The notes under the pieces: model-generated
What the model was told of the DNA's origin: nothing
Database searches by the model: none
What the model saw: only the letters and a program-made list of their open reading frames with translations
In this document: positions 1-64,000 of the stretch, in pieces
How positions within the stretch are numbered: the stretch's first letter is position 1
How the letters are laid out: each line of letters begins with the position of its first letter
Source of the DNA: Rugalucina vietnamica
Lineage: Eukaryota; Mollusca; Bivalvia; Lucinida; Lucinidae
Direction: 5' to 3'
Assembly: GCA_964017185.1 (NCBI GenBank)
Contig: OZ024875.1
Coordinates: 45,959,986-46,023,985, forward strand
DNA length: 64,000 nt
Position numbers and translations under genes: made by a program

Positions 1-46
1 GTATTTTAAAATACGTTTGGAGAGAATCTCTTGCAATTAGGACTGT

Positions 47-47
47 A

Positions 48-118
<71 letters not shown>
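47..118. repeat. (CT)n microsatellite
   Basis: About 72 bp of CT dinucleotides with occasional GT interruptions. Confidence 0.95.
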
Positions 119-120
<2 letters not shown>

Positions 121-470
121 GTTTTGTCTGTTTCTCATCTAGTGATAAAAAATCAAAGCTCGAGATATCATTGGCCTATCATGTTATTTTCCAGGGCTGG
201 AATGGGTTTAGGCACACGAGATATCAAGTTGTCTTTTGGCCATTTCCTAGTGTAAGTGTTTGCTAAATCAGAAGCATTATGTTCGATCAGATGATTATTT
301 GTACAGAGGCAAATTTGTGTGTGTTAATATGAGTACTGTATTCAATATAATACTGCACAATGGATGCATAAAGGGTGTTTCTGGTTCTGGGCGCAGCTAC
401 AACGCCAGTCTTATAAATTTTAATCACATAAAGTATGTACCTGTAATCAGTCCGGATACAATACTGCTAT
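119..470. other. No feature seen
   Basis: Two short open frames without splice or family support. Nothing else recognised. Confidence 0.5.
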
Positions 471-728
471 CCTAGTCCCCAAGATTGTAAAACTTTTTTC
501 ATGCTCATCTAAAATGAGACTAAAATTTACCCTGCTCATAAATTCGTAGTATGAGCAGGGTATTTATGAGCAGGATAAATTACCAGTTTTTTTAGTTTTG
601 AACCTGAAATTTCTAATAATTTTTATTATTCCAACATCTATGAGCAGTTGAAATTTCATGCTCAGCTGAGCTGATTTGATGCTCAGCTAAGCTGAGCTTG
701 AAAAAAGTTTTATAACCTCGGGACCAGG
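471..728. mobile_element. Foldback MITE
   Basis: Inverted ends CCTAGTCCCCAAGATTGTAA and the complement of AACCTCGGGACCAGG. Inside are two smaller palindromes (CCTGCTCATAAATTCGT/ATTTATGAGCAGG and AGCTGAGC repeats). Confidence 0.6.
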
Positions 729-2412
729 TGCATGCCGTTTCCAAACGTATGGCGCTGCGATTAAGGGTAGCAACAGATGCAGACGTATTTGCAAAGTGAA
801 TTCGTAAAAGCAAACGCTAAATGGTAATATCAAGAAAAGAATTTATTTACAACTAGCAAAAATCAACATTACCACGGTACGCTAGTATCTAAAATGCTTT
901 TATTTTCTTCAGGTTACCATGTTTCCTTGCCGTGTGTATGTGGCCTGGCCGGGAATGACACCAGTCGTTACCAAACAAACACCGAACCTTTCAATATGGG
1001 GACATTCATATTGTCCTTGAAATACTGTACACAATATTCTGTCTATTAAATGGCTGCTTCGTGCAGTTTCTGATTTTTTTCTATATCATTTTATCCGTCC
1101 CGACATGACTGAAAAATTGTGGACTGAGACGTTACGCCTCAATGTTTGCGGTTTCCGCACATCTGCATAATGTAAAATGTACTTGCTTTTTTACGATTTG
1201 TCAGTTTCTGTCTGCTCAATTTTGAAATCTGCAATTCAGTCGTAGATAACCACTTGTTTTTTGGAAGGATACGTGACCTAAGCAGAATTGGAAAGCTTAA
1301 AACATTACGGTCTGGGGATAAAATACAGTTTCTTTATTTTCTATCGCCACTCTAGTTTGAATTTGCAGACAGTTCTAATTTAATTCGGCAAAACTGAGTG
1401 AAATAGAGTGTCAATTGTATGCACGGGTTGTCCACAAAACATAAATGAACCACGTCAAGAGAAAACCAACATTTTGCATATGCGAAGAAACGCCTTTGTT
1501 TTCGCTACAAGGATAGTATAGGTCTTCTTCTTTCAAAATCCGAAATCTACATCCTCTGGCCATCATGTGTGCTTGTACAGCTCGGTTTTGTCGGAACTGT
1601 TCGGAAACCACATTGTTGGTTTTCTCATGACGCGACTCAAATGTGGAAATGCAGTCGGGCTCACGAAGCCAATGCATCTTTTTCACATATTATTCAAAGC
1701 GTTATTACAGCAGATGTGCAAGCTGTCTACCGCGCCCAATATTATTATACATGCATTTTTTTTTTTTTTTGCATGTTGATAACAAAAATCAAGGACATAA
1801 ACAAAATAATCATTTTGACTGTACGGCCATTGCCTTGTTATATCCATAATAATGAGTTTGTTTGTTTCTTTGACCCTTTCCGACCGAGTGTTGCAGTGTC
1901 ACGCAATTTATTCCAGCTATTAGAATGTGGGCGTATTAAATATTATCGTATGTTCTTCCTATGCGTGTTACAAAACATTTAATATTTCTATAATGATAGT
2001 TAATAGATTTTATTATTTGAGTTGATGAATTTCGACAACGATAAAACAGCTGACGCACTTCAAAGAAACCATCCTGCTCCTATACTAGGCCGGTTAAGCT
2101 GTTCTGAGAGACCGTTTGGATACAAAGCCTACGCGCTATCGCGCTTTGTTACTGTACAGTATCAAAATGATCGCACTCTCCTCATAGAATAAATGAGTAA
2201 ACATTGCTGTACAGTAGAAACTTAAAACGGAGTATGCCATATGTAGAAATTACCACGGTAGGTTTTCTTTCTTACTGAATCTACTCGCAGTGTCATTGCA
2301 ACTAATAACTATAAGCCATTAGTTCTTGAATTCTTATAAATATATTCCCGAGGGAATGGATTACACACTTTTTAAATATATTTATGATTTAACATAAACA
2401 AGTGAAACTACC
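729..2412. other. Intergenic, only A1 recognised
   Basis: Apart from the MITE at 1445-1639 I see only AT-rich sequence and chance frames (longest 137 codons at 1569-1982, of which the start is repeat-derived). Confidence 0.45.
1445..1639 (-). mobile_element. Family A MITE (A1)
   Basis: TGAACCACGTCAAGAGAAAA and ACCACATTGTTGGTTTTCTC ends, with half of the central hairpin lost (only GCCTTTGTTTTCGC remains). AA on both flanks. Confidence 0.65.
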
Positions 2413-4553
2413 TACAGCTCCGTTTCATAAGTTTAGTACATACCGATTTGTTTCATAAATAATGGCATAGCAGTACCCGTACTTGAAGCTTAACCAAATG
2501 TTATTTTGTGATTGAAGATTTGAACGGATTTCCTTATGTCAAATTTAATACATAAATTGATTTTTTTGATTTTAATCAATTGGTTTATCAATACTAAACA
2601 CATTAAAATGACAAGCAAAGTATCATAACTTCAGGGATACAAATATCAACTTTTACATTGATTTCATACACTTCAAGAAAATTATAACCAAAAGCAGAAT
2701 ATATCTTTAAATTGGCATATCACACGGCATACTACACCAAGCATAATATTTGGTCTACCCTGTGTATATTCAAGTTTATTGAAGTTTGAACTATTGCATC
2801 CAAATAGCCGCGGTACACCAAATTATACAATCAGTCAGCGTTTGATACATAATTACACAAACAACCGTTTGTTTTTACAAATAACACTGGTCAAACAGTT
2901 GAATATAAATTTTTGATCAAAAGAAAGCCGCTCGAAAAGGTATTGGGACACAAAATGGCGAAACGACAGTCCAAACAAGGTAAGCCAGTCCAGTAGGACG
3001 CAAGATTTCAAGCGTCAACAGCATCGACTGTACATAGGGTAGACCAACTATTATGTAAGGTATAGTCTCTTGGACGCTCTGTTTTTTTATTGGATATCAA
3101 ACTGACCTGTAATGTGAGAAATCAATGTTAACATTGATATTTGTATCACAAAAGTTATGTTATTTCGTCTATCATATTTAATGTGTTATTATCTATACTG
3201 AAAGGAAATAGAAACTTAAGTCTTGTCTTTACGACGTCCCTGCGTTTAACCAATAAAAACGTTTTGTTTCGTCTTATAAAATTTCTATAGAGTAGCGTTT
3301 CTGCTACAATATTGGTGCGTTAAAAATACAGTAATTTGCTTAGGGGACTGTCTACGGTCAGTTTTTTTTATGCAATGGTCAAAATCAGAGTGTTCAAGTT
3401 TACTCATCAAATCTAAGGATCTGGTGCATGGTGCATCAAAGAACCATAAATCTGCATGATTTGTCTCAGTCCACTGCAGCAGAAAGAAAGCTGTCCAAAG
3501 ATAACCTCATGCGTCGAAAATTCACGCTAAAGAATCATCCGGCATTTTTAAATTGACGTCATAAACGTAGCCTATTTGTTTTGCTTCTTTTGACGTTTTT
3601 TACAGAATTATTCTTGGATTTGGTTTTTAAACTGGTGATATGGTATCGATTTTTGTACTACACACAGTTTTTCATAAACGTAGACGTCCATTTAGCTAAG
3701 CGTTACGTCACGTTGACGTTTTAAATAAAGGCGATTCATGCTTTCCGATGAAAAGAAAAGAATTCAAATAATAATCTTATCAATGGGTATATCATTTGTT
3801 ATCTAATGAAATGTCTGTATACAAAAATTGGGACCTCATTTCCCGACGTTGACGTGACGCTCTCAATAAAAAGATAAACAGTTTAAACACCGGAAACAGA
3901 TTAAGAATTTCAACGTCGATAAGACAAATGCTTATTTTGAGTTACCATTAACATGAACTTTAATCATTTATCGTGAAAACTTTTCCCAGCGTCAGAAAAC
4001 GTCGAAAATGCACTTTCATGTTTGACGTTAAAAACTAAACTTCACGTTTTTTTTTTCAGGATAAAATCTCAAAATGTCAATATTTTGAGGATATGCTAAC
4101 AACTTTGATCACATACGCTTATGCTCAGTATCTTAAATCAGCAAAACTGTCTCTAATCATGGTTTTGCATGCGAATAAGGGTGAAAACGTCTGAATGACG
4201 TAACTCTATTTCATTTGACGAAATGCAATTTTTAAAATGCAAAATGTGAAGCAAAAATTACACACTGTCACAATCAGAATATACCAACTGGTTATATTTA
4301 AAATTGATTTAAAAATAAGTAAACAATAAGCAATGTTGAAAACTTAAGTTTCTATTTCCTCTCAGTATATTTATAAATCAATTAAAATCCAAATTGTTAC
4401 AATCAGTGAATAATTCTATGTATTAGAATTGACGAAATCCGTTCAAATCTGCAAACACCCATTCAAATTTGGCCAAGCTTCAAGTACGGGTGCTGCTATC
4501 CCATTACTTATGATACAAATCGGTATGTACTAAACTTATGAAACGGAGCTGTA
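2413..4553. mobile_element. 2.1-kb element with about 190-bp terminal inverted repeats
   Basis: Ends TACAGCTCCGTTTCATAAGT and its complement are almost identical for the first 40 bp and recognisable for about 190 bp. There is no transposase frame, so it is non-autonomous. The inside holds another inverted-repeat element and a cluster of GACGT motifs (3550-4200). Confidence 0.72.
2733..3068. mobile_element. Nested MITE
   Basis: Inverted ends TTTGGTCTACCCTGTGTA and TACATAGGGTAGACCAAC, roughly 335 bp, inside the 2413-4553 element. Longer-range pairing of 2560-2660 with 3115-3195 suggests a further nesting layer. Confidence 0.55.
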
Positions 4554-4637
4554 CAATCAATGTTTTTGGATCAAAAATAAGAAATATGTTCACACCCAAG
4601 TTCACACATACACTGCACACCCACGTTTTAGTATAGA

Positions 4638-5150
4638 AAGGTAAAAGTAGGAAATGATCAGGAAATTGTGCAATCAGAAAGAAATTCCCACTCCAAAAAC
4701 CGAGGTGGGAACAAACTAAATTAACAATCAGGTACTCACACGAAGGAAAAATAGGCTGCTATTTTCCCAATAGGTGGTCACTCAGTTACCCAAACATAAC
4801 CAAAAACATGAAAATATACACAAGGTGCTAACAGCACCAAAATTCAACACCAAGGCATACAACGATAAGAGCCACCACAGACGTATCGCCTTGGAACTAT
4901 CAGTTATACAAAATCACTGGCGGACTTAAATCGATTTTACATGTCCATAACCTCATGCTCAGCTTCTGCAGTGGTTCACAATATTTTGTTAGTTGTTCGG
5001 TCCTCGTGGTGAATCTCTAACTAGTCAATGAATCATCATCGACAAACAAATAAATCATGATAACCACTATGATGAATCAAAAACGAGGACTCACAGATTC
5101 AGTAAGCTGCCCGACGATGGAGATCCCTGGGTGCCAAATAACACTTGGGT
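4638..5150 (-). mobile_element. Family R 3' tail (R1)
   Basis: Starts with the shared 3' end (GGTAAAAGTAGGAAATGATC) and runs to the CCCGACGATGGAGATCCCTG segment, where it is 5'-truncated. Pairs outward with R2. Confidence 0.75.
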
Positions 5151-5321
5151 TCAGGGAGTATATTTTTCAGGGACATGCTTTTCTGACGTAATATCAGTAT
5201 TCTCCTGCAACACCAAAACTGTTTCTCATAACATCTGACAACGACAATAAACTTAATAAGTATCGATACGTATAACGGCGACATATAAACGTTATAAGAG
5301 TAATAAATGCTTTTAAGAGTA

Positions 5322-5474
5322 ATAAATGCTTTTAAATAGCTGCTCATTCGGCTTACGATATGTTTCATGGTATAAGTACCTGATTGTTAGTTTGGTTTTT
5401 TCCCACCTCGGTTTTTGGAGTGGGAATCTTTTTCTGATTGCGCCTTTTCCTGATCTTTGCCAACTTGTACCTTT
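5322..5474 (+). mobile_element. Family R 3' tail, short (R2)
   Basis: The last 150 bp only: TAGCTGCTCATTCGGCTTAC, CCCACCTCGGTTTTTGGAGT and the terminal CAACTTGTACC. Opposite in orientation to R1. Confidence 0.75.
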
Positions 5475-5807
5475 TTAAGAATCGCCTGGTAATATTTTAT
5501 GTATGAGTTCTAACAACAAATTACTTTAATTGGGTACCAAGGACGAGTACATGGTTTTGCCTAGTTGTTTTTTGTGGATTATGTTTTTGTTTGTAACTCC
5601 TTGATCAGAAATTTTCGCAAAAACAATTCTACTGTAAGCAATTAATTTTAGTTTTATGTCTAATAACAATCGTCAAAACAATCTGAAGTCAGCTGGACAT
5701 TTTCCCACCAAACAAACATAACATAAACAACATAATCACGCCTACAATTACAAGTGGTAGAACCATACATCAAAAATGCCAGTAAATAAAAATAAAACTG
5801 ATATCCA

Positions 5808-6090
5808 TTAAGAGCAGTGAATGTATTAATAAGACAGGAGTGGGTCATACCGCGGTTTCGGCTACTCAAGCCTTTGGCAACATGGAACCAAAGAGAATTA
5901 CAGTTATTTTGCAACTTTCAAGAGAGCGGTTAATACGAAGACTAGAATTATCCAAACGGGGCTAAATACATTAAACGTTGGTTAGAAAATGAATCTAAAC
6001 CAATAATAAATTTCTGGTTTCTCAGAATATCCTCGCTGATCTCAAAGGACTAAAAGGAAAATATAATCTGTACTATGGAGGGGTTAGTAG
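5808..6090 (+). repeat. Half copy of the AAGAGCAGTGAA repeat
   Basis: TTAAGAGCAGTGAATGTATT, CCGCGGTTTCGGCTACTCAA and GAAAATATAATCTGTACTAT in order. The same blocks form the arms of 6905-7682. Confidence 0.6.
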
Positions 6091-6273
6091 TTATAAACAG
6101 TGGATTGAATTGTCTTTGAATCTGAAATGAATATTTCTTTGCTGACTTTCAGTATTTGATTTTTAGCTTAATAAAGATTTTTTTGGAACTGTCTACGCTG
6201 TTATTTGCTTAAACAACTACTGTAATACATCCATATTTCATTTTGCTCAGGTTCTCCACATGAACGGCGACGT

Positions 6274-6321
6274 TCAGTATATTTCAAACTCCACAGGATA
6301 GTGATCACTTACGTCCCTCAT
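6274..6321 (-). CDS. DNase I gene exon 9 (stop)
   Basis: A 48-nt terminal exon, [15 protein letters not shown] then TGA. It contains the last catalytic histidine in the SDHYPVE signature. Acceptor ATTTTCAG. Confidence 0.88.
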   Translation of the reverse strand: MRDVSDHYPVEFEIY

Positions 6322-9300
6322 CTGAAAATATACCAATATTGATTCAGAATGCATTTAGTGCCAATGTATCAAGCGTTAAAACTGCAAGTTGATTATGTGG
6401 ATACATGATACATTAAGTGAAAAGTTCAAAAGTCCATTGATAATATAATATTTTCAGACGAGTGTAAAAAGCGAATTTGACATATTAGTGTTTAACAACA
6501 CCATTTACCAAATACACTTAGCATGAAAAAAAAAAGTTAAAATGAGGTGTTCAGTGATTTTGATAAATGCATGGGAAAACAAACAATTTGCATAGGCGAA
6601 AACAAAGGCGCAGATCAGCTTTGCAGTGACACTGCGAAGCTGATCAGCGCCTTTGTTTTCTCTACACGGATAGTACTATTACTCTAGTTTCTAAATACAA
6701 AATGTCCAGCCTCTAGCCATATTCTGTCACTGTACAAGCCGGTTTTTGTCACACCTAGTCGGAAACCCAAATTGTTGGTTTTCTCATGCACAGGCCCAAA
6801 TGTTGTTTTATCCTTAATTTTACGATGGCCACATTTGCCTATATCTCCGAAATAATTGGATTCCAAAGGGGTTCGAAAAGTGTTAGATAAGAAAAAATAA
6901 GACTGAGAACTTTTAAGAGCAGTGAACATATTAATGAGAAAGGGGATGGGCCACACCGCGGTTTCGGCTTCTTAAGCCTCTTCAGTGACACTATAGGGCC
7001 AAAGAGAATGACTGTAACTTTGCAATTTTCAACACGCCGGTCGATACAAGGAGAATGCTCTCGCTGATCTCAATGAACCAAAACGAAAATATAATCTGCA
7101 CTATGGATGTTTTTCGAGGAGTCTTTTTAGGGAGTTAAACGAGGCAAACAAACTTAAACTTTTTTCAGTCTCCTCCGTAAATCATCCATAGTGCAGATTA
7201 TATTTTCCTTTTGCTCCTTTGAGATCAGCGAGGATATTTTGAGAAATCTTTGAAATGATTATCGGTTTCGATACATTTTATAACCACTATTTAATATATA
7301 TGGCCCTATTGGTATAATCTCAGGAAAACATGTCCGTGAAATGTATACTCCGGGGGTAAATCTATTTTTCTACCGAGCCGGTTCTAACATGTATCCACAA
7401 TCAATGTTTTGATCAAAGATATTAAAATTATCCAAAATGTTCCAATGGAATGTTCAATTTTTGCTTCTGAAAAAAAAATCTCTGTATATTGTATGGGCAA
7501 GTTTCGAAATGTTATACTAGACTTTGTACCGAATACTCTGTGGAAAGTTGCAAAATTACAGTAATTTTCATTGGCTCCATTTTGCCAAATCTAAAGTGTC
7601 ACTGACGAGGCTTGAATAGCCGAAACCGCGGTATGGCCCATCCCCTTCTTAATAAATATGTTCACTGCTCTTAAAGGATCTTAATTTTATTTCTAATCAG
7701 ATGCAAATTACATGTAAAAGGTGCCTTACGCGGTTATAGTCCAATTTGAATACGTCTTCAAATTTGTATATGCCTGCACTACCAGGTACGACAGCGTTTG
7801 GTAGGTTCGGTCCACTCACCACAATCCTGAAATACAAGTGACGAATGGTCTCGCTATTCATTGTCCATTGGATGAGTAAATTTTCATTGTATGGGCATGT
7901 AGTTTTTAAAAAAGGTACATATAGGCAATGATCAGGAAATGGCGCAAAAAGAAATAAAATCCCACTCCAAAAACCGAGATGGGCTAAACTAAATTGACAA
8001 TAATTATTATTTGGAGGTACTTATACTAAGAAAGCATATCGTAAGCCGAGTGAGCAGCTTCTTTCCTAATAGGTGGCCACTCAGCCACCCAAACCCAACT
8101 AAAAATTCAACACCAAGACATAAAACAATAAGAACCACAACAGAAGTATCACAGAAGTATCAGTAATATAAAATTACTGGCGGGCTAAAACTAGTTTTAC
8201 ATGGCCATAACCTCAACCTCAGCTTCTTTAGTGGTTCACAACATTAAATTAAGTGTTCGGCCCTCGTGGTAAACCTCGAATCATCAAGGACAACAAACAA
8301 ATAAATGATTTATAACCACCATGATGAATCAAACCGACGACTCACAGATTCAGTAAGTTGCCCGACGATGGAGATCCCTGGACGCCCAATAAGTTACTGA
8401 AAATCCGAAGTCGAATTAAAAGCCTCAATTACATCAGCTTGATTGTCATGGTTAAGCGAATCCATGAAATCGCTTTCGTAGCAGTATAAAAATAAATCAG
8501 CTACTAGAGGTGCGCAATTTGTACCCATCGGAATTCCAACAATTTGTCTGTATAACTTGGTTCCAAATCTAATAAAAATATTGTCCAGGAGAAATGATAA
8601 GGCGTCACATACATTCTGACATGACCAAGGTTTATATCGACTTTGGTCAGATCTTTCTGTTATTACAGGCCAAATAGGGTGAACCATATTTAAGTGCTCT
8701 ATCCACTCTATCAAATCGAATAGTTTTTCCGAAGTTTCATCAGATTATGTGGCAAAGCAAGAGGAGGTACTGCACTGTACGTGGAGCGAAAACAAAGGCG
8801 CTGATCATCTGTGCAAGTTACAGTACAGCTGATCTGCGCCATTGTTTTCGCATAGGAAAAATTCCGGGTTTCTCATGATGTGGCTCAACTATTTAGCACC
8901 TAGTATATTTTGTCATAATGACGATAATGAAATGTCTGTCCGAAACATATGGTACATTATTTAATAAAAGTTTCACTAGTAAAATTAAAAAAAAAAAAAA
9001 ACATGTCATAATAACAAGTAATCATTCACAACAGAGGACAGGAGTCCCATAAAATGGAGGCAGCGTCCCGACATGACCATTGCTGTTGACTTAAACGCTC
9101 AGCAACAAATCAAACAAACGATCAAAAATAAAAAAGTTAACTCATTTAAGCCTGGCTTACCTATCATGGGACATAGGCAAACAGAATAGCCCCAGATGTG
9201 ACGCCGCAGAACGCGGCGTCCCATCTGGGGCTATTCTGTTTGCTAAAAGTAATTTCGTCGAAAATTGAAATAAAAATAAAAAATCCTTTCTAACAACATC

Positions 9301-12300
9301 CCCAAAAATGAAAGTGGACTCTCCCATAAAATAGTGATGGGAGAATCTATTCGTCATTAATGGGTTTATAAAATGAGCCGCCTCATGGGAAAACCAACAA
9401 TCTGCATAGGCGAAAACAAAGGCGCAGTTCAGCTTCGCAGTAACTGCGAAGCTGATCAGCGCCTTTGTTTTCGCTACACGGATAGTGCAATTCCTCTACT
9501 TTCTAAATCCGAAATTTCAAGCTTCTAGCCTCCTTCTGTAGCTGTACAGGCCGGTTTGTGTCAGACCTGTTCGGAAACCACATTGTTTGTTTTCCCATGC
9601 AGCGGCTCAAATAAAGGTACCTGTCATAAGAACAGGTGGTGCCAGTGCTGGTGGTGGTGTCCACATCAGAGCCAATGAGCCACTGGAACATACTCTGTGT
9701 GTAGATAGGTAGACTGGTGATCTCGGGTTCGCTTGCGTAGCTACAGGCGGCGTTGAAGTCGCCCAATAAGACAATGTCCTACAACCACCAATAGCTTCAG
9801 AAGTGTCAAATCGTAAAAGTAGGCAATGATCAGGAAATTGCGCTATCGGGAAGAAATTTCCACCCCAAAAACCGAGGTGGGAAAAACTAGATTAACAATC
9901 AGGTACTTATACTAAGAAAACAAAACATGAAACATTGGTTTTAAGTTATTGAAGAAATTGACGCAGAGCATACGGTGGATGCTACCGACTCTGTGGCAAT
10001 TTCTCTGCCTATCCAAATTAATTCCACCCGCATAAGTTATACACCACATATTCTTATCTCAGAAAATATGGCTTTATTTGACATTTGGCTAGCTAAGGTA
10101 TAACGACTATTTTAGCCGTCTAAAACTTCAAACCTACCTTCACATCAGTCCATGTCTGTATGACGTCATCGTAAACGTCAATCAAGTTCCGCATCTCATC
10201 TACAGCATGGTCTGGCTTAGCATGGATACCAATCAGTGCAAAGTCCCATCCAGCACCTGACCGCAAAACTCACAAATAAAATATAAAGGTTTGATCTTTA
10301 GTTTCTGTTTAGTTCCATAAAATCACTTAACATTTTTGTCTCTAAATCCAACACTATATCAAACACTCAGATAAGATTGTTGGCATTTCGAAGGATAAAA
10401 GATTAACGCTTTTTATTTAGGGTAATGATCAGTAATTGCAAATTTTCTATATTTTGGAATACATGCTTAGTTTGTATGTACCTGAACCAACTGGTCTGAA
10501 TCTGACGGAGTATGGTTCACGCTCAAAAAGATCATTGGCATCATCATTGTACTGCAAAGCACCAGTGAGCGTCAGTCGGTCAAGCCTGTATATGAAAACA
10601 GATTTCAAATCAGCTACAATGTCATGCACAGTGCACTGAGTCATCAAAGTCAAAGAGTAAGTACGCGTAAATTGTGTAGTAACGATGCAGCAAGTTATAT
10701 GAGCTTTGATACATTTCAGTTCAAATTTAAAACTGAGATCCTTTAAGAGCAGTGAACACCACAGGGGCCTGTATCGTCATTTTAAGGCTTTATGGGGAAA
10801 AGTATGTACAAGGGTGCTTTCGCTGTCAAAATACCCATGTTCGAAAACAATTTACAGCGTGAAGACAGTCATTAATTTGGAAGAATTGTACAGCTTGGGT
10901 GGCAGAAATATGTCTTCTTTACAGTGTTTACTATATTTGATACAGCATGGGCTCATGTTTTGAACATAGTTGCTTGGAAAAGTCCAAAAATTGTCATTTT
11001 TTTCAGCCGTTGTAGTTAAGCCTGTCCAAACACTTTTTTATGTTTTTTATGAAAATTTAATAAATATAGGAATGATTCTCCTGACCTAATGGCCATAAAT
11101 GAAAGTACTCTGTCTAGGCTCTCTGATAATGGTATTTGTGTCTCATAACTCATGTGAATTGCGCCATGACAGGCATTTTTCTTCATTTTTCATTGCTCTA
11201 GAAAATATTTTGAAAGCTGACTTCCATTGTTGTTGTGGTCAAAGGTCAATCTAGGACAACACAAACTGATTGGTTAATATTGAAAACAAAATTATTTTAA
11301 CCAGTCAGATCGCTTGTTTCATTTACCTCATCAATTTATGTCAAGATGGTGGACAGCTGTCAAAACTCATGACTAAACAATGAAAAACACAGAAAAAAGC
11401 CTTCCATGCAGTGGATTGCATGAGTTGTGAGGCAAAAATACCATGATCAGAAAGATAAGACAGAGTACTATCAGTGGATTGCAATTAAGTTTGGAGAATC
11501 TTTTCTTACATACCTCTATCATAAAGATAGAAAAATTCCGGTATTTTAGTGGTGGTAGATAAATCGATCTTACACTGCTGGTTTGGTTGCTCATGCAAGA
11601 TAAGAAAAGCATGCGATATAATTCGATCGTTTCTACTGCTTGCAGCAATGGCGTTCACCAAAACTAGACAAAAGTGTTGTTTTTCACAGCGAGTATTCTT
11701 GAATCACGCTCGTTTTAAAATAAAAACAAATAAAAACTACATCACTATCGACTTTGACAGCGATTTATTTACATTTGACGTCACATCCGTAATATGCACA
11801 ACGTCACAAGGGTTAAAGCACGGTACCAGGTTACGTTACCGGTAAAAGGATAAAATCGGAGTATGTAAGAAAAAGAATCGATCATGGGTGCCCAGTGGAG
11901 AAAGGAAAATCCCAACCCTCGGGTCCACCGTTCCAGTGGGAAACTCGGCGAGCCTCGTTTCCCACTGGAACGGGTGGACCCTCGGGTTGGGATTTTCCTA
12001 TCTCCACTGGACACCCATGATGGATTCTATTTATCTATATTAATTAACCTAGTTACAATCAGATTTCAATACAATGATTCTTAAAACATCATTGAGCATG
12101 TACATACTCGAGTTGGAAGGTAAGTTCTTTCTATTATCCGTACATGTAATGTTTCTATCATTTTTCTGCCGTTTACCTGTAAAAGTAGGCGTATTGTTCC
12201 TTGTAACTGGTTCTCCCAAGGCGTTCACTAATGGACAATCCGTAAGATCTGGTTCTGCAACATTCCCAGCGGGCACATGACGTCAGAATGACGTCATATC

Positions 12301-14269
12301 AACGTCGATGCGACGTCAGCGCATGACGTCAGAATGACGTCATATCAACGTCGCTGCGACGTCATGACGTCGCATCGACGTCGATCTGACGTCATTCTGA
12401 CATCATGTGCCTGCTGGGATTAACTTTTCTTTTGAGACGGAACAAAGAGGCGAATGCATGCGGGAATTTAGGCAAAACAGATATTGACATACATGTGTGT
12501 GTCATTTAGCAAATAAGAGAATCTGTGAAGCTGGAAGAAAGGGCAGAGAGCGCAAAGCCGGAGCCAATAGGCCATCACCGGTCTCTTCAACATTGACTTG
12601 CTCTACTTGCAACCGACGGTTTAGACCTAAAATTGGTCTAGTCAGCCATCAAAGAGCACACCGGCACACATGCACAATCTAATAATCAAGGAATATAGAT
12701 GGTCTAAGACCATGCAACTATAGTTTAGTTTTTGTGAGTCGCTCTGTGGCGCAACAAGATGCATAAAACTGTCGAAAGGCAATATGCTGCTTTTCAGATT
12801 AAACATGATAGAGACTGTGTTTTATTTTAAATAGTGTAGCGAAAAACATGGCGATAATCAGCAAAATAGAGAATTTACAAAACGAAAAGCCTTTTGCGTT
12901 TAAGGCGATGCGATGATGCGCTGAACACCCCCGTCTTCATATTAAAGCAAACATCTCAAGGACAAACTCAAAAATAGTTTGGTCTCTACATTATAAACAC
13001 CTGTACAGACAATAACCAGAGATGTTTAGAACTGTCAAACATGTATTCTTTTTTTTTGTTCAAACACATAATTTGTGGGTATACATAATCTATGTTTTGG
13101 ATCAGAAATAAGAAAATAGGTATATCCCTGCAAACCCCAGTTTTTCTATATAAAAGTGGGGTTTATGGAGGTATACATTTCATGGACATGTTTTTCTGAT
13201 GATAAGCTTTCAAACCAAAATATAACAATCCTTACTGATTGACCATAGACCAGAGCTGAATCACGGACTCTTGGCTTATGTCCCGTATCTCTTGTATGAG
13301 GATAGCGTCATAGCGTAGGACAATCTGCAAAATAATACAAATCCAACGACAGATAGATCTGTTATGCATGAAACTGTATAGAAATCATATAGAATTTAAA
13401 AATCCGACACTGCTATCAATTGAACGCGAGCAGTTCCACCATACAGGGTCGCAAGAATTGTACATTAAGCCGTTTAGCCTCTCGTGATTAGGTTTTGTAA
13501 ACAATTGAAAAGGAGTATCTACTAGCTTTAGACATTTTTCCAGTGCCATGTACGTAAATAACGTGGGCATGTCTTGTTACCATAATATGCATAATCTCTT
13601 GTTGAAAACATACCCATTTGAAGCAGTCCTGTCCACAAATGCAGATCTATGTCAAAGGTAAACCGGCACGGTTATACAAACAAATGCAGTTTACTTCTTA
13701 CCTGTGTGATATAGCCGGCCACCTCAGCGTCACTCATTTTAGCTCTTCCAAATGTTTTAATGTTGAACGCACCGATCCTTATTACATGCGGTAAAGGATC
13801 ACCAACTTTTCCAACAGCTTCACGAACTTGCGCAGGGTATTTTGATTCATCGCTGAGAGTTTTGGGAGCGGTGAGTGAACGAGCATTGCTGTTGTTGAGG
13901 GCACACAGTAGGACCGCAGCACAGAACACTAAAGTCAGTTTCGTGTTCAGGTTTCTGCTAAATAATGAACCAAGGGATTTTAGGGTCTTTCCATGCCCGT
14001 TTAATTAAAAGAGCTGCACAATCAGATGACAGATTATTGTCTTTCCATCGGTGCTTCTTTGTTCTTTTGGGCGTTTCCCACCGTTGACTTGAGACTTTGC
14101 TCTCCTTGCTTCGGTTACTGGTCATTGCTAAAGTGCTTTGTCGTTTGGATTTAAAAAATGAAACGAAAAGGAAAAAGTAGGAAACAAAGTCTTGAAAGAT
14201 CTTAAGCGGCTTTCTAAAACATCGGAAACGTATAAATGGAAAAAAGTATACGTACCTGAGGGCGTACAT
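6274..14269 (-). CDS. DNase I-family secreted endonuclease, nine exons
   Basis: Predicted Mg/Ca-dependent endonuclease of the DNase I family, cutting DNA outside the cell or in a digestive or vesicular lumen. Exons in transcript order: 14256-14269, 13702-13957, 13236-13324, 12177-12254, 10482-10585, 10138-10256, 9621-9778, 7730-7826, 6274-6321. All have AG/GT borders and matching phases, giving 963 nt and 320 residues, close to the 280-320 usual for the family. Residues 1-30 form a signal peptide. Expected catalytic residues are present: E102 (LIQEIRD), H192 (GIHAKP), D227/N229 (LGDFNA), D272 (CSYDR), H312 (SDHYPVEF). C232 and C269 match the family's conserved disulfide. The [11 protein letters not shown] motif is in exon 4. 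Introns carry family A, F, R and other transposons, plus a LINE fragment. The gene looks intact. Family assignment is firm; the exact member (DNase1 or DNase1-like) is not decided. Confidence 0.9.
6567..6798 (-). mobile_element. Family A MITE (A2)
   Basis: Contains AAAGGCGCAGATCAGC and GCTGATCAGCGCCTTTGTTT flanking a short loop, then the asymmetric arm with CACTGTACAAGCCGG. In DNase I intron 8. Confidence 0.75.
6905..7682. mobile_element. Foldback element of the AAGAGCAGTGAA repeat
   Basis: Left arm 6908-7110 and right arm 7180-7680 are inverted copies (CACCGCGGTTTCGGCTTCTT against AATAGCCGAAACCGCGGTAT; ATAATCTGCACTATGGAT against ATCCATAGTGCAGATTAT). F1 has landed in the right arm. In DNase I intron 8. 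Confidence 0.65.
7318..7508 (+). mobile_element. Family F MITE (F1)
   Basis: CAGGAAAACATGTCCGTGAA to GGGCAAGTTTCGAAATG. Hairpin half deleted. Inserted in a foldback element of DNase I intron 8. Confidence 0.7.
7730..7826 (-). CDS. DNase I gene exon 8
   Basis: Encodes [20 protein letters not shown] and [10 protein letters not shown], matching the family's strand after YDR. Acceptor ATTTCAG, donor GTAAGG. Confidence 0.85.
7912..8720 (-). mobile_element. Family R retroelement copy with RT core (R3)
   Basis: Minus strand. An RT segment (8397-8714) contains [20 protein letters not shown], the conserved RT motif, then [11 protein letters not shown]. It is joined directly at about 8395 to the 3' UTR tail (7912-8393), so the C-terminal ORF region seen at 63400-63916 has been deleted. 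It lies in intron 7 of the DNase I gene, on the same strand. Confidence 0.75.
8779..8890 (+). mobile_element. Family A MITE, partial (A3)
   Basis: Only the hairpin (GCGAAAACAAAGGCGCTGAT) and one terminal repeat (TTTCTCATGATGTGGCTCAA) are left. Confidence 0.65.
9141..9362. mobile_element. TTAA-flanked hairpin MITE, copy 1
   Basis: CTCATTTAAGCCTGGC, then a near-perfect hairpin from AACAGAATAGCCCCAGATG to GGGGCTATTCTGTTTG, ending ATGGGTTTA. In DNase I intron 7. Confidence 0.7.
9374..9609 (-). mobile_element. Family A MITE beside a DNase I splice donor (A4)
   Basis: TGAGCCGCCTCATGGGAAAA to CCATGCAGCGGCTCA, flanked by AA on both sides. It ends 11 nt inside the intron after exon 7. Confidence 0.82.
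9621..9778 (-). CDS. DNase I gene exon 7
   Basis: Encodes [20 protein letters not shown] and ends TTCSYDR, giving the metal-site D/N pair, the disulfide cysteines and the YDR aspartate. The GTACCT donor lies 11 nt from the end of a family A transposon (9374-9609). Confidence 0.9.
9815..9915 (-). mobile_element. Family R 3' tail, 100 bp (R4)
   Basis: GTAAAAGTAGGCAATGATCA followed by the CCACCCCAAAAACCGAGGTG block; truncated after TATACTAAG. In DNase I intron 6. Confidence 0.7.
10138..10256 (-). CDS. DNase I gene exon 6
   Basis: Encodes [19 protein letters not shown], with the catalytic histidine, then [13 protein letters not shown]. Acceptor CGGTCAG, donor GTAGGT. Confidence 0.9.
10482..10585 (-). 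CDS. DNase I gene exon 5
   Basis: Encodes [19 protein letters not shown], the typical FEREPY segment. Acceptor ATATACAG, donor GTACAT. The open frame continues upstream of the acceptor and by chance reads SVFIYR, but exon 4 already supplies that residue block. Confidence 0.88.
11866..12030. repeat. Long near-perfect palindrome (about 65-bp arms)
   Basis: CATGGGTGCCCAGTGGAGAA to TCCACTGGACACCCATGATG with loop ACTCGGCGAGCCTCGT. AGAAAAAGAATC lies at one flank, as in the palindrome at 49440-49585. Confidence 0.75.
12177..12254 (-). CDS. DNase I gene exon 4
   Basis: A 78-nt phase 2-to-2 exon encoding [16 protein letters not shown], a DNase I signature. It is needed for a full-length protein. A palindromic transposon (12265-12418) ends only 10 nt upstream of this acceptor. 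Confidence 0.88.
12265..12418. mobile_element. TGACGTCA-rich palindromic MITE at a DNase I acceptor
   Basis: Inverted ends CCCAGCGGGCACATGACGTC and CATGTGCCTGCTGGG with an ATT 3-bp duplication. The palindrome contains many TGACGTCA or GACGTC sites. It ends 10 nt before exon 4 of the DNase I gene. Confidence 0.75.
12497..12682 (+). pseudogene. C-terminal C2H2 zinc-finger tail of a LINE polyprotein
   Basis: Encodes [18 protein letters not shown] followed by a finger, [20 protein letters not shown] and RAHRH. A Cys-x2-Cys finger with RIGLxSH-type residues is common at the C-terminus of invertebrate LINE reverse transcriptases. Only this end is left. It lies in intron 3 of the DNase I gene on the opposite strand. 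A real small zinc-finger exon is the alternative. Confidence 0.45.
13070..13203 (-). mobile_element. Family F MITE, half copy (F2)
   Basis: From TGTGGGTATACATAATCTAT through AAACCCCAGTTTTTCTATAT to GGACATGTTTTTCTGATG. Confidence 0.7.
13236..13324 (-). CDS. DNase I gene exon 3
   Basis: Encodes [12 protein letters not shown], which holds the catalytic glutamate, and ends in phase 2 at a GTAAGG donor. The acceptor is TTTTGCAG. Confidence 0.88.
13702..13957 (-). CDS. DNase I gene exon 2
   Basis: Encodes the signal-peptide core ([13 protein letters not shown]) and the first nuclease strand ([12 protein letters not shown]). Acceptor ATTTAG, donor CAG/GTAAGA. Its frame continues from the ATG at 14269. 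Confidence 0.88.
14256..14269 (-). CDS. DNase I gene exon 1 (start codon)
   Basis: A 14-nt coding exon, M-Y-A-L plus two bases, followed by a GTACGT donor. It joins exon 2 in phase and supplies the only in-frame ATG ahead of the hydrophobic signal peptide. Upstream 5' UTR and promoter are not defined. Confidence 0.7.
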
Positions 14270-14952
14270 TATCGGTCTTCACCTCAGAATCGGATAGTTC
14301 ATATTAAATTGATAACTTTTATCAAACATAATTAATTATATGACGGCAATTTATTTTCAGTTGACCTACAGTCAAGCATACTTAAAGGATAGTATTGGAC
14401 CTATTAAAAGTCACAATAAATATGTCACACTCCCAAAGCACACAGCAGCACGTGCTAGAAAACAAAACCACAAGCTGCATTATCATAACTGATTGTCGGG
14501 GGTACGCAATATTTAGCCCAGAGTACTACATAGAGGTATTTAATGCGTTAAAGGTTGGGACTTTATCCAATCGTTTTATAAGTTAGAACACGTTGGACAG
14601 AGAAATAAAACAGAAATATTAGTCTTTTTATTTTATTTTATTTTTTTATTTTTTTTTTAAACTTTCACCTTTCATCGGAAAACTAAAAGCCGGTCACTGG
14701 CGGTCAGTTGTTTCTAATTTTTTAAGTAAAATATTGTATTTTATTCGAACGTGAATTTCTTGCTTCTTCATTCTTGGGAATAACAAGAACAACCATAACA
14801 TCTCGGATGAGTTCGAACTTCGGCTAGGTTCGACCTCAGATTGCGGAGTTAGCTGCCCTTGAGCGTCTGGAGCTGAAGACGGCCCGCTGTCGGCACGTCA
14901 GCGGCTGCCGCATTTTAAAGGGAAACAACAAAAATTGATAGCATCGCTTTTT
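14270..14952. other. Upstream region of the DNase I gene
   Basis: Must contain the 5' UTR and promoter of the minus-strand DNase I gene unless further exons exist. I see no convincing TATA box or Inr. A T-rich low-complexity patch lies at 14623-14660. Confidence 0.35.
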
Positions 14953-17105
14953 TAGCTCACCTGAGCCGAAGGCTCACAGGTGAGCTGATAGTATACCCAT
15001 GCTCCGTCGTCCGTCCGTCGTCCATCCGTCCTCCGTCCGTCCGTCGTCCGTCGTCCGTCGTTCACAATTTCAAAGATCTTCTCCTCTGAAACCGCTTGGC
15101 CAATCAAAGCCAAACTTCATGTGGAGCATCTTAGGAAGGGGGGATGAAAGTTATATAAATGGTCCAGGTCACATGACCAAGATGGCCGCCATGGCTATAA
15201 ATAGCGAAAACCTTTAAAAATCTTCTTCTCCAGAACCAGTGGGTCGATTTCCACGAAACTTGGTATGTAGCATTGGGGACGCGGGCCCATCATAGTTTAT
15301 ATAAATCATGACCCTAGGATGACCTTGACCTTTTTTACGGCAAGGTCAGCTTAGTAAAAAAGGTCAAGGTCAGCTTAGGTCGCCAATGCATTTGAATGGG
15401 AAAAATGGTAAAATGCTATTTAATGGGTAAAACTTACTGGGAATAGGAAAATGGACAGAAGATTAATGCTACTGGAAAATTTTAGCCCTGGGGGGGGGGG
15501 GTGTCTGCCCCTGCCCCGGGGCTATATACATGTATATGACCATAATATTCAAACATCTTCTTCTCTGAAACCGCTAGGCCAATCAAAGCCAATCTTCATG
15601 TGGAGCATCCTTGGGAAGGGGGAATGAAAGTTTATATAAATGGTCAAGGTCACATGACCAAGATGGCCGCCAGGGCTATAAATAGCAAAACGTTTAAAAA
15701 TCTTCTTCTTCAGAACCAGAAGGCCTATGATTTTGAAACTTGGTGTGAAGCATCTGGGAATAGAGCTTCACAAAGTTTATATAAATCATGACCCTGGGAT
15801 GACCTTGACCTATTTTACGGCAAGGTCAACTTAGGTCTCCCATGCATTGGAATTGGAAAAAATAGGAAAATGTAATAAAATGGCAGAAAACTTGCAAGAA
15901 ATGAGCAAATGGACAGAAGATTTATGTTCAAGAAAATATTTTGGGCCCAGGGGGTTGTCTGCCCCTGCCCCGGGGCTATATACATGTATATGACCATAAT
16001 ATTGAAATATCTTCATCCTGAAATCGCTAAGCCAATCAAAGCCAAACTTTTTGTGGAGCATCCTTAGGAAGAGGGAATAAAAGTTTGTATAAATGGTCAA
16101 GGTCGCATGACCAAGATGGCCGTCATGGCTATAAATAGCAAAAATGTTTAAAAATCCTCTTCTTCAGAACCAGAAGGCCTATGATTTTGAAACTTGGTAT
16201 GAATCATCTGGGAATGGAGCTCTACAAAGTTTATATAAATCATGACCCTGGGACGACCTTGACCTATTTTACGGCAAGGTCAACTTAGGTCGCCCATGCA
16301 TTTGAATGGGAAAAAATAGGAAAATGTCATGTAATGGCAGAAAACTTGCTAGGAATGAGCAAATGGGCAGAAGATTTATGCTTATGAAAATATTTTAGGC
16401 CCATGGGTTGTCTGGCCCTGCCCGGGAGCTATATACATGTAGATGACCATAATATTCAAAGAGGTACAAGTAGGCAAAGATCAGGAAAAGGCGCAATCAG
16501 AAAGAGATTCCCACTCCAAAAACCGAAGTGGGAAAAAACCAAACTAACAATCAGGCACTTATACCATGAAACATATCGTAAACAGCTTTTTCTCAGAAAC
16601 TGCTTAGCCAATCAAAACCAAACTTTATGTGGTGCATCCTTAGGAAGAGGAAATGAAAGTTTATATAAATGGTCAAGGTCACATGATCAAGATGGCCGCC
16701 ATGGCTATAAATAGCAAAAAAAAATAAAAATAAAAATCTTCTTCTTAAGAAACAGAAGGCCTATGATTTTGAAACTTGGCATGAAGCATAAAGGAACGGA
16801 GGTCTACAAAATTTGTATAAATCATGACACTGGGATGACCTTGGCCTATTTCACGGCAAGGTAAACTTAGATCGCCACTGCATTTGAATGGAGAAAACTG
16901 TTAAAATGTCATTTGAATGACAAAACTTGCAGTTAATTGGCAAATAGACTGTATTTTTATGATTTGAAAAAGACATTGACTCCAGGAGTTATTCTGACCC
17001 TGCCCTAGGGTTATATACATGCATTGTACCATTCTAGTCTAACAAGTTCATGTATATATCTCAGGTCTCAGGTGAGCGTTTACAGGACCATTGGTCCTCT
17101 GGTTT
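14953..17105 (+). mobile_element. AGCTCACCTGAG element with four tandem units
   Basis: Opens with an AGCTCACCTGAGCCGAAGGC head hairpin and a GTCCGTC tract (15000-15062), followed by four units of about 460 bp (starting near 15070, 15545, 16005 and 16590), each with CCAATCAAAGCCAAACTT, GGTCACATGACCAAGATGGC and GACCTTGACC. Closes with TCAGGTGAGCGTTTACAGGA. R5 sits in the fourth unit. This head, tract and tail style is familiar from bivalve genomes. No protein-coding signal. Confidence 0.75.
16461..16583 (-). mobile_element. Family R 3' tail inserted in a tandem-unit element (R5)
   Basis: GGTACAAGTAGGCAAAGATC to ATATCGTAAACAGC. It splits the fourth unit of the 14953-17105 element, so it is younger than that array. 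Confidence 0.75.
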
Positions 17106-17264
17106 TATTTTGGCACATTGTTCACATGATAAATCATAATAAATAGTGATTCTGACTATTAGATAGTAAATTATTGTTTTATGTCTTTAACTTTATTCAG
17201 TCTAACTTAGTCTACTTCGACATCGAAAAAAATCGCTACTACATAAAACCACTTGAGAAACTTA

Positions 17265-18631
17265 TAGGGCTGTCACACATTCGCGTATCGACTCACGTAT
17301 CTACGGCGTATCGAGATACGAAAGGTACGTCACACGTACGTCGTAGATACGTGGGCATACGTAGCTCATACTCTTCGATACGTAGCTCATACTCCTCATA
17401 CGCCGTACATACGTCACACATACGTGGTACATACGAAAGCAACGTGGCAGGTACGTCGTAGATACGTACAATGTAGCTCGTACTCCTGATACGCCACACG
17501 TACGTAGCGGTTAAAATGCCACGTAACCGTGACGTATGTACAGCGTACCTTTCGTATCTGCTACGTATGCGTGACGTATGTGTGGCGTATCCTCAAATGT
17601 CTTTTCGTATCTACGGCGTATCAGCGACGTACGTGTGGCGTATCTCGCGTATCAATGGCGTATGTGCTACGTATGTGCTACGTTCGTTTCGCTACTGTGG
17701 AGTATGTGTGACGTATTAGGAGTATCAGGAATATTTTGTGGCGTTCCAAGAGAATCTTAATGCTTCTATATGTATGTTTTCGTTTTTCCGAAGTCATGGA
17801 TCAAATGTTTCTCACGGTTCTGGGTGTCGTGCATGGTTCTTTCATGGCTACGCTTGGTGTAGCCTCCGTCTTTGTTCATAAGGTCTTACGACCAGGATAT
17901 AGAGCTTGAAGATGTTCCCCCACCACCACCACCACCTCGGTTTTTTCGGTGTTAATCTAGATTATCTAGATTTCTCCGGTGGCATCTTCGACCTCTTTTA
18001 TGAGCCTGTGCGTGAGAAAACCAACAATTTGGGGTTCCGACCAGGTCTGACACAAACCAGCCTGTACAGTCTCAGAAGATAAGAGGCTGGAAATTTTGGA
18101 GTAGAAAGTAGAGGAATTGTACTATCCACGTAGAAAAAAACAAAGGCACTGATCAGCTACGCAGTTAATGCGAAGCTGATCGGCGCCTTTGTTTTTGCCT
18201 ATGCAGACTGTTGTTTTTTTCCATGCGGCGGCTCATATTTGATAACTATAATAATGTGCGAATTGCATGAGCAAAGTGAACACAACCGTTTGTTCTCATA
18301 GGTATTAAAAAGCAATTGGTACAGAACAGATACGCCGTAGATAAGAATGGAACGCAGTACATACGCCGTAGATACGTCACGCGTACACTTCATACGCCAT
18401 ACATACGTCACACGTACGTAGCACATACGCTTTGATACGCCGTACATACGAAAGTGAAATTCCATACGAATACAGATACGTCACGGATACGCCACGGGAA
18501 CGTAGCAGGAACGTCACACGTACGTGGTACATACGTCTCTCGAGCAAAATACGGCTCAGACCTCGGCGTATCAACATTTTCATAGATACGTGAGCGATAC
18601 GCCGCTGATACGTGAATGTGTGACAGAGCTA
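17265..18631. mobile_element. Transposon with ACGTA-repeat terminal arms
   Basis: Ends TAGGGCTGTCACACATTC and GAATGTGTGACAGAGCTA, flanked by TTA on both sides (17262-17264, 18632-18634). Arms of about 480 and 300 bp are degenerate arrays of GTACGTxGTACATACG-type sub-repeats in inverted orientation. The middle has a family A MITE. Open frames here are repeat artefacts. A 3-bp TTA duplication fits PIF/Harbinger-like elements, but no transposase is present. Confidence 0.72.
18001..18235 (+). mobile_element. Family A MITE nested in the ACGTA-repeat transposon (A5)
   Basis: TGAGCCTGTGCGTGAGAAAA to CATGCGGCGGCTCA with a TA duplication. Full hairpin with GCTGATCGGCGCC. Confidence 0.8.
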
Positions 18632-19163
18632 TTACAATCAAAATACTAGATGCCTTTGGTATCGTATCGAAGTACGCTTTGGGTGTACTTGGACCTGACT
18701 TCTGTCATGTTCTTGTACATGCAGCCTACTCATTACTGAAGACTGCGAATGCAAAAACTATGACATAGTCTTTAGATTTTCCGTACAGCTGGTGTTTTTT
18801 CTCGTGCTCCGAATTTTTAGTAAGTTATTGTGCGCCCAGGGATCTCTCGTCGGGCAACTTAATGAATCTGTGAGTGCGCGTTTTTGATTCATCATGGTGG
18901 CTATCCTGATTTATGAGTTTGTCCTTGATGATTTATTGACTAGTTTGAGATTCACCACGAGGACCGAACAACTAACTTAATGTTGTGAACCACTGCAGAA
19001 ACTGAGGGTGAGGTTATGGCCATGAAAAATTGATTAAAGCCCGCCAGTACTTTTTATATTACTGATCGTTCCAAGGCGATACTTTTGTGGTGGTTCGTAT
19101 TGTTTTATGTCTTGGTATTGAGTTTTGTGTTGTTAGGCCTTATGTATGTTTTCAAATTTTTAC

Positions 19164-19502
19164 TTAAAGGCCTAAGTCAGCCGCCACCCGGCGAGAGATT
19201 AACAGGTAATACAGGTAGAGCTACTGTGCAGCTTCTGTCATATATATTGTCTTACTGATAATCCCCTAGACGCTACCGTTTGAATTAATTGCACTTTAAT
19301 CACAGGTATGTGCATAAGTATTTATGGTTATCTGTTTTACAAGGGAGCATATATCAGTTATTTTACAGGTAGCAGCAACAGCAAATCAAATTGATTATTG
19401 GATTTTTAGGAGCTGCTGGAGATGTTGTTAATCCTTTGGTGTCTAGACAAATACTGAGATAAGCTGCCTAATTTCGCCTTTTATAGTCCACCTAGGCTTT
19501 TA
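19164..19502. mobile_element. Insertion within R6
   Basis: About 340 bp that other family R tails lack. Ends look like short inverted repeats (TTAAAGGCCTA and TAGGCTTTTAA). No coding content seen. Confidence 0.45.
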
Positions 19503-19584
19503 AGTTTGGGTAACTGAGTGGCCACCTTTAATGAAAATGGCTGCCCATTCGGCTTATTATATGTTTTCTTAGTATAAATACCTG

Positions 19585-19817
19585 GGCCCAGAAGTTGTTC
19601 CATTAACGACATCGTTATTTAACGATTCGTCAACATTTCAAACATGAATATTACAAATACACTGTTATTTTTTGTTGATAAAATGTGAGAATCCTTTGCA
19701 CTGCATAGGATTCTCACATTTTTTTCAACAGAATATGACAGTCGTAGTCGGCATTTACTTAACGAGTTGAGGTCTTAACGATGACGCTAAGCTAAAGAAG
19801 TTTTGAGCAACTGGGCC
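19585..19817. mobile_element. GGCCCAG-ended MITE nested in R6
   Basis: Inverted ends GGCCCAGAAGTTGTTC and GAGCAACTGGGCC, an internal GTGAGAATCCT/AGGATTCTCAC hairpin, and a likely 3-bp CTG target duplication inside the retroelement tail. Confidence 0.7.
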
Positions 19818-19906
19818 CTGGTTGTTATTTTTTACTTTTTTCCCACTTCGGTCTTTGGTGTGGAAATTTCTTTCTGATTGCGCCATTGCCTACTTTTACT
19901 TTTTTA

Positions 19907-20727
19907 TATAAATTGGTCAAGTTTTAATATTTTGCATGTCGGTAATGAACATAGTCCTAGACGCAGTTACACCTCAGTTACGCGAAAAGAAAATGAGAGA
20001 TTTTTTTTCTCGCCAATATATTTATACCAAAAATGTAGAACTCAATAAGCGACCGCATGACATTCCCCGATATTTTTCTCATTTTCATAGAGCAGTTGAT
20101 TTTTATATGTGACCATCGGTTCAGCAGCAGAGCGTTTGGTAGGATTGATTGTATTCAAAACGGGATAACCCGCTTGGAGTGAACTGTTGTGTCATACTAG
20201 AATTATCGACTCAAAGACTGGTTTAAGACCATTGATCAAATACGACTTTTAGTAAAATCATTTTGTACACCTGTGTGTTGAATTGAGGGTGAAATGAGAT
20301 TACACGAAGATTAACCAAAGCCACCAAAGAAAGGCTTTGAGATTAACAGCCTTATATGTACAAGCTTAATAATCTAGCATTCTATCTGTCTACGTGGTTA
20401 TACACAATGTTTGGTTTACGTTGTTGATAAGCAAAATAATGAAAATTGTAACTTCACTTGAGTGTTAAGTGGCTATAATTTGTCTTTTTTCTTCTTAGTT
20501 AATTTGTTTTGGTTTCGCAATGGCTTAACTGGACCAGTTAACACATTTTCAGTCATGTTGAGATTGAGTCGCTGCTTTCTAGGTATTAACCCGTACATTG
20601 CGAGTTTAAAGTGTATTGTTTATTAAGTACGTGTACATGTATATTAAAGGATTCTAGCCCCGGAGTCTTGTTCTCTACCTCCAGGCCACAAAGTTCCACA
20701 TCATTTTATGGTGTGAACCCTACATGA
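19907..20727. other. No feature seen
   Basis: AT-rich, no long frame, no recognised repeat. Confidence 0.45.
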
Positions 20728-21060
20728 ATGTTCACTGCGAAAGCTGAGGGCGAGGTTAGGCGCCTGTAAAATCGGTTTAAGCCACCCAGTAATTTTATAT
20801 TACTGATCGTTCAAGGCGGTACTTCTGCTGTGATTCTATTTCTTTTATGTTTTTGGAGTCGAATTTTAGTGCAATTTTATGTATGTTTCTTATTCATTTA
20901 AGTTCGGGTAACTGAGTGGCCTTCTATTGGGAAATAGCTGCTCACTCAGCTTTCGATAGATGTATTCTAAGCGTAAGTACCTAATTGTCAATTAAGTTTT
21001 TCCCTACTTGGTTTTTGGAGTGGGAATTTCTTTCTGATTGCGCCTTTTCCTTGTACCTTG
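20728..21060 (+). mobile_element. Family R 3' tail (R7)
   Basis: From CACTGCGAAAGCTGAGGGCG through TTACTGATCGTTCAAGGCGG to TTGCGCCTTTTCCTTGTACC. The last CTACTT block is lost. Confidence 0.7.
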
Positions 21061-21127
21061 TAACACTCAAGAAAAGTATTACATGTAACGCTTGAAAACT
21101 TCAGTATGCAAATAATAGCGGGGTTAA

Positions 21128-21863
21128 GGGGATGCCAATTGTTAAAATCTAATACTTGTATAATTTTACCTGTATAAAGAAAAATGACAATTTTCAAAGG
21201 AGACTGTATATTCTTGAAACATTCTTGTATGAGTCATTCAAACATCGAATACAGATTATTTTATGCCCAAAAACTTAGCTCTAGAGGGCTCAGCAGCACG
21301 CTTATCAGCATTGGTCAAGTTACTTCCTGGTTTGATTCCGTTGTCATCTGTCTGGCATGCTGGATAAGTTTTACTAAAAGCTACCACCATAAACATGATC
21401 TCCAAAAGCCAGACTACAATCTGTGAAAGTTTGTCCACTCGGAGATGATTTCTTCTCGGGGAAAACATGATATTTTTCATATATGCTGAAAACCTTATAC
21501 AGCAGATACAGTAAATAGTATGATTTCTCCCAAAATATTGACTTTTTGTTCAAAATACTTTCACAGATTGTAGTCAAGACATTGGAGATCATGTTTACGG
21601 TGAAAGCTTTTAGTAAAATTTATCCGGCATGCCAGACGGATGACAATGGAATCAAACCAGGAAGTGACCTTGAACAAATCTGATAAGCGTGCTGCTGAGC
21701 CCTCTAGAGCTGAGGTTTGGGGCATAAAAGAATATTTATTCGATGTTTGAATGACTCGTACAAGAATGTGTCAAGAATGCCCAGTCTCCTTAGAAAAATT
21801 GTCATTTTTTCTTTATACAGGTAAAAATTATACAAGTATTAGTTTTTGACAATTGGCATCCCC
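21128..21863. mobile_element. TTAA-flanked foldback element
   Basis: Arms of about 310 bp (21128-21435 and 21555-21863) pair almost throughout, with ends GGGGATGCCAATTG and TTAA on both flanks. The 120-bp spacer is non-coding. Confidence 0.82.
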
Positions 21864-21867
21864 TTAA

Positions 21868-22476
21868 ATATATTCTTTCTGTGGTTATGTAAATTCAATC
21901 GGTAATGCGAGCTGTAAAAAGACAACAATTAAAACATTTTCTGTAAGAATTCACACGGCTGACTTTAGAGGTGTCGCTGTGAGAGAATTAATTAGACCAC
22001 CTTTGTTGAAAATCATTGTTAAGTTTTAAAGAGATGGCGCGATAAGAAAACAATACTTACTGAATATAATTTGAACCTACAGTGAACGAGTGAACCTTGA
22101 ATACTTCTAGTTTTATTACAATTTAAGACAAACATAACAATAGGTTTAAAGGTGATCGACGAAAAACTGCAACAATATTTAAAGGCCAGCCGGTAATGCA
22201 GTGCAGATAGAAATCAAATCGTTTACTAAAGGACGTCTTATTTGTCTTCCATTTTAAACAAACTGTATTGTTGCATCTGTTATAGTTGTCTGGTGCTTGA
22301 GAATTGATGCCAAGTAAAATGAACTTCGGATACTTATTCAAGCAGTTACAACAATTAACATTCTTCAGTTGTTCGAATTATTTAAATTTCATTGTGCATC
22401 GTGTTATACTTTCCAAGTTTGATTTTTATTGAAGGTTCTAATCTAAAACGATGAATTTGATGACTCGGGCGAGGAT
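21868..22476. other. Upstream of the two-exon gene
   Basis: Likely holds the 5' UTR or promoter of the gene starting at 22477. No motif I can defend. Confidence 0.35.
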
Positions 22477-23743
22477 ATGACAGCCCAACATGCGGTAGAA
22501 AACTTAGCGATGATACCATGTTTTGATCTCTGTGACACAACTGATCATCAGAACTTACAACAAGACATTGAAACAATGTCGGAGCTACTGAGTACCACGA
22601 AGAAGAAGTACATCGAGAACTGGAGACAGACGGTGTGTCAGCATATGGAGAGTGGAACTATCTGTAAAGTGACCATATCAGAAATGACACCAGAACCTGG
22701 TGGATATATAACAAGCTACATCAAACCCTCGAAAGAACACGAAAAAGCTATGGTAATTATGTGTCTACGTTTAATCACGCTGTAAATGTCTGATAAATGT
22801 TAATTGTTGGCAGACTTGACAAGTATAAACAAATATTGATACTCAATTCGATTTTGTCTTTTGTAAACAAATGTTAGTAGGTATTACTTTTATTTAAACT
22901 AAATCTTTCTATACAGTCGTCATTGATAATCACAGCACGCGATCATAACCTGAAATATGTACGGTTTAAGATACAAAGATACACTTTTTAATTGTGACGT
23001 TAACGCGTAAAAGCCTGAAAACATGACAACACATATTTCTTGTAAACAAGATACACACGTTATTAGAAGAGACGGTTGTAGAACATAAATGAGAATAGGC
23101 AGCATTTTCTATGATAACATTTATTGCTAACATTTATCGTTTGTTTCAGGCTTCACGCAGTCCACAACCAACATCTGAAAACATTTCACCTAGTCACCTA
23201 CCCACTGTCAAGTTTGGGTACTCACACGGAAGTGAGGAACTGAAGAAGAGTCACAAATCCCGAAGCGCAAAACACGAAGTTTCACGAACAATTCTACCAC
23301 CGTCTCCAAACGGAATGCTGGTGCAAAACGGCGCAAAAGAGAAACATAGCACACTCGACCGAAAATCTAATACTCTTAAAACACTTGATAACAATGTCCG
23401 TTACAACAATGAACAAGTTATAGTAGACCCACAGAATAATATAGTTGATGAAACTGAAGATCGACCAAGGAGGAGTTCGCAGATCGCAAAAGAGATTTAC
23501 GATAGATATAACATGCAGTCACGTTCGAATACCTTTACAAATATGAATCAGTTTAGCATGCCCTGGCGGAATAAAACGTTCCTGACATTACCAGTAAGAT
23601 TCAACGATAGTGCGAGACGGAAACATATCAAACAATTAGCACGTGATAAGACTTCTCTGTCAAGCAGAAAGGAAACACTTAGTAGTAGTGTTCTGACAAA
23701 TGAAAGTAGGATCAAATTCTACGACTGGGATGAAGGATTATGA
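22477..23743 (+). CDS. Two-exon gene of unknown function
   Basis: Exons 22477-22752 and 23150-23743, joined in phase 0 (donor ATG/GTAATT, acceptor TTGTTTCAG), give 289 residues. I do not recognise a family. The first part is mildly acidic and helical (DIETMSELLSTTKKKYIENW). The second is basic, Ser- and Asn-rich and looks disordered, with PRRSSQ, RRKHIKQLARDK and a C-terminal IKFYDWDEGL. No signal peptide or membrane span is seen, so it is probably intracellular, cytoplasmic or nuclear. The ATG is preceded by an in-frame TAA at 22444, which supports this start unless an unseen upstream exon exists. Candidate AATAAA signals lie near 23999 and 24063. Confidence 0.6.
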
Positions 23744-24206
23744 AGGAAAATATCACAAACAAAATTCAGTGCGTCCAAACCATGAACGGCCTAGTATAGG
23801 AAAGCAAAGTGATCCTCTTTTGGACATTAAATCAGTAGGAATATCATGAATCCTTCATAGTTTCAAAGGTATTTGCTATTATCTACGTTGTTCTCATAAT
23901 GACATGAAGTGCTATTAATATTTCGAATCCAGACGGGTTGTAAAGGTTGCCTGAAATATTGTATCGTTGGATCATTCTATTGAAGAAGAAAAAGAAGAAA
24001 TAAACAATAGATTATGAAAAAGCAAACCGGAGAGATTCGTACAAATGGACATGTAATGGATGAATAAATACTGTTCGTCCTCCGGACCCTTTGTTCTTCT
24101 TTAAACGGGACTTTGTGTTCTAAACGTCTGAGATCTCGCCAAACATTCATTACGTAGGAATAACAAAATGTCTGGAGCTGATGCAGATAAGGTTTTGATA
24201 GCTTAA

Positions 24207-24427
24207 CTCATTTATGCCTGGCGTCCCTTTTATGGGACAAAGGCAAACAGAATAGCCCCAGATGCGACGCCGCAGAACGCGGCGTCCCATCTGGGGCTAT
24301 TCTGTTTGCTTAGAGAATTTTCATCGAAAAATTGAATAAAATTTAGAATTTGCACCTGATGCCCCTAAGAACTGAAGTGGACTCACCCAAATGATATTGA
24401 AGGGAAAATCCATTCGTCAAGTATGGG
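24207..24427. mobile_element. TTAA-flanked hairpin MITE, copy 2
   Basis: The same family as 9141-9362, with TTAA on both flanks (24203-24206, 24428-24431) and GACGCCGCAGAACGCGGCGT at the hairpin tip. Confidence 0.75.
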
Positions 24428-24536
24428 TTAATTGTAAATGTCTGACAAACTTGAAACCGATGGAAGTGGTGGTAAACCATGAAAACCAAATCTCAATTAC
24501 CTGTTTTAAAAGAAATCTTTGTCAGCATTTCAATAT

Positions 24537-24772
24537 TTTTCAATCAGCTTAACGTCCCTTTCAAGATTATTTCAGCTCTATGAGACGGGCCAATTAGTGG
24601 GTGGGGCGAAAACGGGAGAACCCCGAGAAAAACCACCTGACACACCCGCAAGCAGAACTTGGCTTGTCTCCCATGTGGCCAGAGTCGGGCTAGAACCCAC
24701 AACAGACACAGCGGTGAGATTATCGAGTGATTAAGAAACAGCGCTCTTAACCGATCGGCCACGGGGGCCGCC
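24537..24772 (-). mobile_element. tRNA-derived SINE
   Basis: Minus strand. A-box TGGCCGATCGGTTAAGAG (24745-24762) and B-box GGGTTCTAGCCC (24689-24700) at tRNA spacing, Leu/Ser-like, then a non-tRNA body and a GGGACGTTAAGC 3' end typical of metazoan SINEs. Confidence 0.78.
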
Positions 24773-24990
24773 TTGGCAATATTTAATTAAGCTAATCTGG
24801 ATATAATGTAATGTGTTGATGATGGACACATTTATTGCCGCCTAGATTACTTCAAAGTTGGTAAAGATTTCCAACACAGAATAACCAATTACAAAATTTG
24901 CAATAAAAGTCAACAACAAGGTATCTTAATATAATCATGATTATGAAAAACATATGTTCAATATAAATCATGCGAACGAACCAATAACTA

Positions 24991-27264
24991 TACTGAAAAT
25001 CAGAAGTCTTGCACCACCCTGTTTTTGTTATTTTGTATAATTTTAAAAGTAGAATTATATTTTACTAACATTATTTTTGGATAATTCCAACATCAAATCT
25101 TTGACTTTGCAGCAAATTCAAAAATGTGAATGATATTGCAAAATGTTTGGGGCAAAAAGTGTAAAATTGCAATTTTGGGGAAAAATTGATTACCTATGAA
25201 ATTTTTCAATGAGTTTCCAGTGTACATGCAATCTGCATCATGGCAGTAGCAGAAAAACAACACAACATTTTGAATTTTAGAGAATTCGGAATTTTTACAA
25301 AATTTTGAAAAATGGCTTTTTCGGAAAATTAACCGATTATTTAAAAAATTTCCTTTTAAGGATGTTCGCTGCTAACATTTGACATTTCGGAACTTCCGGA
25401 TTTTCTTTTGTTGAATATCTCGTAAACGGTTGCAGATATTTTCATAATATTTTATATTTAGATACATATTGATGATGTGCATTGAATGAGCTATGAAAAT
25501 TGTCAATCTAAGAAACTTCATTTTTTCGTCCCATTTTCTGCAACTTCTCAGAAATTTTTAGTTGTCAGTAAAATTTAGGGGGTAGGGTAGATTAAACTTG
25601 AATATTACACATCTTCAAATTAATTGCACTAGTTCGATGTTTATTTTAGCAGCAGTATATGTGTACATGGTCTTCTAAGTCAGTTTTTTTGTCTTTCGTG
25701 TGCTGGTTTTAAAATTTTCGGTGGTTTTATGAAATGGGCTTTAAGAAACAAAACAGCCGAAAAAAGGCTGAAAATGGCATTTTCAAGTTGTTGGTTCTCT
25801 CTTATATGCACACTACCCTATATATTTCTTTCTTTTATTCGAACAATATTACCAAGTTCTATGTTGTGTGAAAATACAAGAAAAAGTTTGAATCAACAAA
25901 TATGGATTTGGCACATTTTGAAATAGAGTTTTTCCGACTTTTCAAGTCTGGGGGTAGGGTTGGAAAAGGAATCGTAAAATTCTGTAATCCACTTCAATTT
26001 GCAAATTTTTCTATGCTTTTGGTCCCAAATAGTCTGCGTTACGTAAATATTATGACTTTTGAAAGCATTCTAGGTGTATTTTTGTTCAAGACAGGTATGT
26101 TTCAAAGAATTAAAAATTAAATTAATTTTACCAAATTTAAAACATGGTGCTCACATGTCTCATTCAAAGGCATGTAGCTCAAAGGCATGTAGCTTGAAAA
26201 ATGCACACTACCCTATATAAATTTTGTTTTCAAATGTCTTGTGTTGTATTTTGGAATCAAAAAAGAGTGGTTAGAAAAAAGTTTGAATACTTTTTCATTG
26301 GCAGCAAACATCCTTAACTGCAAAGAAAACAAAACAAATCTGCATTCTTAGGTAAGCACATACCCCACTTGACACTTTTGACAAGTTTCATAAACAGAAG
26401 TCATAGTCGTTTCCTGTACTTCCGGTTTGTATGCAGGAATATTTAATTTTGATTTTACAACTACCATTTAGTAATTTTCGAGATTTTTATGTGCCATTGT
26501 ACTGTTTTAATATTGAACAACTTGCATCATACAGTTATTTGCTGGGGACAAAACAAACAGTCCAAGCCAAGCAGCGTAAAGACGGTGCTTTATTTGGTAC
26601 AGTTTTAAAACAACAGCAAAGTGCAATAAATAAAGCACCGACTTTACGCTGCTTTCCTGCAACAATTTTCTTTGTTCCTATCAATTTATTGTTTTGGACA
26701 AAATGTTCTATCCTCACTCTTTACAATGGCACATAAAAACTTCAACAAACAGAAAATCAGAATTAAAATTTCTTGCAGACAGACCGGAAGTACAGCAAAC
26801 GGATATGACTTCTGTTTATGAAACTTGTCAAAAGAGTCAGGTGAGGTATGTGCTTCCTTGTCATAGCCTTAGAATGCATTTGTTTAGTTTTGGTTGCTGT
26901 TTAAAGGAAATTTTCCAAACCATCGGTTAATTTTCTAAAAATGTAATTTTTCAAAATTTTGTAAAAACTTCAAATTCTCTAAAATTCAAAATGTTTTTTG
27001 TTTTTCTGCTACTGTCATGATGCTGCAGATCACATATACATGTACAATAAAAACTCATTGAAAATTTTATTTGATAATCAGTTTTTCCCCAAAATTGCAT
27101 TTTTACACTTTTGTCCAACAAATTTTGCAATATCGTTAACATTATTGAATTTGCTGCAAAGTCAAAGATTTGATATTGGAACTAACCAAAAATAATGTTA
27201 GTAATAAAACAATTCTACAGTGTATTTAATCTACAGGGTGGTGCAAGATTTTTGAGTTTCAGTC
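24991..27264. mobile_element. Giant palindrome with a nested TTAA insertion
   Basis: Outer ends ACTGAAAATCAGAAGTCTTG and CAAGATTTTTGAGTTTCAGT. With the insert at 25360-26313 removed, the arms pair from the ends to a centre near 26605 (GCAGCGTAAAG and CTTTACGCTGC), about 650 bp each. No coding potential beyond chance frames. Confidence 0.8.
25360..26313. mobile_element. 954-bp TTAA-flanked insertion
   Basis: Inverted ends GGATGTTCGCTGC and GCAGCAAACATCC, with TTAA on both sides (25356-25359, 26314-26317). The right arm of the host palindrome lacks it. Confidence 0.8.
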
Positions 27265-28394
27265 TATGATACATTGTTTTAGTGCATGATTTCAACTTCA
27301 AGCTATCGCAAGTTTCCAATTTGATTATGAATTTCAATTTTAAACCGTTGTGTTAGACGATTTGTTTAGCCCTACTACGTGTAGGGATTAATCTAATTCT
27401 TATAGGTATAAAGGTTACTACAAACTTAACATAAGCAGTCATAATCTGAAATAACAAATACAACAATGTAGCTTACTATAATAATTTTGAATTTATCTTT
27501 GCTGCCTCGCTAATGTCAAGCAACGATAACACAATAACATAGTTTATTTGAAAGCCGTCATTTAGACTAAAACAAACATATAGGCTTTAAACGAATGGCG
27601 AAGTACATATTGTGATGGTATGGTAGAAGGCTTAAAAATTCCATTTGAATGTCTCTCGCATAAGCAATGTAGACCTCCTCCCATTCACAAATGTTTGTGA
27701 AGATTTTCACGTCATACTTGAAAATTAGTTTGGGTCACTTTTATACATCCGGATATTAATCTGTTACTTAGCCATTCGAAAATATCCTCTATCTGCCACT
27801 ATGTCGTGCGAATAAACCACGGTTAATCAGCTAGTGTATTGTACAGATAATAATAATAGTAATGCTATGGAATAGCTTAAAGGTCATATCCAAAGGTTTT
27901 GATTTTATAATACTGAAGTAAACATTGATAAAAGGAACTGATTGCCGAAAACCTCACCAAATTATCATGATACGTCCCGGAGATAGCTTAATTTGCAATT
28001 TGGTATTTTATCTCATGAATATTCATTAGTGCCACTATGACATCATAGAAGCACATAGGAAATTTTGAATATCATACAAACAAACAATTAAAACAAACAA
28101 CATAACATTTGAAAATAATTATAAACCATTTATCAACTGAATGTGTAAGTTTCAAAACTTTAAGTGAATTTTTCGGTTTTTAATTTTTTGCCAAGGGAGA
28201 CTACTCTCACGTAAATATAATGTTGACATTCAAATACGGTCCCATATCTCTTTAGTCGATGGGTATACGTATTTAGGTTTAGTTTTCGATAAACAAGTCG
28301 CTAGAACAAATGTGTTCAGCAGACAAAGAATAAGAATGTTCTAAAATAACGTTTGTATATCCCCTTTAATGATACAAATTCGCCCCAATAATGT
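27265..28394. other. No feature seen
   Basis: AT-rich sequence without supported frames or clear repeats. Confidence 0.45.
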
Positions 28395-28546
28395 TACAAA
28401 AGTCATCACGATTTGTCGATGCTATTTGTAAATACTGTTCCAGCAAAAGGATTGTTTTGAACAAGACATTGACACTCTCATTACTTCCATGAACAGAATA
28501 AGACATTACACTTTTGTATAGCATAATGATTAAATTTTGCCTATAG

Positions 28547-28963
28547 TGCCGGCCCCACTGCGCTTAAGATCGCTTAAGGTCGCTATACGATTGTCTAACT
28601 ATTAATTTGGGGGTCATTTCTTTTGTCCCGATATGTAAATTAAGAAAGCAGAAATACATTGAAAAACATTTAACATATTTACATGCACAGCCTTATCACA
28701 AAATTAATGATTATACAATCGTACGTTTGCTTACGATTCAGTGGGGCCGTCACTTAAAATGCCGGTCCCACTGCGCTTAAGATCGCTATATGATTCTCTA
28801 AATAATAATTTGGGGGTCATTTCTTTGGCCCTGATATGCAAATTAAGAAAGCATAAATACGCTGGAAAACATTTTACATAATTTGCATGCACAGTCTTAT
28901 CACAACACTAATGATTGCACAATCGTACTATTGCTTACGATTCAGTGGGACTGGCGTTTAAGT
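28547..28963. mobile_element. Two directly adjacent MITE copies
   Basis: Copies 28547-28755 and 28757-28963, both GCCGGYCCCACTGCGCTTAA to TTACGATTCAGTGGG, lie head to tail and differ by point changes and a small deletion. Confidence 0.75.
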
Positions 28964-29089
28964 CACGTTAAACAAGTCATTAAGATTTGTGTGTACTGTT
29001 TGAAAATGTTGTTCCGGACAGGGACTGTTTTATGCTACTGCCCTGTATAACGATTTCTTCAATATTTCTATGAGCAGTAAGACATAATA

Positions 29090-29416
29090 TAGTTCGGCAA
29101 ATGGGTCACTGTATGGGCGGCAACTTTAATATTCATATCTGGGCGTGGTCGGCTAGTCCATCTGTTCAAGTAGGGAGATAATAGAAAAGTCAAATTCAGT
29201 CAGCCTAGAGCGCTGTCACATATTTTACCGTTAAAGATCAGCTACCTATTTTGTCCAATCCAGTAAACTAGACAAACTCGGCTTTTCATTATAACGGACA
29301 ACATGTGAGTTGAGTCTTTCAACCTTTAGCTTTTACCTTGGTCAAAAGTAGACCATACCCAATAACGTATTCATAAGGTAACGCCCATACAGTGACCTAT
29401 TTGCCGAGCTATACTT
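29090..29416. mobile_element. MITE with about 32-bp inverted ends
   Basis: TATAGTTCGGCAAATGGGTC and the complement GTGACCTATTTGCCGAGCTA; inner CTGTATGGGCG pairs with CGCCCATACAG. Confidence 0.75.
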
Positions 29417-29445
29417 TTGTAGAACATAATGATTCACTTTCGCAT

Positions 29446-29672
29446 ATAGGACTCGTCACACATATGCGAAAATCTCTCGACGTAGACTTGCGATTATTTG
29501 CGAAAATTGTTTTTTGTTGTTTGATTTATTGCTTTAATCCCAATCAACAGCTATGGTCATGTCGATAACTTAGATGTTAAAATGGACGTAAAGCAATAAT
29601 TTAAACAAACATAAAACCCTTTACGCGATAAAACGCAAGTCTACGTCGAGGGATTTTTGCTTAAGTGTGACG
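29446..29672. mobile_element. MITE with about 42-bp inverted ends
   Basis: ACTCGTCACACATATGCGAA and AAGTGTGACGAGGCC, inner CGACGTAGACTTGCG pairing with CGCAAGTCTACGTCG. Confidence 0.75.
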
Positions 29673-29994
29673 AGGCCGTAAGTCATCAAGATTTGTATAA
29701 GTATACTGTTTGAAAACATTGTTCCAGAAAGGGACTGTTTTATGCTAATGAGCTGTATAACAGCGTCCTTACTATTTCCATGCTTTAAAGCAGAATAAGA
29801 CCTAACAGTTTTGTATAGCATAGCGATTCAATTTTGTCACGTAAGATTTGTATATACTGTTTGAAAACGTTGTTCCAGACAGGCACTGTTTTATGCTTTT
29901 TATGCGACTGTATGACGACGTGAGTATAACACACTATTTCATACCGTAACGCTATTATATAGAAGATCCAAACTCGCCTCAGTAACGTTACAAA

Positions 29995-30240
29995 TGAGCC
30001 TGTGCATGAGAAAACCAACAATCTGGGGTTCCGACCGGGTCTGACACAAACCAGGCTGTACAGTTACAAAAGGCAGCTAGAAGTTTGAAATTTCAGATTT
30101 GCGAAGAAGAGGGATTGTACATGTACTATCCGTGTAGCGAAAGCAAAGGCGCTGATCAGCTTCGCAGTTACTACTGCGAAGCTGATCAGAGCCTTTGTTT
30201 TCGCCTATGCAGATTGTTGGTTTTCCCATGCAGCGGTTCG
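29995..30240 (+). mobile_element. Family A MITE in the 165-bp satellite (A6)
   Basis: TGAGCCTGTGCATGAGAAAA to CCCATGCAGCGGTTCG with AA flanks; complete hairpin. Confidence 0.8.
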
Positions 30241-30625
30241 AATGTTATTAGGATTTGTCTATACTGTTTCAAAATCTTGTTCCAGCAAAGGAATTGTTTC
30301 GTGCTAATGAACTGTATAACTACGCCCCCAATATTTCTAAGAACGGAATGAGCAAGAGCGCAAATATTGTTTTGCATAATGGTTGCACTTCGACTAAATC
30401 ACTTTACACTTATCATCAAGATTTATCTATACTGTTTGAAAATGTTAATCCAGCAAAGGAATTACTTTGTGCTACTGAACTAGAAGACACTGACGCCCTC
30501 ACTGCATCCATCTGGAAGTCTGGGTTCCGAACCTCCAGGCTGCTGAACTGAGGTAACTTCGGTCGGCGATGCTGAAACAGAGAGAAAGGAAAGCGTTATG
30601 TACATGTAACTCGTATATTGTAAAA

Positions 30626-30862
30626 TGAGCCGCGACGCGAGAAAACCGGTCTTCGGGGTTTCCGACCAGGTCCAACACAAACCGGCCTGTACAAGCTCAG
30701 AAAAGAGCTAGAAGCTTGAAATTTCTGATTTAAGTAGAAGAGGAATTGTACTATCCGAGTAGCGAAAACAAAGGCGCTGATCAGCTTCGCGGTTACCGCG
30801 AAGCTGATCTGCGCCTTTGTTTTCGCCTAGGCAAAAATCCGGTTTTCTCATGACGCGGCTCA
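30626..30862 (+). mobile_element. Family A MITE (A7)
   Basis: TGAGCCGCGACGCGAGAAAA to TCATGACGCGGCTCA with AA flanks; a perfect CGCGGTTACCGCG hairpin tip. Confidence 0.82.
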
Positions 30863-31265
30863 AATGATGTATCCATCTTGAGTCCGGAAACAAATCTTCA
30901 ATGAAAAATGCATTGGGCGTGCCTGTAACAATGTTTTGTTGGATGAAATGTGTGTGCATGTTTTGAAGGGTATTTCGTGGGTGTACGTTAAATCAAATTA
31001 TAACAAAAATCTAAATAAAAAATCCACAAACTGATAGGTAATAAGTAGCAAACTATCAGTGATAACTGATTAAATACGTTAGAAACAACAATACAGTTTG
31101 CGGTTTTTTTTCTGAATAGAAGACATGATTGCTGCTATCGTTGCGTTCAAGATACGGTTTCAATTCCTCAATACTGCAAGTACGGTGACATCGACTCCTC
31201 GGGGCATTTCCGATTGCAGTTTATTCGTAATGTTAATAAGAACGATAACCAGATCTTGTAATCCC

Positions 31266-31530
31266 ATCAGGAAAACATGTCCGTGCAATGAATATCCCCC
31301 TATAATAGTAAAACTGGCGTATGCAGGTGTATACCTATTTTTCTTATTTTTGCTCCAAAACATAGATTGTGGGTACTCGTTAGCACCGCCTCGCCGAGGC
31401 GGTTCTAACGTGTACCCATAATCTCTTTTTGAGCAAAAATAAGAAAAATATCAAAATTTTTCAGCTGAAAAATTTCAATTTTTAAAGCTCAAAAATCTCT
31501 GTTTATTGCATGGGCAAGTTTTCGTAATGA
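31266..31530 (+). mobile_element. Family F MITE, near-complete (F3)
   Basis: CATCAGGAAAACATGTCCGT to GCAAGTTTTCGTAATG with an intact AGAACCGCCTCGCCGAGGCG-type hairpin. The best reference copy in the window. Confidence 0.82.
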
Positions 31531-31875
31531 ATAAACAATAAACGTATGCTACAGAGGTGACAAGAAACTATTAATTTTCTCCTATTTCAAAACTTCAGGT
31601 GCATATTTACAAACATGTTGCTTAGTTACAGAATCAATCAATAATAATAAAAAAGGCTATATTCAGTACTATGTTAGTAATGATAGTCACTGCATAAAAG
31701 TAAATGTTAAGTTAGATAAAATTAGCCTAAAATCCTGAAAGAGAGATTCTTGCCAAGAAAGAATCTTGCGAAACCCGTCCCCGCAATTATTGGAGTAGAT
31801 TAAGGCAAATAGAAGTTCATGTTCATTCGATTGAGGGCGATGTGTAGGTGCCTTATAAATTGTTATACATGGATG

Positions 31876-32101
31876 AGATCCCGAGACAAATATCCTTCAG
31901 GAAAACATGTCAATGAAATGTATACCCCTAAGGGCCCTTTAAACCCCTCTTTTATATAGCGAAAATGGCGGTTCTATCGTATACTCACAATCAATGTTTT
32001 GAACGAAAATAAGAAAAATATCAGAAATTTGCTGCTGAACATTTTCATTTTTAGAACTTTAAAATTCTGTGTATATTACATGGACATGTTTTCGTAATGC
32101 C
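31876..32101 (+). mobile_element. Family F MITE, hairpin deleted (F4)
   Basis: CAGGAAAACATGTCAATGAA to GGACATGTTTTCGTAATG; the central hairpin is lost. Confidence 0.72.
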
Positions 32102-32318
32102 TGGTGTTTTGTTACTTTTCAGTGCATACACCAACAAACAAATATAGGTAGGCAAAGATTATGAATAAGTATGGATAGATAATTTTCACATGATATAGTA
32201 TATACTTGTGAGGATGGGATAATAAGGGGAAAGCCGAAGAAAAACCCGAGAAATGGTTACAAGGGACAAATGGCATATGCTTAAGCATTGTTATTTCGCA
32301 GCCATTAAGCAGCACATA

Positions 32319-32600
32319 TCATATTTCTTTCTGACCATCCGGTGGTGTTGGCACTTCATCGTCGACTGTTTTGTGAGAGAAACTCGACATGGCAAAGTTG
32401 TCGTGACCGTCAATGTTGTTCTGACCATCCGGTGGTGTTGGCACTTCATCGTCGACTGCTTTGTGAGAGAAACTCGACATGGCAAAGTTGTCGTGACCGT
32501 CAATGTGGTTTGGCGTGTCGGTAATCAGGGGTCCCCTAGAATCGTGGACAAGGGAGTGGGCAAAGTCTGTCAGGGCGCCAAAGTTCAAACGATGTCGCTT
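32319..32600 (-). CDS. Mucin-like gene, terminal exon with duplicated 30-residue motif
   Basis: Encodes KRHRLNFGALTDFAHSL and then two copies of a unit containing GHDNFAMSSFSHK and DDEVPTPPDGQ, ending at TGA. The units (32331-32420 and 32421-32510) differ at 2 of 90 bases, so the duplication is recent and in frame. Acceptor TTCACTAACAACAG. Confidence 0.7.
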   Translation of the reverse strand, partial: KRHRLNFGALTDFAHSLVHDSRGPLITDTPNHIDGHDNFAMSSFSHKAVDDEVPTPPDGQNNIDGHDNFAMSSFSHKTVDDEVPTPPDGQKEI

Positions 32601-34318
32601 CTGTTGTTAGTGAAAAGTTTCATCATGAATATTGACAGTATGAAACTTCTTTATCACGTATCACTAACCATATACAATGGTCATTTAGCTTTTGCTCTGC
32701 TAAAGAGCCACGAACAAATATAATGTGTTTCATCTGTTTCATCTGTTAACTAGTACACAATCTTTCTATCCACAGGCTTTACCAAAACGCTTAAAAGGAC
32801 ATTCACATGACCAAATATTATTTTTTATATTGTTAAAAAAAAACAATCGATCGCATTGAAACCCCACGTTAAATTTTCGAGGTTCCCATTTACTATTCAC
32901 AGTATATCGTTTAGAGTAGAGTCAGGGAAACGGAATTAGGAAAAGTCAGGAAAGCTCATTCCGCTTGAGCAAACCTTGGCAACAAAGGGCTTGCGAAATA
33001 TAACAACAATTTACTTACGACAGGGTTTTCCAGCAGATCGCCATCAAGGTCTTGTAGAGGACTTTTACTCTGTCTGCATCTGTAGAAAAAATATATCTTA
33101 AAAACATAAAAAAACAACTGGCAATTATCTAGTTATCTTCGATTGCTGCATCATTCACTTGACCATCTGTCACGTTGGACATTTTAAAAGAAGTTTTGCA
33201 CCATTTAATATTTTTCTCATTTTAGAATAATGTTTAGTATACATCAAAACACCAAACTTTGGGATGCAGCAAAAAACCCACGCCTGTATTTCTGGGCTTC
33301 CAAACCTGAATTTGTTTCACATCCTCACTCGAGACAATAAAGCAATCATTTCAAGCAAAATACAAAAATTTAATTATTTTCACAACAATGCCATTTCTGG
33401 CCAAAAGTAACAATTTAAGCTCAGTAACTCACCTCTCCAACAAAGTGGGTTGTTGTTTCCATCAAAGCTAGCATCAGCATCCGTTAATACTTATTTGAAA
33501 ATACTGCTTTTCAACTCAATCCAATGTGCAAATTTTTAAGAAGGTACAAGTAGGCAACGATCAGGAAAAGGCGCAATCAGAAAGAGATTCCCTCACCCAA
33601 AACCGAGGTGGGAAAAAACTAAATTAACAATCAGGTACTTATACCATGAAAAAATATCGTAAGCCGAATGAGCAGCTATTTTCCCAATAAGTGGCCACTC
33701 TATTACCTTAACTAAAAATAAGAAAACATACATAAGGCGCAAACAGCACAAAAAGTTTTAACACCAAGACATAACAATAAGAACCACCACAGCAGTATCG
33801 CCTTAGAACGATCAGTTATACAAAATTACTGGCGGACTTGAATCGATTTTACAGGTACCTAACCTCACCCTCAGCTTCTGCAGTGGTTCACAACATTTAG
33901 TTAGTTGTTCGGTCCTCGTGGTGAATCTCTAACTAGTCAATGAATCATCAAGGACAAACAAATAAATCATGATAACCACCACGATGAATCAAAAACGAAG
34001 ACTCACAGATTGAGTAAGCTGCCCGACGATGGAGATCTCTGAGCGGCAAATAACTTACTAACTCCTTGAAACCCGGTGGGCCAAGCAACAGACAAAAAGC
34101 TCCGGCCCCAACCAACTAAAATGCTGCATATCAAAAATGTCTAAGAGCAATATTTTGTGATGAGGTCGCATTTAACAGAAAGAAAATAGGCAGTAGCCTT
34201 TGGTGCCAAAACAGGAATATTGATAGGAATATTGATTTTACTCATTTATGATTTTGTTTTAAAAATGCAGTTTCGTCACAAAATGCATTTAAACCAAATT
34301 TTGAGAATTTGTTTTCAT

Positions 34319-34358
<40 letters not shown>

Positions 34359-37300
34359 GCTTAAGGATGATACCGACCGCAAATCTTTCAGTTACAGATC
34401 ATCTTGTAACAAGTAATTCGATGAGAAAAAACATGTGGTTACCGGAATGAAAAAAGTACTAAGGCGATTATGTTACCCCCACTCCTTGGGGAATAATACA
34501 AGATTTTTATACTGTTGATGATATGGTCACGGCCTGGAATACTCTATTTTTAGAAACATTGAATAAACATGCCCCAGTAAAACATCACAGAATTAAAAAG
34601 AAATATCAGCCTGATTGGTTGACCCCTGAAATATTAGATGCCATGAAAGAAAGGGATAACTATAAGATTAACGGAAACATTGATGAATATAAAATTTTAA
34701 GAAATAGAGTATCGAGTTTAATTGAACGCGCTAAAACAGAAACTTATCAAGCCAAGATTGAAGATGGACAATCCGATCCTAAATCAATATGGAAGATTTT
34801 TAAGGAACTTGGAACAAATAAGAAAAGTAGTAATGACGAAAGTAATTTAAACATTAATCTAGGTGATAGGGTGATTACGGGCACATCTGACTTAACGGAT
34901 GTTTTTAATTCTTATTTCGTCAATGTCGCTGCAAATCTAAGAACCCATAACGCCTTCCAATTTTGAAGTTCTGGATCACTACGTTAAATCTAAACTCCCT
35001 TACTTACTTTAATTTTGTTTACACTTTTCGTGATTTTATAATTATGGAAAACGTATTTAAATCGCCACTGTAGGCTTTAAATCGTGGTGGTGGACCAGAA
35101 TTTCTAGCGCAAAGTTTCTATGTTGATATTCAGTAAAAGTTTAGAACATACTTTGTACTCATTTAATTATATATGCAGCTTTAATCAACACAGTGTCGCA
35201 ATTTTCAAATTCAAGGCGCCAAAGAACGTCGCAAAAATTAATAGAAATTCAATGTAACGTCGCTTTTATTAAGTCGTCATAGGCGTAATTCACATTTAAT
35301 GAATGTGTCAAATTGTACAGACGCTATTTGGACCATTAGTTAATAAGTTTATTTTGCATAAATCCTCCATTTTCAAAATCCGAAGCCAGTGATTTACAGC
35401 TCTCAATAGAATTTCCGGCCTGGGTGCCGCATAATCCTTAATCATTTGCGTTGGAGCTCTTGCGTGTAAATTTTGGAAACAAAAATGTGTTCTGAACACT
35501 GTGACATTTTAGGTGGACTTGTTTCATTTTCAAATTTTCAGTATTAACAGAAAATGGGAAATTTCATTTTTTTTCTTTAAATCGTTCCTGCATTTTGTCT
35601 AATCACACACTTTATCAAAATTAATACTGTCAAACTGTGTAAATTCCAAAAGGTAGGTTGTGAATTTGTTAGTCTTAAAATTTGTTCCACTTAAAATATG
35701 AAAAATCTACATGGTCAAAATGTCACTTTAAATATGAAAAATCTATGTGGTGCAAAACTTCTTTTGAGGAGTATAGTTTATTTTAGGTATTGCTGTATCT
35801 GGCTCTGCATTTACTTGTTCTGTCCAAGCTAGCACTGTGACCACCTAATACCTTCAATAGCTGCTCACTCTGCTTTCCGTTATTCATGTTAAACGTTGGT
35901 ATCTATGTTTAGTATTTTCTTAATATGATTTCTTTTTTTCTTGTTTATCACTGAACCACTACAGAAGCTGAGGGTGAGGTTAGGTACCTGTAAAACCGGT
36001 TTAAGCCAGCCAGTAACTTTGTGTTACTGATCGTTCCAAGTCGATACTTCTGTAGTGGTTCGTTTTGTTTTATGTCTTGGTGTTTAAATTTTTTGTGCTG
36101 TTGGCGCCTTATGTATGTTTTCATATTTTTAGTTAAGTTAAGGTAACTGAGTGGCCACCTATTGGGAAAATAGCTGCTCATTCGGCTTACGATATGTTTC
36201 ATGGTATAAAGTACCTGATTGTTAGTTTGGTTTTTTCCCACCTCGGTTTTTGGAGTGGGAATCTTTTTCTGATTGCGATTTTTTTCCTGATCTTTGCCTA
36301 CTTGTACCTTCCTATATAATTGCTTAACTTGCCGGCAACATTATATTGCTTACCTTTTACAGTAGCAGTACAAAACACCAGCAGTGATTGTAATAAACCA
36401 GAGAACAGCTAACAATATCACAGCTAACATGAAGTTCTTGTTTTCGTCTTTCAATTCTGAAAAGAAGTAAAACAATTTCAGAACGGAATTCAACGGGTAG
36501 TCTGCAGAGGACAAATGCATATTTGAAATAAGTTAAATTTAGTTTTTATTAAAACCGTCATTTGCAAGGAACATGTCAAAATGTACACATAAAGCATACC
36601 ATTATATTCTTTTTCTAATCTCATGTTTTCTTTTGCATCAGCTGATAGCGTAGTTGAGCCAACGGTTGTTGGCTCGGCACTTGGTGATCTTGATGGCATT
36701 CTCGATGAATATGACAATGATGACGTAGATGATCGATTAGTTTCTGGAGATGGCACAGTTGGTATGGCACTACTTGAAGATGATACTGATGGTTTAGCTG
36801 ATTTTGTGGACGATACATTTACAGGTGCTGCTGGTGTTGATTGTTCTGATGATGGTGAGCTGCTTACAGTGGTAGCTGATGAAACAATTGCATCTGTAGT
36901 TGATTTTGACATTGCTGTGGGTTCTACTGAACTAGTGGTATTTGTGCTCTCTGATGAAGTAGCCTTGGTTGTTGTGGAAAGTTCCCCAGTACTTGTCGAT
37001 TCACTTGGCAGAGTAGTCGGTTGCGTAACATTAGTTATTTTAGACGTAGAAGCATTGCCTGATAATGTACTGGTTACTTCTGTTGATAATACTGACGGAT
37101 TGTTTGACGCTGTGGTGGATGTTGTTACTACGGATGTTAGACGTGACTGAGAACTGGTAGCAGAACTAGTAGTATAATTTGTTGTGGTCGTGTTTGCAGA
37201 TGTAGAAGCTGATTCTGATGTGGCAGGCTGGTTTGTCGTCGCTGCTGTTGAAGTTTGGTTTATAGTAGTTCCAGAAGTTGGATAGCTTTGGGTGTTTGTT

Positions 37301-37832
37301 GGCGGAATAGTGGTAGACGAGTTTGTGGTATTCAGAGCAGTAACTGAAGCAGTCTTATTGACACTGTTTGTAGTAAGTAGTGTTGTTGGAGTTTCGGTCG
37401 TGTTCGTTTGAGCTGATATGCTGGAAGATGCCGAAGCGACTGTCGTGTTTGAGAGAGGTTGGGATGTGGTACTGATGGTGGTAGAGTTCGCCATTGATGT
37501 TGTGGTTGATGTATTTACAGCTTGTACAGTCGTCACCGTTTCATTAGTGGTAGTTATTACACTTGAACTTTCAGTGGATTGCGGGTTCACAGTGGTATTT
37601 GCTGACGAGCTGTTCGATGAATTGACAAAACTGCTTGTTGGATTGGTGCTGGTTGTAGTCATCGCTGAGGAAGAAACTTCTGAGACTTTTAGAGTTGTTG
37701 ATGAAGTTGTTGATGAAGTTGTAATAGGACTTGTAGTTGTTGCACTAGTAGTGGTCGATGTTGAAGAAGTTGTAGGTATCGATTCCGAGATGGCACAATG
37801 GACAAAACATATTACTAGACATAGCGACTGAC
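32319..37832 (-). CDS. Single-pass transmembrane mucin-like protein with repeated cytoplasmic tail (5' exon missing)
   Basis: Four exons join in phase: 36600-37832, 36354-36456, 33019-33079, 32319-32600. Exon A starts in phase 1 after a CTTGCAG acceptor, has a hydrophobic leader (SLCLVICFVHCAISES) and then about 385 residues of Ser, Thr and Asn, a typical O-glycosylated surface stalk. Exon B encodes one membrane span (FMLAVILLAVLWFITITAG) followed by YCYCK. Exon C encodes CRQSKSPLQDLDGDLLENPV. Exon D encodes a 93-residue tail with two 30-residue repeats. The start codon must lie in an exon upstream of 37832 that I did not find. There is no SEA, EGF or lectin domain. Introns hold retroelement tails (family R) and a LINE fragment. 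Probable role: a cell-surface mucin or adhesion/signalling protein; the function is inference. Confidence 0.75.
33019..33079 (-). CDS. Mucin-like gene, juxtamembrane cytoplasmic exon
   Basis: A 61-nt exon with a strong acceptor (TTTTTTCTACAG) and GTAAGT donor, encoding RQSKSPLQDLDGDLLENPV. A second frame is also open, but only this one continues into the last exon. Confidence 0.65.
33541..34130 (-). mobile_element. Family R 3' tail, long copy (R8)
   Basis: Covers the whole tail and extends into the CCGGTGGGCCAAGCAACAGA block found after the RT ORF at 63916. It is therefore the bridge between tail and ORF. In an intron of the mucin-like gene. Confidence 0.78.
34321..34357. repeat. Poly(T) tract
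   Basis: 37 consecutive T, near the LINE fragment. It could be a retrotransposed poly(A) tail on the opposite strand. Confidence 0.85.
34470..34980 (+). pseudogene. LINE ORF2 fragment (endonuclease-RT linker)
   Basis: An open frame of 147 codons at 34523-34966 reads AWNTLFLETLNKHAPVKHHR, QPDWLTPEILDAMKERD and IWKIFKELG. This is the segment between the endonuclease and reverse transcriptase in Jockey/CR1-type non-LTR retrotransposons (established family feature). Neither catalytic domain is present. It sits in the intron of the mucin-like gene on the opposite strand. Confidence 0.6.
35948..36311 (+). mobile_element. Family R 3' tail (R9)
   Basis: CTGAACCACTACAGAAGCTG to TTTGCCTACTTGTACCTT. 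A second, diverged scrap (GCTGCTCACTCTGCTTTCCG) lies at 35860-35885. Ends about 40 bp from the mucin transmembrane exon. Confidence 0.72.
36354..36456 (-). CDS. Mucin-like gene, transmembrane exon
   Basis: A 103-nt exon with acceptor TTCTTTTCAG and donor GTAAGC. It encodes ELKDENKN, a span of about 23 hydrophobic residues, then YCYCKR as a palmitoylation-prone stop-transfer end. Phases match the exons on both sides. Confidence 0.8.
36600..37832 (-). CDS. Mucin-like gene, Ser/Thr-rich exon
   Basis: A 1,233-nt exon with donor AATG/GTATGC. Composition is almost wholly Ser, Thr, Asn, Ala, Val and Pro, with many NTT/NST-type N-glycosylation sites as well as potential O-glycosylation sites. It is low-complexity but not a strict tandem repeat. 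Open frames on the opposite strand are shadows of this composition. Confidence 0.8.
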
Positions 37833-37984
37833 CTGCAAGAAAAAAATATATCAATTTCACAAAGGCTGTTCCAGGACTTTAATGGAAGTGCTTGATAAAA
37901 TATGAGCGACTCAAAACATCATAACCATCTGGCTGCCACCAAACAAAACACGATATAATAATGATATAAGTTCAAGTTAATTAA

Positions 37985-38096
37985 TCAAGTTGTGTTAATC
38001 GCGCGGACGAACAGAGACTTGGGGTGTTGGATGTGACTGAGTGCTGGTAGAAGAAGAACTAGCGGTATGGGTTGTTGTTGACGTGTTCGCTGATAT
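37985..38096 (-). pseudogene. Partial duplicate of the mucin Ser/Thr exon
   Basis: Minus-strand reading SANTSTTTHTASSSSTSTQS resembles SANTTTTNYTTSSATSSQS of the main mucin exon, and the DNA aligns with about 37140-37200. It ends in a stop within 34 codons. Its upstream side is cut off by a family R retroelement tail beginning at 38101. Could be a broken exon copy or a remnant of a neighbouring paralogue. Confidence 0.55.
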
Positions 38097-38100
38097 GGAA

Positions 38101-38490
38101 AAAGTACAAGTAGGCAAAGATCAGGAAAAGGCGCAATCAGAAAAAGACTCCCACTCCAAAAACCAAGGTGGGAAAAAACCAAACTAACAATCAGGTACTT
38201 ATACCATGAAAACATTTCGTAAGCCGAATGAGCAGCTATTTTCCCAATAGGTGGCCACTCAGTTACCTTAACTAAAAATATGCAAACATACATAAGGCGC
38301 CAACAACACAAAAATATTTTAAACACCAAGACATAAAACAAAAAGAACCACCACAGAAGTATCGACTTGGAACGATCAGTAACACAAAGTTACTGGCGGG
38401 TTTAAATCGATTTTACACGGCCGTAACCTCACCCTCAGCCTCTGCAGTGGTTCATAACATTTAGTTAGTTCTTCGGTCATCGCGGTGAAG
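38101..38490 (-). mobile_element. Family R 3' tail (R10)
   Basis: GTACAAGTAGGCAAAGATCA to AGTTAGTTCTTCGGTCATCG. Abuts the duplicated mucin fragment at 38096. Confidence 0.72.
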
Positions 38491-38892
38491 GCCGTTTCTG
38501 ACACGGTAGGCTAATTTGGTTAGTTACATAATAAGAGATTCGATTTGTCACTGTTTATTAGTCATGTAAATGAATTTAAATTAGCGTGATCAATTCGAAA
38601 CATACCTATGTGATATAAGTTTCTATCCATAATCATCTTGTGGTATGTTCCTGTTATATTTCATCGGCTTCAGAGTTGTCCTAGTTGGAACCATGAACAA
38701 TTCTTATACCTAAAATGAAAATTATTATTTAATAGACAATATATGTATTGAGTATTGTTCAAAACCCCAATTTGAGAAGTCCTTCTTTTGGCATAGGTAA
38801 GGCAAAAAGGGCTACAAAGATAGATCAATAGAATTCCTGTCCAAAACTTGTACCCCTACTGTGACTTGGTTAGTGTCGGTTCTGGAAAATAC

Positions 38893-39247
38893 AACAGGAA
38901 AACATGTCCGTGAAATGTGTACCCCCTCCAGTTCCACTTTTATATAAACGTGGGGTTTGCAGGGGTATATCTATTTTTCTTATTTTGCTCCAAAACATAG
39001 ATTGTGGATACTCGTTAGAACCGCCTCGGCGAGGCGGTTCTAACGTGTACCTACTATCTATGTTTTCTCCAAAACATAGATTGTGGGTACTCGTTAGAAC
39101 CGCCTCCTCGGCGACGCGGTTCTAACGTGTACACACAATCTATGTTTTAAGCAAAAATAAGAAAAATATCCTATTTTTCCAGCTGAAAATTTTCAAATTT
39201 TAAAGCTCAAAAATCTCTGTTTGTTGCATCGGCAAGTTTTCGTAATG
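38893..39247 (+). mobile_element. Family F MITE with duplicated hairpin (F5)
   Basis: Longer than the other copies because the hairpin (CAAAACATAGATTGTG to AATCTATGTTTT) occurs twice in tandem, 38989-39065 and 39073-39149. Confidence 0.8.
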
Positions 39248-39777
39248 AAAATCATGTTCTAAATAATTATACGGTATACTCACTTCCGCCTACAATTAAT
39301 GTTGAAAAGGAAAAAGAAAGGAGAGAAAACTTATTAATAAAATATAATGATTAAATCCTTTAGAAGGAGTAAAACATTCAAAGGATTAAGTCTATCTTAC
39401 AAGTACAGCTATCTCCTTTATTTTATTTTACTGACTGATTGACTAAAAACTTCACATCTCCTTAAGATCTTGTGGTATATTGTGCGAAGAGAAGTCGTTA
39501 GGTGTGTCAACAGGGCTGCGCAAATTGCATTCAAATAACAAGGAAGATAGCTCACCTTTCAATATAAGTATTTCTGTCCTTTTTAGTTTACAAAAGGTTC
39601 GTGTCCAATAAATGTTGTAAGCTTAGTTGACTGCCGCCTTTAATATAAGGAAGAATAGTATCAGTAACTCTCAACAATTAAGAATCACAATAAAACTTCC
39701 TGATGTACATGGGTTACCTGTTAAAGAGATAAAAAGAATAAAATAATACAATTATTTTTATTGAAATCAGCCGCATC

Positions 39778-39993
39778 AGGATAACATGTCCGTGAACCCC
39801 ATTTTTATATAGAAAAACTGAGGTATGCAGGGGTATACCTATTTTTCTTATTATTTTGTCCAAAACATAGATTGTGGGTACTCGTTTTAAACAAAAGTAA
39901 GAAAAAATATCAAACTTTTTCAGCTGAATTTTTTTCAATTTTTCAGTAAAGCTCAGAAATCTTTGTTTATTGCATGGGCAAGTTTTCGAAATG
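39778..39993 (+). mobile_element. Family F MITE, internally deleted (F6)
   Basis: AGGATAACATGTCCGTGAAC to GCAAGTTTTCGAAATGAC; the GTTAGAACC hairpin is missing. Confidence 0.7.
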
Positions 39994-40054
39994 ACAATTA
40001 TTTCATTGAAATCAGCTATGTACGTATATTTACCCCGGCAACTGCAAATATCAC

Positions 40055-40335
40055 AGCATTACGAAAACACGCCCTTGGGATATACATGTATAGAGATTTG
40101 TTTTCAGCTGTAAAAATTGAAAATTTCATGGACATTTTTTTATTATTTTTCATATTTTTGCTCAAACATACATTGTGGGTACACGCAGAGGCGGTTCTAA
40201 CGAGCATACACAATGTCTGTATTAGATCAGAAACATGAAAATCAGGTATACCCTTGCAAACCCCAGTTTTTCTATATAAAAGTGGGGTTTGCAGGGATAT
40301 ACATTACACGGAGTCCGACATGTTTTCTTAGAAAC
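40055..40335 (-). mobile_element. Family F MITE (F7)
   Basis: Reverse copy: CATTACGAAAACACGCCC to GACATGTTTTCTTAG, with one side of the hairpin loop shortened. Confidence 0.75.
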
Positions 40336-40387
40336 AGCTACTACCAAATTTATTGTACAATAGTTCGGAATTCATGTCAATATTATA

Positions 40388-40556
40388 TGAGCCTGTGTGT
40401 TAGAAAACCAACAATATGTGTTCTGACCAGGTCCAACACAAACCAGCCTGTTTAGTCACAGGCTGGTTAGCGAAAACAAAGGCGCTGATCAGCTGTGCTG
40501 ATCTGCGCCTTTGCTTTCGCCTATGCAGATTGTTGGTTTCCCATGTGGCTGCTCAT
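40388..40556 (+). mobile_element. Family A MITE with internal deletion (A8)
   Basis: TGAGCCTGTGTGTTAGAAAA to CCATGTGGCTGCTCA with TA flanks. The middle arm and half of the hairpin stem are missing. Confidence 0.72.
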
Positions 40557-40854
40557 ATATTAATACTATTCATATTTTTACATAATAGTCCAAATTAACA
40601 TTTATTCTTGCAATGAACACAATGATGCCCATGGTGAGACGAAAAACCAGACTGCATTAAGGTTTTACTACTAGCAGGGCGGATATGTAACATTTTTTTT
40701 TGGTGGATTGTGCACTTTTTGATAAAAGCATGAAACTTGGCACAGGTGTAGACTTATAATTATAAGAATTTTTGAGGGTCAGTGCCACGTGAAATTTGGC
40801 CTGTGACGGCTGCCATTTTGAAATTCAAGATGGCGGCATTTTCATTAAAAGCAT

Positions 40855-41185
40855 TATACTATAGGGTTATTGCACTGATATCGGTGAATATTGTCCCGAG
40901 TTGGGATATTGAATGACGCGAGCTTGCGAGCGTCCGTAGATATCCCAACGAGGGACAATATTCACCGATATCAGTGCGATAACCCTTTTATTATATAGCT
41001 ATAAATATCTGCTTCTCAAATTTGATGATTTGTTGAAAGTAAGTCTTACAAAATTGAAATATCTACACGAAGGCCGCGATACTATCGATAAGTGATATCG
41101 TCTGATATCTGCACACTTGTTACTCGGCTATTATCCCTAAGTTTTAATCATTTGATATTTATAGCTATATAATAAAGATTGATAT
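40855..41185. mobile_element. Palindromic MITE nested in 40672-45028
   Basis: GGGTTATTGCACTGATATCG pairs with CGATATCAGTGCGATAACCC around a GACGCGAGCTTGCGAGCGTC centre. A second weaker hairpin (AGCTATAAATATC/GATATTTATAGCT) follows to 41185. Confidence 0.65.
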
Positions 41186-42339
41186 CAGTTTCCACTGCTG
41201 CTTTCGTAAAAAGTATCAAAAGCCAAAGTACTGATGCTTATCCATTTCAAGATATATTTTAATGCATTTTAACCTTAAAAGTTTTCAAGATGGCGACTAT
41301 TTTCAAAGATGGCCGGCGCCATTAATTTACTAAAAATCAAGTTAGTGAGACGAAAATAAAAAGAAGAATTATTCATTATACGTAAAATGTTTCAAGCACA
41401 CTACATGCCACAAATACAAGTTACAAGTACATAATATCAAAACAAAAATAGATTTAGTGCCACAAATGTCCTGTAATGGCCGAAATTTATTATTTTTTGC
41501 AAAGTGGCCACCTATTTGCAGCTTCTTTATCAATATGACATTTAATATATTATTGCCGAAATCATACTTTCTTCGAATAATGTTACATAAATTGCTGTCA
41601 TAAACATTCTCATACACCTTAAACTCATACTGCTGATTAGAAATATCAAGAATAAGCTAATTCTCAAGATGGTTGCCATATTTAGCTTCTTGAACAGTGT
41701 ATATGGGTATGTTACATATGGATACTATAAATCATGATTTTGGATGGGAATCTCTTAATCTGTTCTAATGATTAGAAGCATTTTACTTTCACAAAAATCT
41801 TACCTATCTGTATTTTTTCAGTTGCATATTTAAATCAGAATGGTATTCAAGATGGCTGCCAAAGGACAAAAAGAAAAAAATCATATTTTAGGAAAATGTT
41901 GATTGAATAGTTTGAACTGCTGAAGATCTTATTAATTTTCTAGTATGTTGATGTTAACTATCATTGAATAGAAGTAATGACATTATATTTGACATTCAAA
42001 ATGGCTGTCAAAATCATATATGGTCATCAGTTTGATTTTTGTAATAGACATTACTGCCAGTCTTGCAGCACATTCAAATCCTTTATGCAAACTATTCCAC
42101 GTTTAAGATTTTACTAAATCCTGTAAAGATATGTGCATACATCCAGCAAACAAGCTATCATTGAAACAAATTTAGCAAAAATATATATATTCCTCTAAAG
42201 GTCAATGATTCTACATATCCGAATCAATATCTGAATCCGCCTACATTTATTACTAGACTAACAGGTCATTTCTGGCAAGTGCCATACTAATTGCAACCTT
42301 TCAATGAGTTTTTGGCATCAATGACATCTATGTTAGGAC

Positions 42340-43830
42340 TTCCCATTGCATAAGGTGATGGCTGGAGACTTCAACATTTCTGTCCCTACTAGCTCAAGTG
42401 CGAGTTGTGCCACACATCAAACTGCAAGAGCTGAAGGGTCAAGAGAAAACAAGCAGAGTCCACTTTCTGAAGTAAATTACTTCCTATGTCATAAGACATT
42501 GAGCTGCAACAGAAAAGCACAGTTAATGAGCATATGTCTTCTCTAAGTACAACCTTCTGCATGCTGCAAAAGAAGTATGCAAATTAACCATGGAGAAAAC
42601 AAAGCAGAAATGGTAGTTTAACACGCTGGTAGAGAAAGCAGTAAGGGAGGAGGTCAGGTCCTTCAAACTGTGAAAGGCAGGTGTCAGGCAAACTGCATAC
42701 AACTGGTAAGAGTTCATCCAGTAGAATAGAATGGGGGGGGGGGGACTTTATATCCTAATGCAGAAAATGTATTTTGTTTTACCAAGTAAATATGATGTGG
42801 CAATCAGGATTTCTTGGTAGATAAACCTGTCAGGAATAATGAAGACCAACTGTTGCTAAACCAGAAAGCAGAAAAAGGGCATTATGAAAATCTCCTGTTG
42901 AATTTCCTTGGAATCTGGAGGACCAGTCTGAGAAAAACCCATGTCGAAACCGAAATGAGTCGAACACAAAGGCCATCTGCAATATAGCATCTGGCAAAGC
43001 AACCGGGCCTTCAGGTACCATCACCAAAATTCTGAAGTCACTCGGGAAAACTGGAACACCCAAAGTGCCTGATCTTGTTGACATCACCACAGACAGTTGC
43101 ATTCCAAGTGACTGGCACTAGAGCTTCATTGTCCACCTGTTTAAGGGAAAAGGGCACATTTTGAACAGAGGCAACAAGGGCTTGATGCTGATTGAACAAG
43201 TGGTGAAGGTGTTGGAGCATAAAGGGAAAAGATCTGAGCTTGATGAGATGCATTGTGATTTGATGTCAGGTTGAGGCTATACAGATGCAGTTTTTATTTT
43301 TAGAGAATCACTCGGCTGATAATAAGCTTCTCTACATGGCCTCATTTGACCTGCAGAAAACATTTAATTGCGTTAAATTGGATTTCATCTGGTAGACACT
43401 GTGAAAACTAGGAAATGATGAGAGGCTAGTGCCTCTTGTCCAATTCATGTACATGTATTGGGATGTGACAAGCAAGGTTAGAGTTGGTATTGGGTACACT
43501 GAGGACTTTGGTGTCTTAGTGGATGTTCACAAGGGCTCTGCCAATAGCACGCTGCATCATTTTGCTAGAGGTTATATCTAGGGGCCTGATGTCTAGGAAA
43601 GAAATGTCCTATTGATGGACGAATGGTGAAGAAGCTTGAAGTTGATAATGAAATTATTGAAGTAGTTCCAAAAGTCTGTTATCTAGTAGACATCTTTTCT
43701 GCTAGTTGTGAATATGACCCATTTGTCATTACTGGCTGTTACAATAAGCTTTTGGCAAATTTCGCCAATTGCTTACCCTCTTCACCAACATTTTCTGCTG
43801 CTTCTGACAAACGGTAAAATGAATTTAATT
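42340..43830 (+). pseudogene. Decayed non-LTR retrotransposon (RTE-like) reverse transcriptase
   Basis: Frame-shifted and stop-bearing, but three blocks remain: VVKVLEHKGKRSELDEMHCD near 43200, MASFDLQKTFNCVKLDFIW and VRVGIGYTEDFGVLVDVHKG at about 43335-43540, and VDNEIIEVVPKVCYLVDIFS near 43640. These correspond to RT motifs and the C-terminal region of RTE-type elements. A MAGDFN start near 42357 may be an endonuclease remnant. It lies inside a 4.4-kb inverted-repeat element (40672-45028). Confidence 0.6.
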
Positions 43831-43974
43831 ACCCGTATAATGCTAAATGCAGCATGTAGAGCACAACAATGGCCAGATTGCTAAACAAGCTAAACGTAGT
43901 TGCACAAAAGAGACTGGTAATGAAACCATGGGATAAAATGTTGTTTGATATGAGAATGGAGCTTGGAAAGGGCC

Positions 43975-44258
43975 ATTACGAAAACTTGTCCATACAATAT
44001 ACAGAGAATTTTGTCAGCATTAAATATTAAAAAAATCATTGGAAGAGTTCTGATAATTTTAAAATGTTTGCTCAAAACATTTATTTTGGGTACACATTAA
44101 AACCGCCTCGCGGAGGTGGTTCTAATGAGTACCCACACTCTTTGTTTTGGAACAAAAAAAAAAGAAAAGAAAAATAGGTATACCCCTGTAAACCCCAGTT
44201 TTGCTTTATAAAAGTGGGATATGAGGGTGTATACTTTTCATGGCCATGTTTTCTTCAT
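43975..44258 (-). mobile_element. Family F MITE (F8)
   Basis: Reverse copy nested in the 40672-45028 element, with hairpin AAAACCGCCTCGCGGAGGTG. Confidence 0.78.
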
Positions 44259-45511
44259 GCAATGCTGATCCTCAGAATCATTCATAGTGTAGAAGTCGTC
44301 TAGGAAGATAACTTGTCAGACAAGTACAATTCTCGGTAGAGGACAAAAGACGACAAAAATGGACATGATTATGATGATGATAATGATGATGATGATGATT
44401 GACTAAAATTTAGATACACTAAACAAATACATGATAAATAATTTTAATCATAAGAACTTTGAAAAACAACATGTAAAAATGAAAGAAAAAAAAAAGAATA
44501 GGTTAATACTTTCCTACTTTGGTAGCCATTTTGGATGCCATCATTAATCACAGTAAAAAGATAATTTGCCCAATACAAACTAAAACGTAACTTGCATTTG
44601 TGGTGTTATGTGCTTGAGAACATTTCATCAATGCAAATCCTTCATTCTGATCAAACAGCATGTTTTATCACACTTTCAGTACTGTGTGTACTAAATTTCA
44701 GGTAATTAAATGGCGGCCATTTTGAAAATAGCCGCCATCTTTGAAAATTACGAGTTTATTTTCATAATTTGATATCTTGAAATTTTCATTTATTGAATTT
44801 GGGGTTTTTAAAACTTTTAAAGAAAGCAACACTGTTAACTGATATCTAACTGTAAAGGCTGTATATGGGAAAAAGCCGCCATTTTGAAATTCAAGATGGC
44901 GGCCGTCACAGGGCGAATTTCACGTGGCACTGACCCTCAAAAATTCTTATAATTATAGATATAGTCATGTACCAAGTTTCATGCTTTTATCAAAAAGTGC
45001 ACAATCATTTCACATATCCGCCCTGCTATACACCATTGTTAGCTTATTGTTGTGAAATTTGACCAATAGTAAAGAGAGGATAAGCATGTATAATTCTACA
45101 GACATGAACATGTATCTAAAATATATTACTTATTTGCTTACACAAGATCCGTTTATTCCCATATGTAGTAGCACTTTCCCTCAGGTTCTAGCGAAGTGTT
45201 AATGTTATTAAAACTTGGTGGCAAAATGAATCGATATGCATTTTCACAAGTAAATAATTATTTTACTCTATTCCCTTTGGAATCTAAATTAATGCGTAGA
45301 ACTGAGTGATGAGACTGCAGATACTGTCATAAATGGTAACCCCTACAGCTTACAACATTGCATGTGAATAAGTCATCGTATTTATAATTTTGGACGTATC
45401 AACATTAAATGCAATATTCAAATTAAATATTTGCCCAGTCTTGTTTTATTGGATTACCCTTCACCCCTATCTATGAGTTGAGTGCCAAAGTTTCCCGTGG
45501 AACGGCGAGAC

Positions 45512-45806
45512 CTCTATCACAAAAACTTGCCCATGCAATACACAGAGACTTTTTTTTGGAAGCAAAAAATGAAAATTACATTGGAAAAAATTTAATAGTT
45601 TTAATAAATTTGATATTGTCGCTCAAAACATTGATTGTGGGGTACACGTTATAACCGCCTTGCCGATGCGGTTCTAACGAGTACCCACAATTTATGTGTT
45701 GGCTCAAAACAAGGAGGGAAAGGTATACACCTGTAAACCTCAGTTTTAGTGCATAAAAGTGGGGTTTAAGGGGGTATATATTTCACGGACATGTTATCCT
45801 GATGTA
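45512..45806 (-). mobile_element. Family F MITE (F9)
   Basis: Reverse copy, AAAACTTGCCCATGCAATAC to GGACATGTTATCCTGATG, hairpin with TAACCGCCTTGCCGATGCGG. Confidence 0.78.
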
Positions 45807-46370
45807 GATTCCATATAGGAATAAAAATTAAAATAGAGAAAAAAGTTCTCAGTGTTATAAGAATCGAATCAAAGACATACAAAATGAATGACATCTTCAC
45901 ATAAATCGTTTGTTGCCAAGACAACATTTATACGCATTGTCATTATTTACTAAAATCACACCAAACGAGATTCTGGCATCAATACGTGTGAAATCAGAAC
46001 TCAATAACTTGATACTCACAGTAAAATGTATCCGATGCACCATCAATAAGTTCGTAAAATACCTTTAGTAATCATGACACATTAGTCAAATTTAAAGTTA
46101 TCATCAAAACCACTTATTTTTTAATTTCCTTGTGTTTAGTAATCATGTAATTTGGTTTAGTAACCATGAAATTTGACGTTTTGTAAACAGTGTTGAAAAG
46201 ATAAAAAGTGATGGTTAAATTTAAATCCACCCAATTTACCCCAGTGACAGAATCAAAATAAACAAAACTAGGAGAAGATTTGCATTTTTTCAGATTAAAT
46301 AAAGTATCTGAATCGATGTCAGAAAATATTAGAAACATAATGTACATTTTGTATAAATTAGTCACCGCCA

Positions 46371-46609
46371 TGTGCGCCGCGACACGAGGAAACCGGTCTT
46401 CGGGGTTTCCGACCAGGTCAGACACAAACCGACCTGTGCAGCTTCAGAAGATGGCTAGAAGCCTGAAATTTCGGATTTAGGAAGAAGATGCATTGTTCAA
46501 TCCGTGTAGCGAAAACAAAGGCGCTGATCAGCTGCGCAGTTACTGCACAGCTTATCTGCGCCTTTGTTTTCGCATAGGCAAAAGCCCGCTTTTTTCATGA
46601 TGCGGCTCA
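46371..46609 (+). mobile_element. Family A MITE (A9)
   Basis: Full-length copy with GGCGCTGATCAGCTGCGCAG and TTTCATGATGCGGCTCA; the left terminal repeat is slightly diverged. Confidence 0.78.
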
Positions 46610-46631
46610 TTTGATGTACGAATAGAGTTTA

Positions 46632-47089
46632 TGCACCAGTCATTTGTATTCCCGGCTCCCCTAGGGCCGGGGAATAGCGGGACTTTTAACTTTTCAATTT
46701 TTAAAGCCCCGCTAAAAGCCTGGCACTGCGGGGCTATATTTGTGGTAAAATCCCTGCTAAAAGCCCCGGCTCCCCGGCCCGAGGCTGACCATAATGTGGA
46801 ACAAAAGCTGGGAGTTGTTTTGATGAAACTGAAATATGAGAGGGGGGGGGGGGCTTGAATTTAAAAGTGTAGGAGTACAGGCACATTTGCAAATTAAATA
46901 GGGACCATAAAAGAAATCAAATGTCAAAAATACAATTAATATCTAATTTTAAATAATTTGACCGTGTGTTGGGCGTTAAATTAAAACCCCGGCACATCCC
47001 CGGCACTGCCAGGACTCATCAGACGTTAAAACCTGGCACTTTAGCCCCGCTGAGTCCCCGCTATCCCCGGGATACAAATGACTGGTGCA
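46632..47089. mobile_element. 458-bp MITE with TTA duplication
   Basis: Inverted ends TGCACCAGTCATTTGTAT and ATACAAATGACTGGTGCA, TTA on both flanks. The inside is rich in CCCCGGC/GGGGCT blocks, unusually GC-rich for this window. Confidence 0.78.
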
Positions 47090-47204
47090 TTAAGGAAGTC
47101 ACCATGACAATGAGAGACATTAGCTAGACCAGTGAATAGAAAAGTTTATTTCAGCATACCATGAGTTTCCATAAACAAAAGATAAACGTTACGAACATGA
47201 TATT

Positions 47205-47440
47205 ACGCTACCGTTTATAGTGTTGCGCTTTTAATCGTAACCGACTGACAACACCAATTATTACCTTGTAGATTTCCTGTCACTTTTAACGTTTAAAATT
47301 ATTGTGAAGTAACGGTTTATATACGCGGCGATTAGCGTTGCGTTAAACGTAACCGACAGACAACAACAATTGTACCTTGTAGATTTCCTGTCACTTTCAC
47401 GTTTGAAATTATTGTGGAGTTACGGTATATATTCACACGT
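47205..47440 (+). repeat. Two tandem units of about 118 bp
   Basis: ACCTTGTAGATTTCCTGTCA and CGTAACCGAC(T/A)GACAACA recur once, giving two diverged direct copies. Confidence 0.65.
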
Positions 47441-47628
47441 AATACCCATATCATACAAGCCCACATTTCACATTGATACGCCGTGCCACGCCCTGAACAC
47501 ATGTGTTTTCATGGAATCTAATAATCGATTCTTCCGTGGAAGGTTCTCGAAAAAACTTGTCGCGCGACAGATACTTCTCTCATTTATACATACATCGAGC
47601 TTGATGCCAGAGTCAGCAGTAATGATAC

Positions 47629-47864
47629 ACGCGGCGTCATGAGAAAACTGGATTTTTGCCTATGCGAAAACAAACACGAAGGTCAGCTTTGCAGTAACTG
47701 CACGGCTGATCAGCGCCTTTGTTTTCGTTACATGGATAGTTCTTTTCCTCCTGTACTTATATCCAAAATTTCAAGATTGTAGGTCTCTTCTATGACTGAA
47801 CATGCCGGTTTGTGTCAGACCTGGTCGGAAACCCCGAAGACCGGTTTTCTCGCAACGCGGCTCA
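47629..47864 (-). mobile_element. Family A MITE (A10)
   Basis: Reverse copy: TCATGAGAAAACTGG, a diverged hairpin, then GGTTTTCTCGCAACGCGGCTCA-type end (right TIR near 47843-47864). Confidence 0.75.
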
Positions 47865-48245
47865 ATTCATTATTACATTTTGGTGTAAGCTAGTCTAGCT
47901 AGAGTCTTATCAGGGAATCATCTCCAGTGCATCTTGATGGTGGTCTTCTCAGAATATGCAAGGTTGATTTGCTAATAGAAAGCTTCATACAAGCAAGATC
48001 ATGACAAAACGGATGGACTATTGCAAGGAGATGAGTTTGTGCATCGCCATAGACAAGGATTGCAAATAGAAGGCAGGTTATTTATTATGAAGCGGCTCAT
48101 TTGTCAGTTACTATTGGAATTGATAGTAGAATACATGTAGATAGAAACCCAATCGACTTTATTCTGTTATTGGAAAAAAGGCATAGATTCCAGGTGTCTT
48201 AAGACTGGGTAGATCAATGACATTCTAGAATATCAGTTTGACATA

Positions 48246-48481
48246 TGAGGCACCTCATGAGAAAACCAGCATTCTGCATAGGCGAAAACAAAGGCGCAGA
48301 TCAGCTTCGCGGTAACCGCGAAGCTGATCAGCGCCTTTGTTTTCGCTACACGGATAATACAATAACTCTACCTTCTTAATCCAAAAATTCAAGCATCTAG
48401 CCAGCTTCTGTGCTTGTACAGCTCGGTTTGTGTCGAACCTGTTCGGAAACCACATTGTTGGTTTTCCCACGAGGCGGCTCA
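48246..48481 (-). mobile_element. Family A MITE (A11)
   Basis: Reverse full-length copy with a long near-perfect hairpin (AAGGCGCAGATCAGCTTCGC opposite GCGAAGCTGATCAGCGCC). Confidence 0.8.
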
Positions 48482-48664
48482 ATTTAAATAGTCAGGTTTT
48501 AGTACCGCTTTATGCCCAACGAAATATCGAGACTAAAAGGATGCGTTCTCACCAACGGCTTAATTAAACAACAACTTGTTCCACAATAACTTACCCCCAT
48601 TAAATTTACGTTCATACTGGACAAAACGTTCGAAGTAAACTTATTCCGAATTAGTAAAAATTGT

Positions 48665-48797
48665 AAAAGTACCCACAATCTATGTTTTGAACAAAAATAA
48701 GAAAAAATATCTTTTTTTTTCTGCTGAAAATTTTCATTTTTATAGCTATAAAAATCCCTGTAGATCTATATTGCGTAGGCAAGTTTTCGAAATGTCC
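48665..48797 (+). mobile_element. Family F MITE, right half (F10)
   Basis: TACCCACAATCTATGTTTTG to GGCAAGTTTTCGAAATG. Confidence 0.7.
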
Positions 48798-49373
48798 TCA
48801 CCTTAGAACAACAGGCTTGCACAACCAATTTACAGTCTTACCTTGACAGTTTTTTTTATCCAAATAAGATAAATTAGACACCGCTTACACTACAAATACA
48901 TGTATTAGTTTTTATTTTGTTAGTGTTTTTGGTTCGTCAAACTGTCCAGCATGGCAAAAATATTTTGTTCCTACATGTCACTGTATAACCTTATCAAAGC
49001 ATACAATGGCAAACCTTTAAACCGTTAAAACTCAGATTAATTTGCGCTTGTTTTGTATTTTTAAATTGTTCAACATTCCACAAGTCATCCTTGTTTCTAA
49101 AATAAAATCAAATCATTCATAGGCTAACTAGCAAAATTGAGATTAAATAGGATTAATGCATATCTTCCTGGTGACAAGGAAATGTGGTTAAATAGTCTCG
49201 GAAGCTGTTAGCGTCTAGGGTTTTTATATCATCAAGCAGTAAACTGTGAAATTCATTTGTGCACAACATATTCGAATGATTCGATTTTTATCCTGGACGG
49301 ATCAGACGTTAGACGAGTCCAGCATTTAGAACGAGTTACACCTTGATTAAAAAGTACTCCAGTATAGCTCAAT

Positions 49374-49835
49374 TTTGACCTCAGACGCGTCAAGCGATCG
49401 ACGAGTGTACATGTACTTAGTAGATTATAAGAATCTTATATGGGGTTCTGTTCTAGATGGAAGTTTCCAACCCAAGGGATGACCGTGCTGAGCGGAACCG
49501 AGGCTCCGCCGAGGTTCCGCTCAGCACGGTCATCCCGAGGGTTGGAAACTTCCATCTAGAACAGAACACCATATTAGATTCTTTTTCTTGCACAACAACC
49601 CCCAAAATCTGGTTTATTTCAAGGTTTTGCGTAATTCTTTTGGCGCACTTAGCCTGGGTGAGAACACCTGGGTGAGATGCAATTTTATCACCCAGGCAAA
49701 AAGTGTGGCAATTTCTGTCTGGTGTGCAAGAAATTCAGATCCTATTAGTACAAAACGTGAGGCAATTCGTACTGATTTACCTTTCACGTGCTACTTCATG
49801 GACTCGTCGATCTTTTGACGCGTCTGATGGCAAAA
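49374..49835. mobile_element. Foldback element with a long central palindrome
   Basis: Outer arms TCAGACGCGTCAAGCGATCG and CGATCTTTTGACGCGTCTGA. Core palindrome 49440-49585 (TTCTAGATGGAAGTTTCC to GGAAACTTCCATCTAGAA) with a CGAGGCTCCGCCGAG centre. Confidence 0.68.
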
Positions 49836-51117
49836 TCGATTTTTACAGTGGCCGCATGCTTTTATTGTCGCTACCAGCGTTGTCCCGTATTAACTGTTAC
49901 CAAAATGACCTTTGACACGAGATGTTTACAAAATGACATTATAAGCCATTGCAGGAACGTTGGGCAAAGTGTGTTTGGAGGAAACCTTGACTGCACTTAA
50001 CATTTTATTTATATGGTGCCGCTTAACATGGGGCTACAGACCCTAAAGCAAAAAATATATTTGGCCATATCAGCAGGCTTACATGTATACAATTTCTTGA
50101 CAAAGCCTTCAGACATGTTTAACTAGTCATTAGTCTGAAAAACAATTAGACCATTTAATCCTTGATAATAGGAACCTGGCTTTAAACTTCCATTTTGAAA
50201 ATAAGAGCTACGGACTCTACATACAATGATGATTTTTAAAGAAACAGGTACTCTTCACTTCGAGGATAAATTCAACTTACATTGATTCTAAACTTTCTTT
50301 TGGCTTAACAACGAAATACTAGATACCAAAAAGTCATGTTATAATCATGGGTGTAATGTTTTGACCTGCCAACTAAAGACACCAAGAAAAATGGAAAAAT
50401 ATTACAAAAGTACAGTTTCACTTCCTATGCCATATCTTTGTTATTTATTGTCCAAATTTAATTCCGTAAAATGTATATTACATGGGGCATATGCACCTTT
50501 GATGTACTATATCATGAATATTGGACCTTAATTATTTTGAACATAACAGTAAACCAGCTTAGAAAACGCCCAAAATGAAAGCGCAACATCATAACATGTG
50601 GAAAATGGTGATTTTTGGACATATATTGCCTTCCTATAGCAAAATGTCGCATAAAATACCCTATTTTTATATATCGCCAGAAAACTTATTGCCTAAATGT
50701 TATGGTAAAATAAAATAAATTATTCTCGGATAATATCGTATTGCTTGATCGTGACTCAGCCGAGCTGTTAATACGAGTAACCCGAGATACCTGCACACCA
50801 TCCTTTGACATACAAGCGTCTTTTAATGGGGATGTCTCAAAATGAAATACCAATCTTCCATAGATGCGTACCGTTTCGATTCCGTTTTAAGCTGCCGATC
50901 AGGCTGACGCTACCCAGGAGCTACAAAGTCACAGGCTGATAGATGGTGAAATATTTTGTATCCAGTAAGCCATTTTTAATGCATGTATGTGCGCTAATCA
51001 GCTTAGCGGTCGCACCAATGCTACCTGGTAGCCTGTAGCGCGTGCATTGCGTGTTTGGGATAAACACGACCTTCGGTACCAAAAATCAAAACCAGCGAAA
51101 GTAGGACAGAAGGGTAG
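49836..51117. other. No feature seen
   Basis: AT-rich, no coding signal, no repeat I can pair. Confidence 0.45.
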
Positions 51118-51147
51118 CAGCAGCATCATCAACAACAACAGCAACAA

Positions 51148-51194
<47 letters not shown>

Positions 51195-51278
51195 ACAACA
51201 ATAACAACAACAGCAATAATAATAATAATAATAATTATTATTATTATTATTATTATCATATTAATAATAATAATAAAT
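51118..51278. repeat. Compound trinucleotide microsatellite
   Basis: Runs of CAG, CAA, CAT (about 17 units), CAA again, AAT and TTA in succession. The AAT and TTA runs are mutually complementary, so this end can fold. Open frames over it are low-complexity artefacts. Confidence 0.95.
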
Positions 51279-51376
51279 AACAATATGCAGCATCTGTCGC
51301 ACGAATGAAATTCAATTCGCAACAATGAGGAAGTTTCTGAGGTAAATGAGATCATTACAGGACACATGATCTATTT

Positions 51377-51612
51377 TGAGCCGTCTCGTGAGAAAACCAA
51401 CATTGTGGTTTCTGGACAAGTCTGACACAAAGCAGGCTGTACAGTCACTGAAGCAGGCTAGAAGCTTGAAATTTCGGATTTAAGAAGAAGAGGAAGTGTG
51501 CTATCCATGTAGCGAAAACAAAGGCGCTGATCAGCTTCGCGGTTACCGCGAAGATGATTTGCGTCTTTGTTTTCGCATATGAAGATTGTTGGTTTTCTCA
51601 TGAGGCGGCTCA
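51377..51612 (+). mobile_element. Family A MITE (A12)
   Basis: TGAGCCGTCTCGTGAGAAAA to TCATGAGGCGGCTCA with TT flanks; the terminal repeats are the best conserved of the set. Confidence 0.82.
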
Positions 51613-53463
51613 TTTTGTATCATGTATCTGGTTTCGAAAGGGGAATGTTTGAAATTGATCCCGAAAATCTAGCTATCCATCTCCTTGATAATGGCTCAGT
51701 TCTTATACAATTTCAAAGCATGTGTTATATTCACTCAAGACTCAACAGTCCATAGGCTTAAACCTGTACGATTGTATTCAGTTATGACAAATAACTCTAC
51801 TAAAATGATCTTGGAAGATTTCATAGGTTTGAGTGTACGCCATTTACATACATGTATGTTTTATTTTCCGTACAATAAACATAAATACATCAACATGGTG
51901 GTAACATTTTGATGTTAAATACTTGCAGCATAAATTTGTGTCAAAGGGAGAGGGTGTCGGATCTTTCAAAAAATATTTTTTCAGAAAACATTTTACCGTA
52001 GATTATCGAGAAAATAATATATGTTTATTGCAACCTAAACGTTTGGGTAGAAACTATTTATATACAAATTACAGGAACCCGTATATAAAATATACTATAT
52101 GCAAAATGAATTAACTTTTACTTTTAACAGTGACTCATCTAAAATGTATTGCATGCATGAAATTACGGTAAAATCAATTGCTGTGTACTGCTGAAGTGAG
52201 AAGTGATGTTAGATTTTAAATCCACAGAGGTAATCTCAAATAAAACATAAACCAGGCATTATAGCAGGTGTACACTTTTTGTATTAAACCTGTTACGATG
52301 GGACAGATAGCCTGTCCATTCACTGCATGTAGAACATACTTATACAGTATATTGCCCGGCATAGACTTGGCACATTACAAATAATGCTGATAACCCCCCT
52401 ACACACATTAATCAGTTTTCGGTTTTGTTTTGACAGTCTTCCCCCACCCCTTTGCCGAAACATATCATGTTGATATATTATGTCATTTACAAGAATACAA
52501 TAACTGTTGTGTTCAAAATATTTTGATTGGAACATGAGATTTTGAAAATTTCTTGGGCAACCGCACTAAACATATCTTCCGAGATCCATATTTACTCTTT
52601 GATACACTTGTTGTAGCCATAGCGGATCTGAAGACGATCCGGATCAAAATAATTTTCAAAAGAATTTTACAAAAATATAAAACAAGATTTTTTTAAAAAG
52701 AACTTGGCCACTTGACTCTTGATTCAAACATGTTTCATTCCATCGCTCAATGATCGTGGATAATGACGTCAACATCTGTTCACGTCAATGGTTCCCGGCT
52801 CATATACAGAAAAAAAACTCTTTTACACACGGTTATCAAAGGCGGTTCGCCGAATTTTCCGAAAAAGTTAAACAAAAGGTACCCTGTAAGTTATTTTTCG
52901 ATATTGGTTGCTAATATTTTATTCACTCATTTTCTGTTATTTTGGCGAAGTTTCAGTCCTAAAATCGAATATTACGACATATTTAATTAGAAACTTTGAA
53001 ACGGTGTCATTGTAGTTACTCCGAATCATGTTTAACCACATACTGTCATTTTATGCTCTCAAAGGACTTGGATTGTCTGATGTTTGGAACTAAAGGTATA
53101 TTTTTACATTCTTGGTGTTCATGGTATAAAATTAAGTGTAAACAATGAAATAACCTGCGTTTTTAACAAACATCATATGATATTCCGACGTTATTCAAAT
53201 CAGCCATGGAACATTGTGTGTTCGGTGGGGTGGGGTTGAGCAAACATGGCTATGGGAAAAAGCCGCCGAAAAAGGCATATGTTTTGGTCCTCGGAATATT
53301 TGATAAGGTTTACTGTACGGCTACATGCAAAGAATTTGAAGGATAAACCCGTCGGTGGTGATATATAGACCATGATTCGGATTACCTCCAATTGATTCGC
53401 TTCGACTTCAATTATGCATAGACTTTCACGCTCCAGCGGTCACAGTCGCCTGCTTGATCAAAA
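51613..53463. other. No feature seen
   Basis: Short frames only, without conserved content or paired splice sites. Confidence 0.45.
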
Positions 53464-53697
53464 ATGAAAACCATTACAGTTGATGAGGAACAAAATTGGC
53501 TTCAAGATAATACTAAGTTTAAAATACTCAAATCAGTCAAATGCGCATGCGCAGCAATTTTCATGAACTTGATCCGGAATGGGTTGAATGATTGTAAAGT
53601 AGCAACTTTATTGATTTACTATGAGAGATCATTACAATTACCAAGAGAAGGGTTTGACATAAGAGACTGGGGCCAAACAAAAAAGACTGGGTTACAT
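53464..53697 (+). CDS. Possible orphan first exon, unknown product
   Basis: An ATG-initiated frame of 78 codons ends at a near-consensus donor (ACAT/GTAAGT). The residues are of mixed, protein-like composition (VDEEQNWLQDNTKFKILKSV, VATLLIYYERSLQLPREGFD). I do not recognise it and found no partner exon. It may belong to a gene upstream of the receptor, or be chance. Confidence 0.3.
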
Positions 53698-54129
53698 GTA
53701 AGTCTTTTCCTTTTTCCTATCAGAGACGTTCCCAAACAGGCTCCCACACATCCATGTAATGCTCTAATTTTCCCAATTCAAGCAAAAAGGGTTGCTTGTG
53801 ATTAGTTTTCATTTTATATCCCTTTGTGGGACTTTGGTTCTGATGCCACTAGTTCCTGACGATTGCTTACCTTTACCTTTCTATATCCAGCCTCGTCAAC
53901 GAGTTGTACGACTTCCTATCCGGTTTCCGTGTACTAGTTTGTATATGTCTAGTACAGTGTACTTGTCCTTGATGATTATTATTGGTGCGATCCGTATTTC
54001 TTTGTTGTCTTTTCTTCAGTCTGACAATTTATTTACTGGATGAATAATCACCTTAACTCTGAGAAACTAATAATTAAATAAATGCTTTGAGCCAGCAAAA
54101 ACGTGATGCTTGTTGCCGTTTCAGTCTTC

Positions 54130-54400
54130 CAGAAATTTTGATGTGCTGATTATTCCAAGACTATACTCCTCTCATGGTTCTCTGTATTACTTGTTTTAAT
54201 GTCTGTTTCTGAGACTTTTTTAACCTTACAGCTATGTTTTACTATGTAAAGTTAAGGTAACTCAATGACAAGCTTTTGGGGGAAAATTGCTCAATCGCAC
54301 GATCTCTTGACAATGATCTCTCGGTGCCAGTACTACACATGTATACTTACAGTTGTGTCTTACAAGTTTTGCTCTGACTGCGCCGGTTCCTCTACATTAC
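54130..54400 (+). mobile_element. Old, diverged family R tail (R11)
   Basis: Only patchy matches remain: CTGATTATTCCAAGACTATA, GTTAAGGTAACTCAATGACA and a final TTGCTCTGACTGCGCCGGTT. Confidence 0.4.
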
Positions 54401-54697
54401 TTACTTTTTATTTCAAATATCACCCGATTAATTCACTTTGGTACGCCAAAAATATGCAGTACACGTGAGTGTATATGTGCTTGATATGTGAAATTGGCAC
54501 TGAAGCTCGACCGTTTAATATTCTGTTATTATCATATTAGCTCGCTGTTTAAAATTGGATAACGTCATTTAGTAAAAAGTGTTACCACAAATGTATTAAC
54601 TTTTGCAGGAATACGTAACGCAATTAAACAAATTTCATTGAAAATTTGTCCACTTTAAACGTAAAAAAAATCCTATTTTGAAAGTCATATGATAAAA

Positions 54698-54800
54698 CGA
54701 ATCTTACACTCGTTGTCATTTCATATGAAATTTATTAAACTCACCGAAGGCTCGTTTATAAATTTCATATGAAATGACCACTCGTGTAAGATCCTCTATC
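54698..54800. repeat. Hairpin MITE
   Basis: ATCTTACACTCGTTGTCATT pairs with AATGACCACTCGTGTAAGAT; a TTTCATATGAAAT palindrome lies on each side. Confidence 0.6.
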
Positions 54801-54887
54801 CTCTATCTATGCAACATTCGTTAATACCTTTTCAAATGATTTAAAGAAGGGGTGGGCCTTCTTCTCTTACTTTAGTTATAGTCATTA

Positions 54888-55147
54888 CGAAAACACGACC
54901 ATGCAATATACAGAGATTTTTTAAGCTGTAACAATTGAAGAAAGTTTGATATTTTTAATATCTTTGCTCTGAACATACATTATGGGTACGCGTTAGAACC
55001 ACCTCGCCGTGGCGGTTCTAACGAGTACCCACAATGTATGTTTTGGATCAAAAATAAGAAAATTAGGTATGTCCGTGCAAACCCCAGTTTTTATATATAA
55101 AAGTGGGGTTTAAGGGGGTAAACATTACACGGATATGTTTTCCTGAT
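54888..55147 (-). mobile_element. Family F MITE (F11)
   Basis: Reverse full-length copy, hairpin TTAGAACCACCTCGCCGTGG. Head-to-head with F12, 35 bp apart. Confidence 0.8.
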
Positions 55148-55182
55148 GGTCATAGATATAGATGAAGGTTGACCTGTCTTCG

Positions 55183-55444
55183 GTTGTCAGGATAACAAAG
55201 CCGTGTCATGTATACCCCATTGAACCCAGGTTTTATTATTTATTATATGGGATATTGTTTCTTATTTTTGATCCAAAACATAGATTGTGAGTATTCGTTA
55301 GAACCGCCTCGCCGAGGCGATTCTAACGTGTACCCGAAATCAATGTTTTAGCATTAATTATAAAAATATAAAAAAATTCGAATGAATTATTCAACTTTTA
55401 CAGCTGAAAAAAAATGTATATTGCATTGGTAAGTTTTCTTAATG
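55183..55444 (+). mobile_element. Family F MITE (F12)
   Basis: Forward, more diverged copy, TCAGGATAACAAAGCCGTGT to GGTAAGTTTTCTTAATG. Confidence 0.75.
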
Positions 55445-55846
55445 GTTGTTTAGGCAGGTCCTTCACATGACAAAATCTTTAACTGAAAATAATTAACTAG
55501 CACATAATTCCAAGGTTGTAGCATACGCAAAACAAAATCTGGAAACGTACGGTAATTTCCTAGTGAATTTAATGTACTTGGTCACAGCGAAATATGACAC
55601 ATCTAAACATAACAATTTCAGATTGAATATCAAGCAATCTGACTCTTTGGCGGTCAAGGTATTTGTGGGCAACAATTTTAGCAATTTACAACAGAATGTT
55701 TATAATACGCTCGTATTACTTGTTCGCATGCGGTGCATCATATGATTAAACAATTTGATGTTACATAACCTCTTTGGAAATGAAAGTGCGTCAATCTCCA
55801 AAATGGAAGCAGCGTGATGGTTTCATCAGCTAGTAACGTAAGTGAT

Positions 55847-56722
55847 TTTTATCGCACCTGCTTATAGCAGGGTGCGATATAGGAGTCCAAATTTCTGTCC
55901 GTCCGTTCGTTCGTTCGTTCGTCCGTCCGTGCGTTCGTTCGTTCGTCCGTCGAAGTTTGGTTTTCACGACATCAGAGATAGCTACGAGTCTGAAACCTTG
56001 CATAGTAATTGTCCCTGACATACCCTTCAAGCACGCACCTTAACCCGGTGCCCTTGACCTATATTTCACGGTCCACTGACTTTGAAAATTTTTACGTCAA
56101 AGTTTTGTCAACATTTACGTCGAAGTTTGGTTTTCTCGACATAAGAGATAGCTGCGAGTCTGAAACCTTGCATAGTAATTGTCCTTGACATACCCTTCAA
56201 GCACGCACCTTAATCCGGTGCCCTTGACCTATATTTCTCGGTCCACTGACTTTGAACATTTTTACGTCGAAGTTTAGTTTTCTCCACATCAGAGATAGCT
56301 GCGAGTCTGAAACCTTGAATAGTAATTGTCCTTGACATACCCTTCAAGCATGCACCTTAACCCGGTGCCTTTGACCTATATTTCACGGTCCACTGACTTT
56401 GAAAATTTTTACGTCGAAGTTTGGTTTTCTCGACATCAGATATAGCTGCAAGTCTGTAACCTTGCATAGTAATTGTCCTTGACATACCCTTCAAGCATGC
56501 ACCTTAACCCGGTGCCCTTGACCTATATTTCACGGTCCACTGACTTTGAAAATTTTTACGTTGAAGTTTGGTTTTCTCGACATCAGAGATAGCTGCGAGT
56601 CTGAAACCTTGCAAATAGTAATTTGTCCTTGACATGCCCTTCAAGCACGCACCTTGTGCCCTTGAACTATATTTCACGGTCTATTGACTTTACCCGATGC
56701 AGGTGCGATATCGACCTCCGCG
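55847..56722 (+). mobile_element. ATCGCACCTGC element with five tandem units
   Basis: Head ATCGCACCTGCTTATAGCAG, a GTCCGTTCGTTC tract (55900-55950), five units of about 150 bp (start GTCGAAGTTTGGTTTTC) and an inverted closing GCAGGTGCGAT. The layout parallels 14953-17105 with unrelated units. Confidence 0.75.
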
Positions 56723-57301
56723 GAGTTCTTGTATAATTATTGAGAATGGGTAAACGTATGCAAATTGTGGCAGTTGAGAGTAGAAACAATACATATTGTC
56801 GTATGTCCTAAACGATGAACAAAATGAAACTACTTTCAGACATAAACGTGTGACATAAATATGTAGATCTAGTTTATTAAAATATTTTGACGTTGTTAGG
56901 AAAGTTTTAATTCTTGTTAACAAACGATCATGTATTATCCGAACAAGTTTTGGGAAATCACAGTTTTTTTGTTAAAAGAGATGACAAGATTGTACAATAA
57001 ACCTAGGGAACACATGCCTAATGGTGCCTTCATGGTACTTCGCAGACATGGATAAATCGGAGTGAACATGGCCTTTTTGTCCAGTTCGAATTCTAAGTTT
57101 TAATGAATAGTAGAATATTTTGTAGTAAAAACTATATATATAATTGTATTACATGTACGTATATTAGAAAATAAAGTATTGGACTTTTGCGACTTCTAAC
57201 AAAATTTGTGCGTTTCGAAAGTAAAATATCTCTTATTTGAATTGTTACTGAGGTTTTAGTGAAATAGAAGCAGTGTTAAAGGAGTAATCCCTGTTTTGCA
57301 G
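56723..57301. other. Region upstream of the Toll-like receptor exon
   Basis: Ends in the receptor's TGTTTTGCAG acceptor. The missing start exon could be here or further upstream; an ATG/GTACTT junction near 57033 is one weak candidate. Confidence 0.3.
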
Positions 57302-59104
57302 GTCCTTTGTGACGTCATACTAGCTGTACTGGTAGTGACAGTAACCACCGTGCCTGACCAATCAGTCTCCACAATCTGTACACAAAATCAAGATACCCTG
57401 TTATGTGAAGGCTTTATTCCTGTTGAAGTTCCAACTACTGTAAACAAAATAGTACTTGACCAAGTAAGTCCAAAGGAATTCTACCACGGTAGATTTTGTG
57501 AAGTCTCCTGGAGCAATGTCACTGAACTGTTCATTAAGTCTTTAGCCTCCAAAACAATATATTTGGACTTCGAGGATGGTGTCTTTGATTGTTTGTCCCA
57601 GATAAGTACCTTCGAATTGAGCAGTCAGGTACTTAGGCATTACACGGCCTATACATTCACCGGCTTATCAAATGTAACCTGCTTCTCTCTGACAGACTGC
57701 AAAACTATTCACTGGAGAGATTTACATGCTTTAATCTCTATTCCCAAAAATCTTCCAAAGCTCGAACATCTAAGCCTATCAGGGTCTGGGATTTATGACG
57801 AAGAACTCAACTTAAACCAGGAGCTTATCAATTCATTGTCAAAGAGACCCATTATCAGCCTCGATGTCAGCTATACAAGCCTGTTGTACAACTTTTCATC
57901 TGTGGATGACTTGTGCAAGTCACTGACAACTTTGCGTGATGCCGGAGCTCACAGTGACAAAACTGATCGCTTTATGAAAAGCGGCATATGTCGTTCTTTG
58001 AAAATCTTGGATAACAGCGATTCGCAGTGCCTGAGAGACCGATTTCACAATGTAAGGTGCGTCAATGCTGAGCATGGACTATTCTTTACAGCGCGTTTCT
58101 TCAAGGCAGTCCGGAGCGTGTATATCGATAAATTTGCAACAAAAGAAGTTCACTTTCGTATGAGCAACTGCACATTTTTCTTGTTTAATAAGTCGCAAGT
58201 TAAAGAGGTGCACTCCTCGCACAATCATTTTGAAGATCTCGACGCTGAATTGATCAACGACGGGCTTGAACTATTGGATTTCTCTTACAACAGTATAAAG
58301 AAGATCAACCAAAATGCTCTGAGAAACTTAAGTTCATTACACGTGTTGGATATATCCCACAATAAATTAGACAAGGCTAATATTTCGGAATTGTTTAAAC
58401 ACAACGTCGAGCTTCGAATTATACACTTATCCTCGAACAGACTTAAACATATACCTGCTGATATTTTTAAATCAAATGTCAACTTGAGAGAACTATGGAT
58501 GGTCAAAAACAGACTCCAGCAGATACATTTTAATATCACACATCTTGTCAACTTGACCATACTCGACTTGAGGCACAACGAGATAAAGACACTAGACAAA
58601 ACCTCGCAAAAGCTCTTGGAGGCCTTGTACCACAACCAAATTAGGCACTATGACTCGTTCAACGACCCTTTCATGAACCGTACCGTTGATTTTCGTTTAC
58701 AAGGAAACCCGTTCGCTTTTGACTGTGACGCACTCGCCTTTGTGCAGTGGTTTGCCGATTCACCTATCTTTGTTACATCAAAGGAGACATATAAATGCCA
58801 GATGAATGGACAGGAGTTTCAAATGGGAGAGAATGCTGTTAAAGCCGCTAAGTCAGATTGCGCACGTATCGAACGTGAAAAGCTTAGGCTGTTGCTTTCA
58901 GTAACGCTGTGTCCGTTCTGTGCGTCCCTGATGATCTCTGCAGCCATTATAATTCACAAACGACGCAAGCAAAAGTTGCTCGACCAACGCTTTGCCAGTG
59001 GTATTAAGCGCCTAAGAGACAACGGGACCCTATTCCCAGTATTCCTGTCGTATTCAAGTGACGACGCAGAGATTATTAAGCAACACATGTTGAAACCCTT
59101 TCAG
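57302..59104 (+). CDS. Toll-like receptor exon with LRR, membrane span and TIR box 1
   Basis: An 1,803-nt exon from a CCCTGTTTTGCAG acceptor to a CAG/GTATTA donor. The open frame runs on past the donor into a family A transposon and gains a false C-terminus there. Confidence 0.88.
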
Positions 59105-60819
59105 GTATTAAATGAGCATATGCGTGAGCAAATTTGGGTTCCGAACAGGTCCGACACAAACCGGGCTGTACAGTCACTGAAGATGGTTGGAGGCTGGAAA
59201 TTTTGGATTTAGAAAGAAGAGGAATTGTACTATCCGTGTAGTGGAAACAAAGGCGCTGATCAGCTTCGCATTTACTGTGAAGCTGATCTGGGCCTTTGTT
59301 CTCGCCTATGCGGATTGTATGCGGCGGCTGAAATGTATATGTAACGCTGACTTGATAGTATCAAAATAAATAAAAGCAAAACTGACCTTATGCCAAATAA
59401 AGACAAATATAGAGGGTGTTAAGAAAGTTCGTTCCGCACTTTACCACATGGTTTGAAATTATTTTATAGGCAAAACTAATGAAACAATGCACTTTCCATG
59501 AATCTGTTGTTTTCTCAGATACAATATAGCAGTTGAAACGCTATCTAATGTCGAGTTGCTTCACAGTTGTATATTTTCTAAGGGTACTATATTTTACAAA
59601 TTCGGGAAATATTCGATTTTTTGAAAAAATTGTAAAAACTTTGACATGTGATTTTTCTTTTCGGGTTTATAATTGAATACATCACAAAACTATTATGAAT
59701 GGCTAATAAGTAGTGTATTTAGGCTTTATTCATTAAATTATACAGGATTCTTATGCATCGGTCTCGGCACGGCAAAGATATTTACAAGTATATCCCCATT
59801 TTTGTGTAAAAGTTCAAGGGTTAGAAAATGGGTGCCAGTGTTTGATGGCCATTTTGTTCATGATCAGATATCTGATTTAAAACTCCTTTGCTTTTATTTT
59901 TTCATATACAACCAAATTAAAGTCTTGTTATGTCATTTTTAAGTTTTGAAGCATCACAGCCAAGCTACCCGGAAAGCAATTTTTGCGCGGAACGAACTTT
60001 CTTAACACCCTTTAGGTAAAAACTCTGACTTAGAAAGCGGTCATCCATCTGCCACCCCTGACTTTAATATTATCTAAAACATCTAACATCTGAAGACAAT
60101 AATAGCGAAACTAGAATCAACAAAACGTGTGAGCAGCACCTTTTGAATGACAAGTAATAAACAACTAGCGCGACTAGCCATTTAAATATTTGGAAATGTG
60201 TCCCGTATTTCTTTGCATTACGAAAACGAGCAATGTTTGTATCTATTGTTCACAAATAATCCATATCATTGAATGCAAATGTCCCTACGTCCCTAAAATC
60301 ACAAAGCAAGAACCAAGGTCAACAGATGATTTGGTATGGCTGTAAGAACTAAGACTAAACAACAAATTTATAGTGTCGATTTAATATATGGCTGCAAAAA
60401 TAAACATATTATTGTGCATTGTTTTTGTGTGTTTTTTCATGATATTTTAGGAGAGCCTGCAGTCAATCACGAAGTTGGACCGGGAGCTTGTGTGCAACGC
60501 CGACGCCCACTTTACTCCAGGCCGCATGTTGCTGAGAGAAATATTTCGATGCCTTAAACAGTGTGAAGTTCTCGTTGCCGTCATTTCAAAGAACTATTGC
60601 AAGAGCAAATATTGTCGTTATGAAATGGAACACGCCCACTTGTTGGAGAAGCCAATCATTCTGATATTCTTAGAACATGTTCCAGTGGACGAGATGAACC
60701 TGCTTACGAGGGAAGTTTTCGAAACATTCACGCGAGTTCAGTTTTTGAAGGAGAATGAACAGTATAAACTAGAGCCTGGCTGGAAAGAACTTAGTGAGTC
60801 TATCATACAGCTGATGTAA
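57302..60819 (+). CDS. Toll-like receptor (start exon missing)
   Basis: Exons 57302-59104 and 60451-60819 join in phase 0, giving 723 residues plus an unseen start. Order: hydrophobic leader (DVILAVLVVTVTTV), divergent N-terminal region, leucine-rich repeats from about residue 320 to 450 (LHVLDISHNKL, LRIIHLSSNRL, LTILDLRHNEI), a cysteine-bearing LRR C-cap (NPFAFDCDALAFVQWF), a membrane span near residues 527-551 with RRKQK stop-transfer, and a TIR domain from about 576. TIR box 1 is FLSYSSDDAEI. Box 2 is HFTPG instead of RDxxPG, keeping the BB-loop proline. The canonical FW of box 3 is reduced to GWKEL. Expected role: pattern recognition and MyD88-type TIR signalling at the membrane. The repeat array is short for the family. 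The frame has no ATG before 57302 and follows a TTTTGCAG acceptor, so an upstream exon must supply the start. Confidence 0.88.
59113..59331 (+). mobile_element. Family A MITE in the Toll-like receptor intron (A13)
   Basis: TGAGCATATGCGTGAG to TATGCGGCGGCTGA with AA flanks. Starts 8 nt after the exon donor at 59105, leaving the coding exon intact. Confidence 0.8.
59413..60011. mobile_element. 599-bp MITE in the Toll-like receptor intron
   Basis: Inverted ends AGGGTGTTAAGAAAGTTCGT and ACGAACTTTCTTAACACCCT, perfect over 20 bp. No transposase. It fills nearly half of the intron. Confidence 0.78.
60451..60819 (+). CDS. Toll-like receptor exon with the rest of the TIR domain
   Basis: Acceptor GATATTTTAG, then ESLQSITKLDREL, HFTPG, CEVLVAVISKNYCKSKYC and ending SESIIQLM-stop. 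The frame continues directly from exon 1. Confidence 0.87.
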   Translation, partial: ESLQSITKLDRELVCNADAHFTPGRMLLREIFRCLKQCEVLVAVISKNYCKSKYCRYEMEHAHLLEKPIILIFLEHVPVDEMNLLTREVFETFTRVQFLKENEQYKLEPGWKELSESIIQLM

Positions 60820-60842
60820 AGGATAACGCTCAATCAGCCATT

Positions 60843-61512
60843 GCAAAAATACGTCCATGCAATAAGCAGAAATTTTCACCTGTAAACAAAAGGAAAAGAT
60901 CTATTGTTCATACACCATCTTCTAGAAACGGCATTTTTTAAAATATCGCTTTAAAATTCTGAAACACCTAGAAAAATATGACCATGTCACCATTTTGCAT
61001 TCCAAAAGTCGTAAATAGTGCCACAAAACTGTGAAAATCGGAAAACAAATAAACAAATTATGCCTGAAAACAATTTTGAATAGAGCTTTTTTCCACTGAG
61101 AAAATGTCAACAAGTTACTACTTTCCCGGAAAAATCTAAATTGATTATTTTTCATTTAAAATGCACCAAACCAAAACGAAATTATATAGTATACATAGCT
61201 GAGCGCCAGAATCGTAAAACATTCCACAAAGTGAACCGATTTTTAAAATGTTTGCTGCATTTTTTAAGACTTCTGAGTTGCAAAAGGATGACATTGTCAT
61301 ATTTTTCTTGGGCTATTTCATAAAAAGTGAGATTTTGAAAAAGGCAATTTCGGAAAGATGGTGTATGATTGATTGTGGGTACAGTTGAGTACCCGCAACC
61401 AATGTTTTGATATCAAAAATAAGAAAAATAGTATACCCCTTTTATACACCAATTTCACAACATAAAAGTGTGATTTGTAAGGGTATTTATTTCACGGACA
61501 TGTTTCTCTTGT
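60843..61512 (-). mobile_element. Family F MITE split by another MITE (F13)
   Basis: The left end (ACGTCCATGCAATAAGCAGA) and right part (TGTGGGTACAGTTGAGTACC to GGACATGTTTCTCTTG) are separated by a foldback element at 60908-61369. Directly downstream of the Toll-like receptor stop. Confidence 0.7.
60908..61369. mobile_element. Foldback MITE nested in F13
   Basis: Arms of about 110-120 bp pair across a centre near 61140: left TACACCATCTTCTAGAAACG, right GGAAAGATGGTGTATGA. No coding content. Confidence 0.7.
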
Positions 61513-61597
61513 ATGCATAAGACATAGCATCTATTTCTTTCCTGGTTAAAAGCTAAAATGTATATATAGACGACACTCTGTAAAAAGCTGACAATCA

Positions 61598-61873
61598 CCA
61601 GGAAAACATGTCCGTGCAATGAATACCCCCTTAAACCTCACCTTTATATAGTAAAACTGGTGTACGCAGGGGTATACCTATTTTTCTTATTTTTGCTCCA
61701 AAACATATATTGTGGGTACTCGTTAGAACCGTCTCAGCGAGGCGGTTCTAACGTGTACCCACAATCTATGTTTTGAGCAAAAATAAGAAAAAATATCAAA
61801 AATTTTCCTCGGAAAATTATCGATTTTTGACCTGAAAAATTACTGTATATCATATGGGCATGTTTTCGTAATG
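61598..61873 (+). mobile_element. Family F MITE (F14)
   Basis: CAGGAAAACATGTCCGTGCA to GGGCATGTTTTCGTAATG with intact hairpin. Confidence 0.82.
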
Positions 61874-62724
61874 ATACAATGTACTGATAGAAACTATTCT
61901 GTAAGCGCAGACCTTACCCACAGATTTGAACGAAAACAAGTGTTATCTTACACTATGGATTGGGCAAAAATACAGTTAGCTGATTTCGAACGGTAAATAT
62001 GGGACGTTGGTCTACGCTTTCTAGTTCGACCTTTATATGATATATAAACCGAGATATGAATTTTAAAGTTGTCGCCGACACAGCAACCCCAAACGACAAT
62101 TAAACCAGCATCAAAACATGATTTGCAAAATGTACTTTATGTCACACAGACAGCTGCAGTAGTATAGCGGGTTACATCCTATCTCATAAATGTGACATAA
62201 AACTCGGGGTATTTCCATAGGTTCTCCTAAAGACAATATACAACAACATTTGTTCATGACTGGCCTTGGACATAGATCTATATTGGCTGTCACATTATTG
62301 TAAGATGCAGTCATCATGACACATGAAATATTATCAGACAAAGGGGAGCATTAAATAACTAATAAGACATTTTGAAATGCGTTCAAACTTTCCTTTTCGT
62401 ACTGCTTAACCTTACTATTTTACAGAATGAATGTAACAGTATCTCGATCTCGTATCAAAATCCACAAAAATTAGTATCTTAATAGGTATTGAACTTTTTG
62501 GGTTGGTCGGTTTTAACGGTTCTTAGCATGTTGGCGTCTATGCGCACCGAATAAATCTTTCTGAATCCCTGTACTACCTGGTCGAGCGTAGATCGATTTA
62601 AGACCTCTAGTAAGCCGGTGCTTCGGCTATGATCAATCGATCTCAATCATCGCCGTGCAACCAAAGATTGCACCAAAGTTACCAACCTCGATTGGGTTAA
62701 ATACTAGGCATGGTGTCTGGTGCA
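61874..62724. other. No feature seen
   Basis: Between F14 and F15 there are chance frames only, including a cysteine-rich 76-codon minus-strand frame at 62111-62341 that I cannot support. Confidence 0.4.
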
Positions 62725-62993
62725 TATTCATTACGAAATCACGCCCATGCAATATACAGAGATTGTTTCAGCTGTAAAAATTGATAAAAATCATTGGAAA
62801 ATATTTGATATTTTTAATATATAGCTCAAAGCATACATTGACGAGGTGATTCTAACGAGTACCCACAATGTATGTTTTGGATAATAAAATGGCATGAGAA
62901 AAATATGTATACCCCTGTAAATCCCACTTTTACTATATAAAAGTGGGGCATGAGGTGGAATACATTTAACGGACATGTTTTTTCTGATGTGTT
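62725..62993 (-). mobile_element. Family F MITE (F15)
   Basis: Reverse copy CATTACGAAATCACGCCC to GGACATGTTTTTTCTGATG; half of the hairpin is deleted. Confidence 0.75.
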
Positions 62994-63355
62994 TAAACGA
63001 CCAATTTTGAAAAAGATGTATACGTCTCTTTTAAACTACCTGAACATTTACGCTTTCAATGTTTTGATTCAGGTCTTAGGCTTTATCTCTCAAGGCTCCA
63101 GATTCTCAGATCTATGAGTACATGTACATGTAAGTGGTAAAATCAATGCACACGCTGCACTGGTGATCTGTCTCCAGAACCAGTGACATCAGTGTGGTAA
63201 AGACATCAGACCATCGCAACATGCCCTAAATGCTTGACCTTGAATGTAATATACTAAATCGAACAAAGAATTTACCAAACTAGCTATGAACGAACGAACG
63301 AAGTAACTTGATAAAAATTGATCGACTTCTCTAAATTCGCCAAAGGATATTTTTT

Positions 63356-64000
63356 GCAAATGGATTTGTTTCTTCTAAAATTTATGATAAGCGCGATGAC
63401 TTTGATTTTGATATAGTAAATTTTCCTTTTTTGGATGGTGACGTTCCTCGTCGTGCTTCTTATGGTGTATACATTTCGCAACTTATTAGGTTTGCTAGAG
63501 TCTGCAATCATGTTACAGACTTCAACGCTCGAAATAAATGTTTAACGGCAAAACTTCTCCAACAGGGCTATCGGTATCATAAACTTCGAAAAACCTTTTC
63601 TAAATTTTATCGTAGACACTATGAATTGATTTCCAAATATAATGTTGGGTTAAAGACACTTTTAAGTGAGGGCCTTTCGGAACCTGAATTTTATGGTGAC
63701 TTGGTTTACAAATTAAAGAAACTTAAAGGAATAAATGATTTTTCTCTTCAGTTCGGAAAAATCATATCACGTTACAGACGTATAGGTTATAACTTGAATG
63801 TTATGCGACAGTCTGCATGCTTAGTTTTTAACCCAATCATGGTTGATAACTATGCTGCCTTCTTTAATTGCACGCCGGTGGGTCGGGCGTCAGACTCTAT
63901 GATGGCCCCGACTTAAAGCTATTCATTTTAGTTGGTTGGGGCCGGAGCTTCTTGTCTGTTGCTTGGCCCACCGGGGTCCAACTGGTGTTTTTCTTTTGCT
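63356..64000 (+). mobile_element. Family R retroelement, 3' part with RT ORF C-terminus (R12)
   Basis: The frame ending at 63916 reads SSKIYDKRDDFDFDIVNFPF, then GDVPRRASYGVYISQLIRFA and ends GRASDSMMAPT. This is the C-terminal part of the reverse transcriptase protein whose core survives in the copy at 7912-8720. The copy is 5'-truncated near 63356 and runs off the window. Its 3' UTR (TTGGTTGGGGCCGGAGCTT) matches the reverse complement of 34070-34125, which links this ORF to the tail family. Confidence 0.75.

Follow-up and report, generated by a model that had tools for sequence, protein, structure and literature searches.

The DNase I gene within the 64,000-nt stretch of Rugalucina vietnamica DNA analysed in this study (hereafter, the window) raises the question of whether two hairpin-forming insertions located very close to the borders of exons 4 and 7 disturb the splicing of the gene, or are simply tolerated. 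The coordinates of the features discussed are listed in Table 1. Joining of the nine exons yielded a coding sequence of 963 nt with GT-AG borders and zero internal stops, and this gene model placed exons 4 and 7 at the same positions as the initial annotation. The least certain part of the model is exon 1, which contributes only 14 coding nt (the ATG and 4 codons). At the start of exon 2, there is a NAGNAG acceptor (tandem TAG/CAG at 13955-13957); either choice is in frame and lies within a signal-peptide-like N-terminus.

Table 1. Features of the DNase I and TLR-like genes and of the elements inserted near their splice sites
Feature	Position	Strand	Remarks
DNase I gene	6274..14269	minus	nine coding exons, 320 codons plus stop
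DNase I exons 1-3	14269-14256, 13957-13702, 13324-13236	minus	
DNase I exon 4	12254-12177	minus	78 nt, codons 120-146
DNase I exons 5-6	10585-10482, 10256-10138	minus	
DNase I exon 7	9778-9621	minus	158 nt; donor CAG/GTACCT at 9620
DNase I exons 8-9	7826-7730, 6321-6274	minus	
Foldback palindrome, intron 3	12265..12418	none	154 bp, ACGT-centred repeats, CCCAGC termini
ATT target duplication, exon 4 side	12262..12264		flank sequence
ATT target duplication, far side	12419..12421		flank sequence
CTGAC candidate branch site inside palindrome	12282..12286	minus	A at 12283
Family A MITE, DNase I intron 7	9375..9608	none	GAGCCGC...GCGGCTC ends
AAAT target duplication, first copy	9371..9374		flank sequence
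AAAT target duplication, second copy	9609..9612		intron 7 positions +9 to +12
TLR-like gene	57296..60819	plus	LRR exon to 59104, intron 59105-60450, exon 60451-60819; 57296 is not an established 5' end
Family A copy, TLR-like gene	59114..59330	plus	AAAT on both sides

The predicted protein matched solved DNase I chains, including that of bovine DNase I, with an E value of 1.2e-63 over residues 64-317, and it also matched Pfam PF03372 (9e-10). This region aligns end to end with DNase I (EC 3.1.21.1; PDB 9fju, 1atn, 1dnk) over the full catalytic domain, contains both the acidic and the histidine motif blocks, and differs from these structures in being two residues shorter right after the exon 3-4 junction. 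Exon 4 encodes Glu139 of the YKEQ block, which aligns with Glu78 of bovine DNase I. We take Glu78, along with His134, Asp212, and His252, to have catalytic roles in DNase I. Among the seven internal exons, exon 4 alone has a length divisible by 3, so that its skipping would be in frame, as had been pointed out previously, and would eliminate the residue aligned with Glu78.

The element in intron 3 is a palindrome whose arms (12264-12318 and 12365-12419) are 93% complementary over 55 nt. Its CCCAGC termini at 12265 and 12418 had a chance expectation of 0.00 matches in shuffled sequence, and it is bounded on both sides by ATT, a target duplication of three bases in a single case. The RNA form of this element is predicted to fold at -118.9 kcal/mol (z -16.5), with an equally stable fold in 0 of 200 shuffles. 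The earlier proposal that this palindrome is a true, hairpin-forming insertion with intact ends located 10 nt before exon 4 (12255-12264) is thus upheld. The palindrome contains eleven ACGT cores, with successive gaps of 11, 11, 11, 13, 11, 11, 11, 8, 11, and 11 bp, and no other stretch of the window shows an 11-bp periodicity as strong (lag-11 match of 0.58; the highest value among 50 shuffles preserving base composition alone was 0.48). The observed/expected ratio of CpG is 1.71 in the palindrome and 0.87 in the window. Because three of the four mismatches between the arms (12271, 12281, and 12301) are transitions at CpG, the palindrome appears not to be brand new and to have resided in methylated DNA.

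Within the window, the end pattern of the palindrome matched its own two ends alone, revealing no further copy, and scans of viral_contigs returned no relatives of either the palindrome or the element in intron 7, which we refer to as family A. The short end pattern of the palindrome was detected in 29 stretches of genome_contigs, mostly from GC-rich bacteria and archaea, but TGACGTCA, an octamer present in the palindrome, was found in none of the 29. In two of these prokaryotic stretches (L004 and L011), the opposite end also matched loosely, which we attributed to chance. Another foldback in the window, located at 17270-18626 (about 1.36 kb), has CTGTCACACATTC at both ends and arms of CGTA/TACG repeats with an 11-bp period, representing a second 11-bp-phased type of element in the window. 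By eye, this foldback has TA flanks; a family A copy (18002-18234) is nested within it.

Foldback-type elements with internally repeated termini include Foldback and Galileo of Drosophila and TU of the sea urchin. Similar to these elements, the ACGT palindrome and the foldback at 17.3-18.6 kb consist of inverted repeats with arms made of short repeats. They differ, however, in their 11-bp period, in the small size and ATT flanks of the palindrome (154 bp), and in that no transposase was linked to either of the two. In our literature search, no paper was recognised as describing the palindrome or family A. Bivalve genomes have been reported to be rich in MITEs (PMC10294476), and MITE-like repeats occur in molluscan introns, as in the haemoglobin of Lucina pectinata (PMC4732748). 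Likened by description, the latter repeats share with the present inserts a short, non-coding structure, terminal inverted repeats, and a stable predicted fold, and are likewise associated with working genes, occurring in introns and promoters; the relevant passages of that source report no target duplications, whereas those of both inserts described here are exact. The pearl family MITEs of bivalves, as described in PMC5139131, are also miniature elements with internal tandem repeats, but these repeats are satellite-like and far longer than the 11 bp of the palindrome.

Family A is a multi-copy element. We found 23 matches to its core in the window, where none would be expected by chance, and handled 13 copies, nine of which run end to end and four of which are partial. 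The copy in DNase I intron 7 has arms (9374-9404 and 9579-9609) that are 87% complementary, contains a near-perfect internal palindrome at 9410-9474, and is predicted to fold stably as RNA (z -10.1; 0 of 200 shuffles equally stable). With 94.8% identity, this copy is the closest to the consensus of eight aligned copies, the other seven showing 83-89% identity. Exact 4-bp A/T target duplications flank four of the nine end-to-end copies (A1, A3, A6, and A9), and the flanks of the remaining five match at 0, 3, 3, 3, and 2 of 4 positions as placed; the last of these (A8) has ATTTT on both sides once its start is moved to 51378. The terminal repeats and the exact AAAT duplication confirm that the intron 7 copy is a true insertion, as the initial annotation had stated, and one that just misses exon 7; the interval is 12 intronic nt, which the initial annotation gave as 11 by including the following base. 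The view that the two inserts belong to unrelated families is also borne out.

The donor of exon 7 has a matrix score of 1.65, the third lowest of the eight donors. It is unaltered to +8, with the target duplication occupying +9 to +12 and the element following from +13, and its U1 site is therefore the same as before the insertion. The donor GT is paired in the predicted fold of the occupied site, and in the empty-site fold it pairs, by eye, with exon sequence. By eye, a minus-strand open frame at 8397-8744 in the same intron looks like a reverse transcriptase of the Penelope-like type; it has no Pfam match. Additional inverted-repeat inserts are present in introns 4, 7, and 8 (11870-12032, 11100-11473, 9177-9243, and 6895-7692). 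An introner origin, in which the elements would have made the introns, was rejected, because introns 3 (981 nt) and 7 (1794 nt) reach far beyond the elements, the borders of which differ from those of the introns.

The initial annotation described the exon 4 acceptor, with its upstream tract now inside the hairpin-forming element, as poor in pyrimidines. The description holds, in that 8 of the 16 positions from -20 to -5 are pyrimidines, the second lowest number among the eight acceptors of the gene (7 to 12 of 16 in the other seven, with exon 7 the lowest at 7/16). The idea that the insertion made the tract poor does not hold: the empty site, reconstructed by deletion of the palindrome and one ATT, has 5 pyrimidines at the same positions, and the tract was thus already poor before the insertion. 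In contrast to the pyrimidine count, scoring with a 3' splice matrix gave -2.74 for the occupied acceptor, the lowest of the eight, and -0.42 for the empty site; 37% and 16% of 331 decoy AGs, respectively, scored as well or better. All matrix scores derive from approximate matrices rather than from a species-trained model. The two measures disagree in direction on the effect of the insertion. Because the matrix score of the occupied site is lowest and falls below that of the empty site, some weakening of the exon 4 acceptor by the palindrome is possible.

In the empty site, the interval 18-40 nt from the AG lacks a consensus branch site. The palindrome carries a candidate, CTGAC, whose A precedes the end of intron 3 by 28 nt with no AG in between; this motif sits 18 nt from the palindrome end in both orientations. 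The presence of a yUnAy motif at 18-40 nt is unremarkable by itself, because such a motif is found at four of the eight DNase I acceptors and at 130 of 316 decoy AGs (41%); CTGAC itself occurs at 10 of the 316 (3%). In the predicted fold, CTGAC is base-paired throughout, the branch A being paired with a probability of 1.0 and the acceptor AG with a probability of approximately 0.37. If the hairpin is looped out, the distance to the AG would be 24 nt for a non-consensus CTCAA located upstream and 11 nt for a consensus TTAAT beside the insertion, compared with 21 and 8 nt, respectively, before the insertion. A candidate branch site is conceivably available in either the folded or the unfolded state. 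Seven cryptic AGs are present upstream of the acceptor, five of them inside the palindrome. In-frame exonisation of the palindrome through these AGs was rejected, because the use of any of the seven leads to an early stop (codons 121-137).

Taken together, it is probable that both inserts are ordinary, tolerated MITE insertions in a working DNase I gene, with exon 4 mostly included. Two non-autonomous DNA elements of unrelated families landed in introns 3 and 7 just short of the splice signals, leaving the entire U1 site of the exon 7 donor in place next to one of them, and meeting at the other an acceptor whose paucity of pyrimidines is older than the insertion. The palindrome may contribute its own branch site at -28, or the long hairpin may loop out and bring the old upstream branch region to approximately 24 nt from the AG. 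Because the element would supply a branch site or loop out, exon 4 probably remains part of most transcripts, some skipping may have been added, and the insertions would be neutral or nearly so. In line with this reading, such elements abound in the window, which contains 74 inverted-repeat pairs of at least 24 nt within 400 nt.

The stronger alternative effect, raised in the initial annotation as a possible inactive isoform, that the palindrome weakens the acceptor enough to cause regular in-frame skipping and the production of a putatively inactive DNase I-like protein lacking the Glu78 equivalent, appears unlikely. The lowest matrix score among the eight acceptors, the predicted burial of the branch site and, in part, of the AG within the hairpin, and the location of the Glu78-aligned residue on the sole frame-keeping internal exon are consistent with it; however, the tract was even less pyrimidine-rich before the insertion, the palindrome supplies a candidate branch site, and the coding frame is intact. 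It is also improbable, although conceivable from the position of CTGAC near both ends of the palindrome and of family A just inside donors, that palindromic MITEs of this kind act as splice-transparent docking elements. According to this idea, the palindrome would be tolerated 10 nt from the acceptor because its folding removes it from the branch-to-AG distance.

A regulatory role of the palindrome was considered in addition to its effects on splicing. TGACGTCA is described as the canonical CRE and as usable by CREB at a distance in a previous report (PMC1796609), and five of the ten exact copies in the window are located in the 154-bp palindrome, compared with 0.86 expected per window. Together with the ACGT cores, of which 8 of the 10 gaps are exactly 11 bp, this clustering would fit a mobile array of candidate CRE (CREB/ATF) sites that makes the nuclease gene inducible. 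We regard this as very unlikely, because the internal repetition of the palindrome accounts for the sites and intron 3 is not promoter-proximal.

The short distances between the inserts and the exons may also reflect a bias in where such elements land or persist. With random placement in introns, the chance that at least two of eight inserts lie within 12 nt of a DNase I exon is 0.020, or 0.003 if sites at <10 nt are forbidden; the eight inserts are selected inverted repeats, with one nested palindrome counted with its host, and the 12-nt limit was chosen after the data had been seen, so this clustering is suggestive only. At the end of the window, a SECIS_1 match was found on the plus strand at 63891-63958 (39 bits, E 0.00025, above the gathering score), beginning shortly before an open frame (63431-63916) terminates; this frame is retroelement-like by eye.

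A family A copy was also found near a donor in a TLR-like gene. The LRR exon of this gene matched LRR_8 (1.8e-19), and joining of the two exons restored a TIR domain (TIR_2, 7.7e-12). The donor is CAG/GTATTAAAT, with 59104 as the last exon base, and family A begins 9 nt beyond it. If the intron is overlooked, the open frame looks as though it were cut inside the TIR domain by family A. Thus, family A copies lie 9 and 12 nt inside the donors of two unrelated genes, and the GGTTCCGAACAGGTC-like end faces the donor in both cases. These positions and the matching orientation raise the possibility that family A has a preference for exon-intron borders or is best able to survive there, and that the same may hold for the palindrome; AT-rich targets right after donors or insertion favouring nucleosome edges at exons are possible causes. 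With 9 or 13 copies and an assumed 20-80 donors, the binomial probability of at least two copies near a donor is 0.0005-0.016; it is 0.002 to 0.056 when either kind of splice site is counted, again with 20 to 80 assumed donors. However, this comparison is post hoc and assumes how many donors the window contains. In addition, a search of open frames adjoining a GT or AG revealed no convincing exon beside the other 11 of the 13 copies, the one further candidate peptide has no Pfam match, and AAAT/ATTT targets are frequent (26.6 per kb). We regard a border preference as unlikely and favour the ordinary tolerance of both insertions.

If this reading is right, the DNase I gene provides a clean example of how closely a hairpin insertion can approach the splice signals of a working gene. 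The location of family A beside two donors is the most interesting lead from our analysis. A border preference, if genuine, would make it simple to test across a genome whether exon-intron borders are where some MITEs are targeted or are retained by filtering, and whether a terminal repeat bearing a branch site makes them tolerable.
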